A stretch of DNA of 64,000 bases, from contig DATGHL010000053.1 in the NCBI GenBank assembly GCA_035308025.1, positions 62,001 through 126,000 on the forward strand, read 5' to 3'. Position numbers and translations under genes: made by a program. Position 1 is the first letter of the stretch, and every line of letters begins with the position of its first letter. Of the stretch, positions 1-64,000 are shown piece by piece. The notes under the pieces are model-generated. The model saw nothing but the letters and a program-made list of their open reading frames with translations, was not told the origin of the DNA and made no database searches. This DNA comes from Candidatus Binataceae bacterium (GTDB taxonomy: Bacteria > Desulfobacterota > Binatia > Binatales > Binataceae).

Positions 1-291
1 TTTCGCCATCCCTCATGGTTTGATGAGGAGGTGTTGGCGCTGTTGCGGCGCCGTCAGGTGGCACTGTGTGTAGCAGAAAGTGACAAACTGTCGAGTCCGG
101 TGGCGAGCACCGCGCCGTACGCCTATCTGCGCCTGCGCAAGGAGAGCTACGACGACGCTGCGATGGCCGCCTGGGCCGAGAAGATCCGCGGGCTAACCGT
201 CGGCGCGCGCGAGGCTTACATCTACTTCAAGCATGAGGCGGCGGCGCCCGAACTGGCGGCGAAGATGCAGCTGCTGCTCGCGACGGTTTGA
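1..291 (+). CDS. DUF72 (YecE-like) family protein, C-terminal part
   Basis: The reading frame is open from base 1 and ends at a TGA at 289-291, so only the last 96 residues are in the window. The opening residues FRHPSWFDEEV and the later block YAYLRLRKESY, followed by AYIYFKHE, match the C-terminal half of the DUF72/YecE family, a TIM-barrel fold of unknown biochemical role. The GTG at 31 is internal, not a start, because the family signature lies upstream of it. The next gene starts at or just after its stop codon, so the two are probably cotranscribed. Family call is fairly sure; function is unknown. Confidence 0.75.
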   Translation, partial: FRHPSWFDEEVLALLRRRQVALCVAESDKLSSPVASTAPYAYLRLRKESYDDAAMAAWAEKIRGLTVGAREAYIYFKHEAAAPELAAKMQLLLATV

Positions 292-923
292 ACGCCTCGA
301 TGCTCGGGGCCGGCGCCTATCGTTACGAGATTCGCCAGGGCGCGACGGTCGTCGCGGTCGAAGAGGCGCGGGTTGCGCCCAAGGCGATCACGGCGACGCG
401 GCGCGAGGCCGACGGTTTGACGGTGCGAGAGGCCGACGCCACGCTCGATGACGCCGGCAGGATTGAGCGGATCAGCCTGCGCTATGCCAGCAGCCTGTTC
501 CGGCGTGACGCCAGTTATCGGGCGGACGGCGACAGCTTTCGCGGCAACGTCAGCGCGATGGCCGGGCGCAACGAAATCGTGATCAAGCTCGGGCGCTTCG
601 GTGAGATCGACGGCGCCGACCTGACGATCTTTCGCGCCTTGATCCTCGCGCACGTGCGGGAGCGCGGGCAGATTCGCTGGACCGGCCGCGTGGCCGTGAT
701 CGATCACAACACGCTGGCCGCCGCGTCGCTCAAGCAAACCTGCCGGCTGGGAGATGCGCGCGGCGCGGCCCTGGGCGTGAGCGTTCCCGGCGACGGCTCA
801 CTATGGATCTACGAGGCGCGGATGGGCGATGTCGAGGAGATCGCGGTCGACCGGACTGGCTCCGTCGTCCGCCGGCGCGATAGCCGCGGAAGCGAATCCC
901 GCCTCATCGACTTTAAACCCTAG
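288..923 (+). CDS. Hypothetical protein
   Basis: A 211-residue frame begins with TTG at 288, overlapping the stop of the DUF72 gene; an ATG at 300 is an equally good start. No signal peptide or membrane segment is evident. The protein is rich in beta-forming stretches such as YRYEIRQGATVVAVEEARV and ends SESRLIDFKP. I do not recognise the family. Coupling to the DUF72 gene and codon use like the neighbours support it being a real gene. The long antisense frame over 222-737 is a shadow. Confidence 0.55.
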   Translation: MNASMLGAGAYRYEIRQGATVVAVEEARVAPKAITATRREADGLTVREADATLDDAGRIERISLRYASSLFRRDASYRADGDSFRGNVSAMAGRNEIVIKLGRFGEIDGADLTIFRALILAHVRERGQIRWTGRVAVIDHNTLAAASLKQTCRLGDARGAALGVSVPGDGSLWIYEARMGDVEEIAVDRTGSVVRRRDSRGSESRLIDFKP

Positions 924-991
924 CGAACCCAAAAAACAGGCAGCCCCACCCGGTTCGCCTTGAACGACGTCCCCGAGGCCGTCGCGCCGCG

Positions 992-1336
992 TCAGGCGGC
1001 GGCGCGCTCGCCGGGCATCTTGCAGTCACCCTCGAACTGCGCGCCCTCATTCAAAACGAGGCTCGGCGTCGTAATCGCGCATTTGAGCCGCGCCGTCGGC
1101 AGCAATTCGAGCCGCTCACGCACGATGATCTCGCCGCTGACCTGACCGGCCACGGTCAGGCGGGTGGCGGCGATGCGCGCCGTCACGATCGCGCCTTCGG
1201 CGATGAGGATTTCGTCGCCGGTAATCTCGCCGTCAACTTCACCCTCGATTTTCGCCGGTGCGCGAAAGTTTAGCTTGCCCGAAATTTTGGCGCCTTTGCC
1301 GATGCGCGATTGAAATGATTCGTCGTTTAGCCCCAT
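992..1336 (-). CDS. Bactofilin-type polymer-forming protein
   Basis: The 114-residue protein has the bactofilin (DUF583) layout: a short N-terminal tail (MGLNDESFQSRIGKG), then a right-handed beta-helix core made of short repeated hydrophobic/glycine steps (ISGKLNF, IEGEVDGEI, LTVAGQVSGEI, LVLNEGAQFEGDC). Bactofilins polymerise without nucleotide into cytoskeletal filaments and often act in cell shape or envelope organisation. Length is normal for a small bactofilin. It sits alone on the minus strand, convergent with the upstream plus-strand pair. About 250 bases between it and the next gene hold nothing I recognise. Confidence 0.85.
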   Translation of the reverse strand: MGLNDESFQSRIGKGAKISGKLNFRAPAKIEGEVDGEITGDEILIAEGAIVTARIAATRLTVAGQVSGEIIVRERLELLPTARLKCAITTPSLVLNEGAQFEGDCKMPGERAAA

Positions 1337-1585
1337 GTTCCCCCCTTTTAACTACCTTGAGCTGCAAGGGGGGCGGCGGAGTCTGCGAACGCGCAGCGAA
1401 GGCAATGACTCCCCTGCTCGCTCCACTTTGTTTCGCTGATGCGCCCCCCCGGTGCTCGCTCCGCGAAGTGTCGCTAACGGCGAATATGCCGCGAAACGGC
1501 GGGCGAGGCAATGCCGTCGGCGCAAGGCGTCAAATGGGGAGCACTCTGAGGACGAAGTCGAATGGCCGCGAAATCAAATGCTCGC

Positions 1586-2776
1586 TTATTTGGCGCTGGC
1601 GTCGCGCGCGAGGATCGCGCGGGCCAGCGCGAAGCGATGGACCTCCGACGGCCCGTCGTAGATGCGAAAGGCGCGGATGTCGCGATAGGTGCGCTCGACT
1701 ACGGTGTCGTCGGTGATGCCCATCCCGCCGAGAATCTGCAACGAACGATCGACGATGCGCCCAGTCGCCTCCGAGCAGAAGACCTTGCACATGCTGGTTT
1801 CATTGCGCGCCTGCTCGCCCTGATCGAGCATCCACGCCGCGTGCCAGATCGCGAGGCGGCAGAGCGACAACTCGTTTTCATTATCGGCGAGCATGAAGCC
1901 GACCCCCTCATGCTCGCCGATCGGGCGGCCGAAGGCGTGACGGCGCCGCGCATAGTCGGTCGCGATCGCATGACAGCGCCGCGCCGCACCCAGCCAGCGC
2001 ATGCAGTGCGTCAGCCGCGCCGGACCCAATCGCACTTGCGCGTAGCGGAAGCCCTTGCCGACCGCGCCGAGGATGCGCTCGGGCCCGACCCGCACGTCGT
2101 GGAATTCGACCTCGGCGTGGCCGCCCGGTGAATTGCTGTCAATCGTATTGAGCAGGCGCGTGATCTTGAAGCCGGGAGCGTCGGTGTCGGCCAGAAACAT
2201 GGTGGCGCCGAGATCGCGGCCGTCGGCGTCCTCCGTGCGCGCCATCACGATATTGAGCGTCGCGCCGGGCGCGCCCGTGATGAGCCATTTGCGGCCGTTG
2301 ATCAGATAGTCGTCGCCGACGCGGCGGGCCGTGGTCTTCATCAGGCTGGGATCGGAGCCGGCGCCGCCGTCCGGTTCGGTCATCGAAAAGATCGTGCGGA
2401 TTTCACCGCGCGCCAGCGGGCCGAGCCAGCGCGCCTTCTGCTCAGGCGTCGCGACCTTGTCCAGCAGGTTGGTGTTACCTTCGTCGGGAGCCTGGATATT
2501 GAGTGCGAGCGGCCCCAGCGGCGACCAGCCCGCAGCCTCGAAGATCACCGCCATCCCGCGATGGTCGAGGCCGAGTCCGCCGTACTCCTTGGGCGCGTGG
2601 GGCGAGAGCAGGCCGGCGGCGCGGGCGCGCGCGACCATCTCGAGCCGGAGCGCCTCGGCGGGTCCGTGCGGACCCTGGCGCGGATCGCGTTCGAGCGGCA
2701 CGATCTCCTCGCGGATGAAGCTCGTGACCTTGCGCTCGAGCTGAACGATTTCGTCAGGTAGTGAAAAATCGATCAT
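1586..2776 (-). CDS. Acyl-CoA dehydrogenase family protein
   Basis: The 396-residue protein has the three-part acyl-CoA dehydrogenase fold: an N-terminal helical domain (MIDFSLPDEIVQLERKV), a middle beta domain with the family signature around FSMTEPDGGAGSDPSLM, and a C-terminal helical domain ending in the LQILGGMGITDDTVVERTYR block that contacts FAD. It oxidises an acyl-CoA to a 2-enoyl-CoA and passes electrons to ETF. Length is typical (about 380-410). The sequence pattern resembles the ACAD10/11-like branch, but substrate cannot be read from sequence. Two short-chain dehydrogenases lie upstream on the same strand, which fits a lipid or alkane-derived acyl oxidation pathway. Confidence 0.9.
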   Translation of the reverse strand: MIDFSLPDEIVQLERKVTSFIREEIVPLERDPRQGPHGPAEALRLEMVARARAAGLLSPHAPKEYGGLGLDHRGMAVIFEAAGWSPLGPLALNIQAPDEGNTNLLDKVATPEQKARWLGPLARGEIRTIFSMTEPDGGAGSDPSLMKTTARRVGDDYLINGRKWLITGAPGATLNIVMARTEDADGRDLGATMFLADTDAPGFKITRLLNTIDSNSPGGHAEVEFHDVRVGPERILGAVGKGFRYAQVRLGPARLTHCMRWLGAARRCHAIATDYARRRHAFGRPIGEHEGVGFMLADNENELSLCRLAIWHAAWMLDQGEQARNETSMCKVFCSEATGRIVDRSLQILGGMGITDDTVVERTYRDIRAFRIYDGPSEVHRFALARAILARDASAK

Positions 2777-2893
2777 TGAGGATGACTCCGATTGGCGATT
2801 TGACCGCGCCCGGCGCGCCGGGCGGGCTGTGTCCTGGCGCTACTTTTTGTCTATTTCCTACATTCATGAATCGGCGAAGAGTTCGAATTGAGA

Positions 2894-3682
2894 TTAAACG
2901 CGGCAGAGCAGGCCGCCGTCCACCGCGATCGCCTCGCCGGTGACGAAGCCGGAGACCGGCGAAACCAGGTAGAGCAGCGCGCCGGCGATCTCCTCGGGCT
3001 TCATCAGCCGGCGGTACGGCAGGTACCTGACCAGCTTTTCATTGAACTCATCGGCCTGCGTTTCGGCGCGATCGGCAACGTCAAGCCATCCGCATTCGAT
3101 CTGGTTGACGCGGATTCCGCGTCGCGCCCACTCGAGCGCGAGCGCCCGCACCAGATTGCGCACCGCGCCCTTGGCCGCGCAGTAGAGCGTCGCGTTGGGG
3201 ACGCCGCGCTCGGCCAGCACATTGCTGATGTTGACGATCGTGCCGCCGCCCCGCTGGAGCATCAGGCGCCCGACTTCCTGGCACGCCGTCCAGACGCTCT
3301 TGAAGTTGTCCTCGATCACGCGGTCGAAGGCGGAATCGTCGGTGGCCTCAAAGGGCGCGTAGAACGGGTGGTCGAGCGCGGTGACCAGAATGTCGAGGCC
3401 GCCCAGCTTCTTGACCGCGAGATCGGCGGTCGCGCTGAGGTCGGCACGGGCGGCGGCGGTCTGCACCTGGTACGGAGCGTTTTTTTGTCCCGCGGCTTCG
3501 AGCGCCTTAACGGTATCCTGCAAGGGCTTTTCGGCGCCGGGCTCCTGCGAGGCGAGAAAGACCTTCGCGCCAGCTTCGGCCAGCGTCAGCGCGGCGACGC
3601 GGCCCAGCGGATGCTCCGCGCCAATCACCAGCGCACGCTTGTCGGTCAGCGCAAAATCATTGACTCCGGAAGGCAGCGCCAT
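2894..3682 (-). CDS. Short-chain dehydrogenase/reductase
   Basis: An NAD(P)-dependent SDR. The start is placed at the ATG at 3682 (MALPSGVNDFALTDKRAL) because the longer frame would run into the upstream gene. The nucleotide-binding motif is degenerate: GAEHPLGR stands where TGxxxGxG is expected. The catalytic region is VNISNVLAERG, then YCAAKGAV with the usual YxxxK pair, and the C-terminus has the common GEAIAVDGGLL ending. It follows another SDR by about 31 bases, so the pair is probably cotranscribed. The altered glycine motif may shift cofactor preference. Substrate unknown. Confidence 0.85.
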   Translation of the reverse strand: MALPSGVNDFALTDKRALVIGAEHPLGRVAALTLAEAGAKVFLASQEPGAEKPLQDTVKALEAAGQKNAPYQVQTAAARADLSATADLAVKKLGGLDILVTALDHPFYAPFEATDDSAFDRVIEDNFKSVWTACQEVGRLMLQRGGGTIVNISNVLAERGVPNATLYCAAKGAVRNLVRALALEWARRGIRVNQIECGWLDVADRAETQADEFNEKLVRYLPYRRLMKPEEIAGALLYLVSPVSGFVTGEAIAVDGGLLCRV

Positions 3683-3713
3683 CGCATTCAACTCCGTCGC
3701 GCGGGCGCGCGCT

Positions 3714-4508
3714 TCATTGTGAATCGGCCGGCGCGACGCCGGTCGGCGCGATCCCGCCGGCGAGGCCGCCGCCATCGATCGCGATCAGCTCGCCATTAAC
3801 GTGATTGGAGGCGTCGGAGGCGAGGAAGACCGCGAGCGGCCCGACATCGTCGTCCACACCGGCGCGGCCGATCGGGATGAACTTGCCGCCCTTGAAAAAC
3901 TTCATCATGGCCTCGTTGTGGGGAAAGATCCCGGGCACGATGCAGTTGGTCTGGATATTGTAATCGGCGTAGGTCAGCGCGAGCGAGCGGGTCAGCTGGA
4001 GGCTCGCGCCCTTCGCGCAGGCATACATATAGTTATGTTTTCCGCCTCGCAGTCCATAGCCGGAGGCGACATTGATAATTTTGCCGCGCTTGCGCACGAC
4101 CATGTGCGGAATCGCGGCGCGCGCACAGTAGAATTGGCTCGAGAGATTGACGTCGATTCCGGTGCGCCATTCCTCATCGGTAATCTGTTCGAGCCGCTTG
4201 CCGAAGGAATCTTCGTCGATGCCGGCGTTATTGACCAGAATATCGATTTGGCCGAACTCGTTGAGCGCCGCGGCGACCATCGCGTTGACCTGCTCCGAGC
4301 GCGCGACGTCGGTCGGCTGCACCAGGCAGCGCCGGCCCAGCTTGCGCACCTCCTCGGCGGTCGCTTCGAGCTGGGCGAGCGTGCGCGCCGCGACCACGAT
4401 GTCGGCGCCGCAGCTCGCGAAGCGCAGCGCCATCGCACGCCCAAGGCCGCGTCCGCCGCCGGTGATAAGCGCGACTTTGTCCTTAAGGCTGAAACTTTCG
4501 AGAATCAT
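3714..4508 (-). CDS. Short-chain dehydrogenase/reductase (FabG-like)
   Basis: A classical SDR of 264 residues with intact signatures: TGGGRGLG for cofactor binding near residue 17, the structural NNAG in ILVNNAGIDEDS, the catalytic serine in INVASGYG, the YACAK tyrosine/lysine pair, and a C-terminal LIAIDGGG. The family reduces or oxidises ketone/alcohol groups with NAD(P)H. It is the first gene of an SDR-SDR unit on the minus strand. A 218-base divergent region separates it from the FrnE-like gene and probably holds both promoters. Substrate unknown. Confidence 0.9.
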   Translation of the reverse strand: MILESFSLKDKVALITGGGRGLGRAMALRFASCGADIVVAARTLAQLEATAEEVRKLGRRCLVQPTDVARSEQVNAMVAAALNEFGQIDILVNNAGIDEDSFGKRLEQITDEEWRTGIDVNLSSQFYCARAAIPHMVVRKRGKIINVASGYGLRGGKHNYMYACAKGASLQLTRSLALTYADYNIQTNCIVPGIFPHNEAMMKFFKGGKFIPIGRAGVDDDVGPLAVFLASDASNHVNGELIAIDGGGLAGGIAPTGVAPADSQ

Positions 4509-4726
4509 CGGTTCTTCCCATTAACTCTCATCGGCGTCACGCGGCTCAAGCGCACCGGCGCTCGTGCGTTCCATGCTAATTAACACAGCCGCTACTTCAA
4601 AACAGGTAGCACGCCTGGACGGAATCCACGCGACGGAGGGGCGTATCCGTTTACGTGCGACGCGCCGGAAGCGTATATATTTCCTGAGGTCTTTTCCTGG
4701 GGTGCTGTCCTGAGGTCTTGCCCTTT

Positions 4727-5350
4727 ATGTCAACCAAAATCGAGATGTTCTCCGATTTCATCTGCCCGTTCTGTTACGTCGGCTTCGCGACGATTCGCCG
4801 GCTCAAGCCCGAATTTGATCTTGAGATCGGTTGGCGCGGCTTTCAGATTCATCCGGAGTGGCCGGCCGACGGGATGCCCGCGGCAGACTTTCGCCGCGAC
4901 CTTAGCCCCGAGGCGCGCCGCGCGATCTGGACGCGAATCGGACAGATGGCCGACGCCGCCGGCATCGCGATGCGGCCGCCCGAAATTCTGACGAACTCGC
5001 GGCTCGCGCTCGAGGCCGCGGAGTTTGCGATCGAGCTTGGCAAGGGCGAGGCCTTCGAGGAGCGGGTCTATCGCGCCTACTTCAACGAGGGCCTCAATAT
5101 CGGGCAACAAGGGGTGCTGGCGGAGCTCGCGTCGGAAGTGGGAATCGAGGCGCAGGCCATGAACGTCGCGCTGGAATCGAACCGTTATACGCTGCGGCTC
5201 AAGAACAACGCGATGATTGCGCATCGCCGCAACGTCGATGGCGTGCCGACCTTCTTTATCGGCGAGTATCCACTGGTCGGCGCGCAGAGCGAGGATGTGA
5301 TGCGGCAGATACTTGGCCGCTACATCGGCAAGCTCGCCGCGGCGAAGTAG
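4727..5350 (+). CDS. DsbA family oxidoreductase (FrnE-like)
   Basis: A cytoplasmic thioredoxin-fold protein of the FrnE/2-hydroxychromene-2-carboxylate isomerase-like DsbA family. It begins MSTKIEMFSDFICPFC, with an active-site CPFC followed by YVG; near the C-terminus NVDGVPTFFIGEYPLVGAQ carries the cis-proline loop. No signal peptide is present, which fits FrnE rather than periplasmic DsbA. The ATG at 4727 is preferred over the TTG at 4718. The TusA-like gene starts only 5 bases after its stop, so both likely serve thiol or sulfur handling. Confidence 0.85.
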   Translation: MSTKIEMFSDFICPFCYVGFATIRRLKPEFDLEIGWRGFQIHPEWPADGMPAADFRRDLSPEARRAIWTRIGQMADAAGIAMRPPEILTNSRLALEAAEFAIELGKGEAFEERVYRAYFNEGLNIGQQGVLAELASEVGIEAQAMNVALESNRYTLRLKNNAMIAHRRNVDGVPTFFIGEYPLVGAQSEDVMRQILGRYIGKLAAAK

Positions 5351-5355
5351 CCGGC

Positions 5356-5574
5356 ATGGCGAGCGCGCTTGACCTGCGCGGGATCAAATGTCCGCTTAAC
5401 TGGGCGCATGCGAAGGTGCGGCTCGAGCGGATGGCGCGGGGCGAGGTGCTTGAGTTGTTGATCGACGATCCGCGCGGCGTTCGCGATATCCCGCGCGCGG
5501 CTGAAGCGGAAGGCTATGCTGTAATCGAGGTCGCGCCGCTAGCGGCGACGTGGCGGCTGCGAATCGAGAAGTAG
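5356..5574 (+). CDS. TusA-like sulfurtransferase family protein
   Basis: A 72-residue SirA/TusA/YeeD-fold protein. The signature LDLRGIKCPLNWAHAKVRLE holds the conserved Cys in a CPxx context, followed by the usual LELLIDDPRGVRDIPR block. TusA proteins carry persulfide sulfur to acceptors such as tRNA-thiolation or sulfur-oxidation enzymes; some homologues have other roles. The gene follows the FrnE-like gene with a 5-base gap, so translational coupling is likely. The specific acceptor cannot be inferred. Confidence 0.85.
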   Translation: MASALDLRGIKCPLNWAHAKVRLERMARGEVLELLIDDPRGVRDIPRAAEAEGYAVIEVAPLAATWRLRIEK

Positions 5575-5632
5575 GCGGGCGGCCTCGCGGCGCCGTGACA
5601 GCTGACGCTGAACGATGCGAGAGGGGAATCCG

Positions 5633-6082
5633 ATGCTGACGCCCGAACAGAAAAAGAAGCTGCTGGAGCTCTATGCGCGTCAGCACGTTGCGGTGCTGAT
5701 CACGCAAGGCGATGAATGGACGACCGGCACGATGCAGGCGTTCGCCGAGACCGACGCGCTCGAATTGCTCTTCATCATGGCGGCCAACGCCGAGAAGTAC
5801 CAAAACGCGCGTAAGCGACCGAATGTCACTGTGATGGTCGATACGCGAGACCAGGGCAAGGTCGAGACCTTCGAGATTACGCGCGCCTCGGTGCAGGGCG
5901 TCGCGAGCGAAGTCGCGCGCAACAGTCCGCAATGGGAGACGCTCAAGGCGGTGTTCCTCAAAAAAAATCCGTTCGAGGCGCCCTTCTTCAGCAACGACGG
6001 CCTGCGAATGATGCGGATAACGCCCCGGCGCGTTTCCTACGCCAGCGGCCTAAGCGACGTCTTCAAGGCCGAGTTCGACTAG
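5633..6082 (+). CDS. Pyridoxamine 5'-phosphate oxidase-like FMN-binding protein
   Basis: A split-barrel flavin-binding protein of about 149 residues. It starts MLTPEQKKKLLELYARQHVA, and the block VAVLITQGDEWTTGTMQAF followed by FIMAANAEKYQNARKRPNV is the typical N-terminal barrel of PNPOx-like proteins. The ATG at 5633 has a GAGAGGGG ribosome site at good distance and is preferred over the ATG at 5615. Members use FMN or F420 or only bind heme/flavin; the exact role is not decidable here. Confidence 0.75.
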   Translation: MLTPEQKKKLLELYARQHVAVLITQGDEWTTGTMQAFAETDALELLFIMAANAEKYQNARKRPNVTVMVDTRDQGKVETFEITRASVQGVASEVARNSPQWETLKAVFLKKNPFEAPFFSNDGLRMMRITPRRVSYASGLSDVFKAEFD

Positions 6083-6209
6083 CCCCCGCTCTTCCGCTCA
6101 GCACTCTCCTTGCCGCCGGGTCGCCGTCTCGGTCCGAAGGACCCGGCACGCGCATTGCGATTCAGGACCTTGACGCCGATCAGACGCGCACGGGAGTAGT
6201 GAAGTCGAA

Positions 6210-7709
6210 ATGGATGCTCAAGCGACTGGCAGCGGACTGCCGAATTTGAAGGCATCGGCGCTGATGCGCGAACTGCCGATGGACGAGATGTTCGAGGTTG
6301 GCGGCCGGCCGCGACCGGAATGCGCGCGGGTCGCGAACTATCTGCTGACGCTGGAGGCGCCGCGCCTGGCGGAACTCGGCAATCACGCCCATCAGATGTT
6401 TCAGCAGATGGGCGTGACCTTCAATCACTATGGCGACGCCGACGGCGCCGAACGGATTTTTCCCTTCGATCCGGTGCCGCGCATCATCGCAGCGTCGCAA
6501 TGGGCGCAAATCGAAGCGGGATTGATTCAGCGGGTCCGCGCGCTCAACGCCTTTCTAGCCGACATCTATGGCGAGGCTGCGATTTTGCACGACGGGATTG
6601 TGCCGCGCGATCTGATCATCGGCTCACCGCAGTTTCGCCACGCCGCCGCGAGCCTGCAACCGCATGATCGGCCCTTCGTCACGGTGGCTGGAATCGATCT
6701 GGTGCGCGGCGCCGACGGCCGCTTCCTAGTGCTCGAAGATAATGCGCGCACGCCGTCAGGCGTTTCATATGTTTTGCAGAATCGCGTGATTATGCTGCGG
6801 CTCCTGCCTGAGCTGCTGCGCGCGCTACGTGTTCGCAGTGTCGAACAGTATCCAGCCGATCTGCTGGCCTGTCTGCGCGAGTTGGCGCCCATCGGCATCA
6901 GCGATCCGGTCGTCGCGATTCTGACCCCGGGCCCATACAATTCGGCTTTTTTCGAGCACCTCCTACTCTCGCAGCAGATGGGCGTCGAGCTGGTCGAGGG
7001 CCGCGATCTCGTCTGCGCCGGCCACAAGCTCTTCATGAAGACGGTGTACGGCCTGCGCCGCGTGCATGTGCTTTACCGGCGGGTGGACGACGACTACCTC
7101 GATCCTGTGGTCTTCCGCGCGGATTCCCTGCTCGGGGTGGCCGGGCTGACCGCGACGATTCGCGCCGGCAATGTCGCGATCGCCAACGCGATCGGCACCG
7201 GCGTCGCCGACGACAAAGCGGTGTTCGCCTACACGCCGGCGATGATTCGCTACTACCTCGGCGAAGCGCCGCTGCTGCCGATCGTCGAGACGCATCTGCT
7301 GCGCGATCCGGAACCGCGCGAACATGTGTTGCGCAATCTCGATCGTTTCGTGATCAAGCCGACCGGCGCTTCGGGCGGCTACGGCGTCGTAATCGGGCCG
7401 CAGGCCAGCGCGCTTGAGCTCGCGCAGGTGCGCGAACGGATCATGCGCGATCCCGCGGCCTATATCGCGCAGCCGATGGTGCAGTTGTCCGTCCATCCGA
7501 CGCTCGCCGCCAGCGGCAGCGGGCCGCCCCGGCTCGAACCGCGCCATGTGGATTTGCGCCCGTTTGTCCTCATGGGCTCGAAGCCTCGGGTTCTGGCCGG
7601 CGGCCTCACGCGCGTCGCGCTGCGTGAGGGCTCGCTCATCGTCAACTCCTCGCAGGGCGGCGGCAGCAAGGACACCTGGGTGTTGGAAGACGGATGCTCC
7701 GTCGGATAG
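6210..7709 (+). CDS. Circularly permuted ATP-grasp (DUF404/DUF407) protein
   Basis: A 499-residue protein of the circularly permuted ATP-grasp type 2 family. Supporting blocks are FNHYGDADGAERIFPFDPVPR near residues 70-90, VLEDNARTPSGVSYVLQNR near 175-190, and the ATP-binding FVIKPTGASGGYGVVIGP near 380-400. These proteins occur in a conserved trio with an alpha-E protein and a transglutaminase, exactly the order found here, and are thought to make or ligate a peptide. The next gene overlaps its end by 16 bases. The product of the trio is unknown. Confidence 0.9.
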   Translation: MDAQATGSGLPNLKASALMRELPMDEMFEVGGRPRPECARVANYLLTLEAPRLAELGNHAHQMFQQMGVTFNHYGDADGAERIFPFDPVPRIIAASQWAQIEAGLIQRVRALNAFLADIYGEAAILHDGIVPRDLIIGSPQFRHAAASLQPHDRPFVTVAGIDLVRGADGRFLVLEDNARTPSGVSYVLQNRVIMLRLLPELLRALRVRSVEQYPADLLACLRELAPIGISDPVVAILTPGPYNSAFFEHLLLSQQMGVELVEGRDLVCAGHKLFMKTVYGLRRVHVLYRRVDDDYLDPVVFRADSLLGVAGLTATIRAGNVAIANAIGTGVADDKAVFAYTPAMIRYYLGEAPLLPIVETHLLRDPEPREHVLRNLDRFVIKPTGASGGYGVVIGPQASALELAQVRERIMRDPAAYIAQPMVQLSVHPTLAASGSGPPRLEPRHVDLRPFVLMGSKPRVLAGGLTRVALREGSLIVNSSQGGGSKDTWVLEDGCSVG

Positions 7710-8635
7710 CCGATCAGCTCTTCTGGGCGGCTCGCTATCTCGAGCGCGCCCAATGGCGCGCCCGCCTGGTCGATGTCAACTACAACCTCTTGCTTGAGGT
7801 GCCGCCGCGCGACATCGACGCCTGGGAGCCGCTGCTCGCGATTACCGGCGAGGCCGAGAGCTTCAACGCGCATCACAATCAGGCCGACGAGCGCACAGTC
7901 GTCAATTTCTTCGCGCTCGACCCGGCGAATCCGGCCTCGATCCGCAGTTGTATCGAGGCCGCGCGGACCAACCTGCGTTCGATCCGCCATCAGATTTCTT
8001 CGGAGCTGTGGCTCGAGGTCAATCGACTGCATCTTGACGCGGCGAACTGGCCGGCCGACGCGTTCGCGCTCGGCGCGCTTAACGCCTTTTTTGCCACCCT
8101 GCGCGAGCGCTTCTACACAATCAGCGGCGTGGTGTGGAACACCATGACGCGCGATATCGCCTACGACTTTTTTGAGCTCGGCACGATGCTCGAGTGCGCG
8201 GACAACGTCGCCCGCCTGCTCGACGTCAAGTATCACTATCTGTTGCCGCGGCTCGAAGATGTCGGCGGCGCCGCGGACATCCGGCAGTGGGCGGCGCTCT
8301 TGCGCAGCGCCTCTTCCCTCGAAGCTTTCCGCAGGATCTATGGCAACGCCTTGCGGGTCGATCGGGTCGTCGATCTTCTACTCTTCAACGGCGCGATTCC
8401 GCGCTCGGCCCGCTATTGCGCCGATCGCATCGCCGCGGCGCTCGCGCGGATCGCCGCACTCGACTCCGACGGCAGCGCGCCGCAACTGGGCCAGGAGCGG
8501 CTTATCGGCTGGTTGGCCGATAGCTCTGCCGACATTGCGATCACCGGCGGCCTGCACGAATTCCTGCTGGGCTTTCAGAGCGAATGCGCGGCCCTTGCAA
8601 CGCGAATCGCCGCAGCGTACATGCCTGAAGACTAG
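7694..8635 (+). CDS. Alpha-E domain (DUF403) protein
   Basis: A 313-residue, all-helical DUF403 protein. It begins MLRRIADQLFWAARYLERAQ, the conserved start of this family, and contains the DFFELGTMLECADNVARLLD block in the middle. The family always travels with ATP-grasp DUF404/407 proteins and transglutaminases. Its start overlaps the ATP-grasp gene by 16 bases, so the two are translationally coupled. No catalytic site is known. Confidence 0.9.
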   Translation: MLRRIADQLFWAARYLERAQWRARLVDVNYNLLLEVPPRDIDAWEPLLAITGEAESFNAHHNQADERTVVNFFALDPANPASIRSCIEAARTNLRSIRHQISSELWLEVNRLHLDAANWPADAFALGALNAFFATLRERFYTISGVVWNTMTRDIAYDFFELGTMLECADNVARLLDVKYHYLLPRLEDVGGAADIRQWAALLRSASSLEAFRRIYGNALRVDRVVDLLLFNGAIPRSARYCADRIAAALARIAALDSDGSAPQLGQERLIGWLADSSADIAITGGLHEFLLGFQSECAALATRIAAAYMPED

Positions 8636-8776
8636 TGGAGCGAGGTGGCATTGGCACGAGGGAAACGAGCAGGCGAGTCTTGACTAAGGCCGCGGCTCGC
8701 GGACTCGCCCGCCCCCCGGAGCGGCGTCAAGATTCTTGGTCTCGACCCCTCGCCTGAGAGTGCTCGGATTGCCTAT

Positions 8777-9697
8777 ATGCGATTTCAGATCAGGCATCAG
8801 ACGCGATTTGAATACGAGCGCCCGGCTTTCGATTCGCACAACGAAATCCGGCTGCGTCCATGGGACGGCCCGACGCAGCGCTGTCTCAACTTCGAGCTCC
8901 GGACCACGCCTGCCGCCCCGATCGTCGCGTACGAGGATTTCTACGGGAATCACGGGCATTCCGTCTCTGTCGACGATCCGCATGACGCGCTGACGATCGT
9001 CGCGCAATCGGCGGTCGAGATTAACATGCCGCCGCCGCAGACTTATCCCGAAACCCCCTTCTCACGTTTCCTCGGTGACGACGCCCTCCACACTAACGCC
9101 TTTTATGAGTTTCTGGCGCAGAGCCGCTACATCCCTTTCAGCGAGCGGCTGCGCAAGTTCTTCTGGATGGGCGCACGGCCTCAGGGCATGGAGGATGTCA
9201 CTGAATACGTGATGCGAGTGGTGGCGTACGTGCGTGACCAGTTCGAATATGAAACCACCCGCACCCATGTGCATTCGAGCATTAACGACATCCTCAAGTC
9301 GGGCGGCGGCGTCTGTCAGGACTTCGCCCATCTGACGATCGGGTTGCTGCGGCTGGCGGGTGTGCCCGCGCGTTATGTTTCGGGCTATCTCGCGCCTGCG
9401 ACTCAAGCGCCGGGCGCGATGCTCGGTGGTCAGGCGAGTCATGCGTGGCTCGAAGCCTGGCTGCCCGGACCGGGCTGGAGCGGCTTCGACCCGACCCATG
9501 GATGCCGGACCGACGAGCGTCATCTCGGGATGGCGATCGGGCGCGACTATGGCGACGTCCCGCCGATTCGCGGCACCTATCGGAGTCCCGGAGCTAAATC
9601 GATCATGCGGGTCGAGCTGAGTATCGCGCGCGCCGACGAACCGGGTTCGGCAGACGGCGCCGCGACTGCGCTCAAGCTCTGCAGCTCGCAACAGTAG
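8777..9697 (+). CDS. Transglutaminase-like cysteine peptidase family protein
   Basis: A 306-residue protein with an N-terminal beta region (MRFQIRHQTRFEYERP) typical of bacterial transglutaminase N-domains, then the transglutaminase core. The catalytic triad is visible: Cys in GGGVCQDFAHL, His in GQASHAWLEAW and Asp in GFDPTHG. It likely acts as a protease or amide-transfer enzyme on the product of the ATP-grasp/alpha-E pair upstream. A gap of about 140 bases separates it from the alpha-E gene. Confidence 0.9.
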   Translation: MRFQIRHQTRFEYERPAFDSHNEIRLRPWDGPTQRCLNFELRTTPAAPIVAYEDFYGNHGHSVSVDDPHDALTIVAQSAVEINMPPPQTYPETPFSRFLGDDALHTNAFYEFLAQSRYIPFSERLRKFFWMGARPQGMEDVTEYVMRVVAYVRDQFEYETTRTHVHSSINDILKSGGGVCQDFAHLTIGLLRLAGVPARYVSGYLAPATQAPGAMLGGQASHAWLEAWLPGPGWSGFDPTHGCRTDERHLGMAIGRDYGDVPPIRGTYRSPGAKSIMRVELSIARADEPGSADGAATALKLCSSQQ

Positions 9698-9753
9698 AGC
9701 ATCGATTCGCAGATCACCTTTTTGGTTCCGTAAATTAGAGGCCGGTATACCAG

Positions 9754-11265
9754 CTAGGCCGCGTTTCTCACCCATTCGACGGTGTATTGGGTCTCAGGAT
9801 GTTTTTTTCGGATATCATTGAGAAAGCTGTTACGCTGTCGATGCCCTCCAGCGTGTCGCAATGTAGTAATGATTGCCCTGCGAATGTCGGGCTCGCTTTC
9901 CGCACTAGCCGCCTGCATCAAAAAGGACTGTTTGATCTTGTCGCTTCGCGCGAGAGCCCTCCATGCCGCAGCTCGGGTCGGCCAGCGTCTCGATTGATCG
10001 CTCGCGATTCGCTCGAACTCCTTGGCCTCGTCACCCCCAGTACGCACCTGTGACATTGCCATTAACATGTGGAATGTAAGCGCTTCGAAATGATCTTCGG
10101 GCGCCTGCGAAATTAATTTCATACATTCTTCGATTACGCGCTTGGTTGTCTTCGCAACCATCACGTAGGGACCCGCGATCTTGGGGTCGATGTTCATCAA
10201 GTCTCGCCGGCAAACCAGGTCGTAGCAACCATGCATATCGTTCCGGTTTTTCAAGTATTTCAATATCCACCGGTACTGGGATAGCTTGATCTCGGGCGAA
10301 TTCAAAATGTCTTGGTCAAATGCCCGCCTAACACCCCACACACTCAACTCCGGCGAATACGATGCTGCGCCTTCCCAGTACTGGATCTTGGAATCGCGCA
10401 GGTTTTCTCTGGCCTCTTCTGGGTCGTCGAAGAGCTTTGTCTTTTCTTCTGATCTCGTGAGACCCAACATGGGCAGCTCTTTATCTAGTAAAGTAACCAC
10501 AGCCTCACGCAGTGCTCTGGTCTTTGTGAAAATAAGGATATCGTCGCCATAGCGCTTATGATCTGCTCCGGACGCAATAATCGACTGATCCACGGGGGCG
10601 AGAAAAAGGTTACCTAATACGGCTGAAGCCTCCGGACCGATTGGCAAGCCGCGCAGTCCGGTTTGGTCTCGCCAGAATTCTAGGGTTCGCAGAAGTCGCC
10701 GAACAATTTTGTGGTTACAGCGACACCGCAACAGAAGGTCTTCCAGCAGATCAAAACGAATAGATGGATAAAACTTCGTTACATCTGTTCTGCACATAAA
10801 CGGGCGAGTGTCGTCGTCAAGGACACTTATTCCCGCTTCCGTGAAGGCCCTCCAGGCCTCTTTGCTCGATCGAAATGTCCAAGCGCTCGCGGCGTCACCA
10901 AAGGAAGAAATACGGTAAGAATAGACGCGATCCGAAATTGTTGGATCCGTGACTCGCGCGAGGCGGCCTCCATCAACACGCAACAGGGCGAGGTCCGCTA
11001 CACTGGCCACCGCCATCACGCGCAGTTTGTTTGGATACTGTGGATGATAATTCGGATACGGAAATAACGTCAGTGTGTTCGGCGTGTATTCCCTTGAAGA
11101 TGCCCGCTTCGCCAACTGGGACGCGAAGGACTGGGCAAACATCTTATAATCTTCAAAATGGATGACATCAGGAATTTCAAAGAAACCCGAATTGTGAGCT
11201 GCCACTGCTTCAATGTTTCTGTGTAATTGTTCTATGTTGAATGTACAATACCTCCGCCTCTCCAC
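9754..11265 (-). CDS. Stand-alone reverse transcriptase (defence-associated/unknown-group type)
   Basis: A 503-residue protein with a complete polymerase core: motif A TDVTKFYPSI (Asp 161), motif B GLPIGPEASAVLGNLF (206-221), motif C RYGDDILIF with catalytic YGDD at 239-242, preceded by the SDRVYSYR block near 111-118. Residues from about 290 to 503 are a helical C-terminal extension resembling HEAT-type repeats. The start is GTG at 11265; an in-frame stop at 11293-11295 prevents extension. It lacks the group II intron maturase/endonuclease region, retron features and a DGR-type motif B, so by motif form it fits the Abi/unknown-group (DRT) RTs. Base composition is visibly less GC-rich than the flanks, which suggests transfer. 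It is the only gene between the transglutaminase and nrdJ genes, and structured untranslated sequence lies upstream on its strand. Confidence 0.85.
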   Translation of the reverse strand: MERRRYCTFNIEQLHRNIEAVAAHNSGFFEIPDVIHFEDYKMFAQSFASQLAKRASSREYTPNTLTLFPYPNYHPQYPNKLRVMAVASVADLALLRVDGGRLARVTDPTISDRVYSYRISSFGDAASAWTFRSSKEAWRAFTEAGISVLDDDTRPFMCRTDVTKFYPSIRFDLLEDLLLRCRCNHKIVRRLLRTLEFWRDQTGLRGLPIGPEASAVLGNLFLAPVDQSIIASGADHKRYGDDILIFTKTRALREAVVTLLDKELPMLGLTRSEEKTKLFDDPEEARENLRDSKIQYWEGAASYSPELSVWGVRRAFDQDILNSPEIKLSQYRWILKYLKNRNDMHGCYDLVCRRDLMNIDPKIAGPYVMVAKTTKRVIEECMKLISQAPEDHFEALTFHMLMAMSQVRTGGDEAKEFERIASDQSRRWPTRAAAWRALARSDKIKQSFLMQAASAESEPDIRRAIITTLRHAGGHRQRNSFLNDIRKKHPETQYTVEWVRNAA

Positions 11266-11276
11266 CGGCTCGCTAT

Positions 11277-11482
11277 CTCTAAAAGGTACACTTTAGAGGG
11301 CCGGGATTGCTCCCGACCCCCTGCCGTCCCCACATCCGCCGCCTCTCCGCCACACACTGCCTAGCGGACTGAGTAATCCGCTACCTAATCAATCGACCCC
11401 GGAGAAACTCTTCCACGCCGCCCCAAACCATCATCACCTCTGCCATCCCCGCACCGTCCATCCACTGAGTTTCTCCGGGGTC
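11277..11482 (-). ncRNA. Candidate structured RNA upstream of the reverse transcriptase
   Basis: The 233 bases between nrdJ and the RT start contain no coding frame but four inverted repeats. A perfect 16-bp stem pairs 11395-11410 with 11467-11482 around a 56-base loop with only 5 C on the RT-sense strand and three GATGG copies. A 7-bp stem pairs 11362-11368 with 11377-11383. A 5-bp stem lies at 11302-11315. A 7-bp stem pairs 11277-11283 with 11292-11298, ending 12 bases before the RT start codon. Several DRT systems and retrons carry an RNA in this position. The big stem could instead be part of an nrdJ terminator, but no U-run follows it. Confidence 0.5.
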
Positions 11483-11498
11483 CCAAAGCTTTCTCACC

Positions 11499-14285
<2,787 letters not shown>

Positions 14286-14335
14286 CGCTCTTTCGCTCCC
14301 TTCCCGCCCGTGAAACCACCGCCATGTGTCACTCG

Positions 14336-14364
14336 GAATTAGTATGGTGCGAAGATTCTGTCAA
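14336..14364 (-). promoter_or_regulatory. Probable nrdJ promoter
   Basis: On the minus strand a perfect TTGACA (14364-14359) is followed after 17 bases by a TA-rich block (TACTAATTC, with TAATTC as a weak -10). This would give a leader of about 45 bases before the nrdJ ATG at 14285. The -35 is strong, the -10 poor; assignment is by pattern only. Confidence 0.4.
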
Positions 14365-14371
14365 GAGCGAA

Positions 14372-14418
14372 CCCCTACATATGGTGTTCAAGACGTTGTG
14401 AATAACTATATATTAGGT
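14372..14418 (-). promoter_or_regulatory. Pair of NrdR-box-like sites upstream of nrdJ
   Basis: Two 16-base sites, 14372-14387 (core CTACATATGGTG) and 14403-14418 (core ACTATATATTAGG), each match about 12 of 16 positions of the published NrdR consensus. Their centres are 31 bases apart, the three-turn spacing typical of paired NrdR boxes. They lie just upstream of the proposed -35. NrdR represses ribonucleotide reductase genes in response to dATP/ATP, so this placement is as expected. Confidence 0.55.
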
Positions 14419-14427
14419 TGTGGATAA
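14397..14427 (-). promoter_or_regulatory. DnaA-box pair between nrdJ and dciA
   Basis: TGTGAATAA at 14397-14405 and TGTGGATAA at 14419-14427 are the reverse complements of TTATTCACA and TTATCCACA, both perfect matches to TTATNCACA. A one-mismatch copy (TGTGGACAA) lies at 14554-14562. The AT-rich tract between the first two overlaps an NrdR-like site. This may be DnaA control of nrdJ, known in other bacteria, or part of a replication origin next to the helicase-loader gene. The rest of the 337-base gap shows nothing else I recognise. Confidence 0.5.
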
Positions 14428-14622
14428 CTTTCATGCAACCGCCCAAGATGCCCATAAAGGCTGCCTAAAGCCCGCACGAGGCTCAAAGAAGTTGAAGCTT
14501 AGGCTATTGTGATCGCTTCAGCGTGCTGCGAATGCATTTCTATGCCGCTAAACTGTGGACAAACCTGCTAAAAGACCATTGGGCCTCTGGAACGATCAAG
14601 AGATTGTGAGAAACTACCTGCG

Positions 14623-15075
14623 ATGACAATCGCCTCCAGCCGACGCCGGCCGCCGCAGCAGATTGGCGGCGCTATCCAGGATCTGCTCGCGCGCTTCGAT
14701 TCCGACGGGCGGTTCGAGATCGTCCGGCTGATTCGCGTTTGGCCCGAAGTTGTCGGCGAGGCGATCGCGCGGCGCACCGAGATCGTCGGACTCAAGTTCC
14801 ACACTGCGGTAGTGAAGGTATCGGGCGCAATGTGGCTGCAGGAGCTCAACCTGATGAAGCCGCAAATCCTCGACCGCCTGCGCCATCAAATCGACGGCGA
14901 TGCGATCCGGGACGTGCGCTTCATGCAGGGCCGGCTCAGCCGTCGAGAGCGGCCGCGTCTGCGCGCGGTGCCGCGCAATACCCGGAGATCGATTGAGCTG
15001 CCGGGCGTCGCCGATCCTGAGCTGCGGCGCGCCTTTGAGAGTCTGATCGAGGCCTGGGGCCGCTCGCCGCGCTAG
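14623..15075 (+). CDS. DciA/DUF721 family protein (helicase-loading factor)
   Basis: A 150-residue protein of the DUF721/DciA family. The diagnostic block is WPEVVGEAIARRTEIVGLK near residues 40-60, followed by LKFHTAVVKVSGAMWLQELN and the helix EILD/RL region. DciA is the ancestral loader of the replicative helicase DnaB in bacteria lacking DnaC. It starts with ATG at 14623, downstream of DnaA boxes, divergent from nrdJ. The N-terminus RRRPPQQIGGAI is typical; the C-terminal tail is basic and low-complexity. Confidence 0.85.
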   Translation: MTIASSRRRPPQQIGGAIQDLLARFDSDGRFEIVRLIRVWPEVVGEAIARRTEIVGLKFHTAVVKVSGAMWLQELNLMKPQILDRLRHQIDGDAIRDVRFMQGRLSRRERPRLRAVPRNTRRSIELPGVADPELRRAFESLIEAWGRSPR

Positions 15076-15184
15076 CCTGAACGGGGTCGAGCGATTTATT
15101 GTGGCGTCTCGATCATTTAGTGTTTATATCAACCGGGCGGGAGATCTGTCTGCGCTGCCACCGACAACGCAAAAGGAGAATGAA

Positions 15185-15535
15185 ATGAACTTGAAACGTC
15201 CGATGATTCTGCTCTCGGCAACACTGCTGATGGGAGCGCTGAGCGCGCCGGTCATGGCGCAGGGCGAGCCGCTACAACCGCCGCGGCCGACACACTTCGA
15301 CAAACACCATAAGTATGCCGATAAGTTCGGTGATTTTCTCGACAGCCATCCCGGGATGGAAGAACAGTTAAACCACGACCCGCGTCTCGTCGATGACCCG
15401 GCCTACCTGAAATCCAATCCCGACCTGAAGGCTTATCTGGAGCATCATCCGGGCGTCAGAGAGAAGTTCAAGAGTCATCCCACTCTGTTTCTCCGGCGCG
15501 TACATCGGACCCAAGGAACTCCGGCGAAGTATTAG
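15185..15535 (+). CDS. Small secreted protein with HPG/DP repeats
   Basis: The ATG at 15185 has a strong AAAAGGAG ribosome site and opens a 116-residue protein with a clear signal peptide (MNLKRPMILLSATLLMGALS then APVMAQG). The mature part carries loosely repeated units of the form L-x-x-HPG/NPD-x-x-x-x-L (FLDSHPGMEEQL, YLKSNPDLKAYL, EHHPGVREKF). I recognise this only as a recurrent exported protein type without known function. The longer frame from 15101 lacks a start context. Confidence 0.6.
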   Translation: MNLKRPMILLSATLLMGALSAPVMAQGEPLQPPRPTHFDKHHKYADKFGDFLDSHPGMEEQLNHDPRLVDDPAYLKSNPDLKAYLEHHPGVREKFKSHPTLFLRRVHRTQGTPAKY

Positions 15536-15578
15536 GCTCGCGCGATAGCGTCCGACATAAGTCAGTAAACGTTTAGCC

Positions 15579-15614
15579 AACGGTCTCCGTCATACCCTTA
15601 TGGCGGAGACCGTT
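15579..15614 (+). terminator. Strong hairpin after the secreted-protein gene
   Basis: AACGGTCTCCG (15579-15589) pairs perfectly with CGGAGACCGTT (15604-15614). Inside, CATA pairs with TATG after one T-G wobble, giving a 16-bp stem and a CCCT loop. It lies 44 bases after the stop codon at 15535. No long U-run follows, so it may stabilise the 3' end rather than act as a classic terminator. Confidence 0.6.
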
Positions 15615-15641
15615 TGAATAATAGTAAGGAGCTAAAAAAGA

Positions 15642-15770
15642 ATGAACAAACTAGGCGAAGGAAATAAGCGAACAACGAGAGTTTGTTTACTTTGTAAACA
15701 ATTAGCATCGGGCGGGCAGGCAAAGGGGCAAGCAAAACGGCCTACCTACATAGGTGCGAGTTTAGGTTAG
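15642..15770 (+). CDS. Possible 42-residue protein with CxxC motif
   Basis: An ATG at 15642, preceded by AAGGAG ten bases upstream, opens a 42-codon frame ending in TAG at 15768-15770. The product is basic and contains VCLLCKQ, a CxxC pair. No homologue is recognised. The ribosome site is the main support; the palindrome at 15683-15701 lies inside the frame, so the region may instead be regulatory. Confidence 0.3.
   Translation: MNKLGEGNKRTTRVCLLCKQLASGGQAKGQAKRPTYIGASLG
15683..15701. promoter_or_regulatory. Perfect palindrome, possible operator
   Basis: TTGTTTAC, a three-base TTT spacer, then GTAAACAA form a perfect 8+8 inverted repeat in the AT-rich region upstream of the DUF1800/DUF1501 genes. 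The symmetry and size are those of a dimeric repressor site. No adjacent regulator gene is present to assign it. Confidence 0.35.
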
Positions 15771-15809
15771 GTGTTACTCCGAGTTACCGACGGCAGGCGG
15801 TGAGCCGTC

Positions 15810-17378
<1,569 letters not shown>

Positions 17379-17394
17379 GGAACCCAATCGAATC

Positions 17395-18672
17395 ATGTTC
17401 AAGCACGATCATCCCACGCCGCCGGCGAAGATGATGAATCGCCGGCAATTTATTCGCGCCGCCGCCTCGCTTTCTGCCAAAGGCGTGATCCTGCTGGGCA
17501 CGCACTCGTGGGCGGCGCGCGCCTTGGCGGGCGAATCGGCCGACCGCCGGCGACTGGTGGTAGTCTTTCTGCGCGGTGCCGTCGACGGTTTGAACGTCGT
17601 GGTCCCGTATGGCGATAGCGAGTATTACGCGGCGCGCCCCTCGATCGCGATCCCGCGCAAGGGCGATGGCGCGGTCCTCAACCTCGACGGCCACTTCGGA
17701 CTTAATCCCGCGCTCGATGCGCTGATGCCGCAATGGCGCGCCGGCACGCTGGCCTTCGTGCAGGCCTGCGGCTCGCCCGATCCGACGCGCTCGCATTTCG
17801 ACGCGCAGGACTACATGGAGAGCGGCACGCCCGGGATCAAGACGACGGCCGACGGCTGGATGAATCGCGTGCTGGCGGCGTTGCCGGGCCGCAGTCCGAC
17901 CGGCGCGGTGAGCCTGGGACCGGTCGTGCCGCGCATCCTGTCAGGCCGCGTACCGGTCGCGAATATTGCACTCGGGCGCGGCGCGGCGCGTCCCCTGCCG
18001 CTCGACAATCCACGAATCGAAGCGGCCTTCGATCGGCTTTACGATGGTCGCGATGCGATCAGCGTCGCTTACCAGCAGGGTCGCGCCGCGCGCAAGCAGC
18101 TGGTCGGCGAACTGCGGCAGGACATGGCCGAGGCCGATAATGGTGCGCCCACGCCCGACGGCTTCAGTCAGGATGCGGACCGGCTGGCGTACCTGATCCA
18201 GCGGGACCCGTCGATCAAGCTCGCCTTCATGGCGCTGGGCGGATGGGATACGCACGTCAATGAAGGCGCGGTGCAAGGGCAACTCGCAAATCATCTCAAG
18301 CAACTCGGCGACGGCCTCGGCAGCTTCACGAAACTGCTCGGTCCCGCATACGGCGAGACGGTGATCCTCGTGATCTCGGAGTTCGGCCGCACGATGCGCG
18401 AGAACGGCAACGGCGGCACCGACCATGGTCACGGCAATGTGATGTGGGTCATGGGCGGGCCGATCCGCGGCGGGCGGGTTTACGGCCGCTGGCCCGGACT
18501 AGCGAGCAGCAATCTCTATCAGGAGCGCGATCTCGCCGTCACGACGGATTTCCGCGAGCCAATCACTCGAGTGCTCGCCGCGCATATGGGACTCTCAGCC
18601 GCACAACTTGCGCAAATCTTCCCCAATCGCCCGACCGATAGCGGCAACGTCGCGTCATTGATTCGGACCTGA
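17395..18672 (+). CDS. DUF1501 family protein, probably Tat-exported
   Basis: A 425-residue DUF1501 protein, sulfatase/alkaline-phosphatase-like fold. The N-terminus holds NRRQFIRAAASLSAKGVILL, a twin-arginine-type signal. Core blocks are VVFLRGAVDGLNVVVPYGD, PTRSHFDAQDYMESG, and VISEFGRTMRENGNGGTDHG, the last carrying likely metal ligands. It follows DUF1800 directly and is probably cotranscribed. Start could also be the ATG pair at the MMNRRQF segment. Confidence 0.9.
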   Translation: MFKHDHPTPPAKMMNRRQFIRAAASLSAKGVILLGTHSWAARALAGESADRRRLVVVFLRGAVDGLNVVVPYGDSEYYAARPSIAIPRKGDGAVLNLDGHFGLNPALDALMPQWRAGTLAFVQACGSPDPTRSHFDAQDYMESGTPGIKTTADGWMNRVLAALPGRSPTGAVSLGPVVPRILSGRVPVANIALGRGAARPLPLDNPRIEAAFDRLYDGRDAISVAYQQGRAARKQLVGELRQDMAEADNGAPTPDGFSQDADRLAYLIQRDPSIKLAFMALGGWDTHVNEGAVQGQLANHLKQLGDGLGSFTKLLGPAYGETVILVISEFGRTMRENGNGGTDHGHGNVMWVMGGPIRGGRVYGRWPGLASSNLYQERDLAVTTDFREPITRVLAAHMGLSAAQLAQIFPNRPTDSGNVASLIRT

Positions 18673-19345
18673 ACTTTACCCTTCTCGTAATAGAGCTCCC
18701 AACACCAAGGCTGACCGTAGGCATCAACGCGACACAAACCTTGGCGGGCATCTCCACTTGGGACAACAACGTCGTGGAAGCCGGAACTGGAATTGTGCGC
18801 GCCGCGTTTGGCGAGGGAACCTCGACAACCGCCAGCGGTTTCGGGGCGAACGTCTTTGATGGCGGCGGCAAGGTCCGGACGGGCTTTGGCCTCTCGCAGG
18901 ATCTCATCGACGCCGAATTCTTCGCGATCGACGCTAACGGCAGCGCCACCGGGATCGGCACATTTGACGCTACCAATTTCGCCGGTGTCTTCGCCAGCGA
19001 CCTGAATGGCGTCAGCCGCCAGGACGACGGCATCACGCTGGACGGGATGTTCAACTATGAGGATCTGTTCGATCAGAACGGCCCCTTCAGGAGCCACCGC
19101 CGTTCCTGAATAGCAACGGCCGTGGTGGCAATGGGTTCTCCGTAGTGGACTCAAATGGGCTGGTGGCGGCTTCAATGGTCGATTTCGAGAGCAGCACGGC
19201 TCAGGTCAGGGGCTTCAACGTCGTCGATGGGAACAATCTCGATCGGATGTCGGCGTATCTGACCGGCACCACTAATAGTCTCGGCGGCACCATGACTATC
19301 ACGACCCGTGATCAGAACGGCAACACCACCGGCACATTGCCCTGA
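18673..19345 (+). pseudogene. Decayed gene for a glycine/asparagine-rich exported protein
   Basis: Directly after DUF1501 an open frame without a good start runs to 19109 (VGINATQTLAGISTW ... YEDLFDQNGPF). The same kind of sequence resumes in another frame (FLNSNGRGGNGFSVVDSNGL ... NGNTTGTLP) and ends at 19345. The two halves join if a single frameshift lies near 19085-19105. Missing start plus frameshift suggest a remnant. No family is recognised; the style resembles beta-rich surface proteins. Confidence 0.5.
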
Positions 19346-19371
19346 CGCTCCGGCGGAACCGGAAGTGTTTC

Positions 19372-19404
19372 CCGGACGTTCCCGCGGCTAGCGGGAACGT
19401 CCGG
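19372..19404. terminator. Hairpin between converging transcripts
   Basis: CCGGACGTTCCCGC (19372-19385) pairs perfectly with GCGGGAACGTCCGG (19391-19404) around a GGCTA loop, a 14-bp stem. It lies between the plus-strand remnant and the minus-strand secreted protein and probably acts as a bidirectional terminator. Confidence 0.65.
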
Positions 19405-19423
19405 AGACTTATCGGCTAGAGGG

Positions 19424-21010
19424 TTAACTGCAGCCCGGAAACTTCAGGGTGGCGAGGCGGGTGTGCCAGTCGGAGCCCTTGGTAGCAAGGTACTCATTGG
19501 CGTACCAGAAAGTGCAGTCGTCGATCGGATCTACGGCCATGCTGGTGTAGTCACCCCAGCGATTGATGGTCTGTGAAGCTGAGCCCAACTTTATCGCGGC
19601 GATCGCCTCCATCGTGTTGATCGGATCAGTCGGAATGCGCCCGGTGTAGAGGATGCTCGGATGAACGCTGCTGCTCGAGGCGCTGAAACCGAGAGCGATG
19701 TCGCCCGCTTTATCCATCGCGAGCGAGCCCATCCAGAGCGAGATAGCGCCGACCGTGAAAGTTCCCTGCTGCGCGATCGCCGGGGCAGAATCCGGATTGA
19801 TGATGTCGTACCATCGCACCGCCGCCACCGCCTTACTCGGCTTAACCGCGTGATTGACCACCAGATGTTCTGTGCCGCCAAGATTGCGCCATGCCAGCCG
19901 GTGCATCAGGCGGTCACCTAGCGAGTCGAGTTTCTGGCTGATACCCGGTTGCGGGATACAGGTGCCGGTTGAGGCGCAGGCCTGGGTGTACGGGGCAATG
20001 CTGATCATCGTGGGTCCGGTGAAAGTGGCATTGGCCGGAGTCGCGAAGTCCGAGTGAAAGTCGAAGAGTTCGAGCGTATTGGGGCTGCTGCCCAGCTCGA
20101 CAAAGAAGTCCGGCTCGTTGGTTGCGGGCGGCGTGGCGCCGTCGACGTCCGATGGCAGGAAAGAGAAGTCACTCGTGGTCCGCTGGAAGCATTCGGTATT
20201 TGACGGGCCGCCAGCAAGCATCGACGCGCGATCAAGCGCACAGACCTTTGCCCCAAGAAAGGTAACTCCGCCGGAGAAGATGTTGAAGGAGGCGTAGTAA
20301 GCGTCAGACCAGACGCCGAATTTGGGATAGTCGGGCAGGCTCGATCCGAACGAAACTTCGTAGCGGTTATAGGTCAAGGTTGCATCCGAGCCGGTTGAGA
20401 CCGCCACGCATTCGGAATTGGATGTAAATGAACTGTTGTAGGCCAGGATGGTTACCAGCCAGCGGCTCGCCGCCTTATCATAGAGCACCACCGGATCGCT
20501 GTAGTTCGAGGTCGTCTTGCCGCAAAGCGTGCCGGCGAAGCCAGACCAAATGCTGCTGACCGCCGCCGGGCCGAGGATCGATGCACCGCTGCTTTTGTTG
20601 AAGATCTGATACGAAACGTTGGTGGTCTCGACGACTTGCGTGCTGCCCACCGAGGCGTTGGTGTCCGGCGGTACGAAGCCGCTGATATTGCTCACCCCGT
20701 CGAAATTCAGACCGACCGTGGCAGCGACAAGTGGGCCGCCCGAGCGTTGGATCACGGGGTCAGTCTCGCTAGCGACGGCAGGGGCAGCGCCTGAGCGACG
20801 CCGCACCGGCAGGACTTCGTGCGTGCCGCTGCTGACGGAGCTCTCGGCGGCAATAGCGATATCACTCAAGGGCGCTGAAATATCGTGGTTGACCTCGCCG
20901 ACAAAGGTCGCGCCGACCTGAACTTCCTGAGCGCCGGTCGTAGTAGGACAAACCATCGCAGTAAGTCCCACCGACGCGCCCAGCGCTAGCATTGTTATTG
21001 TTTTAGTCAT
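19424..21010 (-). CDS. Large secreted protein, function unknown
   Basis: A 528-residue exported protein. It starts MTKTITMLALGASVGLTAMV followed by a signal cleavage region (TTTGAQEV). The mature part is beta-rich, with GFVPPDTNASVGSTQVVETT near 110-130, SDPVVLYDKAASRWLVTI near 165-185, and a C-terminal INRWGDYTSMAVDPIDDCTF block. The pattern DPVVxYDxxAxRW is common in secreted proteins of soil bacteria that are predicted to form a propeller-like fold; no activity is known. An AT-rich 150-base region upstream likely holds its promoter, including TTGACA on the minus strand. Confidence 0.75.
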   Translation of the reverse strand: MTKTITMLALGASVGLTAMVCPTTTGAQEVQVGATFVGEVNHDISAPLSDIAIAAESSVSSGTHEVLPVRRRSGAAPAVASETDPVIQRSGGPLVAATVGLNFDGVSNISGFVPPDTNASVGSTQVVETTNVSYQIFNKSSGASILGPAAVSSIWSGFAGTLCGKTTSNYSDPVVLYDKAASRWLVTILAYNSSFTSNSECVAVSTGSDATLTYNRYEVSFGSSLPDYPKFGVWSDAYYASFNIFSGGVTFLGAKVCALDRASMLAGGPSNTECFQRTTSDFSFLPSDVDGATPPATNEPDFFVELGSSPNTLELFDFHSDFATPANATFTGPTMISIAPYTQACASTGTCIPQPGISQKLDSLGDRLMHRLAWRNLGGTEHLVVNHAVKPSKAVAAVRWYDIINPDSAPAIAQQGTFTVGAISLWMGSLAMDKAGDIALGFSASSSSVHPSILYTGRIPTDPINTMEAIAAIKLGSASQTINRWGDYTSMAVDPIDDCTFWYANEYLATKGSDWHTRLATLKFPGCS

Positions 21011-21162
21011 CCAATCCTTTCTTGAATCATTTAGTGAAGCGTTTTACAGCTTATTTACTCAAATTAGAATCGTCAAACAGACGTCAAGTGTCAACGATTT
21101 ATCATCGTTGTCGGCTGCGTCGCGTCGCCTGACGGATTGCGCGAAGAGCGAGGCGCTGAAAT

Positions 21163-21576
21163 TTACTTGTGCGCGGGCGCGTTGGCGGCGGCCGGGTCGT
21201 CCGGCGGCGCTTTGACCGTGAGCAGTTGCAGCGCCTGCCCGAGATCAAGCTCGCTGTACTTGGGATTCGCGTACAAAGTGTCGAGCTTGTGCACGGCCTC
21301 GGCAGGCGTGAGTTCGGAAGTCGAAAGCTCGTCGGCGAGCTGACGGATGATTTTATCGGCGCCTTTCCAGTGAAAGAGATCGGCCGCAATCGAGAGGCTC
21401 TCGAGCTTACCGACACTCACCTGCATCGCATCGCCGTAGCCATTGATATAGCCGGTTTTGGCCGTATTATTGAGCCTGGTCCAGAAGATCCCGTTGTGAT
21501 TGAAATTCGGCTCTGCGAAAACCATTCCCCAGCTCACCAGAAAGCCCAACACCACACCCGCAGAGAATTTTTTCAT
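21163..21576 (-). CDS. Small exported protein, function unknown
   Basis: A 137-residue protein with a signal peptide (MKKFSAGVVLGFLVSWGMVF AEP). The mature part has NGIFWTRLNNTAKTGYINGY followed by two helices, a pattern I have seen in uncharacterised exported proteins. The C-terminus is rich in Ala and Pro. It is monocistronic, convergent with nothing close, and of unknown role. Confidence 0.65.
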   Translation of the reverse strand: MKKFSAGVVLGFLVSWGMVFAEPNFNHNGIFWTRLNNTAKTGYINGYGDAMQVSVGKLESLSIAADLFHWKGADKIIRQLADELSTSELTPAEAVHKLDTLYANPKYSELDLGQALQLLTVKAPPDDPAAANAPAHK

Positions 21577-21771
21577 CTTTTACTGCTTGGAGCCCCTTAT
21601 CCCTCGAACATCTCGATTCAATGTTTTTAACAAACCGCAGTTTGAAATTGAATAGGCCGGCAACCACCACGAGATTTCGCAGTCCCGGCGAATTAACCCC
21701 CTCGTTGATGCGTGGTCTGCGATACTGTCGTCGTCATAATATACGAGGCGGTCGTTGAAAGCGTTTCCCTT

Positions 21772-22920
21772 ATGACGATTCTGGACGAAGTTCTCGATTT
21801 CATCCAGCGGCCCGGGTCGCGCGAGGGCTTCGACGCGCTGGCGCTCCGCGTGTTCGCATATCAGGTCGACCATGTGCCGGCATATCGAAGCTATGTTGCC
21901 GCGCTGGGCGTCGAGCCTGCGGCCGTGCGGCGCGTTGATCAGATTCCCGCGGTCAGCACGCTCGCTTTCAAATACGCGCAGATGGAAAGTCTCGCCGAGA
22001 CGCCCGCGACGCAGGCCCGCCTCTTTCTAACCAGCGGCACCACGATCGGGATGGCGGAGCGCGGCCGCCATCGCGTCCTGCACCCGGAGATCTACCGGGC
22101 TTCCGCCATCGGCCACCTGCGCCGGATGATGTTCCCCGACGGGCGTCGCCTGGCGATGATTGCGCTTCATCCGACCGCCGAGCGGATGCCCGAGTCGTCG
22201 CTGTCGCAGATGATCAGCTGGTGTATCGAGGAGTTTGGTACGGCGGAATTGGCGTGCGTCGCCACGCGCGAGGGGATCGACGTCGCGAAGGCGATCGAGT
22301 TTCTGCGCGGGTGCGCGCGCGCCGGCGCACCGGTTTGTATTCTCGCCACCACCGCGGCCTGCGCCAAGCTGTTCGCGGCGCTCACCGAGTCATCCACTGA
22401 ACGCACCTCGCGGACTCGTTTGCTCGGTGCGCGCGGCAGCCGCGCTTCGCTAGCGATCGTCCTTCCCGCAGGGTCGCGCCTGATGGATACCGGCGGCGCC
22501 AAAGGCCAGACCGCGCCGCTCAGTGCGGCGGAAGTGGCCGAGCAGGCTTCGCGCTGCCTGAATCTCGATCCGGCCCTTGTGATCAATGAGTACGGCATGA
22601 CGGAAATGTGTTCGCAGCTTTATGACGCGACGCCGTTCAACTCAGATCGCAGCGAGCCGACCGCGGCGCGGGTAAAACTCCCGCCGCCGTGGCTCAAGTC
22701 GTTCGTGCTTGATCCCGGGTCGTTGCGGCCGGTTGCCGATGGTGAGATCGGCCTGCTGGCGTTCTTTGATCTCGCCAACGTCGCGTCGGTCTCGATGTTG
22801 CTCACGGAGGATCTAGGCGTGATCGATGGCGGAGGCGTCAGGATCCTCGGTCGCGCAGCAACCGGCGACGCGCGCGGATGTGCGCTCGCGATCGCAGAGT
22901 TCGCGAATCGGCCACCTTGA
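21772..22920 (+). CDS. LuxE-like acyl-protein synthetase / acyl-adenylating enzyme
   Basis: A 382-residue adenylate-forming enzyme of the LuxE family. Diagnostic blocks are PAVSTLAFKYAQM, FLTSGTTIG (phosphate-loop region) and LVINEYGMTEMCSQLYD, the typical LuxE signature. LuxE activates a fatty acid and hands it to the LuxC reductase. The ATG at 21772 is preferred over the GTG at 21712. It overlaps or abuts the LuxC-like gene, so both act together. No luxA/luxB-like genes are in the window, so luminescence is not implied. Confidence 0.8.
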   Translation: MTILDEVLDFIQRPGSREGFDALALRVFAYQVDHVPAYRSYVAALGVEPAAVRRVDQIPAVSTLAFKYAQMESLAETPATQARLFLTSGTTIGMAERGRHRVLHPEIYRASAIGHLRRMMFPDGRRLAMIALHPTAERMPESSLSQMISWCIEEFGTAELACVATREGIDVAKAIEFLRGCARAGAPVCILATTAACAKLFAALTESSTERTSRTRLLGARGSRASLAIVLPAGSRLMDTGGAKGQTAPLSAAEVAEQASRCLNLDPALVINEYGMTEMCSQLYDATPFNSDRSEPTAARVKLPPPWLKSFVLDPGSLRPVADGEIGLLAFFDLANVASVSMLLTEDLGVIDGGGVRILGRAATGDARGCALAIAEFANRPP

Positions 22921-24194
22921 ACTCCACAAGCGTCGCGCCGCAAGTCGATGAAGTGTTCGCTGCGGAGTTCAGCCTGCGTGCGGTGCTTGCAGCGAATGCC
23001 CCTCCGGTCGAGTGCGTGGCCGCTGCAATCGTCGCAACTTGCTGTCAACTCGGATCGATTGAACATCCGCGCGGATGCGCGGCCGTCACGGCAATCGCCG
23101 CACGCTGGGGCTGGTCGGCATTGTCGCTTCCGCTGGATCGCGTCTGCGCACCGTGGAGCGAGTTTGATCGGGTTTTGGCCTTCGCGCGAACGCTGCGGGC
23201 GCGGCGCGAGCTCATCGGTTTTATCATGCCCGCCAACCTGCCCGGCGCCGGGCTGCACGAAGTCGCCGCGGCGATACTCGCGGGATGCGCGGTGATCATC
23301 AAGACGGCCGCGGCGGAGCCGATTTTCTTTGCCGAATTCGCCCGCGCGCTCGCTGAAGTGGACGCGGCCGTGGGCGCGCGAATCGCGGTCTTTAGTTGGG
23401 GCCGTAAACAGACTGACTTGACCAAAGCAATGAGCGCACGTTGCGATCGGATCGTGGCCTTCGGCGACGATGGTACGATCGCGCAACTCGAGCCGGCGAG
23501 AGCTTCCGGCCTCGGCCAGCCGGATCGTGGACTGTCGAGATTCGTCGGCTTCGGCGCGCGCGTCAGCGGGATCGTTGTGACCGCGGGCGCGATCGGGGGC
23601 GCCGGTCGCGACGCGCTGGCTGAGACGATTGCCAAGGAGGTCTCGGTCTTCGAGCAGCGCGGATGCCTCTCGCCACATCATCTGTTTGTCGGCGAGACGG
23701 ACGGACTTGCAACGCGGGACTTTGCCGAGGAGATCGCCGCGGCGCTCGAGCGGCTTGCGCGCGGTCCCCTGCCGCCGCCGCGCGCCCTCGCGCTCGAGGA
23801 TGCGATCGCGATCCGACGCGTGCGCGAGGCAGCGCGCTGGCGCGCGCTCAGCGAGCAATCGGTGCGCTTGTGGGAGGGTGCGCTCCCGGGCTGGACGATA
23901 GTTTACGATCGCGACGCGGCTTTTACGGGCGGTCCGGGCTTCCGTACGCTCACAATCTCGCCGTTTTTCGATCCTGCTGATCTCGCACGCCGTCTCGCGC
24001 CGGTAACAGGCCGGGTCGAAGCCATGGGCGTCAAATTCTCGACGGCCGATTCCCGCGACTACCTCGCGGAGCTGCGCGAGGTGATCGGGCGAACGGGCGC
24101 AAGCTGGATCTGCGAACCCGAGCGGATGCAATCGCCACCGGCCGATTGGCCACATGGCGGCGGCGAATTTCTCCGGATGCTGCGAGCCTCCTGA
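22878..24194 (+). CDS. LuxC-like acyl reductase
   Basis: A 438-residue aldehyde dehydrogenase-superfamily protein of the LuxC type. GFIMPANLPGAGLHEVAAAI matches the cofactor-binding start, VAFGDDGTIAQL the mid region, and EQRGCLSPHHLFV holds the catalytic Cys in the LuxC context (CLSP). It would reduce an acyl-enzyme/acyl-AMP product to a fatty aldehyde with NADPH. The ATG at 22878 overlaps luxE by 43 bases; a TTG at 22917 that overlaps its stop is an alternative. Possible products include long-chain aldehydes for wax, lipid or signal synthesis. Confidence 0.8.
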   Translation: MCARDRRVRESATLNSTSVAPQVDEVFAAEFSLRAVLAANAPPVECVAAAIVATCCQLGSIEHPRGCAAVTAIAARWGWSALSLPLDRVCAPWSEFDRVLAFARTLRARRELIGFIMPANLPGAGLHEVAAAILAGCAVIIKTAAAEPIFFAEFARALAEVDAAVGARIAVFSWGRKQTDLTKAMSARCDRIVAFGDDGTIAQLEPARASGLGQPDRGLSRFVGFGARVSGIVVTAGAIGGAGRDALAETIAKEVSVFEQRGCLSPHHLFVGETDGLATRDFAEEIAAALERLARGPLPPPRALALEDAIAIRRVREAARWRALSEQSVRLWEGALPGWTIVYDRDAAFTGGPGFRTLTISPFFDPADLARRLAPVTGRVEAMGVKFSTADSRDYLAELREVIGRTGASWICEPERMQSPPADWPHGGGEFLRMLRAS

Positions 24195-24224
24195 AACTGA
24201 TTCCCATCCCGCGTGAACCAAAGC

Positions 24225-25622
24225 CTATTTCGAGGGCGGCCGTTGCAGATGCCAGTCGGTGGCCCTTTCAAAGGCTGCGCCGGCGCGGAGCAGAGTCGCT
24301 TCGCCAAGATGACGGGCGACGAGTTGCAGGCTGGGCGGCGGGCCACCGGGCTTCTGTCCGCATGGAAGCGACAACGTTGGGTTGCGGCTCAGATTGAACG
24401 GCGCTGTGAAATAGACAAGAGAGTTGCTCCCTCCGTCGATCAACCCACTGGCATCGGGCGGGATCGCGCTGGCGGGAAGCGACGCCATCGCCATCGAGGG
24501 GCAGGCAAAAACGTCCACCTGATCGAACATCATCTGCACTTGGTTGGCGAAACGTTCACGCACCTGATGGGCCTTGGCGTAAGACTGACCGCGCACTTCG
24601 GCGCCGATTTCGAGAAATGAGCGGAAGCCGGGACCATACTCTGAAGCCCGCGACGGGTAAGTGTGCTCGTGAGCAGCGGCCGCGTCGGCGGCGCAGAGCG
24701 TCGTCCAAGCTGAGATCCCCGGTTCGACGTCGGGAATGGTAATCTTCACGACCCGCGCGCCGAGCCGCTCGAGCGTCCGCACGGCGTCGATCACCGCTTC
24801 GGCGACGTCGGCTGTCGCGATGTAGCGCTCATCGAGCCCGACGCGCAGTCCGCTGACACCGCCAGCGAGAGCCGACTGATAATCGTCCACCGACGCGGCG
24901 AGAGAAGTATCGTCGTGCGGGTCGCGACCGGCGATCGCGGCGAGCATCAGGGCGGCGTCGCCGACGCTGCGCGTCATCGGTCCGATGTGGTCAAGTGATT
25001 CGCCGAGCGGAAAGACACCGTACCGGCTGACGCGCCCCCACGTCGGCTTCAAGCCGACGATTCCGCACGCCGCCGAGGGAAAGCGAATCGAGCCGCCGGT
25101 ATCGGTGCCGATCGCGCCGAAGCAAAGTCCGGCTGCAGTTGCGACCCCCGAACCGCTGGACGACGCCCCCGGCCATAAGGCGTGATCCCATGGATTGAGC
25201 GGTATCGGAAGGGATGGATGGTACCAGGCCATCGCAAATTCCGTCAGGTTGAGCTTGCCGAGAAGAATCGCGCCGGCGGCTTCGAGCCGTTGGACCACGG
25301 TGGCGCTGGAATCGGGCCGCCAGTCACGCAGAACGGCGCTGGAGCAGGTGGTTGGAATCCCCTTAGTCCCACAGAGGTCTTTGACCGCGACCGGCACGCC
25401 ATGAAGCGGTCCGCGCCAGCGCCCGGCGCGCAGCTCCGCGTCGGCCTTGGCAGCAGCGAGCTGCGCGGAGTCCTCGATTACCAGATTATAGGCGTGAAGC
25501 CCGTCGTGCGCGCGAATCCGTTCGAGGACGCATCGGGTAACCTCGCCGGAAGTCAATTTGCCCTCGCGAATCTGCTTCGCGACCTCACCCAGCGACAAAA
25601 AACAGAGCGCCTCTGTGTCCAT
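24225..25622 (-). CDS. Amidase signature family protein
   Basis: A 465-residue amidase. The catalytic Ser-cisSer-Lys triad is visible: Lys in GVPVAVKDLCGTKGI, cis-Ser in WPGASSSGSGVATAAG and nucleophile Ser in TDTGGSIRFPSAACG. The start is placed at the ATG at 25622 (MDTEALCFLS) with GGGAG upstream, rather than the longer frame from 25670. The family includes GatA and many amide hydrolases; no gatB/gatC are present, so a stand-alone amidase is more likely than tRNA amidation. Confidence 0.85.
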   Translation of the reverse strand: MDTEALCFLSLGEVAKQIREGKLTSGEVTRCVLERIRAHDGLHAYNLVIEDSAQLAAAKADAELRAGRWRGPLHGVPVAVKDLCGTKGIPTTCSSAVLRDWRPDSSATVVQRLEAAGAILLGKLNLTEFAMAWYHPSLPIPLNPWDHALWPGASSSGSGVATAAGLCFGAIGTDTGGSIRFPSAACGIVGLKPTWGRVSRYGVFPLGESLDHIGPMTRSVGDAALMLAAIAGRDPHDDTSLAASVDDYQSALAGGVSGLRVGLDERYIATADVAEAVIDAVRTLERLGARVVKITIPDVEPGISAWTTLCAADAAAAHEHTYPSRASEYGPGFRSFLEIGAEVRGQSYAKAHQVRERFANQVQMMFDQVDVFACPSMAMASLPASAIPPDASGLIDGGSNSLVYFTAPFNLSRNPTLSLPCGQKPGGPPPSLQLVARHLGEATLLRAGAAFERATDWHLQRPPSK

Positions 25623-25709
25623 TTGATTCTCCCGCACGCGCCGGTCAGATTGGGAGAACCAGTAACACACAGAGGCGCGCGGCCGCCATGATTTCGGATC
25701 GAAGAAGGA

Positions 25710-26528
25710 CTAAGCGGCCTTTTCGGTCTTCTCCGTTTTCTCTGTCTTTTTGACCAGCGCAACCGGCGGTGTTGGCGATCCTCCGGTCAAGGTTTGACGC
25801 AGCGCCAGTCCCTTTTGCCCGGCCAGGATACCTTTGAAGGCCGTAATCACTATGCGATCGAGTTCCTTCTCGGTTTGCGCACGGGCGCGGATTTTTTTGG
25901 AGAACGGGTAGGCGAGGATGTTGGCTGTGCCCACGCCGTAGAGGGTCGCAACAAACGCGGTGGCGATGCCGGAGCCGATTTTGCTCGGATCATCGAGCAT
26001 GGACATCGTATGAATCAGACCGAGCACCGCGCCCATGATGCCGAAGGTCGGCAGGTAGCCGCCCGCCGCATCGAAAACGTCAGCGCCGGCGCTGTTGAGC
26101 CGGAAGTTCTCGGCAAACCGCCGCTCGAGCACGCCGAGCAATGATTCCGGCGCCATATTGCTCACAAGCAGGTTCAGCGCGGTGCTCAACAGGGGATAAC
26201 TTTCCTTTGAGATTTGCTTCTGAAGCGCGATCGGACCTTCTTTGCTCAGGACAGTGCTGTAACCGACGATGCGGTCGATCAGCTCGAACGGATCAGGCAC
26301 CGTCGAGGCAACGACCTTTTTCACGTCGCGAGCCGCCGCCATCAGGGAGGAAGGGGCAAAGGAGAGCATGCAAGCGCCAAGGCTGGCGCCCACAACGATC
26401 ATCGCGGCGCTCAACTGTACCAATGAGCCGAGCGCGCCACCTTCGATCCATTGCCCGCCAAGCACGCAGGCCGGGCCAAGCAACAGCCCGACGATGCTGG
26501 CGAAATCGAGTTGCGTTTTCGTCCCCAC
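25710..26528 (-). CDS. motA: Flagellar stator protein MotA
   Basis: A 272-residue MotA/TolQ/ExbB-type membrane protein. It has four hydrophobic segments: two near residues 10-55 and two near 155-210 (GYLPTFGIMGAVLGLIHTM and TAFVATLYGVGTANILAYPF), with a cytoplasmic loop between that carries charged residues. MotA with MotB forms the proton-driven stator. It begins at GTG 26528. Normally motB follows motA; here motB is 26 kb away and truncated. The KKTEKTEKTEKAA C-terminus is unusual low-complexity sequence. About 227 bases separate it from fliG. Confidence 0.9.
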   Translation of the reverse strand: MGTKTQLDFASIVGLLLGPACVLGGQWIEGGALGSLVQLSAAMIVVGASLGACMLSFAPSSLMAAARDVKKVVASTVPDPFELIDRIVGYSTVLSKEGPIALQKQISKESYPLLSTALNLLVSNMAPESLLGVLERRFAENFRLNSAGADVFDAAGGYLPTFGIMGAVLGLIHTMSMLDDPSKIGSGIATAFVATLYGVGTANILAYPFSKKIRARAQTEKELDRIVITAFKGILAGQKGLALRQTLTGGSPTPPVALVKKTEKTEKTEKAA

Positions 26529-26755
26529 TCGCCTCTTCGCTCTCCTTGATCGAACTCAGGCAAATCTTGATGAATCGCCGTTCGTCCAAGGTTAGCGCAA
26601 GACGCGTACCTGAGCTGTTAAGTGCGAAACGTTAGCTTTTGGGCGAGTGAATCAAGTTCAGGCATCTCAAATTCCGCAGATTGTCCTAAGACAACGAGGC
26701 CGGTGTCCTGATTTCGATAATCGTGCTTGTTGAGAGAGGCGGCAGATGAGCGCTT

Positions 26756-27739
26756 TCAAGCGACCATCTCCTGCTCATCGGCACGGAGGCGAACCTTGCC
26801 GTCGCGATTCATATTCAGGGCGAGCGTGCTGATTTCGCGGCGGGCAGCGCGGACCTCGGTGGCGGCAACACTCCCGCTGTCGTCGAGTCCCTGCGTCACC
26901 ATCTGCTTCACCTGATCGGTGAGCCCGCTGAAGATGAGGTCGCGCTGCTCAGGCGCCATCCCCTTAAGCGCGATGGTCAGCTTTTCGGTCGGGACTTCGC
27001 CGAGGATGCGTTCGAGCACGCGGACTTCGAGCTTGAGCAGGTCTTCGAAGTGGAACATCTCGCGCTCGAGCGCCGCGGCGCAGGCCGGCTCGGTGGCGCG
27101 CAACTGCTCGACGATCGCGAGGGCGGCCTCACTGTCGAGCCGATTCAGCATCGTGGCGGCGGCTTTGACTCCGGCCTGCTGATCGCCGGCGCCGGCGCCG
27201 ACCCCACTATTGAGGCTTTCCTCAAGTGCGGCCGCGAGCGCGTCGGCCGCGGCGGCGGCGATAGAGCCGCTGCGGGTCAACCGCTCGATACTTTTGGCGC
27301 GGGATTCCTCAGGCAGCAGAGCGAAGAGGTCCGACGAATAGGCCGAGGGCAGCTTCGCCAGCACAATCCCGATGGTCTCGGAGCGCTCGTCCTTGAGCAG
27401 GGCTGCCAGCGTCGCGGGCGTCACTCGTTTGGCCAGCGCGTGCCACGGATCCTGACGCAAAATCTGCGATGCGCCCTCCTCGCCGACGGCGAGCACGAGC
27501 GCTTCCTTGAAGTGTCCGCCGGCGCCGCCTGCGGCCAATTCGAGAAACTCGCGGCCGACGCCGATCAGGCTCGTCTCGTCAGGCTTGCCCGCGGCCTCCT
27601 GCTCGTAAGCCTGGGTCAGGTTGGCCAACTCGACTTCATTCAGATGCTTGAGAACCTTGGCCAGGACATCCTTGTTCAGCGTCATCGCGAACAGCGCGGC
27701 CTTGTTCGACCGGGCAGAAGACTCACTTTGCAGCGCCAT
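26756..27739 (-). CDS. fliG: Flagellar motor switch protein FliG
   Basis: A 327-residue FliG, the rotor protein that contacts FliF and the stator. N-terminal helices (NKAALFAMTLNKDVLAKVLK), a middle EHPQ-like region (PWHALAKRVTPATLAALLKD), and a C-terminal armadillo/charged domain (FHFEDLLKLEVRVLERILGE, MAPEQRDLIFSGL) appear in order. Length is normal. It lies after flgL rather than between fliF and fliH, its usual place, so the locus has been rearranged. Confidence 0.9.
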   Translation of the reverse strand: MALQSESSARSNKAALFAMTLNKDVLAKVLKHLNEVELANLTQAYEQEAAGKPDETSLIGVGREFLELAAGGAGGHFKEALVLAVGEEGASQILRQDPWHALAKRVTPATLAALLKDERSETIGIVLAKLPSAYSSDLFALLPEESRAKSIERLTRSGSIAAAAADALAAALEESLNSGVGAGAGDQQAGVKAAATMLNRLDSEAALAIVEQLRATEPACAAALEREMFHFEDLLKLEVRVLERILGEVPTEKLTIALKGMAPEQRDLIFSGLTDQVKQMVTQGLDDSGSVAATEVRAARREISTLALNMNRDGKVRLRADEQEMVA

Positions 27740-27783
27740 GATTTTTCGCTTTTCCTCCTCTATCCGATGTTGAGCGCCGACGC

Positions 27784-28662
27784 TTAGGCCAGAACGTTGA
27801 TCAGCGGCAGTTTGCCAAGGTCGGAGCCGAGCGACACCAATGCCTGATCCTGCAGATTGAGCTGCTGCAGGCTGGCCGCGGCCTGCGCGACGTCGACGTT
27901 GGTGGCGGAGCTGATCGCACTGGTCAGTGAGATGATATTAGTATTGCCGCTGCTGACCTCGTTGGCGGCGTTGTTGATGGTCCCGCCGATCCCGCTGCGC
28001 ACCTGGGCGATCTGGGTAACCTCCGCCTGCAATTGCGTGAGGGTAGCGGCGACCGCCGGCTGGTTATCGGAATTAAGCGCGCTTTGCAGCGCGGTCAGGG
28101 TGCCGATCACCCCGGTGGTACTGTCGCCGAAAATCGATTGGCCATTGAAGGTCAACTGGAGCTTGGTGCCGTCGCTTAACTGCGCGGAGTTGGAGCCGGT
28201 GTCGCCTGAGTAATTACCCGCGTTGTCATACGGCGGAGTGAGTACCTGATTACCGCCAAAGATATAGCTTGCGCCATACTGGGTATTGGCGGCGCCGATG
28301 ACCTGAGTAAGCAGGCCGCCCACCGCCTGGCCGATCGCGGACAATTGTCCGGCGTTCAGCGTGCCGTCGGACCCCTGGGTGGCGTCCTGGATCGCGGTAT
28401 CGAGGGCCGTGTTGACCGATGCCAGCGCGTTATCGGCGGTGGAGAGCTGGCCCTGCGCCAGTGTGGCGATCGAGACGTCGTTGGTGACGGCCGATTGCTT
28501 CGTCGCGTACAGCTCGCCTTGGGCGAAAGCCGAGGGGTTGTCGGAAGGCTGATTGACTTGCTTGCCGGTGGCCAGTTGCTGCTCGAGGGTCTGGAGACCG
28601 CTCGTCGTATTGTCGAGGGCGAAACCGAGCGAATTGAACAGGGATAAGTCTGATACAGGCAT
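27784..28662 (-). CDS. flgL: Flagellar hook-filament junction protein FlgL
   Basis: A 292-residue HAP3. It has the flagellin-like N-terminal coiled coil (TTSGLQTLEQQLATGKQVNQ) and C-terminal LQQLNLQDQALVSLGSDLGK helix, with a variable middle containing IFGGNQVLTPPYDNAG. FlgL joins hook-associated FlgK to the filament. It starts 17 bases after the end of flgK on the same strand, as expected. Confidence 0.85.
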   Translation of the reverse strand: MPVSDLSLFNSLGFALDNTTSGLQTLEQQLATGKQVNQPSDNPSAFAQGELYATKQSAVTNDVSIATLAQGQLSTADNALASVNTALDTAIQDATQGSDGTLNAGQLSAIGQAVGGLLTQVIGAANTQYGASYIFGGNQVLTPPYDNAGNYSGDTGSNSAQLSDGTKLQLTFNGQSIFGDSTTGVIGTLTALQSALNSDNQPAVAATLTQLQAEVTQIAQVRSGIGGTINNAANEVSSGNTNIISLTSAISSATNVDVAQAAASLQQLNLQDQALVSLGSDLGKLPLINVLA

Positions 28663-28679
28663 TGGCTAATCACCTATGG

Positions 28680-30038
28680 TCACTGGCTACTCACTTGAAT
28701 GAGATATTGGGTGATGTCGTTGGCGCTTTGTAAGGCGCGCCCGGCGGCTTCCAGGGCGTTCTGATACTGGACGAGATGCGTCAACTGGTCATTGAGTGAG
28801 ACGCCGGTGATCGAGCTCTGGAGGGTTTGCAAGGAAGTCAGCGTGGCGGTCGCCTGCTGTTGATTGGTGGTGGCGTTGGCGACGGTCGAGCCGAACTGCG
28901 AGGCGATTGCGGTAAAGGCCTGGCCCAGGGTTTCCGACGGCGCCGCAGAATCGAGGTTGGTGGCCGCGGCCAGATTGGCGAGCGCGGCGGCATTGGAGCC
29001 GTCGCCGGGGACGCCGGCGGCGCTCGCGGCGGCGGCGAAGTTCTGCTCGGTGACGGCCGGGTTGATCGAGATGGGCGCGCCCGACGTTCCGGGCACGACA
29101 AAGAGCGTGTTGCCGGTCGAGCCGTCGAGGCCATAGCCGGTCGAATAAACTGAATTGATCGCGCCGGCAACGGAAGTCGCGAAGCCGTTGAGGCTGCTCT
29201 GCGCCTGCAGCACGCTCGCGGCGCCGGAGATGACGCCGCCGATACTTCCGCCGAGCTGCGCGGGTTGCAGCGGCAACGTCCCGTGCGTGAGCGTGACCTG
29301 CAGGCCGACATTAACGCCGGTGCCGGTGGTGCTGAGCGTGAGCGCGTTGGCGCCGCTGACCAGCGGCACGCCATTGACGGTTACGTTGCCGGCCGAATCG
29401 GCGGTGGCGCCAATCAACTGGGACAACTGGGCGACCAGGCCGTCACGCTGATCGAGCAGCGCCGCGGCGCTGCCGCCCTGCGCCTGGGTGGACTGAACCT
29501 GCGAATTTAGTGCCGCGACCTGCTGGGTAATATTGTTCACCTGCGAGACCAGCGTGCCGAGCTGTGCGAGCTGATCGCCGGCCGTCTGCTGCAGATTGCC
29601 GGAGAGCGTCGCGGAGGCCTGGGCAAAGTTGGTGGCGGCGCTAATCGCCGCGGTGCGGGCGCTCGGATCGGTCGGTGAAGCGGACAACGTCGTGAAGGAA
29701 TTAAAAAGATCCTGCAGATAGCCGGAGAGGTCCGTGCCGCCGCTCGGCGAGATATAGTTCTGCGCCAGCGTGGTGGCTTGGGTGAAGGCCTGATTGAAGC
29801 TCGCCGAGGACTGCGCGCTATCGATCTGACCGGTGAGGAAGGGCGCCTGCGCGCGCTGCGTCCCCAGCACCTCGACGCCGATCCCCTGGCCTTGTGCGCC
29901 GGGGGCGGCGGCCAGCACTACCGATTCCGCCGAGTAGTTCGGATTGGAAGCGTTGCTGATATTGGACTCGGTGGCGGCGATTTCGGCCTCGGCCGCGGCA
30001 ATCCCGCTAACCGCAACGGAAGTGATATTAACCGACAT
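28680..30038 (-). CDS. flgK: Flagellar hook-associated protein FlgK
   Basis: A 452-residue HAP1. The start is at ATG 30038 (MSVNITSVAVSGIAAAEAEI) with GGAGG upstream. The N-terminus carries the flagellar rod/hook signature, with ATESNISNASNPNYSAESVV; the C-terminus ends with SGVSLNDQLTHLVQYQNALE and AGRALQSANDI, the typical FlgK tail. Shorter than the enteric protein, which is common. It precedes flgL and follows a small flgN-like gene whose end overlaps its start. Confidence 0.88.
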   Translation of the reverse strand: MSVNITSVAVSGIAAAEAEIAATESNISNASNPNYSAESVVLAAAPGAQGQGIGVEVLGTQRAQAPFLTGQIDSAQSSASFNQAFTQATTLAQNYISPSGGTDLSGYLQDLFNSFTTLSASPTDPSARTAAISAATNFAQASATLSGNLQQTAGDQLAQLGTLVSQVNNITQQVAALNSQVQSTQAQGGSAAALLDQRDGLVAQLSQLIGATADSAGNVTVNGVPLVSGANALTLSTTGTGVNVGLQVTLTHGTLPLQPAQLGGSIGGVISGAASVLQAQSSLNGFATSVAGAINSVYSTGYGLDGSTGNTLFVVPGTSGAPISINPAVTEQNFAAAASAAGVPGDGSNAAALANLAAATNLDSAAPSETLGQAFTAIASQFGSTVANATTNQQQATATLTSLQTLQSSITGVSLNDQLTHLVQYQNALEAAGRALQSANDITQYLIQVSSQ

Positions 30039-30276
30039 AGTGAAAGCCTCCACCGATCGCGTGGACGCGCTCGTGTACCGCCGCGCGCAGGCCGGTGGTG
30101 AGCCGGGCGAAGCTGTCGAGGATGCGGCGTAGCTCGAGCAGCTCGGCGCGGCTGATTGCGCTATGCGGCGCGCTCAACTCTGCGCTCAGCGCTCCGATTA
30201 CGGTGGTGAAACGCGCGAGCCTGGCGACACTACCGAGGTCACAACCGCCCAGTGCCGGGTATTCCAAAGGCGTCAT
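30028..30276 (-). CDS. Small FlgN-like chaperone candidate
   Basis: An 82-residue, mostly helical protein (RAELLELRRILDSFARLTTG) between flgM and flgK. FlgN, the export chaperone for FlgK/FlgL, normally lies exactly here and is coiled-coil, but this protein is shorter than usual FlgN. Its stop overlaps the start of flgK. The call rests mainly on position. Confidence 0.5.
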   Translation of the reverse strand: MTPLEYPALGGCDLGSVARLARFTTVIGALSAELSAPHSAISRAELLELRRILDSFARLTTGLRAAVHERVHAIGGGFHYVG

Positions 30277-30342
30277 TTTGTACTTCTCTTTCTCACTGGC
30301 CGCTGGCAGTTAAGGCCTGGCCCACGCGCTGCGCGACCAGAC

Positions 30343-30633
30343 TTAAGTCCGGCCGATAATGCCGTCGGCCAAGGCCGAGCGCAGCTGCATCACCCGCTCC
30401 GAGCGAAACGACGATAGTGACGCCACCGCGCTGCTCGCCGAGCCGAGGAGCAGTCCCAGCGGTGAGAGCGTCGTGCGGTCCGCCGGCGCGCTCGGGGAGG
30501 GCCCGGGGCCAGCTGCGCCGGCAGTGTCGCGAACCGGCGCCGCGCCATTAACCGGCGCCGCCGCGGTGGTCGCAGCCGCGTCGAGTTGCGTCGCCGACGG
30601 GGCAACACTCAGGCCATTAATGGAGTTCGACAT
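30343..30633 (-). CDS. flgM: Anti-sigma-28 factor FlgM-like protein
   Basis: A 96-residue protein with an unstructured, Ala/Pro-rich N-terminal half and a C-terminal SERVMQLRSALADGII block resembling the sigma-binding end of FlgM. FlgM holds FliA inactive until the hook is complete. The start codon overlaps the stop of flgJ (TAATG). Position with flgJ and flgK supports the call; conservation outside the last 25 residues is poor. Confidence 0.6.
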   Translation of the reverse strand: MSNSINGLSVAPSATQLDAAATTAAAPVNGAAPVRDTAGAAGPGPSPSAPADRTTLSPLGLLLGSASSAVASLSSFRSERVMQLRSALADGIIGRT

Positions 30634-31175
30634 TAGAGGGTACCCCCAAGTTTGGAGGGTGGAGGCAAGTCCGGGACCATCGCCGAGGGGGCCGGCGGCA
30701 GTATCAACGGCCCACGATTATCGGCCTGCGTTATCGCCGCCGTCTTAAATTCGGACACGGCGGATGTTTCGGATGGGCCCGAAAATGGGACAGACAATTC
30801 GGCGGGCGACGCCGCGGCCAGCACCGCGCGGTCGATCTTTTCGATCAGCCGGTCCTTGCTATCGAGTCCCCGCGGCGCAGCGGAATTATGCGTGCCGCCG
30901 AGATCATGTTCGAGCGCGGCATTCAGCGATTTCATCGCGGGCGAGCGGGCCAGCAACTTGCCCATCGCATCGTCCATGAAGGAGCCGTAGATATCGCCGG
31001 TAGCGCCGCCGCCAATACCCATCGGACCGGAGTCCACGCCCACCATTGATTGGCGCATCTGGCGCGAGAGAATCGTCGCGAAGGTCTGGCTCAGGCCCTC
31101 GGCGGCGCTGCGCCGCTGCAGGTCTTGGCCGCCAAAGAGCGCGCGGTTGAAGAGGCCTTGAACAACTATGCTCAT
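30633..31175 (-). CDS. flgJ: FlgJ-type rod assembly protein (rod-binding domain only)
   Basis: A 180-residue protein with the rod-binding block GLSQTFATILSRQMRQSM and IYGSFMDDAMGKLLA, which match the N-terminal domain of FlgJ. The C-terminal muramidase domain of enteric FlgJ is absent, as in many bacteria. The Pro-rich tail is unusual. A good CAGGAG ribosome site precedes the ATG. It sits between flgI and flgM. Confidence 0.75.
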   Translation of the reverse strand: MSIVVQGLFNRALFGGQDLQRRSAAEGLSQTFATILSRQMRQSMVGVDSGPMGIGGGATGDIYGSFMDDAMGKLLARSPAMKSLNAALEHDLGGTHNSAAPRGLDSKDRLIEKIDRAVLAAASPAELSVPFSGPSETSAVSEFKTAAITQADNRGPLILPPAPSAMVPDLPPPSKLGGTL

Positions 31176-31245
31176 AATCTTAACTCCTGGCTCATAACCT
31201 CTGTTCCTTGAACGGAAAGCGTTTCGCCCAGTCGGCTGATAGCGG

Positions 31246-32472
31246 TCAGCGAATGATCAGCTCGCCACGCAGCGCGCCGGCGGCGCGCAGCCCCTCGAAA
31301 ATCGCGATGACGTCGCCGGGCTTGCTGCCGACCGCGTTGAGCGTTTCCGCGATCTGCTCGACAGTGGCGCCTTGCGGCAGCATAAAAAATTCGCCCGGAT
31401 CTTCGTTGACCTTGACGCTGGAAGTTTTGGTCACGACGGTCGTGCCGCCGCTGAGCGGCCCGGGCTGCGAGACGTCGACTTTGGGTTCGATGGTGATGGT
31501 CAGATTGCCATGGCTGATCGCCGCGCGGCCGACGCTGACCCGGCCGCCGACCACGATCGTGCCGGTGCGCTCGTCGACCACGACGCGATCGGATTGGCCG
31601 GCCGCGACCATGATGGAGTCCATCGCCGCGGCGAAGGTGACGGGCGACATCCAGGCCGGGAGCTCGACCTCGATCGTGCCGGGATCGAGAATCGCGGTAT
31701 GGGCGTCGGGGAACTTGCCGATGATCGCGCCGGCGGCATGGGCGGCGACCGCGGCGCTGGGATCCTCGAAGTCGAGTTCCAGCTTGCGCAGGGCGGAAAA
31801 ATCATTGGGGATCGCGCGTTCAACCGTCGCGCCACCGGGGACCTGGCCGGCGGTCTGAAAGTTTTTGCGCTCGGAAGCGCCGCCCGAGGCGTTGGCGAAA
31901 TAGCCTTCGACCGAGATCGGTCCCTGCGCGAGCGCATAGACCTCGCCGTCGGCGCCGCGCAGCGGGGTCATCAGCAGGGTCCCGCCCTGCAGCGAGCGCG
32001 CGTCGCCCATCGTCGAGGCCAGCACGTCGATTCGCGCGCCGACCCGGGCGAAGGGTGGAATATCCGCGGTGACCATCACGGCCGCCAGATTACGTACCTG
32101 AATATTCGCGGGATTGAGCGCCGCGGGCAGCGTGATGCTCTCATGGCGGAGCGTGTTGAGCAGAAACTGGATTGAGAGCAGTGTCTGCTGCGAATCGCCG
32201 CTGTTTTGCAGCCCGACCGTTAGGCCATGGCCGAGCAGATGGTTGATGCGAATACCGTGGATATGGGCGAGCGTGGCGAGCGGCGCGTAATTGCCGTCGT
32301 TGCCATGTTGAAAGCCGAGCAGACCGCCGCCCGGCGCGACGTAGCGCGCCTCGAGCGCCTGCGCGGATGGCGGCGGCAACAATCGCGGGTCCGCCTGGTC
32401 GCCCTGATCAAGCGCCCAGACGTAGCCGATCGCCATAAAGAGCAAAAAAACGACGATACCCGTGATTTTCAT
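31246..32472 (-). CDS. flgI: Flagellar P-ring protein FlgI
   Basis: A 408-residue P-ring protein. The start is the ATG at 32472, which overlaps the stop of flgH (TGATG). It begins with a signal peptide (MKITGIVVFLLFMAIGYVWA). Diagnostic blocks are LLGHGLTVGLQNSGDSQQTL, SLQGGTLLMTPLRGADGEVY, IVVGGRVSVGRAAISHGNLT and a C-terminal GDVIAIFEGLRAAGALRGEL. It forms the periplasmic bushing around the rod. Confidence 0.92.
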   Translation of the reverse strand: MKITGIVVFLLFMAIGYVWALDQGDQADPRLLPPPSAQALEARYVAPGGGLLGFQHGNDGNYAPLATLAHIHGIRINHLLGHGLTVGLQNSGDSQQTLLSIQFLLNTLRHESITLPAALNPANIQVRNLAAVMVTADIPPFARVGARIDVLASTMGDARSLQGGTLLMTPLRGADGEVYALAQGPISVEGYFANASGGASERKNFQTAGQVPGGATVERAIPNDFSALRKLELDFEDPSAAVAAHAAGAIIGKFPDAHTAILDPGTIEVELPAWMSPVTFAAAMDSIMVAAGQSDRVVVDERTGTIVVGGRVSVGRAAISHGNLTITIEPKVDVSQPGPLSGGTTVVTKTSSVKVNEDPGEFFMLPQGATVEQIAETLNAVGSKPGDVIAIFEGLRAAGALRGELIIR

Positions 32473-33323
32473 CAGAAGAGCCACAACCGGTCGAACATCC
32501 GGGTGGCGAGTCCGTCACCCTGCTTGTCGCGCGACTGGCCCTCGCCGGAAATACTGAGGTTGAGGTCGGCGACTTGCGCCGAGGCGATCGCGTCGGAGGA
32601 GTCGATATCCTGAGGACGGACGACGCCGCTCAAGTGAATCGTGTCGTCCTCGCCGTTGACCTGAAGGCTGCGCTCGCCGCGAATCGAGAGTGTGCCGCTC
32701 GGATTCACCGCGGTCACGACCGCGCTGACCGTCGCGGTGAAGGTATCGGCTGCGGTCAGGTCGCCCGCGCCCGTGGTGCTGTTGGTGGAAGTGCCGTTGA
32801 CCAGACTGGCGAGATTAAAGGACGGATTCTTGGCGGCGAAATTCTCGGCAACGCCGAAGAAGTTGGGCAAGCCGGCGCTGATCGCGCGCTGATTCGAGAG
32901 CGTAGTGCCGGCCTTGCTTTCGCTGGCGACGGCTTCCGTGACGTTGACCGTGAGGACGTCGCCGACCGAGCGCGCCTTGACGTCGGCGACGAGATCGTCG
33001 GCCATTACGCGCATCGGGATACTGCCGGCGGCGTCAGGGGCGAAGGCGACGCGATCGACCTGATCGATATTGACGCCGGTATCGCCGGGCGCAGTAATCG
33101 GCGCGGCAACGGCAGTAGCGATTTGCGTATCCGGCGGCGGCGGCGCTTGTTGCGCCGCCTTGGGCGCCTGGTTGGCCGGATCCAGATCCGGAAACAGCAT
33201 CCGCGGCACGGCGTGGGCGATCATCGGCAGGAAGGGCAAGGCGACGCAGCCGTTAAGCGTCGCGGCGAGCAGTAGTAGCAGCGGCAGTTTCAGCATCAGC
33301 ATCCGCAAGCGAACCCGTTTCAT
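32472..33323 (-). CDS. flgH: Flagellar L-ring lipoprotein FlgH
   Basis: A 283-residue L-ring protein with a lipoprotein signal (LLLLLAATLNGC lipobox). The C-terminal half is the conserved FlgH domain: VGDVLTVNVTEAVASESKAG, ADTFTATVSAVVTAVNPSGT and LSIRGERSLQVNGEDDTIHL. The N-terminal linker rich in Pro/Gln is longer than usual. It forms the outer-membrane bushing; presence of L- and P-rings implies a diderm cell. Confidence 0.9.
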   Translation of the reverse strand: MKRVRLRMLMLKLPLLLLLAATLNGCVALPFLPMIAHAVPRMLFPDLDPANQAPKAAQQAPPPPDTQIATAVAAPITAPGDTGVNIDQVDRVAFAPDAAGSIPMRVMADDLVADVKARSVGDVLTVNVTEAVASESKAGTTLSNQRAISAGLPNFFGVAENFAAKNPSFNLASLVNGTSTNSTTGAGDLTAADTFTATVSAVVTAVNPSGTLSIRGERSLQVNGEDDTIHLSGVVRPQDIDSSDAIASAQVADLNLSISGEGQSRDKQGDGLATRMFDRLWLF

Positions 33324-34090
33324 GGCATCACCAGTTCCGCGGTCTTGACGCCGGTGACCGTAACGCCGACTGGCGCGCCGCTTTCAGGATTGATTACCGT
33401 CGCCGTATCACCGACGCTGGCGGCGGAGTTGGATTGCAACTGTGCGCGCACGGTGACTGGACCATTGCTGATCGTCACGATGACGAGATCGCCCGGATGG
33501 ATCGCGAGTGGACGGATGAGCTGGTAGGCGTAGAGCGGCTGGCCGGCGCGGATCGGGTTGGCGGCGACCATGCTCGTGCGCGGCAATTGTTCGAGCGCAT
33601 TGGGAGCGGCCGAGAAGGCCTCGACGGCTTGCGCCTGGAAGTCGCTGGTGGCGACCGCCTCGCCAGCCGCGATATCGCGCGCGGCGACCAGCACCTGTCG
33701 TTGGGCTGCAACGATAGCGGTGCAGGCCGTTGTGGCCCCGTCGTGCGTCAGCACCACTGTCAAGCTGCGGGATTGTAGCTGCGTCATGCCGGGCGCGACG
33801 TCAGCCAGAGTGGCGCCGGCGGGCGGGTCGCAGCCGAGCGTGACGGCCTGGAGAGTTACGCCGGGCGGCATCAGGGGTGTAACGCGGGCAACGAGCGCCG
33901 CGTTCAAATCGGGGAGCGGCGGCGCTGCGGTAGTCGGCGCTGATGCCCCAGGATGCGCCGATGACGCCGCGGGCTGAGCGGCCAATACCGCCGCGACGGG
34001 GGTGACCGTATCCGCATCCGCCTCCGCCGGCGCGATCAGGCTGATCGCGAGAGCAGCCGCGACGGCGAACTTAAACGCGGACGAGGCCAT
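33320..34090 (-). CDS. flgA: FlgA, flagellar P-ring assembly chaperone
   Basis: A 256-residue periplasmic chaperone for FlgI. A signal peptide (MASSAFKFAVAAALAISLIA) is followed by a linker and the C-terminal SAF-type domain (LVAARDIAAGEAVATSDF, RTSMVAANPIRAGQPLY, HPGDLVIVTISNGPVTVRAQ). The end overlaps flgH by 4 bases, the start overlaps flgG. Confidence 0.88.
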   Translation of the reverse strand: MASSAFKFAVAAALAISLIAPAEADADTVTPVAAVLAAQPAASSAHPGASAPTTAAPPLPDLNAALVARVTPLMPPGVTLQAVTLGCDPPAGATLADVAPGMTQLQSRSLTVVLTHDGATTACTAIVAAQRQVLVAARDIAAGEAVATSDFQAQAVEAFSAAPNALEQLPRTSMVAANPIRAGQPLYAYQLIRPLAIHPGDLVIVTISNGPVTVRAQLQSNSAASVGDTATVINPESGAPVGVTVTGVKTAELVMP

Positions 34091-34862
34091 TGGCGATACT
34101 CTGCATCTGGTCGGATTCCTGCACCGCCTTGGAGCCGGCCTCGTAGGCGCGCTGCGCCTCGATCAGCTCAACCAACTCCTGCACGGTGCTTTCATTGGGC
34201 ATCTCAAGGAAACCCTGGGAGACCGAGCCGAAGCCGTTCTGGCCGGCGATACCGGTCTGCGGCGAGCCGGCGGCCTGAGATTGCGCATAAAGGTTTTGTC
34301 CGAGTGGTTGAAGGCCGGCCGGATTGATAAAGCGGACGATCTGCAATTGGCCAACCTGCGTGGGCGTGCTTTGCGTGCCGACCTGCACCGAGATCGTGCC
34401 GTCGGGGCCAATCGTCAGATTCTGCGCGCCTTGCGGCACGCTGATCCCGGGCAGGGTCGCGTAGCCGTCGAGCGTGACGAGGCGGCCGTTCTGGTCGAGT
34501 CGGAAGCTGCCGTCGCGGGTGTAGGCGAGCGAACCGTCGGGCCTCGAAATTTGAAAAAACCCGTCGCCCTGAATCGCGACGTCGAGCGGATTACCGGTGT
34601 TGTTGAGCTCGCCCTCGGTAAAAATCTGGTCGACTGCGGCGGTCTTGGTCCCGAGTCCAACTTTCTCACCGGTGGGCACATAGCTGACCTGCGACGACTG
34701 CGTGCCGGCCTGCCGCGTGCTGACATAGAGCAAATCCTGAAAGCGCGCGCGCGAGACCTTGAAGCCCGGGGTGGAGGCGTTAGCCAGATTGTTGGAAATG
34801 ACCTGGATGCGGGTTTCTTGCGCCTGCATACCGGTCGCCGCGATAGATAAAGCCTGTAGCAC
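34071..34862 (-). CDS. flgG: Flagellar distal rod protein FlgG
   Basis: A 263-residue rod protein with typical length. The N-terminus has LSIAATGMQAQETRIQVISN and NNLANASTPGFKVSRARF; the C-terminus has GFLEMPNESTVQELVELIEA and QRAYEAGSKAVQESDQM. These pairs form the rod coiled coil. It lies between flgF and flgA, the usual order. Confidence 0.93.
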   Translation of the reverse strand: MLQALSIAATGMQAQETRIQVISNNLANASTPGFKVSRARFQDLLYVSTRQAGTQSSQVSYVPTGEKVGLGTKTAAVDQIFTEGELNNTGNPLDVAIQGDGFFQISRPDGSLAYTRDGSFRLDQNGRLVTLDGYATLPGISVPQGAQNLTIGPDGTISVQVGTQSTPTQVGQLQIVRFINPAGLQPLGQNLYAQSQAAGSPQTGIAGQNGFGSVSQGFLEMPNESTVQELVELIEAQRAYEAGSKAVQESDQMQSIANGLVRV

Positions 34863-34884
34863 GAAGGGTTGCCTCCTGATTCGA

Positions 34885-35598
34885 TCAAGCAGTTAGAGTG
34901 AAAGCCTGGATGGCGCGGTTGGAGTTCTCGTCAATCGCCTTCACCGAGTTCATCGCGGCCTCGTAGCTGCGCGAAACGTTCATCAGCGAGACCATCCCGC
35001 CGACCGCGCTGCCGGCCGAGGCTTCGAGGAAGCCTTGATAGAGCTGGCTGGCCGTGCCGGTGGCGGGGGGCAGCGCGGCGCCGCCGGCGGCGCCGTAGAG
35101 ACCACCACCGAGCGGGGTCAGAGTGACCGCGGCCGGGTCGGCCAGAGCGATCTTTGCGGCCGGGGCGCCGTTGACGCTAATCGAACCGTCGGTGGCGATC
35201 GTGATCTGACCGGCGGGGAGCTTGATCGGGCCGCCGCCGCCCGCGCTCTCGATCGGCAGGCCAGCGGCGAGCAGCGTGCCGTCCGGTGCGAGCTGCAATT
35301 GGCCATTTCGGGTATAGGCCGGTCCTTGGGGGGACTGGACGGTGATAAAGGCCGGGCCGCTGACGGCGACATCGAGGGGATTGCCGGTCGAGTTGATCGG
35401 GCCTTGCGTCAGATCGAGCGGCGGCGTCGCGTCACTGGCCGCATACTGGAATGGCGAGCCGTTGCCGCCGACGCTCTGCACAATATTGAGCAGGCGCCGG
35501 AAACCCGGCGTCGCCAGGTTGGCGAGGTTGGAGGCGGCGATCCCCAGGCCCGCGAGTTGGCTGGCGGCGCCCGAGGCGGCGAGATAAAGCGCGTTCAT
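34885..35598 (-). CDS. flgF: Flagellar proximal rod protein FlgF-like
   Basis: A 237-residue rod-type protein. The start is the ATG at 35598 (MNALYLAASGAASQLAGLGI), overlapping the stop of fliA (ATGA); the upstream extension in the same frame is noncoding. It has SNLANLATPGFRRLLNIVQ at the N-terminus and MVSLMNVSRSYEAAMNSVKA near the end. FlgF and FlgG are normally adjacent, as here. Confidence 0.88.
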   Translation of the reverse strand: MNALYLAASGAASQLAGLGIAASNLANLATPGFRRLLNIVQSVGGNGSPFQYAASDATPPLDLTQGPINSTGNPLDVAVSGPAFITVQSPQGPAYTRNGQLQLAPDGTLLAAGLPIESAGGGGPIKLPAGQITIATDGSISVNGAPAAKIALADPAAVTLTPLGGGLYGAAGGAALPPATGTASQLYQGFLEASAGSAVGGMVSLMNVSRSYEAAMNSVKAIDENSNRAIQAFTLTA

Positions 35599-36206
35599 CG
35601 ATAGTCTCCTTCGGCGAGGGCGGCCTTGAGCTTGGCCAACGCCGCCTTGATTGCGCGCGCGGCAGTGCTTTCGGAACTGCCGCTGACCGCGGCGACTTCG
35701 GCCAGACTGAGTTCCTCGAAAAAATAGAGCGCGAGCAGCGTGCGTTCGCCTTCGGTCAGCAGGCACTCCATCAAGTTCCGCACTTCGGCGCTCTGGGCAT
35801 GTTCCGCGCCGCCAGCGCTGTCGTCGGCGGGCAGTGAATCGGGTTCGATCGGTTCGCCGGGCAGCGCCAGCACGTCGTCAACGTTCGCGCCTGAGGCTTT
35901 CATCGCGGTGCTAATCTCGCGCATCAAGGCGCCATGCACGTGCGAACGGGCAAAGACGCCAAAGCCGACGCCGCGGCTGGGATCGAAGCGGCGCGCGGCC
36001 AGCAGCAGCCCGAAGCATCCGGCCGAGACCAGATCATCGCGGGTCAAGCCGATGCGGGAGGAGAGCCAGACACGATCGGCCTGGCTGACCACCAGCGGCA
36101 GATAGTTCTCGACCAGCGTGGCGATTTCCGCGGGGCTGAGTTCGGTCGCAGCGGGCGCGGTTTCGGGCGCTGCGTCGGCGTATTCCTTGAAACGATTCGG
36201 GCTCAT
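35595..36206 (-). CDS. fliA: Flagellar sigma factor sigma-28 (FliA), compact form
   Basis: A 203-residue sigma factor. Region 2 is visible as ENYLPLVVSQADRVW to RDDLVSAGCFGLLLAARRFD and VGFGVFARSHVHGALMREI; region 4 as LLTEGERTLLALYFFEELSL and AEVAAVSGSSESTAARAI. Between them lies an acidic stretch of about 40 residues and no clear region 3, so it is shorter than the usual 230-250 residues. It directs late flagellar genes such as fliC. The start overlaps the end of flhA by 4 bases; the usual flhF and flhG between them are absent. Confidence 0.85.
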   Translation of the reverse strand: MSPNRFKEYADAAPETAPAATELSPAEIATLVENYLPLVVSQADRVWLSSRIGLTRDDLVSAGCFGLLLAARRFDPSRGVGFGVFARSHVHGALMREISTAMKASGANVDDVLALPGEPIEPDSLPADDSAGGAEHAQSAEVRNLMECLLTEGERTLLALYFFEELSLAEVAAVSGSSESTAARAIKAALAKLKAALAEGDYR

Positions 36207-38233
36207 CCGATCCGCCCCACGATCGTCGGCTCGACGCCGGCCGGGATATCGGTCGCGCCCAGCACGACGATATGGCGGGAGGCGCGGCGCGCGACGCGCT
36301 CGAAGATGCGGCGGATTTGCGGCGAGACCACCACCGCCGGCATCTCGCCGGCCTTTGCCGCGGCCTCGCCGGTGGCTTTGTGCACCGCCTCGGTGGCCGT
36401 GCGCAGCACTTGCGGGTCGGTCAGCATTTTCTGATCTGCGCTGGCGGCGGCGAAGAACGGCTCCTCGAGCAGGGGGTCGACCACGAGAATCGGCAGGACG
36501 CCGTCCGGACGCCGCAGGCTCTCGCAGATGGCGCGGCCGATCAGCGGGCGGATACGTTCGGCCAGCTCGGCGGGATCCTTGCTCGATGGGCCTTCGGCTG
36601 CGAGCGCTTCGAGGATTACGGGCAGGTCGCGGATCGGAATACGCTGCGCCAGCAACAGTTGCAGCACGCGGTAGACCGAGCCCAGATGGATACTGACGCC
36701 GGAGAGTTCTTCGACGATCCGCGGAACGACCTTCTGCGCCGCTTCGAGCATCCCCTCGACATCCTTGCGGGTGAGAATCTCGGCCGCGTTGGCGCGAACA
36801 ATTTCGGCGAAATGCGTGACCATCGCGGTGAGCGCGTCGACCACGGCGTAGCCCGCCAGGCGTGCATTAGTGATCTGTTCGCCGGCCACCCAGAGGGCGG
36901 GCAAACCGAAGGCGGGCTCGGTGGTGTCGAGTCCCTTGACGGCTGGGCTCGGGCCCTTCGGTCCGGGTATCGCCAGCGACATGGTCGCGCGAATCGAACC
37001 GCGGGCGGCCTCGGCGCCGCGCAGCGAGATCCGATAGGTGTGCTGGTCGAGCGCGAGGTTATCGACGATGCGCACTGCGGGCAGAGTGATTCCGAGCTCA
37101 TCGCGGATTTTCGGGCGCAGCGCCTGAATCTTGTCGGCGAGCTTCCACGGCTCATTGACGAAGGGAATCAGCGCGGAGCCGAGTTCGAGCCGCAAAATAT
37201 CGGGCCATGGGCTGACGGCTTGATCGGCGGCCTTGGGTTTGACTACCGCCCCCTCCGCCGCGGCTGCGGTCGCCATCGTACGCGCGCGAAAGCCCAGGGC
37301 GATCAGCCCGCCGGCGATCGCGAGGAAGGGAATATGAGGCAGGCCCGGCATCAGTCCGATCAGGGCGAGCAGGCCGCCCGCGCTGAACATTGCGGCGGTA
37401 TTCTGGAAGAGATCCTTGCCGATCGTGTTGGGCAGGTCGAGATCGCCCGCCGTGCGCGAGACGATTACGCCGGCCGCGGTCGAGGTCAGCAGCGCGGGGA
37501 TCTGCGCGGCGAGGCCGTCGCCCACGGTCAGGATGGTATAGGTGTGCAAGGCGTCGCCGACGCTGAGACCTTTTTCGATCACGCCGATAAACAGGCCGGC
37601 GATCAGATTGATCGCCATGATCAGGATCGCGGCGACGGCGTCACCGCGCACGAATTTACCGATACCGTCCATCGCGGCGTAGAAATCGGCTTCGCGCGCG
37701 AGCTCGCGGCGGCGCCGGCGGGCCTCTTCTTCGCCGACGATACCGGCATTGAGGTCAGCGTCGATCGCCATCTGCTTGCCGGGCATCGCGTCGAGCGTGA
37801 AGCGCGCGGCGACCTCGGCGACACGGCTGGCGCCTTTGGTGACAACGGCGAAGTTGATAATCGCGAGGACGACGAAAACGACGATTCCGACCGCGTAGTT
37901 ATCGCCGACCACGACCCGGCCGAAGGACTCGATTACCGTGCCGGCGGCGGCCGCGCCGAGATTACCGTGCAGCAGAATAAGCCGGGTCGAGGCGACGTTG
38001 AGCGAGAGCCGCAGCAGCGTCGCCACCAGCAGGACGGTCGGAAAGGCCGAGAAATCGAGCGCGCGCCGATTCGAGGCCGAGACCACCAGCACAACTATCG
38101 AAAGGGCCAGCGAAAACGACAGCAGGACGTCGAGTAGAGTTGCGCCGATCGGCGCGAGCATCCCGGCCAGCACGAGCATCGCGGTGGCCGGCAGCGCCAG
38201 CTCGGACGCGGAGATGAGTCGGTTCGTCGGCAT
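36203..38233 (-). CDS. flhA: Flagellar export gate protein FlhA
   Basis: A 676-residue export gate protein. The N-terminal half holds eight hydrophobic segments; a conserved cytoplasmic loop motif is seen at VAEVAARFTLDAMPGKQMAID (residues read across 137-158) and the FHIPEP-like block follows. The C-terminal half is the substrate-docking domain (GVSIHLGSVYRVLQLLLAQR, AIPIRDLPVILEAL). Length is normal. Forms a nonamer under the basal body. Confidence 0.94.
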   Translation of the reverse strand: MPTNRLISASELALPATAMLVLAGMLAPIGATLLDVLLSFSLALSIVVLVVSASNRRALDFSAFPTVLLVATLLRLSLNVASTRLILLHGNLGAAAAGTVIESFGRVVVGDNYAVGIVVFVVLAIINFAVVTKGASRVAEVAARFTLDAMPGKQMAIDADLNAGIVGEEEARRRRRELAREADFYAAMDGIGKFVRGDAVAAILIMAINLIAGLFIGVIEKGLSVGDALHTYTILTVGDGLAAQIPALLTSTAAGVIVSRTAGDLDLPNTIGKDLFQNTAAMFSAGGLLALIGLMPGLPHIPFLAIAGGLIALGFRARTMATAAAAEGAVVKPKAADQAVSPWPDILRLELGSALIPFVNEPWKLADKIQALRPKIRDELGITLPAVRIVDNLALDQHTYRISLRGAEAARGSIRATMSLAIPGPKGPSPAVKGLDTTEPAFGLPALWVAGEQITNARLAGYAVVDALTAMVTHFAEIVRANAAEILTRKDVEGMLEAAQKVVPRIVEELSGVSIHLGSVYRVLQLLLAQRIPIRDLPVILEALAAEGPSSKDPAELAERIRPLIGRAICESLRRPDGVLPILVVDPLLEEPFFAAASADQKMLTDPQVLRTATEAVHKATGEAAAKAGEMPAVVVSPQIRRIFERVARRASRHIVVLGATDIPAGVEPTIVGRIG

Positions 38234-38251
38234 CGTACTTGGCTACTGCCC

Positions 38252-39358
38252 TCAGGCTTCCTGTCCCCGGACTTGCGGTCTTTGTCCGGCCGGCTGCGGC
38301 GATGGCGACGAGGCCTGGTGGCGGGCCGCTTCGGCGCGCAGAATCATGCCGAGGACCTCGGCGACGGCGCGGTAGAAGTGGCGCGGAATCTGATCGCCGA
38401 CTTCGACAGCGCGAAACAGGCCGCGGGCCAGGATGGGATTCGGCATGATCGGCACTGCGGCCATCCGCGCGATCGCGACCAGCCGATGAGCACGCTCACC
38501 GGCGCCCTTGGCGACGCACTGCGGCGCCGGGTCGAAGCCGCGGCGATAGCGCAGCGCCACCGCGTAATGGGTCGGATTGGTGAGCACGACGGTCGCCGTC
38601 GCCGCCTGATGGATGCCGCGCACGCGCTTGGCGCTCATGCGCATGGCGCGGCGGATCGCGCGCTTGACCTGCGGATTGCCCTCTTCCTGCTTGAGCTCGT
38701 CGCGGAATTCCTGCCGCGTCATGCGCAGCTCGGTCTCGTGCTCGTAGCGCTTGTGCGCGTAGTCGGCGGCGCCGGTGACGACCGCGATCACGGCGCTCCA
38801 GCCGAGCAGCCGGCGGACCGCCGCAGCCATCACGCCGAGGCTCTGATCGATGCTCCCGCTGTTGAAGCCGGCAGTGAGCGCCCAGTAGGCGGTCTCCCAG
38901 CCAAGCAGTGCGATCAAGACGATTTTGGCCGCAGCCTTGCCGAGTTCGATCAAGCCGGCGACGGCAAAGATGCGGCCGAAATAGCTCAGCGGATTGAGCC
39001 GCTTCCAATCGGGGGCGAGCCGCGCAGGCGCGAAGACGATCCCGCCCTGAGCGGCGCTGGCGAGCAGCGCGACCGCGGCGAGCAGGCCCGTGCCGGCGGC
39101 CACGAGCATCAGCGGCGGCAACAGCGCCGCCGCCGTCGTATCGCCGAGTCGGCCCGTAGTTCCGGCTGCGAAGGCCTGGCGGAAGGCGCGCAGCGCGGTG
39201 CTACCGATCAGGCCAAGCGCGCCGGCCGCGGCGCTGGCGGCGAAGGCCAGCACGAGCGCCCCGGTTAGATCGCGGCTGCGCGCGACGTTGCCCTGCTCGC
39301 GCGCGCGCTGGCGCTTTTGCGGCAGCGCCGGGAAAATCTTTTCGTCGCGCTCAGCCAT
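38252..39358 (-). CDS. flhB: Flagellar export switch protein FlhB
   Basis: A 368-residue export-switch protein with four membrane segments in the N-terminal 230 residues and a cytoplasmic domain that holds the autocleavage motif NPTH (in VLTNPTHYAVALRY). FlhB changes export specificity from rod/hook to filament after cleavage. The start overlaps fliR by 8 bases. The Pro/Gln-rich C-terminal tail (SSPSPQPAGQRPQVRGQEA) is longer than usual. Confidence 0.93.
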   Translation of the reverse strand: MAERDEKIFPALPQKRQRAREQGNVARSRDLTGALVLAFAASAAAGALGLIGSTALRAFRQAFAAGTTGRLGDTTAAALLPPLMLVAAGTGLLAAVALLASAAQGGIVFAPARLAPDWKRLNPLSYFGRIFAVAGLIELGKAAAKIVLIALLGWETAYWALTAGFNSGSIDQSLGVMAAAVRRLLGWSAVIAVVTGAADYAHKRYEHETELRMTRQEFRDELKQEEGNPQVKRAIRRAMRMSAKRVRGIHQAATATVVLTNPTHYAVALRYRRGFDPAPQCVAKGAGERAHRLVAIARMAAVPIMPNPILARGLFRAVEVGDQIPRHFYRAVAEVLGMILRAEAARHQASSPSPQPAGQRPQVRGQEA

Positions 39359-40109
39359 TGAGCCACCCGAGCGCCTCAGCCATTACCGAGGACCAGACGC
39401 GCGTGATTCCGGCGGTCAGTCCGGCCGCGTCGAGGGTCAGCAAAAACAGTCCTGCAAGGACGATCGCGGCGGGCGCCGCGACAAGAATATTGACCTGGGG
39501 CGCCAGCCGCGCAATCGCGCCCTGCGCCAGCGCCAGCACAAAGAGCGGAATCAGCAGCGGCAGCCCGAGACCCAACGCGAGAACGAAAAGCCGGCCGCCC
39601 AGCCGGATCAAAGCCGACGGCGGCGGCAGCGTAAGCTGCCCGAGCGGCGCCACATCAACGCTGCGCGCCAGGGCAATAAGCAGCGTCCGATGGAAGCCGC
39701 CGATGAAAAACAACAGTTCGGCCAGGGTGCCGAAGGCGTCGGCCGCAACGTTGGGTATCTGCGTCGTGACGCGCAGCAGACCGCCGGTGTTGAGTTCCAT
39801 CCCGGCGCCGATCAAATCTCCCGCCATGATGGCGGCACCGAAGACGAGCGCCGCGGCAAAGGACAACATGACGCCGACGCCGAGCTCGCGGATAACCAGC
39901 AGCACGATTGGCAGAACGCCCGCCGCGACGGGCAATGTCACGCTCGCGCGCGACATCAGGGCGCCAGCGAGCAGGGCCGCGAGCAGCACGCGCAAGCGGA
40001 TTGGCAGTCCCACCCCGAGCATCGCGGGCAGGCCGAGCGTAACGCCAGCGGCGCGGGCAAAGAGCAGGCCGAAGGCGAGCGTGAGTTCGGGGCCGACTTG
40101 CAGCTTCAT
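39351..40109 (-). CDS. fliR: Flagellar export gate protein FliR
   Basis: A 252-residue protein with six hydrophobic segments, for example LTLAFGLLFARAAGVTLGL, VTLPVAAGVLPIVLLVIREL and LGVGVMLSFAAALVFGAAIM followed by AGDLIGAGMELNTGGL, typical of FliR. FliR joins FliP and FliQ in the export gate core. Directly between fliQ and flhB as in most bacteria. Confidence 0.9.
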   Translation of the reverse strand: MKLQVGPELTLAFGLLFARAAGVTLGLPAMLGVGLPIRLRVLLAALLAGALMSRASVTLPVAAGVLPIVLLVIRELGVGVMLSFAAALVFGAAIMAGDLIGAGMELNTGGLLRVTTQIPNVAADAFGTLAELLFFIGGFHRTLLIALARSVDVAPLGQLTLPPPSALIRLGGRLFVLALGLGLPLLIPLFVLALAQGAIARLAPQVNILVAAPAAIVLAGLFLLTLDAAGLTAGITRVWSSVMAEALGWLNG

Positions 40110-40140
40110 CAGCGCGCCATCATCCTCAAGGAGCGACCCC

Positions 40141-40413
40141 TCAGCGAGCGACTACCCACGGAATTGCGCTCAGCGCCTTATGCATAAAGCCGCTGAGCGT
40201 CGCGGTGAACCAGGCCGCGGTGAGCCAGCCGACGACGAACGCCACGGTGAGCTTCGGAATGAAGGAGACGGCGGCGTCCTGCACCTGCGTTGCCGCCTGG
40301 AGGACGCCGAAAATGATCGCGGTCGCGGTCATCGCGCCGAGCAGCGGCGCGCCGACCTCGAGGGCCTGCCAGAGCATCGAGCGAAACAGGTCGGCGGCGA
40401 TTGCTGGGGTCAT
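40141..40413 (-). CDS. fliQ: Flagellar export gate protein FliQ
   Basis: A 90-residue protein with two transmembrane helices (ALEVGAPLLGAMTATAIIFG and FIPKLTVAFVVGWLTAAWF) and the family start MTPAIAADLFRSMLWQALEV. Length is exactly that of FliQ. Located between fliP and fliR. Confidence 0.9.
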   Translation of the reverse strand: MTPAIAADLFRSMLWQALEVGAPLLGAMTATAIIFGVLQAATQVQDAAVSFIPKLTVAFVVGWLTAAWFTATLSGFMHKALSAIPWVVAR

Positions 40414-40440
40414 AAGGTAACTCCGGAAACTGCGTAAACC

Positions 40441-41193
40441 TCACGAAAAGCTCGCGGCGAGATTGCCGAGCAGCAGGGGCCAGCCGGAGGCCAGCACAAA
40501 AACCAGGAGCTTGAGCGGAATCGAGACAATCGAGGGCGGCAACATGAACATCCCGAGCGCCATCAGCACCGCCGCGGTCACCAGGTCGATCGCCAGAAAG
40601 GGCAGGTAGATCAGGAAGCCGACGCGAAAGGCCGCGGTGAGCTCGCTGGCGACGAAGGCCGGCACCAGCGCGGAAAAGGGCAGGGCCGCCGCCGAGCGAG
40701 TCGCGGCCGGCGGGACGCCCGACTTGGTCATCAGGCCGTAGGCCATCTCGACGTCTTCGGTGCGGGTCTGGCGCAGCATGAAGTCGCGCAGCGGGGCCTC
40801 GGCCGCGGTCATCGCCGCGGCCGGATCGAGCTTGCCCGCCATGTAGGGATCGACCGCGGCGGCGCGCACGCGATTCCAGGTCGGCGTCATCACCAGTAAC
40901 GTGAGGAACAGCGCGAGCCCGGTGATCACCATATTCGGCGGGGTCTGCGGCAGGCCGAGCGCCTGGCGCATCAGGGAGAGCACGATCACGATCCGGGTGA
41001 AGGAGGTGAGCATGATCAGCAGGGCGGGCGCGAGAGTGATCAGCGTGAGAAGGCCGGCAATTTCGAGCGGTCCCGCATCACGCTCGCCGGGATTGATCGA
41101 GAGGTCGAACGCCGCAGCGACGCCAGGGGTCAGGAGCGTGCCCAAAGTAGCCGCGATCGCAGCCGCGGGGCGCAAGACGGTGAAAGACTTCAT
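40441..41193 (-). CDS. fliP: Flagellar export gate protein FliP
   Basis: A 250-residue protein with a cleavable signal peptide (MKSFTVLRPAAAIAATLGTL) and the core blocks LLIMLTSFTRIVIVLSLMRQ, ALGLPQTPPNMVITGLALFL and LAIDLVTAAVLMALGMFMLP. These are the diagnostic FliP regions. The start overlaps the fliL stop (4 bases). Confidence 0.94.
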   Translation of the reverse strand: MKSFTVLRPAAAIAATLGTLLTPGVAAAFDLSINPGERDAGPLEIAGLLTLITLAPALLIMLTSFTRIVIVLSLMRQALGLPQTPPNMVITGLALFLTLLVMTPTWNRVRAAAVDPYMAGKLDPAAAMTAAEAPLRDFMLRQTRTEDVEMAYGLMTKSGVPPAATRSAAALPFSALVPAFVASELTAAFRVGFLIYLPFLAIDLVTAAVLMALGMFMLPPSIVSIPLKLLVFVLASGWPLLLGNLAASFS

Positions 41194-41615
41194 TCGACGA
41201 GATACCCGCTGAAGTAGATATCGACGATGTCGTCGTGGAAGTCGGGCTTAAGCGCCGCCATGAGGTCGCGCTTGAGAGCGGCTTCGCCTTGCGGGGTCGC
41301 GAGCTCGGTGGAAGGGCGGGCGGTGACTATTGCGACGATGCGATCGCGCACCACCGCCACCCGTTCGGTGACTTCTTCCGCCTGCTTGACCCGCACCGCC
41401 ATCACGGGAGTGAGCTTGATATAGTGCTCGGCGGCGGTGTCGGCGAGCCGCAGGGTCATCTCCTTGGCGTCGATATAGGCGACCTTGGGCGGCGGCGGTG
41501 GGGCGGCGACCGCGGCGGGTGCCGCGCCCGCGTGACGTGGCTTGAACCAGTAGTAGCCGCCGCCGGCGGCGACGAGCAGGATGAGCGCGCCGCCGCCGAT
41601 AATCAGTTTGTTCAT
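41190..41615 (-). CDS. fliL: Flagellar basal body-associated protein FliL
   Basis: A 141-residue single-pass membrane protein: an N-terminal hydrophobic helix (KLIIGGGALILLVAAGGGYY) then a periplasmic domain with LRLADTAAEHYIKLTPVMAV and DIVDIYFSGYLVE at the end, the FliL signature. FliL surrounds the stator and supports torque. Sits between flgE and fliP. Confidence 0.88.
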   Translation of the reverse strand: MNKLIIGGGALILLVAAGGGYYWFKPRHAGAAPAAVAAPPPPPKVAYIDAKEMTLRLADTAAEHYIKLTPVMAVRVKQAEEVTERVAVVRDRIVAIVTARPSTELATPQGEAALKRDLMAALKPDFHDDIVDIYFSGYLVE

Positions 41616-41625
41616 CGGTTTGTCC

Positions 41626-42861
41626 TCAGGAACTCTGGATATGAATTAAGGTGCTGAGGATGTTGTCCTGGGTCTGCAGCGCCTGGGAATTAGCCTGAAA
41701 ACTGCGCTGCAGCACGACCAGCGAAACCAGTTGACCGGTGGTGTTGACGTTGGAGCTCTCGAGCGAGCTGGGATCGATCGAGCCGGCCGCGCCCGCGCCG
41801 GCCGTCGCGATCGTGGCGGCGCCGGACGTGCTGGTCTGCTGATAGACACCGCCGTTGGACAGCGCGAGACCCTGGTTGTTGACGAAGGTCGCGACGGCGA
41901 CCTGGGCGACGTTGACCGTGGTCCCATTGGAGTAGGCCACCGAGACCACGCCCTTATTGTTGATCGAGACGCCGGAGGGCCCGCCTGCGGCGTTACCGTC
42001 GGCGCTGCCGCTGACGGCGTTGGCGCTGGCAAACTCCGTGATGGCGCTCAGATTGAGATTGAGCGCGAGCGGGGCGGCCCCGGCCGGCGTCGCGGTCAAG
42101 GCCGCAGCCGGTATACCGCCGCTGACCTCGTTGCCGTTGGCGTCAAAGCCGAGCGTGCCGGAGTTGTTGGCGAGTCCGGCGGTACTGCCGTCGAGAGTCG
42201 CCGTCCAGTTCCAATTCTCCGCCGCGGGTGGCGCGCCCACGCCGGCGTTCTGGAAAAAAAAGGTCACGATGTGGGCGTTGCCCAGGCTGTCAAAAACCTG
42301 CGTGCTGACCGACGAATTGTAGGTAGTGGGATCGCTTGGATTGATCGCTCCCGTGATCACCGGACTGGAGGCGTCGAGATTGCCGCTCAGGGTATTCTTG
42401 GTCGACGCCGTCGGTCCCAGCAGGCCCTGCGGAATCGTAATCGGACCGAGCAGTCCGCCGACGCTGCCCGACGAGCTGATCGGGAAGCCCAGGACTTGAT
42501 CGCCGTTAAAGGCCTGCAGTTGGCCGCTCGCGCTCACCGTCATATGGCCGTCGCGGGAAAAGACCTGATTGCCCGAAGGGTCTTGAAAGACGAAAAAGCC
42601 GTTACCCTGGATCGCCAGATCGGTTGGCGAGTTGCTCTGCGTAATCGCGCCTTGCGAAAAATCCCGCACGATTCCCTGCGCCACTGCCCCGCCGCCGAGC
42701 GGACTGCCGTTGACGAACTCGCCGAGTAGCGTGGCGAAGTCGGCCGCTTCGGACTGGAAGCCGGTAGTTCCGGAGTTGGCGAGGTCGTCGCTCACCGCCT
42801 GCATCGCGGCGTCAACGCTTTCGAGGCCGCTTTGAATAACCGATAAAACATCACCCGCCAT
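41626..42861 (-). CDS. flgE: Flagellar hook protein FlgE
   Basis: A 411-residue hook protein. The N-terminus has SGLESVDAAMQAVSDDLANS and GTTGFQSEAADFATLLGEF, followed by LAIQGNGFFVFQDPSGNQV; the C-terminus has VNTTGQLVSLVVLQRSFQAN and SQALQTQDNILSTLIHIQSS. The middle is a Ser/Gly-rich D2 domain. GGAGG lies before the ATG. It follows flgD, as is normal, since FlgD caps hook growth. Confidence 0.92.
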   Translation of the reverse strand: MAGDVLSVIQSGLESVDAAMQAVSDDLANSGTTGFQSEAADFATLLGEFVNGSPLGGGAVAQGIVRDFSQGAITQSNSPTDLAIQGNGFFVFQDPSGNQVFSRDGHMTVSASGQLQAFNGDQVLGFPISSSGSVGGLLGPITIPQGLLGPTASTKNTLSGNLDASSPVITGAINPSDPTTYNSSVSTQVFDSLGNAHIVTFFFQNAGVGAPPAAENWNWTATLDGSTAGLANNSGTLGFDANGNEVSGGIPAAALTATPAGAAPLALNLNLSAITEFASANAVSGSADGNAAGGPSGVSINNKGVVSVAYSNGTTVNVAQVAVATFVNNQGLALSNGGVYQQTSTSGAATIATAGAGAAGSIDPSSLESSNVNTTGQLVSLVVLQRSFQANSQALQTQDNILSTLIHIQSS

Positions 42862-42879
42862 GAGTTGAAATCCTCCGGA

Positions 42880-43539
42880 TTAATTGCCCGACGGCTGCAC
42901 GCCGACCGAACCGACCTGGTTTTGTGGAATCACGAGGTTGCCGAGATCGAGCGCGACGCCCGTGCTGGTCAGCGAGACGCTCTGGACGACGCCCTGCTCG
43001 ATCAGCCCGCTGCTGGGGGCCCCCGCGCTGTTGACGATATTGACGCTGTAAGCGCCATCGGGATTACCCGATGGCGGACTCCAGGTGAAGGTGTCGAGCG
43101 TACCGGCGGTCTGCGTCCCGAGGGCGACCGTATCGACTTGGGCGCCGGCGGCGTTGAAGACTTGCGCGGTATAGCTGTCGGTCACGCTCGGCGTGAAACT
43201 GATCGAGGTCGCCTTGCCATTGAGCAGGCCGAGCTGATTACCGGGTGCGAGCACTTCGCGGCCGATATAGGCCGATGCTGCCTGCATCAGGCCGGTCGCG
43301 GGGGGCTGCGTAACGGCGCTGTCGATATTCTGGAGCTGGCCGAGATTGGCGAACTGCACCAATTGGGTGGCGAACTGGGTCGGGTCGGTGGGGGTGGTCG
43401 GATCCTGGTTCTGAAACTCGGCGACCAGAATCTGAAGGAAACTCGTCGACGTCAGCAGTGACGTTGGCGTCGTCGGAGTCGCCGGGTTACTGGCGGGCGC
43501 GGGCGCCGCGGGAGCCGTCGCAGCCGTGGTCGTGCTCAT
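42880..43539 (-). CDS. flgD: Flagellar hook-capping protein FlgD
   Basis: A 219-residue hook cap. The N-terminal core STSFLQILVAEFQNQDPTTP and TDPTQFATQLVQFANLGQLQ is the family signature; the C-terminal part holds an Ig-like domain (VTDSYTAQVFNAAGAQVDTV, FTWSPPSGNPDGAYSVNIVN). The Ala/Pro/Thr-rich N-terminal tail is unremarkable. The start overlaps fliK by 4 bases. Confidence 0.92.
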   Translation of the reverse strand: MSTTTAATAPAAPAPASNPATPTTPTSLLTSTSFLQILVAEFQNQDPTTPTDPTQFATQLVQFANLGQLQNIDSAVTQPPATGLMQAASAYIGREVLAPGNQLGLLNGKATSISFTPSVTDSYTAQVFNAAGAQVDTVALGTQTAGTLDTFTWSPPSGNPDGAYSVNIVNSAGAPSSGLIEQGVVQSVSLTSTGVALDLGNLVIPQNQVGSVGVQPSGN

Positions 43540-44792
43540 TCCTTGACCTCCTGCACGGTGAAAACGGTTTGACCGGGCGCGGCAACCGGACGCGGTGGCG
43601 GCTGGCTGGCGCTGCGCTCGCCGCCGTTGCCGCGGAAACTCCCGCCGCCTTGATAGCTGACGTCAGCGCTATGCAGCCGCAGCCCCGAAGCGTCCAGGGC
43701 CCGCCGCAAAGCACCGACCTCGCCCTGCAGGCGCTGCGCGACCGGCGCGTTATCGGTGACGATCCGCAGCTCGACCGCACCTGCACGTTCGCGCACGCTG
43801 ACGCGCGCGGAGGCGCCGTCAGCGAGATCGATCTTCAACGCCGTCGCGCGCGCGGGTTCTGACGGCGGCGCGACTTCACGCGCGAGCTGCAACGGTGCCG
43901 AGGCCGCGATCCGCGGTGCGGAGACGTTATCGCCCGCCGGCCGCGAGACGACTGCGGGCGCAGGCGTGTCGGCCGATGTATGCTGCTGCGACAGTGGTGG
44001 CGCGGCCACGGCGAGCGTCTTGGCGGTCATCGCAGCGGTCGCCGCCGTTGCCGGCGGCGCGGATGCGGTAATCGCACCGCCAGTCATCGCAGCGGTCTTT
44101 GTATTGGTTTTGGCGTCACTCGAGGCTGACGCCGGATGGGTAGTCGCGTTCGCGTGGCCGGAGCCCGCCTCAGTGGCTGACGGCGCGGGCCGCGAATGAG
44201 CCGCGAGTGGCGAGTCGGCGCTGGGATTCGCAGCTTTAAGCACAAAGCCGGGAGCTTCCCGAAGCGAAGAGTTTTGCGCTGAAAGAGTTTGCACGGACGA
44301 ATTCTCCGTGAGCCCGTCGGTCTGATGACTGGTGTGGGCGGCGAGGTCGAGCTGCGCCAATGTCGCCGGCGAGGGGGCTTGCCCAGCGCCAGTTTGCGCC
44401 GAAGCGAGGGTCGCGAGTTGAGCGGTTTGCGGCACACTCGGTGACGGCGTGCTCGCGCCCGCCTTTAATCCGGTCGCGAACCGCGCCACCGCAGAAGCCG
44501 ACGCGAGCGTGGCCGGCTGGTCGAGACTGGCGACAGCCTGCGCACTGCCCGCGCTTGCAGTTATCGCGGCGGCCGCGGCATTGACGGCGCCGCGCTGGCC
44601 CGGCGCGTCGGTCTCGGTCGTCGGGGCGGCCGCTTTAACACCAGGCGGCAGCGGCGGCGCGAGTATGGACAACATCGCGCCGAGTTGCGCGCCGAAATCG
44701 GCCTGGTCGCGATTGTCAGTCTCGCTCTTGCGCGCCGCCGGCGCAGGGACCAGAGCCGCGCTGTTCAAGGCAGCATTTTCCCGAATCGGCAT
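43536..44792 (-). CDS. fliK: Flagellar hook-length control protein FliK
   Basis: A 418-residue protein with a long, Ala/Pro/Ser/Thr-rich N-terminal ruler region and a conserved C-terminal FliK domain (LKIDLADGASARVSVRERAG, AVELRIVTDNAPVAQRLQGE and VGALRRALDASGLRLHSADV). FliK measures the hook and triggers the FlhB switch. Sequence of the first 280 residues is of low complexity. Located between fliJ and flgD as expected. Confidence 0.85.
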   Translation of the reverse strand: MPIRENAALNSAALVPAPAARKSETDNRDQADFGAQLGAMLSILAPPLPPGVKAAAPTTETDAPGQRGAVNAAAAAITASAGSAQAVASLDQPATLASASAVARFATGLKAGASTPSPSVPQTAQLATLASAQTGAGQAPSPATLAQLDLAAHTSHQTDGLTENSSVQTLSAQNSSLREAPGFVLKAANPSADSPLAAHSRPAPSATEAGSGHANATTHPASASSDAKTNTKTAAMTGGAITASAPPATAATAAMTAKTLAVAAPPLSQQHTSADTPAPAVVSRPAGDNVSAPRIAASAPLQLAREVAPPSEPARATALKIDLADGASARVSVRERAGAVELRIVTDNAPVAQRLQGEVGALRRALDASGLRLHSADVSYQGGGSFRGNGGERSASQPPPRPVAAPGQTVFTVQEVKE

Positions 44793-44797
44793 AGCGC

Positions 44798-45205
44798 TTA
44801 CCGCTTGTCGCCACGCGGACTGACGCGCCGCTTCCAGCTCTGAAATTGGTCGGCGTCGTGTTCCTGTGCGCGTTCCTGCTCGAACCGTTTTTCCCGCAGG
44901 AGGTCGTTGTGCGCGCCGCGGATCGCGTCGCTCTGCCGATGCGCCTGATCGACCCGTTCACCAGCGGCGCGCACGCGCGCAGCTTCGGCGCCGGCAGTTC
45001 TGGTCGAGTCGAGTCGCACCTGGCCGATCGCGCCCAGATCGCGCAGGTCAGCGGCCGAGCCCAGGATAGCGGCCGTGCGTGCCTGCTCGCGCACCTGCTC
45101 GACCATCGATAGTGCGGCAGCCCGAGTCTTGAGCTCAGTCAATTCCTCCCGCAGCCGCATCTCGCGCAGCCATAACAGCCGTGACATCAGCGTTTCCCGA
45201 TTCAT
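44798..45205 (-). CDS. fliJ: FliJ-like export chaperone
   Basis: A 135-residue, highly charged coiled-coil protein (LLWLREMRLREELTELKTRA, DQAHRQSDAIRGAHNDLLRE). FliJ escorts export substrates and binds FliI/FlhA. Sequence conservation in the family is low, so the call rests on length, coiled-coil and position between fliK and fliI. It is separated from fliI by 313 bases, an unusual gap in an otherwise tight cluster. Confidence 0.75.
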   Translation of the reverse strand: MNRETLMSRLLWLREMRLREELTELKTRAAALSMVEQVREQARTAAILGSAADLRDLGAIGQVRLDSTRTAGAEAARVRAAGERVDQAHRQSDAIRGAHNDLLREKRFEQERAQEHDADQFQSWKRRVSPRGDKR

Positions 45206-45518
45206 CCCGTCCTCCGTGATTGCGGCAGAAGTTCAGCAAGGAGCAGGCCAGCGGGCGATAAACTTACGTGTGTGAGGTCAGGCGCGTCAGCGTGGACGAA
45301 CGAAGGAAAAGGCGTTTCCTTTTTTGCTGCGCGTCTTCACTCAAGAGCAGCAGCTAGCGCGTACTGATCGCCGTGCGGCGCCGGCAGACTGCTCGCTGCG
45401 AGAGCCCGCGCTTCGAGGGGCCCGCCGGATGTCTCCGGCGGCGTCGCTTTCCGCGACGCCACGATGTCCCGATCAGAGGCTCGTTGCATGTTGGCGATAG
45501 TCCCGCGCGGCCCGGCGC
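45206..45518. repeat. Hairpin-rich noncoding gap between fliI and fliJ
   Basis: No coding frame is credible here. Three inverted repeats stand out: AAGGAAA (45303-45309) with TTTCCTT (45315-45321) followed by TTTT on the plus strand; CCGCCGGA (45422-45429) with TCCGGCGG (45434-45441); GGCGTCGC (45440-45447) with GCGACGCC (45453-45460). The last two share two bases and could fold alternatively. They may attenuate readthrough from fliI to fliJ or be a mobile repeat unit. Confidence 0.45.
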
Positions 45519-46808
45519 TCAGACGATCGCGTCGCCGAGTTGGCGCACGCTGTCGTCAAAGCTGACCTGCTGATGGAGGCCCTGTTGCAGAAACGCTTCC
45601 AGTTTCGCGTGCAGTGTCACCGCCTCGTCGAGCCGACGATCGGCCCCCGGATGGTAACTGCCGAAGGCGATCAGCTCCTCGGCCTCACGCCAGCGCGCGT
45701 AAAGCTCGACGAAACGGCGGCGGGCCGCGCGATGGTCTGGAGCCGTGACGCGCTGGGCCACGCGCGAGATCGAGTTCTGAACATCGATCGCGGGATAATG
45801 GCCCTTGCCGGCGAGTTCGCGACTGAGTGTGATATGGCCGTCGAGCACGGATTTGGCCAGCTCGCCGACCGGGTCGTTTTCCTCGTGCAGCAGCACCGTA
45901 TAGATTCCGGTGATCGCGCCGCCGCCGGCGTCCACACCGGCCTGCTCGACCAGGCGCGGGATAACCGCGAAGACCGAAGGCGGATAGCCGCTCGCGGTCG
46001 GCGGCTCGCCGGCGGCGAGCCCAATTTCGCGCTGCGCCATCGCGACCCGTGTGAGACTGTCCATCAGCAGCAGCACGTTGCGGCCTTGGCCGCGCAGATA
46101 GCTCGCGATCGTGGTTGCCAAAAAGGCGCCGCGGATTCTGAGCGGCGCCGGCGCGTCGCCCGGCATCACGATCACGACGGAGCGCGCGAGGCCTTCGGCT
46201 TCGAGGATGTCCTCGATAAATTCACGCGCTTCGCGGCCGCGCTCGCCGATCAACGCGATTACGTTGACGTCGGCCGCGGCGCCGCGCGCCATCATGCCCA
46301 TCAGGACGCTTTTGCCGACCCCGGGCATCGCAAAGACCCCAATCTTCTGCCCGATCCCGAGCGTCAGCAGACCATCTATCGCGCGCACGCCGACCCCTAG
46401 CGGAGACGCGGTCAGTCCGCGCGCCAACGGCGCAATCGGCGCCGGTTCGAGTTCGATCGGCTCGCCGGCCGCCGGCGCCGGCTTGCCGTCCAGCGGCCGG
46501 CCCATCCCGTCGAGCACGCGCCCGAGCAGCCAGGGACCAGCCTTGAAGGTGAGATGGCAGGGCGCAACCAGACTGCCGGCGGCGAGCTGGCGGGCGTCCT
46601 CGATCGCCAACAACAGTAGGCGATCGTCGTGGAAGCCGACGACCTCGCAGAGCACGCGGGTCGCGCGGTCGCGCACCGCAACCATCGCGCCCACCGGCAG
46701 GTCCGGCCCGGTCGCTTCGAGCAGCAGGCCCACCGAGCGGGTCAGCCGGCCGCAGGCCGGCGCGGCGATTGCGGGCAGCGCCGCGAGATAGTCGGCAAGA
46801 TCGATCAT
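45519..46808 (-). CDS. fliI: Flagellum-specific ATPase FliI
   Basis: A 429-residue export ATPase, related to the F1 beta subunit. Walker A is FAMPGVGKSVLMGMM near residues 157-172, Walker B is in NVLLLMDSLTRVAMAQREIG, and IGLAAGEPPTASGYPPSVFA follows, all standard. FliI hydrolyses ATP to unload export chaperones. It lies directly after fliH, separated by 31 bases. Confidence 0.94.
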   Translation of the reverse strand: MIDLADYLAALPAIAAPACGRLTRSVGLLLEATGPDLPVGAMVAVRDRATRVLCEVVGFHDDRLLLLAIEDARQLAAGSLVAPCHLTFKAGPWLLGRVLDGMGRPLDGKPAPAAGEPIELEPAPIAPLARGLTASPLGVGVRAIDGLLTLGIGQKIGVFAMPGVGKSVLMGMMARGAAADVNVIALIGERGREAREFIEDILEAEGLARSVVIVMPGDAPAPLRIRGAFLATTIASYLRGQGRNVLLLMDSLTRVAMAQREIGLAAGEPPTASGYPPSVFAVIPRLVEQAGVDAGGGAITGIYTVLLHEENDPVGELAKSVLDGHITLSRELAGKGHYPAIDVQNSISRVAQRVTAPDHRAARRRFVELYARWREAEELIAFGSYHPGADRRLDEAVTLHAKLEAFLQQGLHQQVSFDDSVRQLGDAIV

Positions 46809-46839
46809 GACCGATCGAGATAGAGCGCACGCGGCGCGC

Positions 46840-47481
46840 TCATGTCCGCCGCGCGCGCGTACGGCGCGCCCGCGTCGCGAAGACTGCGAGGCGAATCTGT
46901 TCGAGCGCGTCGGCGAGCGTGTTCTCGACCAACAGACGGCCGGCGTCGACGCGGACCCCGCCGGCGGCGATCGCCGCGTCGGTGCGCAACGTCAAACCCT
47001 CGAGTGCAGCTTCGGCGGCCGCCACGTCAGCGGGATTCAACACCACCTCGAGCGGCCGCTGCGGCGCGAGCGTCTGGATTCCCGCGCGGATCGCACGCTT
47101 GACGAAATCGGCGCGGACCTCGTCGATTTCGACGAGACGCGCCGCGGCCGCGAGCGCGAGTTCGACCGCAAAGCTCTCGGCCTCGACGAGCGTGGCCGCG
47201 CGCGCATCCGCGCATTCCGCGAGAGCCGCGCGAAGCGCGCCAGCCGCACTCTCGAGTTCAGCCAGCCCGGCGCGGCGACCCTCTTCCAGCGCCTGCGCGT
47301 GCGCGACCGCCGCGGCCTGCGTGAGCTCCGCGAGCGCGGCCTGCTGCCCGAGCCGCAGACCCTCCTGATAGCCGCGCGCGAGCGCGGCGGCGGCTGCCGG
47401 GTCTTGCTCCGCGGAACGCTCCGGCCCGCCGCTAAGTTCGTTACGGGCGGGAAAGGCGTAGCTGCGCGAGGGCGGCGTCAT
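46840..47481 (-). CDS. fliH: Flagellar assembly protein FliH
   Basis: A 213-residue protein starting at ATG 47481 (MTPPSRSYAFPARNELSG), which overlaps the stop of the fliF remnant (TGATG). It has an Ala/Glu-rich coiled coil (EGLRLGQQAALAELTQAAAV) and a C-terminal domain (FVKRAIRAGIQTLAPQRPLE) as expected for FliH, the FliI regulator. The frame upstream of 47481 (to 47535) lies inside fliF and is not used. Confidence 0.85.
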   Translation of the reverse strand: MTPPSRSYAFPARNELSGGPERSAEQDPAAAAALARGYQEGLRLGQQAALAELTQAAAVAHAQALEEGRRAGLAELESAAGALRAALAECADARAATLVEAESFAVELALAAAARLVEIDEVRADFVKRAIRAGIQTLAPQRPLEVVLNPADVAAAEAALEGLTLRTDAAIAAGGVRVDAGRLLVENTLADALEQIRLAVFATRARRTRARRT

Positions 47482-47700
47482 CAGTGCACGTAACCGTTGC
47501 GTTCGCCGGCCGCGCCCTCGGCGGCTTCGAGCCACTTCCGCAGGATCGCGGCGGCGGCCTGCGGATCGCGGCTGGCCTCTTCGTTGAGCTTGGCGCGGAG
47601 TTCGTCATATTCCGAGCGCGGCGCTTCCAGCGGCGCAGTGTCGCCGGGCGGCGCAGCAGGCGCTGATAATGTTGCAGTCGCCTCGGCGGTCGTCCCGGCG
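47481..47700 (-). pseudogene. fliF: 3' remnant of fliF (MS-ring protein)
   Basis: Read on the minus strand, the frame that ends at 47481 encodes SEYDELRAKLNEEASRDPQA then AAAILRKWLEAAEG, the typical cytoplasmic C-terminus of FliF that binds FliG. It overlaps fliH by one base, the normal arrangement. The frame upstream changes to low-complexity Ala/Thr-rich sequence and, by about 47717, overlaps a transposase fragment on the other strand; a stop follows at 47802-47804. Both membrane segments and the ring domains, about 500 residues, are missing from this locus. The exact junction (47660-47717) cannot be fixed by eye. Confidence 0.75.
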
Positions 47701-47716
47701 TTCGTCGGCGCGGTGA

Positions 47717-47914
47717 CCGCGGCGGCTGGCGCTGCCCGCGCCGATCGGGAAGTGGTCGCTGACCAGCTTGCAGCAGCGGTTGGTGAAGACCGGCGGACGG
47801 CTCATCCAACATGCGCGCTACTATTGGTTGCTGTTGGCGGAGAGCCATCTGACGCGGCGGTTGTTTGCCGGCATGCTGCGAAAGATCACGATGCTGCCGT
47901 CGCCAGCGGGATAG
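47717..47914 (+). pseudogene. Transposase C-terminal fragment (IS1380/IS4-like DDE family)
   Basis: A plus-strand frame ending in TAG at 47912-47914 reads ALPAPIGKWSLTSLQQRLVK, then GRLIQHARYYWLLLAESHLT, then RRLFAGMLRKI. This is the conserved C-terminal tail of DDE transposases of the IS1380/IS4 type. A stop at 47714-47716 and the fliF remnant replace the rest, so about 85 percent of the gene is lost. It marks the left edge of the foreign island. Family assignment is from memory of the tail pattern. Confidence 0.7.
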
Positions 47915-48292
47915 GTGGCTTGCAGCGCGCAGCAAATTTTCGGTGACGATGCTGGGGCGCAGGCAGAAGTGTCTGAGAATTTGGTCGGAGAAGCGGCAGG
48001 TTCGGGTATCTTATGTCAACGCGAGGCCGAACTGGCCCGTTGCGGCGGGGCGGAAAGCCCTTTTGACTCAAAACAGGGCTCGAACTTCGCGTTTGCAAAA
48101 CTCCCGGTGTCGGTGCGAGTCTGATTGAGGATTGAAAATGGAAATTCCGGAATAAATCGAAATTCCGGGTGATATCTGTCCGAGTTGGATCCTATAACAG
48201 GGATCTGAAAAAAGCGGCTCGGAGGCGTGATGGTTATCATGCGCAACACCGTGCGTTAAGAGCTGGCTTCCTAGTGGTAAGGAGTCCTCAAG
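47915..48292 (+). other. Noncoding leader region of the monooxygenase operon
   Basis: These 378 bases contain no credible gene. GAAATTCCGG occurs twice as a direct repeat (48141-48150 and 48159-48168), 18 bases apart, and could be an activator or repressor site. A TATAAC block at 48193-48198 may be a -10 but lacks a clear -35. A strong AAGGAG lies 10 bases before the pmoC start at 48293. The left part probably includes the end of the old insertion element. Confidence 0.4.
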
Positions 48293-49141
48293 ATGGCGAC
48301 ACTATTGAACACCTCGGAAGTAGCCGGCATTGCGCAGACGCGCTCCACTGCGGCCGGCCGGGCTAACAGTCACTGGATTAGTCCCACGTTTATGATGATT
48401 GTCTGCGGGATCGTCGGGATGCTGATGATCGCCGCCAGGATATACCAACAGGTTTACGCCTGGAGCGCGGGCCTGGACGCCACCTCCCCGGAGTTCCAGA
48501 CGTATTGGATGAACCTGCTTTTCGGCCAGTTCGCGGTCGAGGCGCTCGCCGCCGCAGCCATCTGGGGCTACGTCTGGGTCAGCCGTCCCAAGGATTTTGC
48601 TCGGGTGGATTCGCGCGAAGAGCTCAGACGGTTCGGCGTGTTCGTTGCCCTGATATTCTGTTACGTCTTCGCGGTATTTTGGGCGGGGAGTTTCTTTGGT
48701 GAGGAGGACGCGAGCTGGCATCAAACCGTCATTCGCGACACTTCATTTACACCCAGCCACATCATCCTCTTTTACTGGGCCTTTCCCATCTACATTATTC
48801 TGGGAATCACCGCCTACCTCTACGGGATGACGCGGGTCCCGCGCTTCGCCGCCCGGCATTCGCTGCCTTGGCTTATCGGCGTGTCGGGACCATTCATGCT
48901 GCTGCCCGTAGTCGGATTCAACGAATGGGCTCACAGCTTCTGGATTCTCGAGGAACGGTTCTCAGCTCCCGTACACTGGGGGTTCATGATCTTTGCGTGG
49001 GCTGGACTGGGCCTCGGAGGGCTCCTGCTCCAGGGCTGCGACTATATCCACGAGTTGACCACCGGCGAGGCGCAGACTTACGTCGGCACCAACGGGCCGG
49101 CCGCCGACCCCGCCCTCGAATTCGAGCGCGAGGTGATGTGA
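48293..49141 (+). CDS. Copper membrane monooxygenase subunit C (PmoC/AmoC-like)
   Basis: A 282-residue membrane protein with about six hydrophobic segments. The copper-site residues of particulate methane monooxygenase PmoC are conserved with exact spacing: Asp139, His143 (+4) and His156 (+13), in FFGEEDASWHQ and SFTPSHIILFYW, matching Asp156/His160/His173 of the Methylococcus enzyme. The protein is the first gene of a C-A-B operon. CuMMOs oxidise methane, ammonia or short hydrocarbons; substrate cannot be decided from this alone. Confidence 0.93.
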   Translation: MATLLNTSEVAGIAQTRSTAAGRANSHWISPTFMMIVCGIVGMLMIAARIYQQVYAWSAGLDATSPEFQTYWMNLLFGQFAVEALAAAAIWGYVWVSRPKDFARVDSREELRRFGVFVALIFCYVFAVFWAGSFFGEEDASWHQTVIRDTSFTPSHIILFYWAFPIYIILGITAYLYGMTRVPRFAARHSLPWLIGVSGPFMLLPVVGFNEWAHSFWILEERFSAPVHWGFMIFAWAGLGLGGLLLQGCDYIHELTTGEAQTYVGTNGPAADPALEFEREVM

Positions 49142-49241
49142 TCAACGCGCGCGGCGGACGGGACTTTCGCCGGCTCTCTGAGCGCGGAACGGGCCCTGCT
49201 CGGCGCGATTTGAGCGGCGCAACCACCCCGAAAGGATCCTG

Positions 49242-50006
49242 ATGGCAGCGCATCCGCGAGCCCGTTCGCAACCGGCAGTAGCGACTCCCGAGGAGGCTCG
49301 GCGGGTCTATCGTTGGTTTGATCTGGTGATCGCCGTCCTGCTGCTCTTCCTTTTCATGGGAATCTATCATGTCACAACCATCCTCACGGTAGGCGACTGG
49401 GATTTCTGGGACGATTGGAAGGATACTCGCTGGTGGCTCTCATTCACTCCGATCGTCCTGATCGCGATGCCGTCCGCGACTACCTACATCTTCTGGTCGA
49501 AGTTTCGGCTGCCCTTCGCGGCGACCTTTCTCACCCTCTGCCTGGTTTATGCCGAATGGATCAATCGCTTCTTCAACATGCACGGATGGGCCTATTTCCC
49601 GCTGAATTTCATCTGGCCTTCGACCCTGATCCCATGTGGAATCGCGCTGGATACCACGCTGGTTCTTACCGAGAGCTACCTCCTCACGGGCATCATCGGC
49701 GGCTCCCTCTGGGCGGTACTGTTCTACCTCGCCAATTGGCCCTTGATAGCGCGCTTCCTGCTCCCGGTTAACGTAGATGGCGTGCTGATGTCCTTAGCTG
49801 ACCTGCAGGGTTTTCACTATGTCAGAACCGGCACGCCCGAATATATTCGGATAATCAACCGGGGAACCCTGCGTACCTTCGGACAGGATCCCATATACCT
49901 GTCGATCGCCTTTGCGGCTGTTATGTCTATAATCGTCTACATGGTTTTCCTCTCCGTCGGCCGGATTTTCACCAGAAGTCAGTTTGCATGGCTTAAGAAA
50001 ATTTAA
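49242..50006 (+). CDS. Copper membrane monooxygenase subunit A (PmoA/AmoA-like)
   Basis: A 254-residue membrane protein. The signature TVGDWDFWDDWKDTRWWLS is the classical PmoA/AmoA block, followed by AMPSATTYIFWSKFRLPFAA, INRFFNMHGWAYFPLNFIWP and the GIIGGSLWAVLFYLANWPL helix. Six or seven hydrophobic segments are evident. A GAAAGGA site precedes the ATG. Phylogeny of this subunit would tell methane, ammonia and hydrocarbon types apart. Confidence 0.94.
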   Translation: MAAHPRARSQPAVATPEEARRVYRWFDLVIAVLLLFLFMGIYHVTTILTVGDWDFWDDWKDTRWWLSFTPIVLIAMPSATTYIFWSKFRLPFAATFLTLCLVYAEWINRFFNMHGWAYFPLNFIWPSTLIPCGIALDTTLVLTESYLLTGIIGGSLWAVLFYLANWPLIARFLLPVNVDGVLMSLADLQGFHYVRTGTPEYIRIINRGTLRTFGQDPIYLSIAFAAVMSIIVYMVFLSVGRIFTRSQFAWLKKI

Positions 50007-50086
50007 ACGGGTAGCTACAAGCTGGCTGGCGACACGGCGAGATAGTGACGCGGCAATTGTGCGGACTGGCGATATGAGCGCGCTCG

Positions 50087-51352
50087 ATGGATAAGCGGAA
50101 AGATCTCGCGAAGCGCAACGCAACGCTGCTGGCCGCGACTATTGTCGGCGTGCTGCTGGCGTTCGGCACCAATGCCCTCGCGCATGGAGAACGCGCCCAG
50201 GAACCTTCGCTGCGATTGTCGACCATACAATGGTACGACACCAGGTGGTCGGCTGATCACGTTAATGTAAACCAGGATCTTACGGTCTCCGGCCGGTTTC
50301 ACGTGATGGCGAGTTGGCCGCTCGAAATCCCGAAGCCGGATCGGCTGACGTTCCTTAATGTCGGCATCCCTGGGCCGGTATTCATCAGGACCTCGAGCTT
50401 CATCGATGGCGTCAACGGCGTGGCGTCGATGCCGCTCGAGCTTGGCAAAGACTACCAGTACAAGTTCACTCTGCGCGGCCGGATTCCGGGCCGCTATCAC
50501 GTTCATCCGATGCTGGATGTCCAGGATGCGGGCGCGATAATCGGACCGGGCAATTGGGTTACCGTCGCGGGTGACGCAAGTGCGTTTAAAGACCCTGTCA
50601 CTACGCTCACCGGCCTCAAGCTCGACCTCTCCCGCTATGGTCTTGCGGCGGTCGTGAGATGGCACCTGGTCTGGGTAGTGCTCGCCCTCGCGTGGCTCGG
50701 TTATTGGCTGCGGAAACCTCTCCTGATGCCGCGCTACGAGGCCGTCCAAGCCGGCGAAGGAGACCATCTGATAACGCGAAAAGATCGCATCGCGGCCGCC
50801 ATCGTTCTCGCCACCACTCTGGTAGTGGCGATCGCGGGCTTCGCGATCACCAATATGGAATACCCCGTAACCATCCCTCTCCAGTCCAACCAGACTAAGG
50901 TTCCCGCTTTGGACGATTCGCCCGCCAGCATCTCGATCACACCGGAGCAGGTGACTTACCTGGTGCCTGGGCGCTCGGTCCAGTTTCGGCTCCGCATCGC
51001 CAACCACGGCGCGAAACCCGTCAGGATCGGCGAATTCACGACCGCCAACCTGCGCTTTCTTGATAGCGCCGTCGAAAGGCCGGAAACGGGCTATCCGGAG
51101 GATTTGATCGCGCCGGCCGGCCTGCTCGTGCGGCCCGACGAGCCAATAGCCCCGGGACAAACCATGCAGGTGGACATCGAAGCGACCAGTTCGGTCTGGG
51201 AGACCGACCGCCTTACTGCGCTCGTGAGCGATCCGACCAGCCGCATCGGGGGCCTGTTCATGTTTTTCAGTCCGGACGGTGAGCGCTCGATGGTCGAGTT
51301 CAGCAGCGCAATCATTCCGACTTTTACGGAACGTGTTCGCGACGGTGAATGA
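50087..51352 (+). CDS. Copper membrane monooxygenase subunit B (PmoB/AmoB-like)
   Basis: A 421-residue protein with a signal peptide ending NALA, so the mature N-terminus would be His33 (HGERAQEPS), as in PmoB. The other Cu-B ligands are His138 and His140 in RYHVHPML. Two cupredoxin-like periplasmic domains flank two membrane helices (WHLVWVVLALAWLGYWL and IVLATTLVVAIAGFAIT). All three copper ligands are intact, so the enzyme is probably functional. Confidence 0.94.
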   Translation: MDKRKDLAKRNATLLAATIVGVLLAFGTNALAHGERAQEPSLRLSTIQWYDTRWSADHVNVNQDLTVSGRFHVMASWPLEIPKPDRLTFLNVGIPGPVFIRTSSFIDGVNGVASMPLELGKDYQYKFTLRGRIPGRYHVHPMLDVQDAGAIIGPGNWVTVAGDASAFKDPVTTLTGLKLDLSRYGLAAVVRWHLVWVVLALAWLGYWLRKPLLMPRYEAVQAGEGDHLITRKDRIAAAIVLATTLVVAIAGFAITNMEYPVTIPLQSNQTKVPALDDSPASISITPEQVTYLVPGRSVQFRLRIANHGAKPVRIGEFTTANLRFLDSAVERPETGYPEDLIAPAGLLVRPDEPIAPGQTMQVDIEATSSVWETDRLTALVSDPTSRIGGLFMFFSPDGERSMVEFSSAIIPTFTERVRDGE

Positions 51353-51992
51353 TGCGACGCGTATCGGCGAGGCACGGTTCCGATCTGGGCGCCGCCGGCC
51401 AAGCCCGGCTGAGATCTTGCGCTTCCTGACTCTGCTGGCAGTCTTTGCCATCTGCCTCGCGCCGCGCCCGTCTTGGGCGCACGGCGGCGGACCCGGTTTG
51501 GACTATGACCCCTGCGTTCGCCGAGCCGGCTTGGACTACCTTGTTCACTTTGCGGCCTACCAGCCCCGATTCAATCAGTTCGAGGAATACTGTGGCAGCC
51601 TGCCGCGCGGCGGCCAGACCCTCCTGGTTTTCGACTTGCTCGGCGCGGAATTGCCCAATATTCCGGTGTCGATCGAGATTGAAGGGGGCGCGCACCGACT
51701 CTCGATACCCGCACGGCTTTATCGCTCAGGCGTGGTTGATGTGCAGGCCGAACTCGAACCCGGCAATTACACCGCTTTCGTCACGATAGGTGAACCGCCG
51801 GATACTCACCGCCTTGCATTCCCATTTTCTGTCGGCGTCTGGTGGAACCGGCTGGTGGGGCCGATGCTGCTCGGATTGCTTATCCTCTTGGCTGCCGCTG
51901 CTTACTGTATGTATCAACTGAGACTTGGCATGCTGGAAAGTCGCCAGTCCACGTCGAGCACGATAGTTGGCTTGTCCCGCACCAGCGCGTGA
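51345..51992 (+). CDS. PmoD-like accessory protein
   Basis: A 215-residue protein that overlaps the end of the B-subunit gene by 8 bases (GTG at 51345). It has a signal-type hydrophobic segment (ILRFLTLLAVFAICLAPRPS), a periplasmic domain with two Cys (DYDPCVRRAGLDY, FEEYCGSLPRGGQTLLVFD), and a C-terminal membrane helix (LVGPMLLGLLILLAAAAYCM). CuMMO operons often carry such a fourth protein (PmoD class), implicated in copper handling. Homology here is by layout, not a strong motif. Confidence 0.65.
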   Translation: MNDATRIGEARFRSGRRRPSPAEILRFLTLLAVFAICLAPRPSWAHGGGPGLDYDPCVRRAGLDYLVHFAAYQPRFNQFEEYCGSLPRGGQTLLVFDLLGAELPNIPVSIEIEGGAHRLSIPARLYRSGVVDVQAELEPGNYTAFVTIGEPPDTHRLAFPFSVGVWWNRLVGPMLLGLLILLAAAAYCMYQLRLGMLESRQSTSSTIVGLSRTSA

Positions 51993-52196
51993 ACCATGCA
52001 ATCCCACCGAGCCTTCGCGCAAGCCCGCGCTCGGCGGCGGCCGTTTCCGCGTCCTCTGGGAGGCCGAGAGCCTGACCACGTAATTTACCGTGCTTAGTCA
52101 CGAGGCGATTTAGAGCTGGCCGGGAGAATTTGGACAGCGGGATAATTGGAGTTTCTGCCTGCCGGCGGCCAAGATGGCAGCCGAACAGGAGAGAAC

Positions 52197-52469
52197 ATGA
52201 GCAGACGGCCGCGCCGGAACCACACCCCGGCATTCAAGGCGAAGGTGGCACTGGCTGCCGTCAGGGGCGAGCGGACGCTGGCGGAATTGGCGCAGCAATT
52301 TGACCTCCATCCCAATCAGGTCACCCAATGGAAGGCGCAACTGCTGGAAGGGGCGGCCGGCGTGTTCGGGTCCGCGGCTGGTAGTGGGCCCGCCACCCCC
52401 GCGATTGATCTGAAGTCGCTGCACGCGAAGATCGGCGAACTGACGCTGGAGAATGATTTTTTGGGGTAA
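52197..52469 (+). pseudogene. Truncated IS3-family transposase OrfA
   Basis: The ATG at 52197, with AGGAGAG upstream, opens a 90-residue frame with the IS3 OrfA helix-turn-helix: HTPAFKAKVALAAVRGERTL then AELAQQFDLHPNQVTQWKAQ and, near the end, LHAKIGELTLENDF, which normally continues into the OrfB frameshift window. The frame stops just after ENDF, where the sequence joins motB. OrfB (the DDE catalytic part) is absent, so the element is dead. Confidence 0.85.
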
Positions 52470-52470
52470 A

Positions 52471-52971
52471 GCCGTCGATCTCGAGCGGATTCGGCTTGCC
52501 GCTGAGCTCTTTCGCAACCGCGGCCAGCACGGGAAGCTGCACCGGGTTGATCTCAGCGTCGCCGCTGGCGAAGAACCGGGCGGCTGAGAGTGAGATCACC
52601 AGCCCGCGGTTATCGAGCCTGACGGAGACCCCCGAATCCTGAAAAGTCAGCAGCGCCGTGCTCAGATTATCGCCCAGATTGGCCAGTCCCTTGCGCGACG
52701 TCTCGGCCATCATACGGCGCGTCATCTCCGTCATCGCCGAGCCCGACGCCCGCGCCGCTTCGCCGAGCTCGGGCCGCGTGCCGCCCCGATGAGGCCGCAC
52801 GCCAACTCCAGTCGCCGCCGCCGTCCACGCCCGATTGACCTGATCGCTCGACTGCATCGACATCGCATACATCAGGACGAAGAGCGCAAACAGCAACGTG
52901 ATGAAATCGGCGTAGGAGACCAGCCAGCGTTCGCTCGAATCATGTCCGCCGCCGCCTTCTTCATGTTCCAT
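52471..52971 (-). pseudogene. motB: Truncated flagellar stator gene motB
   Basis: The N-terminal 167 residues of MotB are intact: a cytoplasmic start, the single membrane helix with the proton-binding Asp22 in LVSYADFITLLFALFVLM, a plug/linker region, and the start of the OmpA-like domain (SLSAARFFASGDAEINPVQL then ELSGKPNPLEIDG). At that point, where H-T-D of the peptidoglycan-binding motif should follow, the sequence changes to IS3 DNA; the frame runs on antisense to 52321. Without the OmpA domain the stator cannot anchor. It is far from motA. Confidence 0.88.
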
Positions 52972-53007
52972 CGGGAGTTCCCTTCAATTGGCCGCAGGCA
53001 GGCCGTT

Positions 53008-54291
53008 TCATTCGCGCAACAACGGCCCGGGGCTGGACGGAATCAGCGCGGCGGCCGCGCCGAGCCGCGGCGCGCGGCGGCGGGAGAGTCCGGCCTTGGT
53101 GATATGGTACTGCAGCGCGCGGGTCGTGATCCCGAGCTGGCGCGCAGCCGCCGCGCGATTACCGCCCGCCGCGGCGATCGTGCGCAGGATCATTTCGCGG
53201 CGCGCCTCCTCGCGGCTGGTTTTCCAGCCGGTCGTCGGGGCCGCCTCCGCAGCCGCCGCCACGCTCAGGTGCTGGCGGATTTCCGCCACATCGACCAGGT
53301 TTTGTCCGGCGCTAATCGGCGCGATCGCGACCCGCGAGACCAGGCTCTCGAGTTCCAGCACATTGCCGGGAAAAGCGTAGGCGCCCAGCGCCTTGAGCGC
53401 CGCCGGCGTGAAACTGCGACGCGGATTCGCGCGCCGGATAAAGTACCGCGCCAGCAGCGCGATATCGCCGACGCGTTGGCGCAGCGGCGGCGCTTCAAGC
53501 GCAAAGACGTTAAGCCGCCAGTAGAGCTCGCGGCGGAAATCGCCGCGTTCGACCAGGGTCCCCAGCGCACGGTTGGTCGCAGCGATAAACCGCACCGGCG
53601 GCGCTGTCGCCAGCGGCGCGGCTGACCAGAACTGCTGATCGCCCGCCTGCAACATGCGTAAGAGCTTGAGCTGCGCGCCGTCGCTCAGCTCGCCGAGTTC
53701 GTCGAGGAAGAGCATTGCCGCCGCTGGCCCGGCCAACGGCCCCGGCGCCTGGCGCGCAATCGCACCCATCAGCGCGTGCTCGTCAAGTTCGTCAAAGCGC
53801 GCGCAGTTGAGCGTCAACAACGGCCCGCGGCTGCGGCTCGCCTGATGGCACAACCGCGCCAGATTGTATTTACCCGTGCCGATTTCACCGCTCAAGATTA
53901 CCGGCACCGGACTGGCCGCGACGCCCAGCACGCTGCGCACCGCCGCCAGCATCACTGGATCCGCGGTCAGCAGTGCGGGCCGCAGCCGCAGCGCCGCCGA
54001 GACGATCAGGCAAGCCCCCGCCTGCCAGTCCGCGATCGCCAGATCAGCGTCCGCGCGTCCGCCACCCGCGCGCGGCTCCAGATCGAGGCTCAGGAGCTCG
54101 ACCCCCGGCGGCCGCGCGCCGACGAAATCGACGTATAGGGCAGCGGCATGACGCTGAGTGAAGGGCAGGACCTCTATTCCGGCGCTCGCGACAAACTCCG
54201 CCAATTCAGCCGGCGCGCCCGGTCCGAGTGCGACCCGCGGCCAAGGCTCCGCGGCGGCGCGGTTGGAGAGGCCGTACGGCGCAGGCGCCAT
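53008..54291 (-). CDS. AAA+ flagellar transcription regulator lacking the GAFTGA loop
   Basis: A 427-residue protein with an N-terminal region of no known fold, an AAA+ ATPase core and a C-terminal Fis-type helix-turn-helix (AAAGGNRAAAARQLGITTRA near 390). Walker A is GEIGTGKYNLAR (135-146), Walker B LFLDELGEL (194-202), and the sensor region RFIAATNRALGTLVERGDFR is present. The sigma-54-contacting GAFTGA motif, expected around 175-190, is replaced by LMGAIARQAPGPL. It therefore resembles FlrC/FleQ-type flagellar regulators but may not activate sigma-54. It starts at the last base of fliN. Confidence 0.8.
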   Translation of the reverse strand: MAPAPYGLSNRAAAEPWPRVALGPGAPAELAEFVASAGIEVLPFTQRHAAALYVDFVGARPPGVELLSLDLEPRAGGGRADADLAIADWQAGACLIVSAALRLRPALLTADPVMLAAVRSVLGVAASPVPVILSGEIGTGKYNLARLCHQASRSRGPLLTLNCARFDELDEHALMGAIARQAPGPLAGPAAAMLFLDELGELSDGAQLKLLRMLQAGDQQFWSAAPLATAPPVRFIAATNRALGTLVERGDFRRELYWRLNVFALEAPPLRQRVGDIALLARYFIRRANPRRSFTPAALKALGAYAFPGNVLELESLVSRVAIAPISAGQNLVDVAEIRQHLSVAAAAEAAPTTGWKTSREEARREMILRTIAAAGGNRAAAARQLGITTRALQYHITKAGLSRRRAPRLGAAAALIPSSPGPLLRE

Positions 54292-54653
54292 CAGCGCAGC
54301 CCCGACGGCCGTCCCGACGGCGGCGTTTCCACCAGCTCGATAATCTTCGCCCCGATCTGATCCTGCATCATCACCACCTCGGCGCGGGCGAACAGCGCAC
54401 CGTTGACGTAGACCTCGACCGGATCGCCCGCGTGACGATCGAGCCGCAGGCTGGCGCCGACTTCGAGCTCGTCGAGAATCTCGCCGAGCGTCATGACCGT
54501 GCGTCCGACCTCGACCTGCACGGTCATCGGGACCTGGCGCAAAACGCCGAACTCGACCCGGCCGGCAGCCTCGGCTTCGCCAGCCGACGGCGTATCGTTT
54601 GTGCTAGCGTCGTCGATCGCCGCCGAGTCATTCGCAAGCGTAGTTTCGTTCAC
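54291..54653 (-). CDS. fliN: Flagellar motor switch protein FliN
   Basis: A 120-residue protein with an acidic N-terminal tail and the SpoA domain: FGVLRQVPMTVQVEVGRTVM, TLGEILDELEVGASLRLDRH and DPVEVYVNGALFARAEVVMM. FliN completes the C-ring with FliM and FliG. It follows fliM by 95 bases and overlaps the regulator start. Confidence 0.92.
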   Translation of the reverse strand: MNETTLANDSAAIDDASTNDTPSAGEAEAAGRVEFGVLRQVPMTVQVEVGRTVMTLGEILDELEVGASLRLDRHAGDPVEVYVNGALFARAEVVMMQDQIGAKIIELVETPPSGRPSGLR

Positions 54654-54748
54654 CGAATTTATCTCCTACTGGTCTAAATCACCCGGCCGTCTCACCAGGC
54701 CGCATCTGCTAATTGCGTTAACGAATCGCGCCACCGGACCACCCGCGT

Positions 54749-55684
54749 TCAGGCCGCGCCGGATTCGCGCCGCGGCTGCATCAGGAAGCGGTACCAGCCG
54801 CGCTCCGCGATTACGGTTCCGGCACAGAGGGTTTGACCGGCCGCTCTAAGCTCAACCGGCGGCGCGATACCCCGCATCCGACCCAATGGAATCACCGAGC
54901 CCGGGCTCAGTGTCTTGACCGCGGTGAGAGGCATCGTCACCGCACCGAGCACGGCCTCGAGCGGCAGCCGGGCAGCGCCAAGCGTCTGGCGCAGCCGTTC
55001 CACCGTATTGCGAGCTTCCGATGCCGCCGACGGCTGAGCTGCGCTCGCGCGGCCGGCGATCGCCAGGCTAAGTCCGAGCGCGAGCGCGCCGCTGCGCCCG
55101 CTGATCACATATTGTCCGCTCAGCGCCAGCATTGGCTCTGTAGGCTCGATCGTGTCCGCAATCAGGCCGGCCCGGTCTGCTACGCTGATAATCTGCAGGA
55201 CCGTTTCCAGCTCCTCCGCGCCGCCGCGACGAGGCGCTGACGTAGCTTGTAAAGCGTCTTGCAAGAGCTCTTGAAAGGCTTGCGGAGCGGCGATACTCAC
55301 GGCGCTCTTGATGAGATTAAGAAGGATACGCTTTTCGGTCGCCGTCAGCGGCGCTTCACTCGCCTCGCTCGACGAGGTGTCGACTCGGCCCAACACTCCA
55401 TCGACGAGTCCCAGCGCCAGCGCGTGATCAACCCGGATGCTCAGCGCTGGTTTCGCTCCAACCCCAAACACCAGCGTGTGTTGCGCCGGCGACGCCGCGC
55501 AAAAGTCCGCAAAGCTCGCGACCGCCTGACGCACTCCCTGCAACTTGATGCGCCGTGCGATCAGCGGTTCCAGGGACTCCCCGAGCAGCGCGAAAAAGCG
55601 CTCGCCGCGTCGCTGCAGCGCCTGCGCCACCCCGCGCTCGAGCCCATAACTATCGGCCAACGCTGAAAGACCCGCCTTCGTCAT
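54749..55684 (-). CDS. fliM: Flagellar motor switch protein FliM, divergent
   Basis: A 311-residue FliM-like protein. A CheC-type middle domain (residues about 45-210, with PALSIRVDHALALGLVDGVL) and a C-terminal SpoA domain (ARLPLEAVLGAVTMPLTAVK, LSPGSVIPLGRMRGIAPPVE) are in the right order, and fliN follows. The N-terminal CheY-binding motif (LSQxEIDxLL) is not visible, so coupling to chemotaxis may differ. Divergent from fliC. Confidence 0.72.
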   Translation of the reverse strand: MTKAGLSALADSYGLERGVAQALQRRGERFFALLGESLEPLIARRIKLQGVRQAVASFADFCAASPAQHTLVFGVGAKPALSIRVDHALALGLVDGVLGRVDTSSSEASEAPLTATEKRILLNLIKSAVSIAAPQAFQELLQDALQATSAPRRGGAEELETVLQIISVADRAGLIADTIEPTEPMLALSGQYVISGRSGALALGLSLAIAGRASAAQPSAASEARNTVERLRQTLGAARLPLEAVLGAVTMPLTAVKTLSPGSVIPLGRMRGIAPPVELRAAGQTLCAGTVIAERGWYRFLMQPRRESGAA

Positions 55685-55998
55685 ATGGGGGGCCAGCGCA
55701 AGTCCGATGCCACGGGGTCGGCACCCGTGAAGATAGGAAAGCCTTGGGAAAAGATGCTGCTCACGGCAGTCCGGCGATGCCAGATTGCAGAGACCCCGGG
55801 TAGTTGTGTCGCGGCAAAAGTCTCAACCTGGAACAGAGGGCGCGAATAGAACGACGTTACCTTTCGACTAGGAAAACCTCCTTCTTCCGATCCTCCGCGC
55901 GCGCTCCGATTAGGCTCTGGTTGCGCACTTTGCTGATAGAAGCCGGCAAAACATACTGGCCGAAAAATGCATCGCTTGATGCCAAGGGAAGGTACCAG
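55685..55998 (+). promoter_or_regulatory. Divergent fliM/fliC control region
   Basis: The 314 bases hold no credible gene although an open frame extends upstream of fliC. GCCGAAAA at 55959-55966 matches 7 of 8 positions of the sigma-28 -10 (GCCGATAA), 33 bases before the fliC ATG; a clear -35 (TAAA) at 15 bases is missing, the nearest being TAGA at 55937-55940. An AAGGGA ribosome site lies before 55999. Confidence 0.35.
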
Positions 55999-57240
55999 AT
56001 GGCGCTTAGTCTAATCACCAACATCGGCTCGCTGATCGCGTCGAACGGATTGACGCAGAATCAGAACGGGCTCAACCAGTCGATCGCGCAGCTTTCGAGC
56101 GGCAAGCGCATCGTCAGTTCGGCAAACGACCCTGCAGGTCTCGCCATCGCGAGCCAGACCGCCGGCACGCTGTCGGGGCTCACCCAGGCCTCGGCGAATG
56201 ACGCCAACGCACAAAGCTTCCTGCAGACCGCCGATGGCGCATTGGCCAATATCAACAACGTCCTGACGACGCTGCAGCAGGTCGCGACCGAAGCCGCTGA
56301 CGGTTCTTTCAGCTCCTCACAGTTGGCCGACCTGCAGACCCAGTACGCCAGCCTCTATTCGCAGATCGACTCGATCGCGCAGAGCGCGCAATTCAACGGC
56401 ATCGCCCTGCTCAGCGGCGGCAGCAAGACTTTCCAGGTGGGGTCGGCGAACACCGGCGCCCAGCAGCAGAGCGTCGCCTTGCCCACCATCTCAGCAGCCA
56501 GCCTCCTTAGTTCGACCACGCCAGTCTCCGGCACGGCTCTGGTGGCAGGCACCAACGTCAGCATCGCCGCGCCGGTCGGCGTCGCGGCGCATGTCGCGCT
56601 GGGCGGTACGGCAGCTTCTTCGAGCGGTTTGGCGAATCAAGCTGCGGCAACAGCCACCAATGACAAATTAAGTTCGAATGCACCGAGCAGCCTCACCCTG
56701 ACGGTCGTTTCGATCAACAACGGTGCAGCCACCAGCGGCGCGCTAGGCACTGACAACATCACCTTCCAGGTGGCGGACTCAACCGGCGGCGGCGGCCAAG
56801 TCACGCTCTATGGCGCAGCCGCGCAGCTCGCCATCACCAACGTCGATAACCTGGGCTTCGATCTCAAGGTCGGCAACGCTGCCGATACCTTCAAGGTCGG
56901 CGACCAGATTTCGCTCAACTTCGGCACCGCCGGCGGCGTCTCTAACGTCTCGACCCAGGCCGCCGCGCAGACCGCGATCGGCGCCGTCCAGACCGCCATC
57001 CAGACCGTCGCGACCGACCGCGCCAGTATCGGCGCCAGTCTCGGCCAGCTCGCCACCACGGCGACCAATCTGAGCACCTATAGCCAGAACTTAACCCAAG
57101 CACTGTCGACGATTCAGGACGCCAACGTCGCGCAGACCTTTGCCCAGTTCACCAAGGAATCAGTGTTGCAGCAGGCGGGCGTCCAGGTGTTACGGCAGGC
57201 CGACGCGGCGCCCCAGCAGTTGCTGGCGCTCTTTCAGTAA
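55999..57240 (+). CDS. fliC: Flagellin
   Basis: A 413-residue flagellin starting at ATG 55999 with AAGGGA upstream. The N-terminal D0/D1 helix shows SLITNIGSLIASNGLTQNQN and SIAQLSSGKRIVSSANDPAG; the C-terminus has ASIGASLGQLATTATNLSTY then DANVAQTFAQFTKESVLQQA and LLALFQ. The middle domain is Ser/Ala/Thr-rich. It is the first plus-strand gene of a fliC-fliD-fliS group; the upstream control region carries a sigma-28-like -10. Confidence 0.93.
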   Translation: MALSLITNIGSLIASNGLTQNQNGLNQSIAQLSSGKRIVSSANDPAGLAIASQTAGTLSGLTQASANDANAQSFLQTADGALANINNVLTTLQQVATEAADGSFSSSQLADLQTQYASLYSQIDSIAQSAQFNGIALLSGGSKTFQVGSANTGAQQQSVALPTISAASLLSSTTPVSGTALVAGTNVSIAAPVGVAAHVALGGTAASSSGLANQAAATATNDKLSSNAPSSLTLTVVSINNGAATSGALGTDNITFQVADSTGGGGQVTLYGAAAQLAITNVDNLGFDLKVGNAADTFKVGDQISLNFGTAGGVSNVSTQAAAQTAIGAVQTAIQTVATDRASIGASLGQLATTATNLSTYSQNLTQALSTIQDANVAQTFAQFTKESVLQQAGVQVLRQADAAPQQLLALFQ

Positions 57241-57253
57241 CGTTCCGCTAACC

Positions 57254-57291
57254 GGCGGGGAAGAGGGCGGCGCCGCCGTCCCCTCCCCGCC
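57254..57291 (+). terminator. Hairpin between fliC and fliD
   Basis: GGCGGGG (57254-57260) pairs with CCCCGCC (57285-57291); the enclosed bases are themselves self-complementary (GGCGGCGCCGCC). This GC-rich stem just after the fliC stop may end or attenuate fliC transcription, giving more flagellin than cap message. No U-run follows. Confidence 0.55.
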
Positions 57292-57339
57292 GTCAGCCGC
57301 CAAAGATTACACCTTCGGGTAAGCCACGGGTAAAGCACA

Positions 57340-59001
57340 ATGGCAGGAGCACCGCCGATCACTTTCGGCAATTTCACCGGCATCAATTTCAACCAGATCA
57401 TCCAGACGGAGGTCGCGGCCGCCTCGGTCCCGATCACCAACCTCAACAATCAAATCGGCGCCGAGAACACCCAGATCAGCTCGCTCGGCGCGATCAGCGC
57501 CAACGTCAGCTTGCTGCAAAGCGCCGTCGCCAACCTCAATACCGACGCGACCACGCCCCAGCAGGCGGTCAACGTCCAGGCCGGCGCGCCCTTCACCGCC
57601 TCCAGCACCGGCAGTCCCGCCAGCGGCGTCTACAACGTGACGGTCAGCGCGCTGGCGACCTCGCAAATCAGCGCCTCGCAGGGTTTTGCCAGCTCCGCCA
57701 GCACCTTGGGGACAGGTACGGTAACCTTGACGGTCGGTGGCGTCGCTCATCAGATCACCGTCGACACCACCAACAACACGCTCTCGGGCCTCGCCGGCGC
57801 GATCAACACCGCCAACTTGGGCGTCACCGCCCAGGTCGTGAATACCGGATTGCCGGGCGCGCCCTATCGCCTCGAACTCTCCTCGAACTCGACCGGCGCC
57901 GCCAACGCCTTCAGCGTCAGCTCGAGTCTGAGCGGCGGCGCGTCGCCCGATTTCAGTGCCAACGAAATCGGCCCGGTCTCCCTAGATTCGGTCACGGGCA
58001 CCGCCGCCCCGACGATCAGCGGGACTTATAGCGGCAAGCTCTCGCAGGGTTATCGCTTCACCGTAACGAGCGGCGGGACGGTGGGCTCGACGCCGTTGAC
58101 GATCTCTTACGTCAGCGATTCCGGTGAAACCGGCACCATCGACGTCTCGGCCAATTACGCAACCGGCAGTCCCCTCGCCGTGGTTGACGGCGTGACGCTC
58201 TCGCTCAACGCCGGCATCCTTAATACCGGCGACCAGTTCTCGGTGGCCGCCTTCGCGCCGGCGATCGCGAGCGCAGCGAACGCGCAGGTCCAGGCCGGTA
58301 ATCAGATCGTCAGTTCCGCCAGCAACAGCGTCACCAACGCGATCCCGGGGGTGACGCTCAATCTTTCGAGCACCGGCGGCCCGACCACCGTCACGGTCAG
58401 CCAGAACGTCAACAGCCTGACTGCCGACGTCAACACTTTCGTCAACGCCTACAATGGATTACTTACCGGTACCAACAGCTTCGTCCAGGCGGTCCCCGGC
58501 CAGCCAGCCCCGGCGCTTGCCAGCAACGGCGGCCTCGAAACCTTGCTGTCAAGCCTGGGCTCCAGCCTCGGTACGGTTAATTTGTCAACCCTCGGCATCA
58601 CGATCGATTCCAAGTCCGGTCAACTGATATTCAACAGCACAACCTTCGCCACCAACGTTGCTTCCAACCCGACCGGCGTTAACAGCGCGCTGAGCGCGAT
58701 CAATACCGCACTCAGTCCGACCATCACTTCCACGCTGGCGCCCAGCACCGGACTCATCGCGTCGGATACCACTACCATCCAGAATGAGATCACCCAGCAG
58801 AACGCCCAAATCACCAGCCTTCAGACCCAGGTGACCAACGAGCAGAATGCGCTCACGACCCAGTATGCCCTGCTGCAGGCGCAAATCGCCCAATACCAGA
58901 GCGTCGAGCTCTACCTGAACACGCAGAGTTCATCCGGCAGCTCGTCGAACTCCAGCACCTCGAGCTCGCCCATCGGCTCGAATCTTACGGTCAACGGCTA
59001 A
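57340..59001 (+). CDS. fliD: Flagellar filament cap protein FliD
   Basis: A 553-residue HAP2. N-terminal block FGNFTGINFNQIIQTEVAAA and SVPITNLNNQIGAENTQISS; repeated beta regions in the middle; C-terminal coiled coil NEITQQNAQITSLQTQVTNE and LLQAQIAQYQSVELYLNTQS. These are FliD hallmarks. It caps the filament and folds flagellin. Followed by fliS after 27 bases. Confidence 0.9.
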   Translation: MAGAPPITFGNFTGINFNQIIQTEVAAASVPITNLNNQIGAENTQISSLGAISANVSLLQSAVANLNTDATTPQQAVNVQAGAPFTASSTGSPASGVYNVTVSALATSQISASQGFASSASTLGTGTVTLTVGGVAHQITVDTTNNTLSGLAGAINTANLGVTAQVVNTGLPGAPYRLELSSNSTGAANAFSVSSSLSGGASPDFSANEIGPVSLDSVTGTAAPTISGTYSGKLSQGYRFTVTSGGTVGSTPLTISYVSDSGETGTIDVSANYATGSPLAVVDGVTLSLNAGILNTGDQFSVAAFAPAIASAANAQVQAGNQIVSSASNSVTNAIPGVTLNLSSTGGPTTVTVSQNVNSLTADVNTFVNAYNGLLTGTNSFVQAVPGQPAPALASNGGLETLLSSLGSSLGTVNLSTLGITIDSKSGQLIFNSTTFATNVASNPTGVNSALSAINTALSPTITSTLAPSTGLIASDTTTIQNEITQQNAQITSLQTQVTNEQNALTTQYALLQAQIAQYQSVELYLNTQSSSGSSSNSSTSSSPIGSNLTVNG

Positions 59002-59028
59002 GCGACCTAAATCGAGGACCCCCTAATC

Positions 59029-59421
59029 ATGCGTAACGCCACCGCCTATCTGAACACGCAGACCACGACGCTTAATCACGAGCGGGCCTTCGAAGAACTA
59101 TATCTGCGTCTGGCGCGATGGACCCACGAGATTGCCGTGGCTGATCCCGCTCCGGCGTGGGAAGTCACGGGCGCACAGCTCGACCGCTGCATCGCCTTGC
59201 TCGGCTACATGAGCGGAGTCATCGACTTAAGCCACAGCTACGAGGTCGCCGCCGCGATTCTGAGTCTGCATCGCTTTGCGATCGGTGCGCTGGTGCAGGC
59301 CAAGAGCGAACGCGCCGCGGCGCGGCTCGACGGGCTGCCGCAGCTCTTCGTCTCGCTGGCCGGGATCTTCGCGGCGATCAGCGAGCGCGCCGCCGCCGCG
59401 CCGCGGTCACTCTCCGCCTGA
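59029..59421 (+). CDS. fliS: Flagellin export chaperone FliS-like
   Basis: A 130-residue helical protein (AYLNTQTTTLNHERAFEELY, YMSGVIDLSHSYEVAAAILS). Position directly after fliD and size fit FliS, which binds the flagellin C-terminus before export. Sequence is divergent from typical FliS, so the name rests on context and helical pattern. Confidence 0.65.
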   Translation: MRNATAYLNTQTTTLNHERAFEELYLRLARWTHEIAVADPAPAWEVTGAQLDRCIALLGYMSGVIDLSHSYEVAAAILSLHRFAIGALVQAKSERAAARLDGLPQLFVSLAGIFAAISERAAAAPRSLSA

Positions 59422-59511
59422 GGCGGCGGCGTACGAGGCCGCCCGGCTCGCGCCCGCGTCTTGTACTACGACAAGCCGCCGTGCCAAGAAGAAGCGGGAG
59501 CCGCGATCACA

Positions 59512-60522
59512 ATGAGAATTCTTTCGACGGTGGGGCTGGAGCCCGAAGAGCTGCGTGAACTCGAACGCGTCAGCGGCGGCGCCGAGATCATCGACCGGCG
59601 ATGCCGCTCGCAGGCCGAGATGATCGAAGCCGCGGCGAACGGCTGCGACGTGCTTTTCAGCTTTCGCGCGCCTGACGAGTTGATCCGCAAATCACCGGCC
59701 CTCAAGTGGATTCAATTTCTTTCGGCCGGCGCCGACCATGTGATGAAGGGCGAGCTGCGCGCGCGCACCGAAGTCGCGATCACCAACGCCAGCGGCATTC
59801 ACTCGACGCCCATCTCCGAGTACACGATCGCCTCGATGCTCGCCTGGTCGCACGGTTTTCACGTCACGATGCGCGCGCAGATGCGCCGCGAGTGGCTGCG
59901 CAACTGGGCCTTCATGGACTCGGTTGATTCGCTGCGCGGCAAGACCTTGGGCGTGATCGGCTACGGCTCGATTGGCCGCGAAACCGCGCGCCTCGGCCAC
60001 GCCTTCGGCATGACGATCCTCGCGCTTAAGCGCAATCCCGATCAGCGCGCCGACACCGGCTGGAGCCCTCCGGGCATCGGCGATCCGGAAGGCAAGCTGC
60101 CCGCGCGATGGTTCGGACCCGCCGACTGTTCAGCGATCGTGCGCGAGAGCGACTTCATCACGGTCACGCTGCCGGCAACCCCGGCCACCCGCGGCTTTAT
60201 CGGTGCCGCGCAGATCTCCGCGATGCGCCCGCACGCCTACCTGGTCAATATCGGACGCGGCGAGGTCATCGATCAGGACGCGCTCATCGCGGCCTTGCGC
60301 GAAAAACGCCTCGGCGGCGCCGGCCTCGACGTTTTCGAGCGCGAACCGCTCGAAGCCGAGAGCGCGTTGTGGGATCTCGACAACACGATTCTAACGCCCC
60401 ACATGTCGGGCGCGTTCAAGGGCTACAACTCGGCCTGTTGCCAGCTATTCGCGGAGAATCTCGGCCGCTTCGTCGCGGGCCAGCCCCTGCTCAATCAGGT
60501 CGACCGCAAACTCGGCTACTAG
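59512..60522 (+). CDS. D-2-hydroxyacid dehydrogenase family protein
   Basis: A 336-residue NAD-dependent 2-hydroxyacid dehydrogenase. The start is ATG 59512 (MRILSTVGLEPEELRELE). Core motifs: NASGIHSTPISEYTIASML, the Rossmann motif GKTLGVIGYGSIGRETARL, the substrate Arg in LVNIGRGEVID, Glu in VFEREPLEAE and catalytic His in ILTPHMSGAFKG. It reduces a 2-oxo acid or oxidises the hydroxy acid; the substrate is unknown. Confidence 0.9.
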   Translation: MRILSTVGLEPEELRELERVSGGAEIIDRRCRSQAEMIEAAANGCDVLFSFRAPDELIRKSPALKWIQFLSAGADHVMKGELRARTEVAITNASGIHSTPISEYTIASMLAWSHGFHVTMRAQMRREWLRNWAFMDSVDSLRGKTLGVIGYGSIGRETARLGHAFGMTILALKRNPDQRADTGWSPPGIGDPEGKLPARWFGPADCSAIVRESDFITVTLPATPATRGFIGAAQISAMRPHAYLVNIGRGEVIDQDALIAALREKRLGGAGLDVFEREPLEAESALWDLDNTILTPHMSGAFKGYNSACCQLFAENLGRFVAGQPLLNQVDRKLGY

Positions 60523-60693
60523 TGTCGTGTGTCAGAGGTTGATTCAAGAATCTGTGAACCGTCGACAAGATGGAAAAGTCTGAAGCTCTTGGTGCGGTGC
60601 GTCGAAACGGGCGACTTTGCGCAGCGTTGGCGAAAAGTGCTTACCACGACCTGAGCCGTAGAGCGGCGGGCCCCTTGGCGCTAGAATGGTCGG

Positions 60694-61794
60694 GTGGTAT
60701 GGTGGCGCGCACAGGGCGCGAATTCCGGGTTTAGGGTCTTGGTGGTCGACGATCAGGAGGAAACCCTGATCTCAACTGAGTTGCTGCTCCATCGCGAAGG
60801 CCATCAGGTGGCGCTCGCCGCCAGTGGGCGCGAAGCCCTCGCCGTGCATCGGCAGGCCCCCGCCGATTTGTTGCTGATCGATTACTTCATGCCGCAGATG
60901 ACCGGCGAGGAATTAATTCGCCAGATTCGCACCTTCGATCCAGATGTGCAGATCATTCTGCAGACCGGCTACGCGGGCGAACGTCCGCCGCGCGAAATGC
61001 TCAAGCGGCTGGCTATCCAGGGCTATCACGACAAATCCGAGGGTCCCGACCATCTGCTCCTCTGGGTCGACGTCGCACTCAAAGCGGCGGCGCAGCTCCG
61101 GCGGATTCGCCAGGATGCCCGGGCACTGCTGGATTCGCGTTCGGAACTGCGGCGCCTCTCGGACCGGCTGCTGCATTTGCAGGACGAGGTCTGCGAGGGC
61201 ATCAGCCGCGAGCTGCACGATCATCTCGGACAGCTCCTCACGGCGCTGGCGCTGGATCTCGACTGGGTGGCGCCCCGGCTCACCGCCCAGCCCGCTTCGT
61301 GCAGCGAGCGTCTGCGCGAAGCGGCGGGGCTGGTGCGCGAGGCGATCGCGGAGACTCGCGAGCTCTGCGCGACGCTGCGGCCGGGCAATCTGGGGGCGGG
61401 CGGATTGGTTTCCGCGCTGGAGACCTATGCCAATGAGTTCGCCACGCGGGCGAGCCTGGAGCTTGAGTTTACCAGCGCGTTGACCGAAGACCCCGCCGCT
61501 ACCACCGAGTTGGCGCGCCAGGTGTATCGGATTGTGCAGGAGGCGCTTAGCAATATCGCGCGTCACGCCGGCGCGACCGCGGTGCGGATCGCGATCACGC
61601 GCGCGGGGGAGGGGTTCACGCTGACGGCTGTAGACAACGGGCGGGGCTTCGATCCGGCGGCGATCACCGATCCCCACGCGGTCGGACTGATCGGGATGCG
61701 CGAACGGGCCTTGATGATCGGTGCGCGCCTGGTGATCGAGTCCGCACCGGGCAAGGGCGCGCGGATCGCGCTCGAAGTCCCGCGCAGCGGCTGA
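60694..61794 (+). CDS. Hybrid receiver / histidine kinase
   Basis: A 366-residue sensor: an N-terminal receiver domain (VLVVDDQEETLISTELLLHR, phospho-acceptor Asp in LLLIDYFMPQMTGEEL), then a HisKA_3 dimerisation helix with the phospho-His in GISRELHDHLGQLLTALALD, and an HATPase domain (RIVQEALSNIARHAGATAVR, DNGRGFDPAA, GLIGMRERALMIGARL). No membrane segment, so the kinase is cytoplasmic and input comes through the receiver. The start is GTG 60694. It is followed by a NarL-type regulator, its probable partner. Confidence 0.88.
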   Translation: MVWWRAQGANSGFRVLVVDDQEETLISTELLLHREGHQVALAASGREALAVHRQAPADLLLIDYFMPQMTGEELIRQIRTFDPDVQIILQTGYAGERPPREMLKRLAIQGYHDKSEGPDHLLLWVDVALKAAAQLRRIRQDARALLDSRSELRRLSDRLLHLQDEVCEGISRELHDHLGQLLTALALDLDWVAPRLTAQPASCSERLREAAGLVREAIAETRELCATLRPGNLGAGGLVSALETYANEFATRASLELEFTSALTEDPAATTELARQVYRIVQEALSNIARHAGATAVRIAITRAGEGFTLTAVDNGRGFDPAAITDPHAVGLIGMRERALMIGARLVIESAPGKGARIALEVPRSG

Positions 61795-61868
61795 GTAAAG
61801 GTCACTGGCGGCGCTCGCGCGGGCGGGCAACACTTGGCGCAGCGCAATGGTGGGATCGAATCCGAACG

Positions 61869-62522
61869 ATGGCTTTTAAAATTCTGCTGGCCGACGATCA
61901 TCCGATCGTGCGCGAAGGCGTGCGGCGGCTGTTCGCGGACTCGCGCGAGTTACGTGTGGTGGGAGAAGCGCGGGATAGCCATGAGGCCCTGCGGCTGGCG
62001 CGCAAACTGCGCCCCGACGTCGCGCTGATTGATTTGTCGATGCCCGGCCTGGACGGTATCGAGCTTACGCGCGAGTTGCTGATTGAGCAGCCCGAGCTTA
62101 AGGTCATCGTGTTGACGATGCATGCGAATGAAGAATACGCGGTGCGTGCCCTGCAGGCTGGCGCCCGCGGTTTTATCGGCAAAGGGATCGCTGGAGAGGA
62201 GCTGACCGCCGCCGTGCTCAAAATTGCCGGTGGCGGCACCTACCTGCCGCCGGCGCTGCTCGAGAATCTGCCCCGGCGGCTGGCGGCAAGCGGCAAGGGG
62301 GTTGGTGCGGGATCGCTGGCTGACCTGTCCGATCGCGAATTGCAGGTGCTGAAGCTCCTGGCGGAGGGCCGTACCGGCCGCGAAATCGGCGAAACCCTCC
62401 ACCTCAGCGTCAAGACCGTCGATACCTATCGGGCGCGCCTGCTCGCCAAGCTCGGGCTCAAGACCACGGCCGATCTGATCCGCTTTGCCCTGCGCAGCAA
62501 GCTGATCGATGACGCCTGGTGA
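61869..62522 (+). CDS. NarL/FixJ-type response regulator
   Basis: A 217-residue response regulator: receiver domain (ILLADDHPIVREGVRRLFAD, Asp in VALIDLSMPGLDGIEL, LKVIVLTMHANEEYAVRALQ) and a LuxR-type helix-turn-helix (LSDRELQVLKLLAEGRTGRE and IGETLHLSVKTVDTYRARLL). It is 74 bases after the kinase gene. Target genes are unknown. Confidence 0.92.
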   Translation: MAFKILLADDHPIVREGVRRLFADSRELRVVGEARDSHEALRLARKLRPDVALIDLSMPGLDGIELTRELLIEQPELKVIVLTMHANEEYAVRALQAGARGFIGKGIAGEELTAAVLKIAGGGTYLPPALLENLPRRLAASGKGVGAGSLADLSDRELQVLKLLAEGRTGREIGETLHLSVKTVDTYRARLLAKLGLKTTADLIRFALRSKLIDDAW

Positions 62523-62686
62523 GGGCGCACGAGCGCAATCCTGGATGAGGTTTCAGATTTATCCTGACAAAAGGCGTTCCGGCGGCGTTCTAAAGGGACC
62601 TCATGGGACGACTGAGCAGCGGCGCCGGGTGGACCGACCACCGTCGCGGTATGCTCAAGCGGGACCCATGAATTAGCCGGGCGGCC

Positions 62687-63076
62687 GTGAGCCGTCGGTC
62701 GCATCGGGGCGCCGCGGGCGTGCTCGTCGTCCTGCTTGGAGCCCTTGCCGGCATGGTGACGGTCAACAGCGTGCGCTGGATCGGAATGACTTTCCCCGGA
62801 TTTTTCGCGCCGCGGGCCCGCCTCAGAAAAATCCTGACGACGGTTTCAGCCGATTCGCCCGTGAACTTCCAGCGCCCGTCTGACCTCTCGACGTTGTCGC
62901 GGAGACGCGCCGCGATCAATCATCCACATGTGCTTCACTTGGAGCCGCAATTAATGCATATCCCCACTGAGCCGGAGCCGGCGCGCAGCGGGTTTCAGTC
63001 CGAACGCGGCAAGCGGCGCGCCTGCGGGCGCGTTCAGGCGAGTATCAAAAATTTTGCAACCATAGCGAAGGTGTAA
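62687..63076 (+). CDS. Possible small membrane protein or remnant
   Basis: A GTG-initiated, 129-codon frame starts with one hydrophobic helix (GVLVVLLGALAGMVTVNSVR), followed by WIGMTFPGFF, a combination seen in N-terminal membrane parts of sensory proteins. The rest is basic and lacks recognisable structure, so this may be the decayed start of a larger gene. It ends 2 bases before the epimerase start. Confidence 0.3.
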   Translation: MSRRSHRGAAGVLVVLLGALAGMVTVNSVRWIGMTFPGFFAPRARLRKILTTVSADSPVNFQRPSDLSTLSRRRAAINHPHVLHLEPQLMHIPTEPEPARSGFQSERGKRRACGRVQASIKNFATIAKV

Positions 63077-63078
63077 GC

Positions 63079-64000
63079 ATGGCGACGAAAGAGCGGATAG
63101 TGCTGGTGACTGGCGGCGCAGGGTTTATCGGGTCCCATCTGACCGACGCCCTGATCGCAAAGGGGATGCGGACGCGGGTGCTGGACAATTTCGCGACCGG
63201 CCGCCGCGCCGTACTCAATCCGCGGGCTGAACTGGTCGAGGCGGATATCTGCGACCCAGAGCGGATCAAGCCGGCCTTCGCCGGCGTCGACTGTGTCTTT
63301 CATACCGCAGCGCTGGCGCGGGTGCCGCTCTCGATCGTCAAGCCGCGCGAGACTCACCTGACCAATGCGCTCGGCACGCTAAACGTCCTGATGGCGGCGC
63401 ATGCCGCTGGGGTGCGGCGCGTCGTCTACTCCGGGTCGTCCTCGGTCTACGGCGACCAGACCGAACTGCCCCTACGCGAAGAAATGACGCCGAACCCGCT
63501 CAATCCATACGCCCTGCAGAAGCTCGTGGGCGAGCAGTACACCCGCCTGTTCCATCAATTGTTCGGGTTGCAAACGCTGACCCTGCGCTACTTCAATGTG
63601 TTTGGGCCGCGGATGACCATCGAGGGCGCGTACGTCACCGTGATTAGCACGTTCCTGCGCGCGCAACGTGCGGGCCAGCCGCTGACGATTCATGGCGATG
63701 GCGAGCAGACCCGCGACTTCACCCATGTCCACGATGTCGTGCGGGCCAATCTGCTCGCGATGGACTGCTTCATCGCCGACGGCCGGGCGCTGAATATCGG
63801 ACAGGGCCGCAATCTGAGCGTGAATCGTATTGCGGCTTTGTTCGGCGGTGCGACGGTGCGTGGTCCGGCGCGGGCCGGTGACGCGCGCCATACGCTGGCC
63901 GATTACAGCGCCGCGGCCCGGGTGCTCGGCTGGCAGCCGCAAATCGGGACCGAGGATGGGGTGGCCGAACTGATCGCGGAAGCCGCATGGCCGCCAATTA
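63079..64000 (+). CDS. NAD-dependent epimerase/dehydratase (partial)
   Basis: From ATG 63079 the frame is open to the window edge, 307 codons. It begins ATKERIVLVTGGAGFIGSHL with the nucleotide-binding GxxGxxG, has the catalytic Ser in VVYSGSSSVYGDQTEL, the YxxxK pair in NPYALQKLVGEQYTR, and ends within the usual C-terminal region (DYSAAARVLGWQPQIGTEDG). This is an extended SDR acting on nucleotide sugars, UDP-glucose epimerase-like. It is probably nearly complete at base 64000. Confidence 0.9.
   Translation, partial: MATKERIVLVTGGAGFIGSHLTDALIAKGMRTRVLDNFATGRRAVLNPRAELVEADICDPERIKPAFAGVDCVFHTAALARVPLSIVKPRETHLTNALGTLNVLMAAHAAGVRRVVYSGSSSVYGDQTELPLREEMTPNPLNPYALQKLVGEQYTRLFHQLFGLQTLTLRYFNVFGPRMTIEGAYVTVISTFLRAQRAGQPLTIHGDGEQTRDFTHVHDVVRANLLAMDCFIADGRALNIGQGRNLSVNRIAALFGGATVRGPARAGDARHTLADYSAAARVLGWQPQIGTEDGVAELIAEAAWPPI

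Follow-up and report, generated by a model that had tools for sequence, protein, structure and literature searches.

We report a copper membrane monooxygenase (CuMMO) of a lineage found in Binataceae, encoded by an operon that occupies the gap in an interrupted flagellar gene cluster. As its substrates we favour short-chain alkanes over methane, giving this reading about an even chance of being right; what else the genome encodes also suits small alkanes more than it does methane or ammonia. The window, as we call the 64,000-nucleotide stretch of DNA analysed here (G000:C53:62001-126000), belongs to a draft MAG of 3.63 Mb that is 96.8% complete.

CuMMOs of the Binatota have already been published. 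Murphy et al. 2021 (PMC8262859) describe them in 11 genomes and two clades, TUSC and Actinobacteria/SAR324; these genomes are of the same bacterial class as that of the window, and their CuMMOs share its CAB gene order, with pmoD in some genomes and two copies in two. Further studies report pmo genes in Binatia and suggest methane, alkanes or ammonia as substrates (PMC9938248, PMC11264602, PMC9999580, PMC9455692), and Binatia CuMMOs have been put forward as potential sinks for methane, degraders of alkanes and oxidisers of ammonia. The portions of this literature available to us draw on gene content and sponge transcripts and contain no measured activity. As far as literature searches tell, what is new is the place of the operon among flagellar genes and its dehydrogenase context: searches of open-licence PMC papers listed none with this setting in its title or abstract, and in the accessible main text of PMC8262859 the stem flagell occurs once, in a figure legend, with no flagellar setting described.

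The pmo operon, its copper ligands and its relatives

The operon comprises three uninterrupted plus-strand open reading frames in the order C-A-B (Table 1). Homologous A, B and C subunits encoded in one cluster, together with the CuB, CuC and CuD ligands, place it in the CuMMO superfamily; it shares these features with the pMMO of M. capsulatus Bath (PDB 1yew, 3rgb), whose chains are the closest PDB match of PmoC, PmoA and PmoB alike. A preliminary description of the sequence had named the CuC ligands of PmoC and the CuB ligands of PmoB, and alignment confirms every one of these residues; the CuD ligands of PmoC, absent from that list, are likewise kept. Its statement that all known copper ligands are retained holds for CuB, CuC and CuD and is slightly too strong for the bis-His site, which has Gln48 here. 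In M. capsulatus Bath the ligands of this (CuA) site are His48, His72 and Gln404 (PMC12576850); among 51 aligned CuMMO rows, position 48 of PmoB is His in six and Gln in 24, the window being one of the 24. The same alignment includes AMO, pMMO, Pxm and HMO rows, with letters missing for CuC in seven and for CuD in six, and wherever letters are present the ligands are identical (CuB, 51/51; CuC, 44/44; CuD, 45/45). Because they are the same in AMO, HMO and all others, the ligands point to an intact enzyme and have no bearing on its substrate. The three genes have a pN/pS of 0.17-0.28 when compared with their two nearest relatives, with synonymous sites so near saturation that full use of dN/dS is ruled out. 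The intact, conserved reading frames and ligands support the earlier judgement that a working enzyme is likely, and on this sequence evidence the operon probably encodes a functional CuMMO.

Table 1. Genes and gene fragments of the window, with positions counted from its first nucleotide
Feature	Position	Strand	Remarks
Acyl-CoA dehydrogenase	1.6-2.8 kb		Far from operon
SDRs	2.9-4.5 kb		Far from operon
LuxE-like gene	21.7-22.9 kb		Far from operon
motA	25710..26528	-	Away from motB in the window genome
fliG	26756..27739	-	Away from the interrupted cluster
fliI	45519-46808		Left flank
fliH	46840..47535	-	Left flank
fliF remnant	47496..47612	-	Matches residues 516-554 of the 564-aa FliF of G014
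DDE_Tnp_1_4 transposase, C-terminal fragment	47741..47911	+	Left border; E 1.1e-6, below Pfam's cut-off score
pmoC	48293..49141	+	282 aa; CuC D139/H143/H156, CuD N210/H214/H228; Pfam AmoC, E 1.1e-86
pmoA	49242..50006	+	254 aa; Pfam AMO, E 4.1e-89
pmoB	50087..51352	+	421 aa; CuB H33/H138/H140, bis-His site Q48/H72; Pfam Monooxygenase_B, E 2.6e-143
orfD (pmoD/amoD homologue)	51345..51992	+	Probable GTG start; overlaps the pmoB stop
HTH_Tnp_1 transposase ORF	52146..52469	+	Right border; runs into motB
motB, truncated	52321..52971	-	52465-52968 matches residues 8-166 of the 249-aa MotB of G001; remainder unmatched
Regulator-like flagellar-cluster gene	53008..54291	-	Right flank; 57% identical to the gene in the same place in G001

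PmoA matches occur in 29 of the 148 genomes of the class, and the window type, here called type 1 (at least 63% identity), in five of them (G000, G006, G014, G019 and G055), all five of which carry a second CuMMO copy at 38-40%. The type-1 operon of G055 appears broken, and in G019 and G006 the operon has other neighbours, so that it does not keep one place. Among the best 80 of 286 PmoA relatives, those closest to the window are Candidatus Binataceae JASHZA010000227 (82% identity) and JAMXLL010000344 (78%) from Bin.006_Pasture, the source of our locus L024, for which pmoA, B and C have been reported (PMC9455692); Centralia_MAG_33 (65%) and then a Myxococcota MAG (53%) come next. On this kinship the host itself is probably a member of the Binataceae.

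The named relatives in our trees come from these best 80 of 286, so that more distant CuMMOs, among them those of Verrucomicrobia and archaea, have no row there. For the PmoA tree, 13 loci were dropped by name as duplicates or second copies, L057 and L060 were restored and cut to their PmoA part, and removal of 22 near-identical rows from 93 (Bath included) left 71; the CAB tree holds 51 hand-chosen rows and has the second Binatia type and HMO as outgroup. In the PmoA tree, the four type-1 rows group together at 100/100 and lie next to Myxococcota and Deltaproteobacteria rows (96/82); AMO, Pxm, HMO, Cycloclasticus and the second Binatia type all fall elsewhere. Type 1 is again 100/100 in the CAB tree, where it stands alone beside 37 other proteobacterial-type rows (88/93, not starred) and its join with the Myxococcota row was not recovered. 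In AU tests, whose groups were chosen once the first tree was known, a joint clade of type 1 with the Myxococcota and Deltaproteobacteria rows has a p-AU of 0.117, one with canonical pMMO 0.056 and so is not rejected (although type 1 lies outside the pMMO clade in both trees), one with AMO a borderline 0.051 and one with Cycloclasticus 0.030. The substrate had earlier been called open and a PmoA phylogeny named as the check; now that this has been run, neither tree puts the operon inside a characterised clade, and no characterised clade that excludes alkanes holds type 1.

Membership of several known groups was set aside. Pxm forms a separate clade in both trees, and its gene order, which we take to be A-B-C and which is also seen in loci collected here, is not the C-A-B of the window. 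A 100/99 branch lies between actinobacterial/SAR324-type HMO and type 1 in the CAB tree, and Cycloclasticus pHMO is a separate clade in both trees, besides its low p-AU. Over CAB, the window is 39.5-46.5% identical to six rows of canonical pMMO, which is a separate lineage in the CAB tree and in Bath has His48 where the window has Gln48. Identity to bacterial AMO (PDB 9pxf, 9cl6, 9leg), with its homologous subunits, shared ligands and CAB order, is 38.9-39.9%. The actinobacterial HMOs of the Mycolicibacterium chubuense NBB4 and Rhodococcus WAY2 plasmids, which share CAB order and ligands but lie across the 100/99 branch, reach 32.0-33.2%.

A metabolic handoff, in which an AMO-like enzyme releases hydroxylamine to neighbouring organisms, has been proposed for Binataceae pmoABC (PMC9938248), and it would suit both the only borderline p-AU of a joint AMO clade and the NCBIfam matches, PmoA and PmoB scoring above the AmoA_BACT and AmoB_BACT cut-offs and PmoC just under that of AmoC_BACT. 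However, PmoB is also above the cut-off of the general CH4_NH3 model, and a Methylomagnum plasmid copy is annotated amoA even though its row lies among those of Pxm, so the Amo names carry little weight. In neither tree does type 1 fall within the AMO clade (100/100), on which ground AMO membership was set aside, and the HAO-type cytochrome family PF13447, expected of an AMO host, has no match in G000. At the 30 columns that separate the AMO from the pMMO sets, the window has the AMO letter at two, the pMMO letter at 17 and another letter at 11; this is weak evidence, as the AMO set is narrow and part of the excess of pMMO letters comes from the pMMO set being more widely spread. We regard an AMO-like enzyme as very unlikely.

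An operon in an interrupted flagellar cluster

In the genus-mate G001 and in G014, the flagellar cluster runs fliI-fliH-fliF-...-fliG-...-motB-motA-regulator, with gene names given by similarity. Of fliF only the end is left in the window, and of motB only its first two thirds; between these remnants lie the pmo operon and two transposase fragments. The left fragment has one related place in the genome, on contig C23 (82% over about 255 bases); the right one, presumably an IS3-type orfA, has no related place elsewhere in the genome, and no full IS element was delimited at either border. The synteny suggests that an IS-associated rearrangement removed the segment from fliF to motB and brought the operon to its present place; if true, swapping part of the flagellar cluster for a monooxygenase operon would offer a clear case of a metabolic gain linked to the loss of motility. 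The GC3 of the pmo genes (0.69-0.77 versus 0.82-0.83 for five flagellar genes) fits a foreign origin of the operon, short of proving it. In the six genomes searched, the FliF family is present in G001 and G014 and has no match in G000, G005, G006 or G019; because it is missing from the last three as well, its loss is not special to the window genome and may predate the exchange.

The transposase fragments stand at both borders, just where assemblers fail, and a broken type-1 operon in G055 has already been noted, so one might suppose a dead or misassembled locus, with junctions that are MAG assembly errors at repeats or an operon in decay. Yet both flanks come from a single flagellar cluster and keep the gene order and orientation of two relatives, the FliF family is without a match genome-wide and not merely at the locus, and the reading frames are intact and conserved. 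We consider this the least probable of the readings weighed here.

Substrate and the second CuMMO locus

The preliminary description had pointed to an acyl-CoA dehydrogenase, SDRs and a LuxC/LuxE-like reductase as suggestive of alkane or fatty-acid metabolism, while remarking that they are distant. The distance is as described; the genes lend little support, since they lie at least 25 kb off, across the flagellar cluster. Better evidence on the substrate, which nonetheless does not settle it, is found elsewhere in the genome, in a second CuMMO locus and in the lack of matches to PQQ-ADH, HAO-type cytochromes and PqqB.

This second locus of G000, whose CuMMO is distantly related to that of the window, comprises pmoCAB, a Zn-ADH, a small subunit, a GMC oxidoreductase and SCO1. 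The small subunit matches Gluconate_2-dh3 below Pfam's cut-off and, by our reading, has a TAT-like start. Zn-ADH, small subunit, GMC oxidoreductase and SCO1 are all kept in the genus-mate G001; in G014 the second-type locus has Zn-ADH and SCO1 and lacks GMC. A GMC gene 71-74% identical adjoins the CuMMO of a Myxococcota MAG that supplies one of the two rows neighbouring type 1 in the PmoA tree. The second Binatia type probably matches the Actinobacteria/SAR324 clade of PMC8262859, and type 1 may be its TUSC clade.

We infer the activity of the window enzyme, its substrate and its use of the second-locus dehydrogenases. Most likely it acts in the membrane to hydroxylate small hydrocarbons, probably C2-C4 alkanes, to alcohols, which alcohol dehydrogenases (here the Zn-ADH and GMC-type enzymes of the second locus) would carry on toward acyl-CoA. 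Several observations count against alkanes: the dehydrogenases sit with the other CuMMO and not with the window operon, the CAB tree does not recover the join with the Myxococcota row, and the window has the pMMO letter at 17/30 columns, with a p-AU of 0.056 for the joint pMMO clade.

The PQQ alcohol dehydrogenase TIGR03075 has no match in G000 or in the same-genus G001. Among 26 genomes searched it is above cut-off in 13, including the near-complete type-1 carriers G014 and G019, where its presence suits methane and was counted against the alkane reading; none is seen in the type-1 carrier G006 (53% complete). For PqqB there is a match in G001 and none in G000. In G001 PqqB thus occurs in the absence of TIGR03075, and in G033 there are many PQQ dehydrogenases but no PqqB, so that missing matches of this kind are not clean markers. 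MCH, of the H4MPT pathway, is without a match in all 12 genomes searched; as it is missing even in carriers of PQQ dehydrogenases, its absence does not discriminate. Oxidation of methane by way of an NDMA-type methanol dehydrogenase was rejected, the genome search giving only a 26% relative.

Type 1 could still be the methane monooxygenase of a TUSC (cluster 2) soil methanotroph that uses methane at low concentration and passes methanol to an unrecognised dehydrogenase, a reading we find doubtful but worth keeping. Murphy et al. placed two Binatales PmoA in TUSC and favoured methane (PMC8262859), and type 1 may, by exclusion, be the TUSC group; the pMMO-like columns, the p-AU of the joint pMMO clade and the PQQ dehydrogenases of G014 and G019 lean the same way. 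Against this, the window genome has no match to PQQ-ADH or PqqB, and Knief (PMC4678205) allows that TUSC might encode a monooxygenase for hydrocarbons other than methane. With a second CuMMO in all five type-1 genomes and a host without a PQQ-MDH or HAO-type match, the methane assumption becomes testable, and caution is suggested where soil pmoA is read as methanotrophy.

A different small molecule, for example a ketone, as acetone is for PMO3 of Methylacidiphilum, is an unlikely substrate in our estimate. In that organism pmoCAB3 is clustered with pmoD, two GMC genes and a glyoxalase and serves acetone oxidation, with 2-propanol upstream of acetone in the route (PMC8630023). The second locus here resembles it in having CuMMO genes near a GMC gene, with the small subunit and, upstream beyond an opposite-strand helicase, a glyoxalase-family gene. 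However, the GMC, small-subunit and glyoxalase genes belong to the second locus and not to the region at 48-52 kb, where the window operon has no GMC neighbour, and the likeness noted is one of gene setting. Among the loci examined, many of them short, the glyoxalase-family gene occurs only in G000 and G001, and GMC only in these two and L026; neither gene occurs in the second-type loci from G014 and G033 (L121, L126), each 20 kb long. Together, the second-locus genes and the Methylacidiphilum parallel give moderate support to small organic substrates of more than one carbon, with methane possible.

The alkane reading also has a more elaborate form, to which we give only a small chance, in which the two CuMMOs of this bacterium would work in series on C3 compounds, a scheme already proposed for Methylacidiphilum. 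The window enzyme would convert propane to 2-propanol, the GMC enzyme 2-propanol to acetone and the second CuMMO acetone to acetol, the alkane enzyme having been placed at the flagellum's cost by IS-mediated exchange.

A PmoD-like fourth gene

Downstream of pmoB, orfD encodes a protein with a helix at its N-terminus, a beta domain and a helix at its C-terminus. It has no match in Pfam or NCBIfam, both of which were searched. Homology, predicted fold and two Cys that are invariant in its family place it among PmoD/AmoD proteins, and it shares this homologous domain, fold and Cys pair with PmoD of Methylocystis Rockwell (PDB 6cpd). The two differ in their copper motif: Methylocystis Rockwell PmoD has the CuA motif Cx7MxHxnC, whereas the alignment shows OrfD to have Cx10H...C, lacking the Met. 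This Met is needed for the CuA site of PmoD (Fisher et al., PMC6189053), and we do not class OrfD with the CuA-forming PmoD proteins. The relationship itself is seen in two comparisons: a profile built from 16 OrfD relatives finds 6cpd with E 6.3e-32, and the predicted structure of OrfD (mean pLDDT 85.5) has 6cpd as its best match, with E about 1e-8.

Two further reading frames of the window

The reverse transcriptase frame, with RT_UG23 as its best PADLOC match, encodes a candidate anti-phage reverse transcriptase; the GC3 of this frame is low (0.56). A Pfam search of the 528-aa frame returned no match.

Features located in the window and on contig C8 of the same draft genome (G000)
Feature	Position	Strand	Basis or content
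528-aa ORF	19424-21010	-	no Pfam match
Reverse transcriptase ORF	9754-11265	-	best PADLOC match RT_UG23, 4.1e-52
Second CuMMO operon	G000:C8, L119:7337-17228		with Zn-ADH, small subunit, GMC oxidoreductase, SCO1

Copper membrane monooxygenase (CuMMO) loci of the class

Upstream of the second CuMMO operon, beyond a helicase, lies a glyoxalase-family gene. The second-type operon of a relative, G033 (L126:6767-11377), is flanked on both sides by PmoD-like genes. At L159 (G055:C27), which is related to the type-1 lineage of the window's own pmo operon, pmoB is split over two ORFs and inspection by eye recognised no pmoC adjoining the pmo genes; this locus looks decayed or misassembled.

CuMMO loci in Bradyrhizobium and Bacillota

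PmoA and PmoB both fall within a single 684-aa ORF in a Bradyrhizobium MAG (L060:5662-7713), and another Chersky-series MAG (L061) also has a 684-aa ORF, not identical in sequence. The CuMMO of an Alicyclobacillaceae (Bacillota) MAG, L057, forms a long branch in the PmoA tree, and its best pmoC match lies several kb distant.
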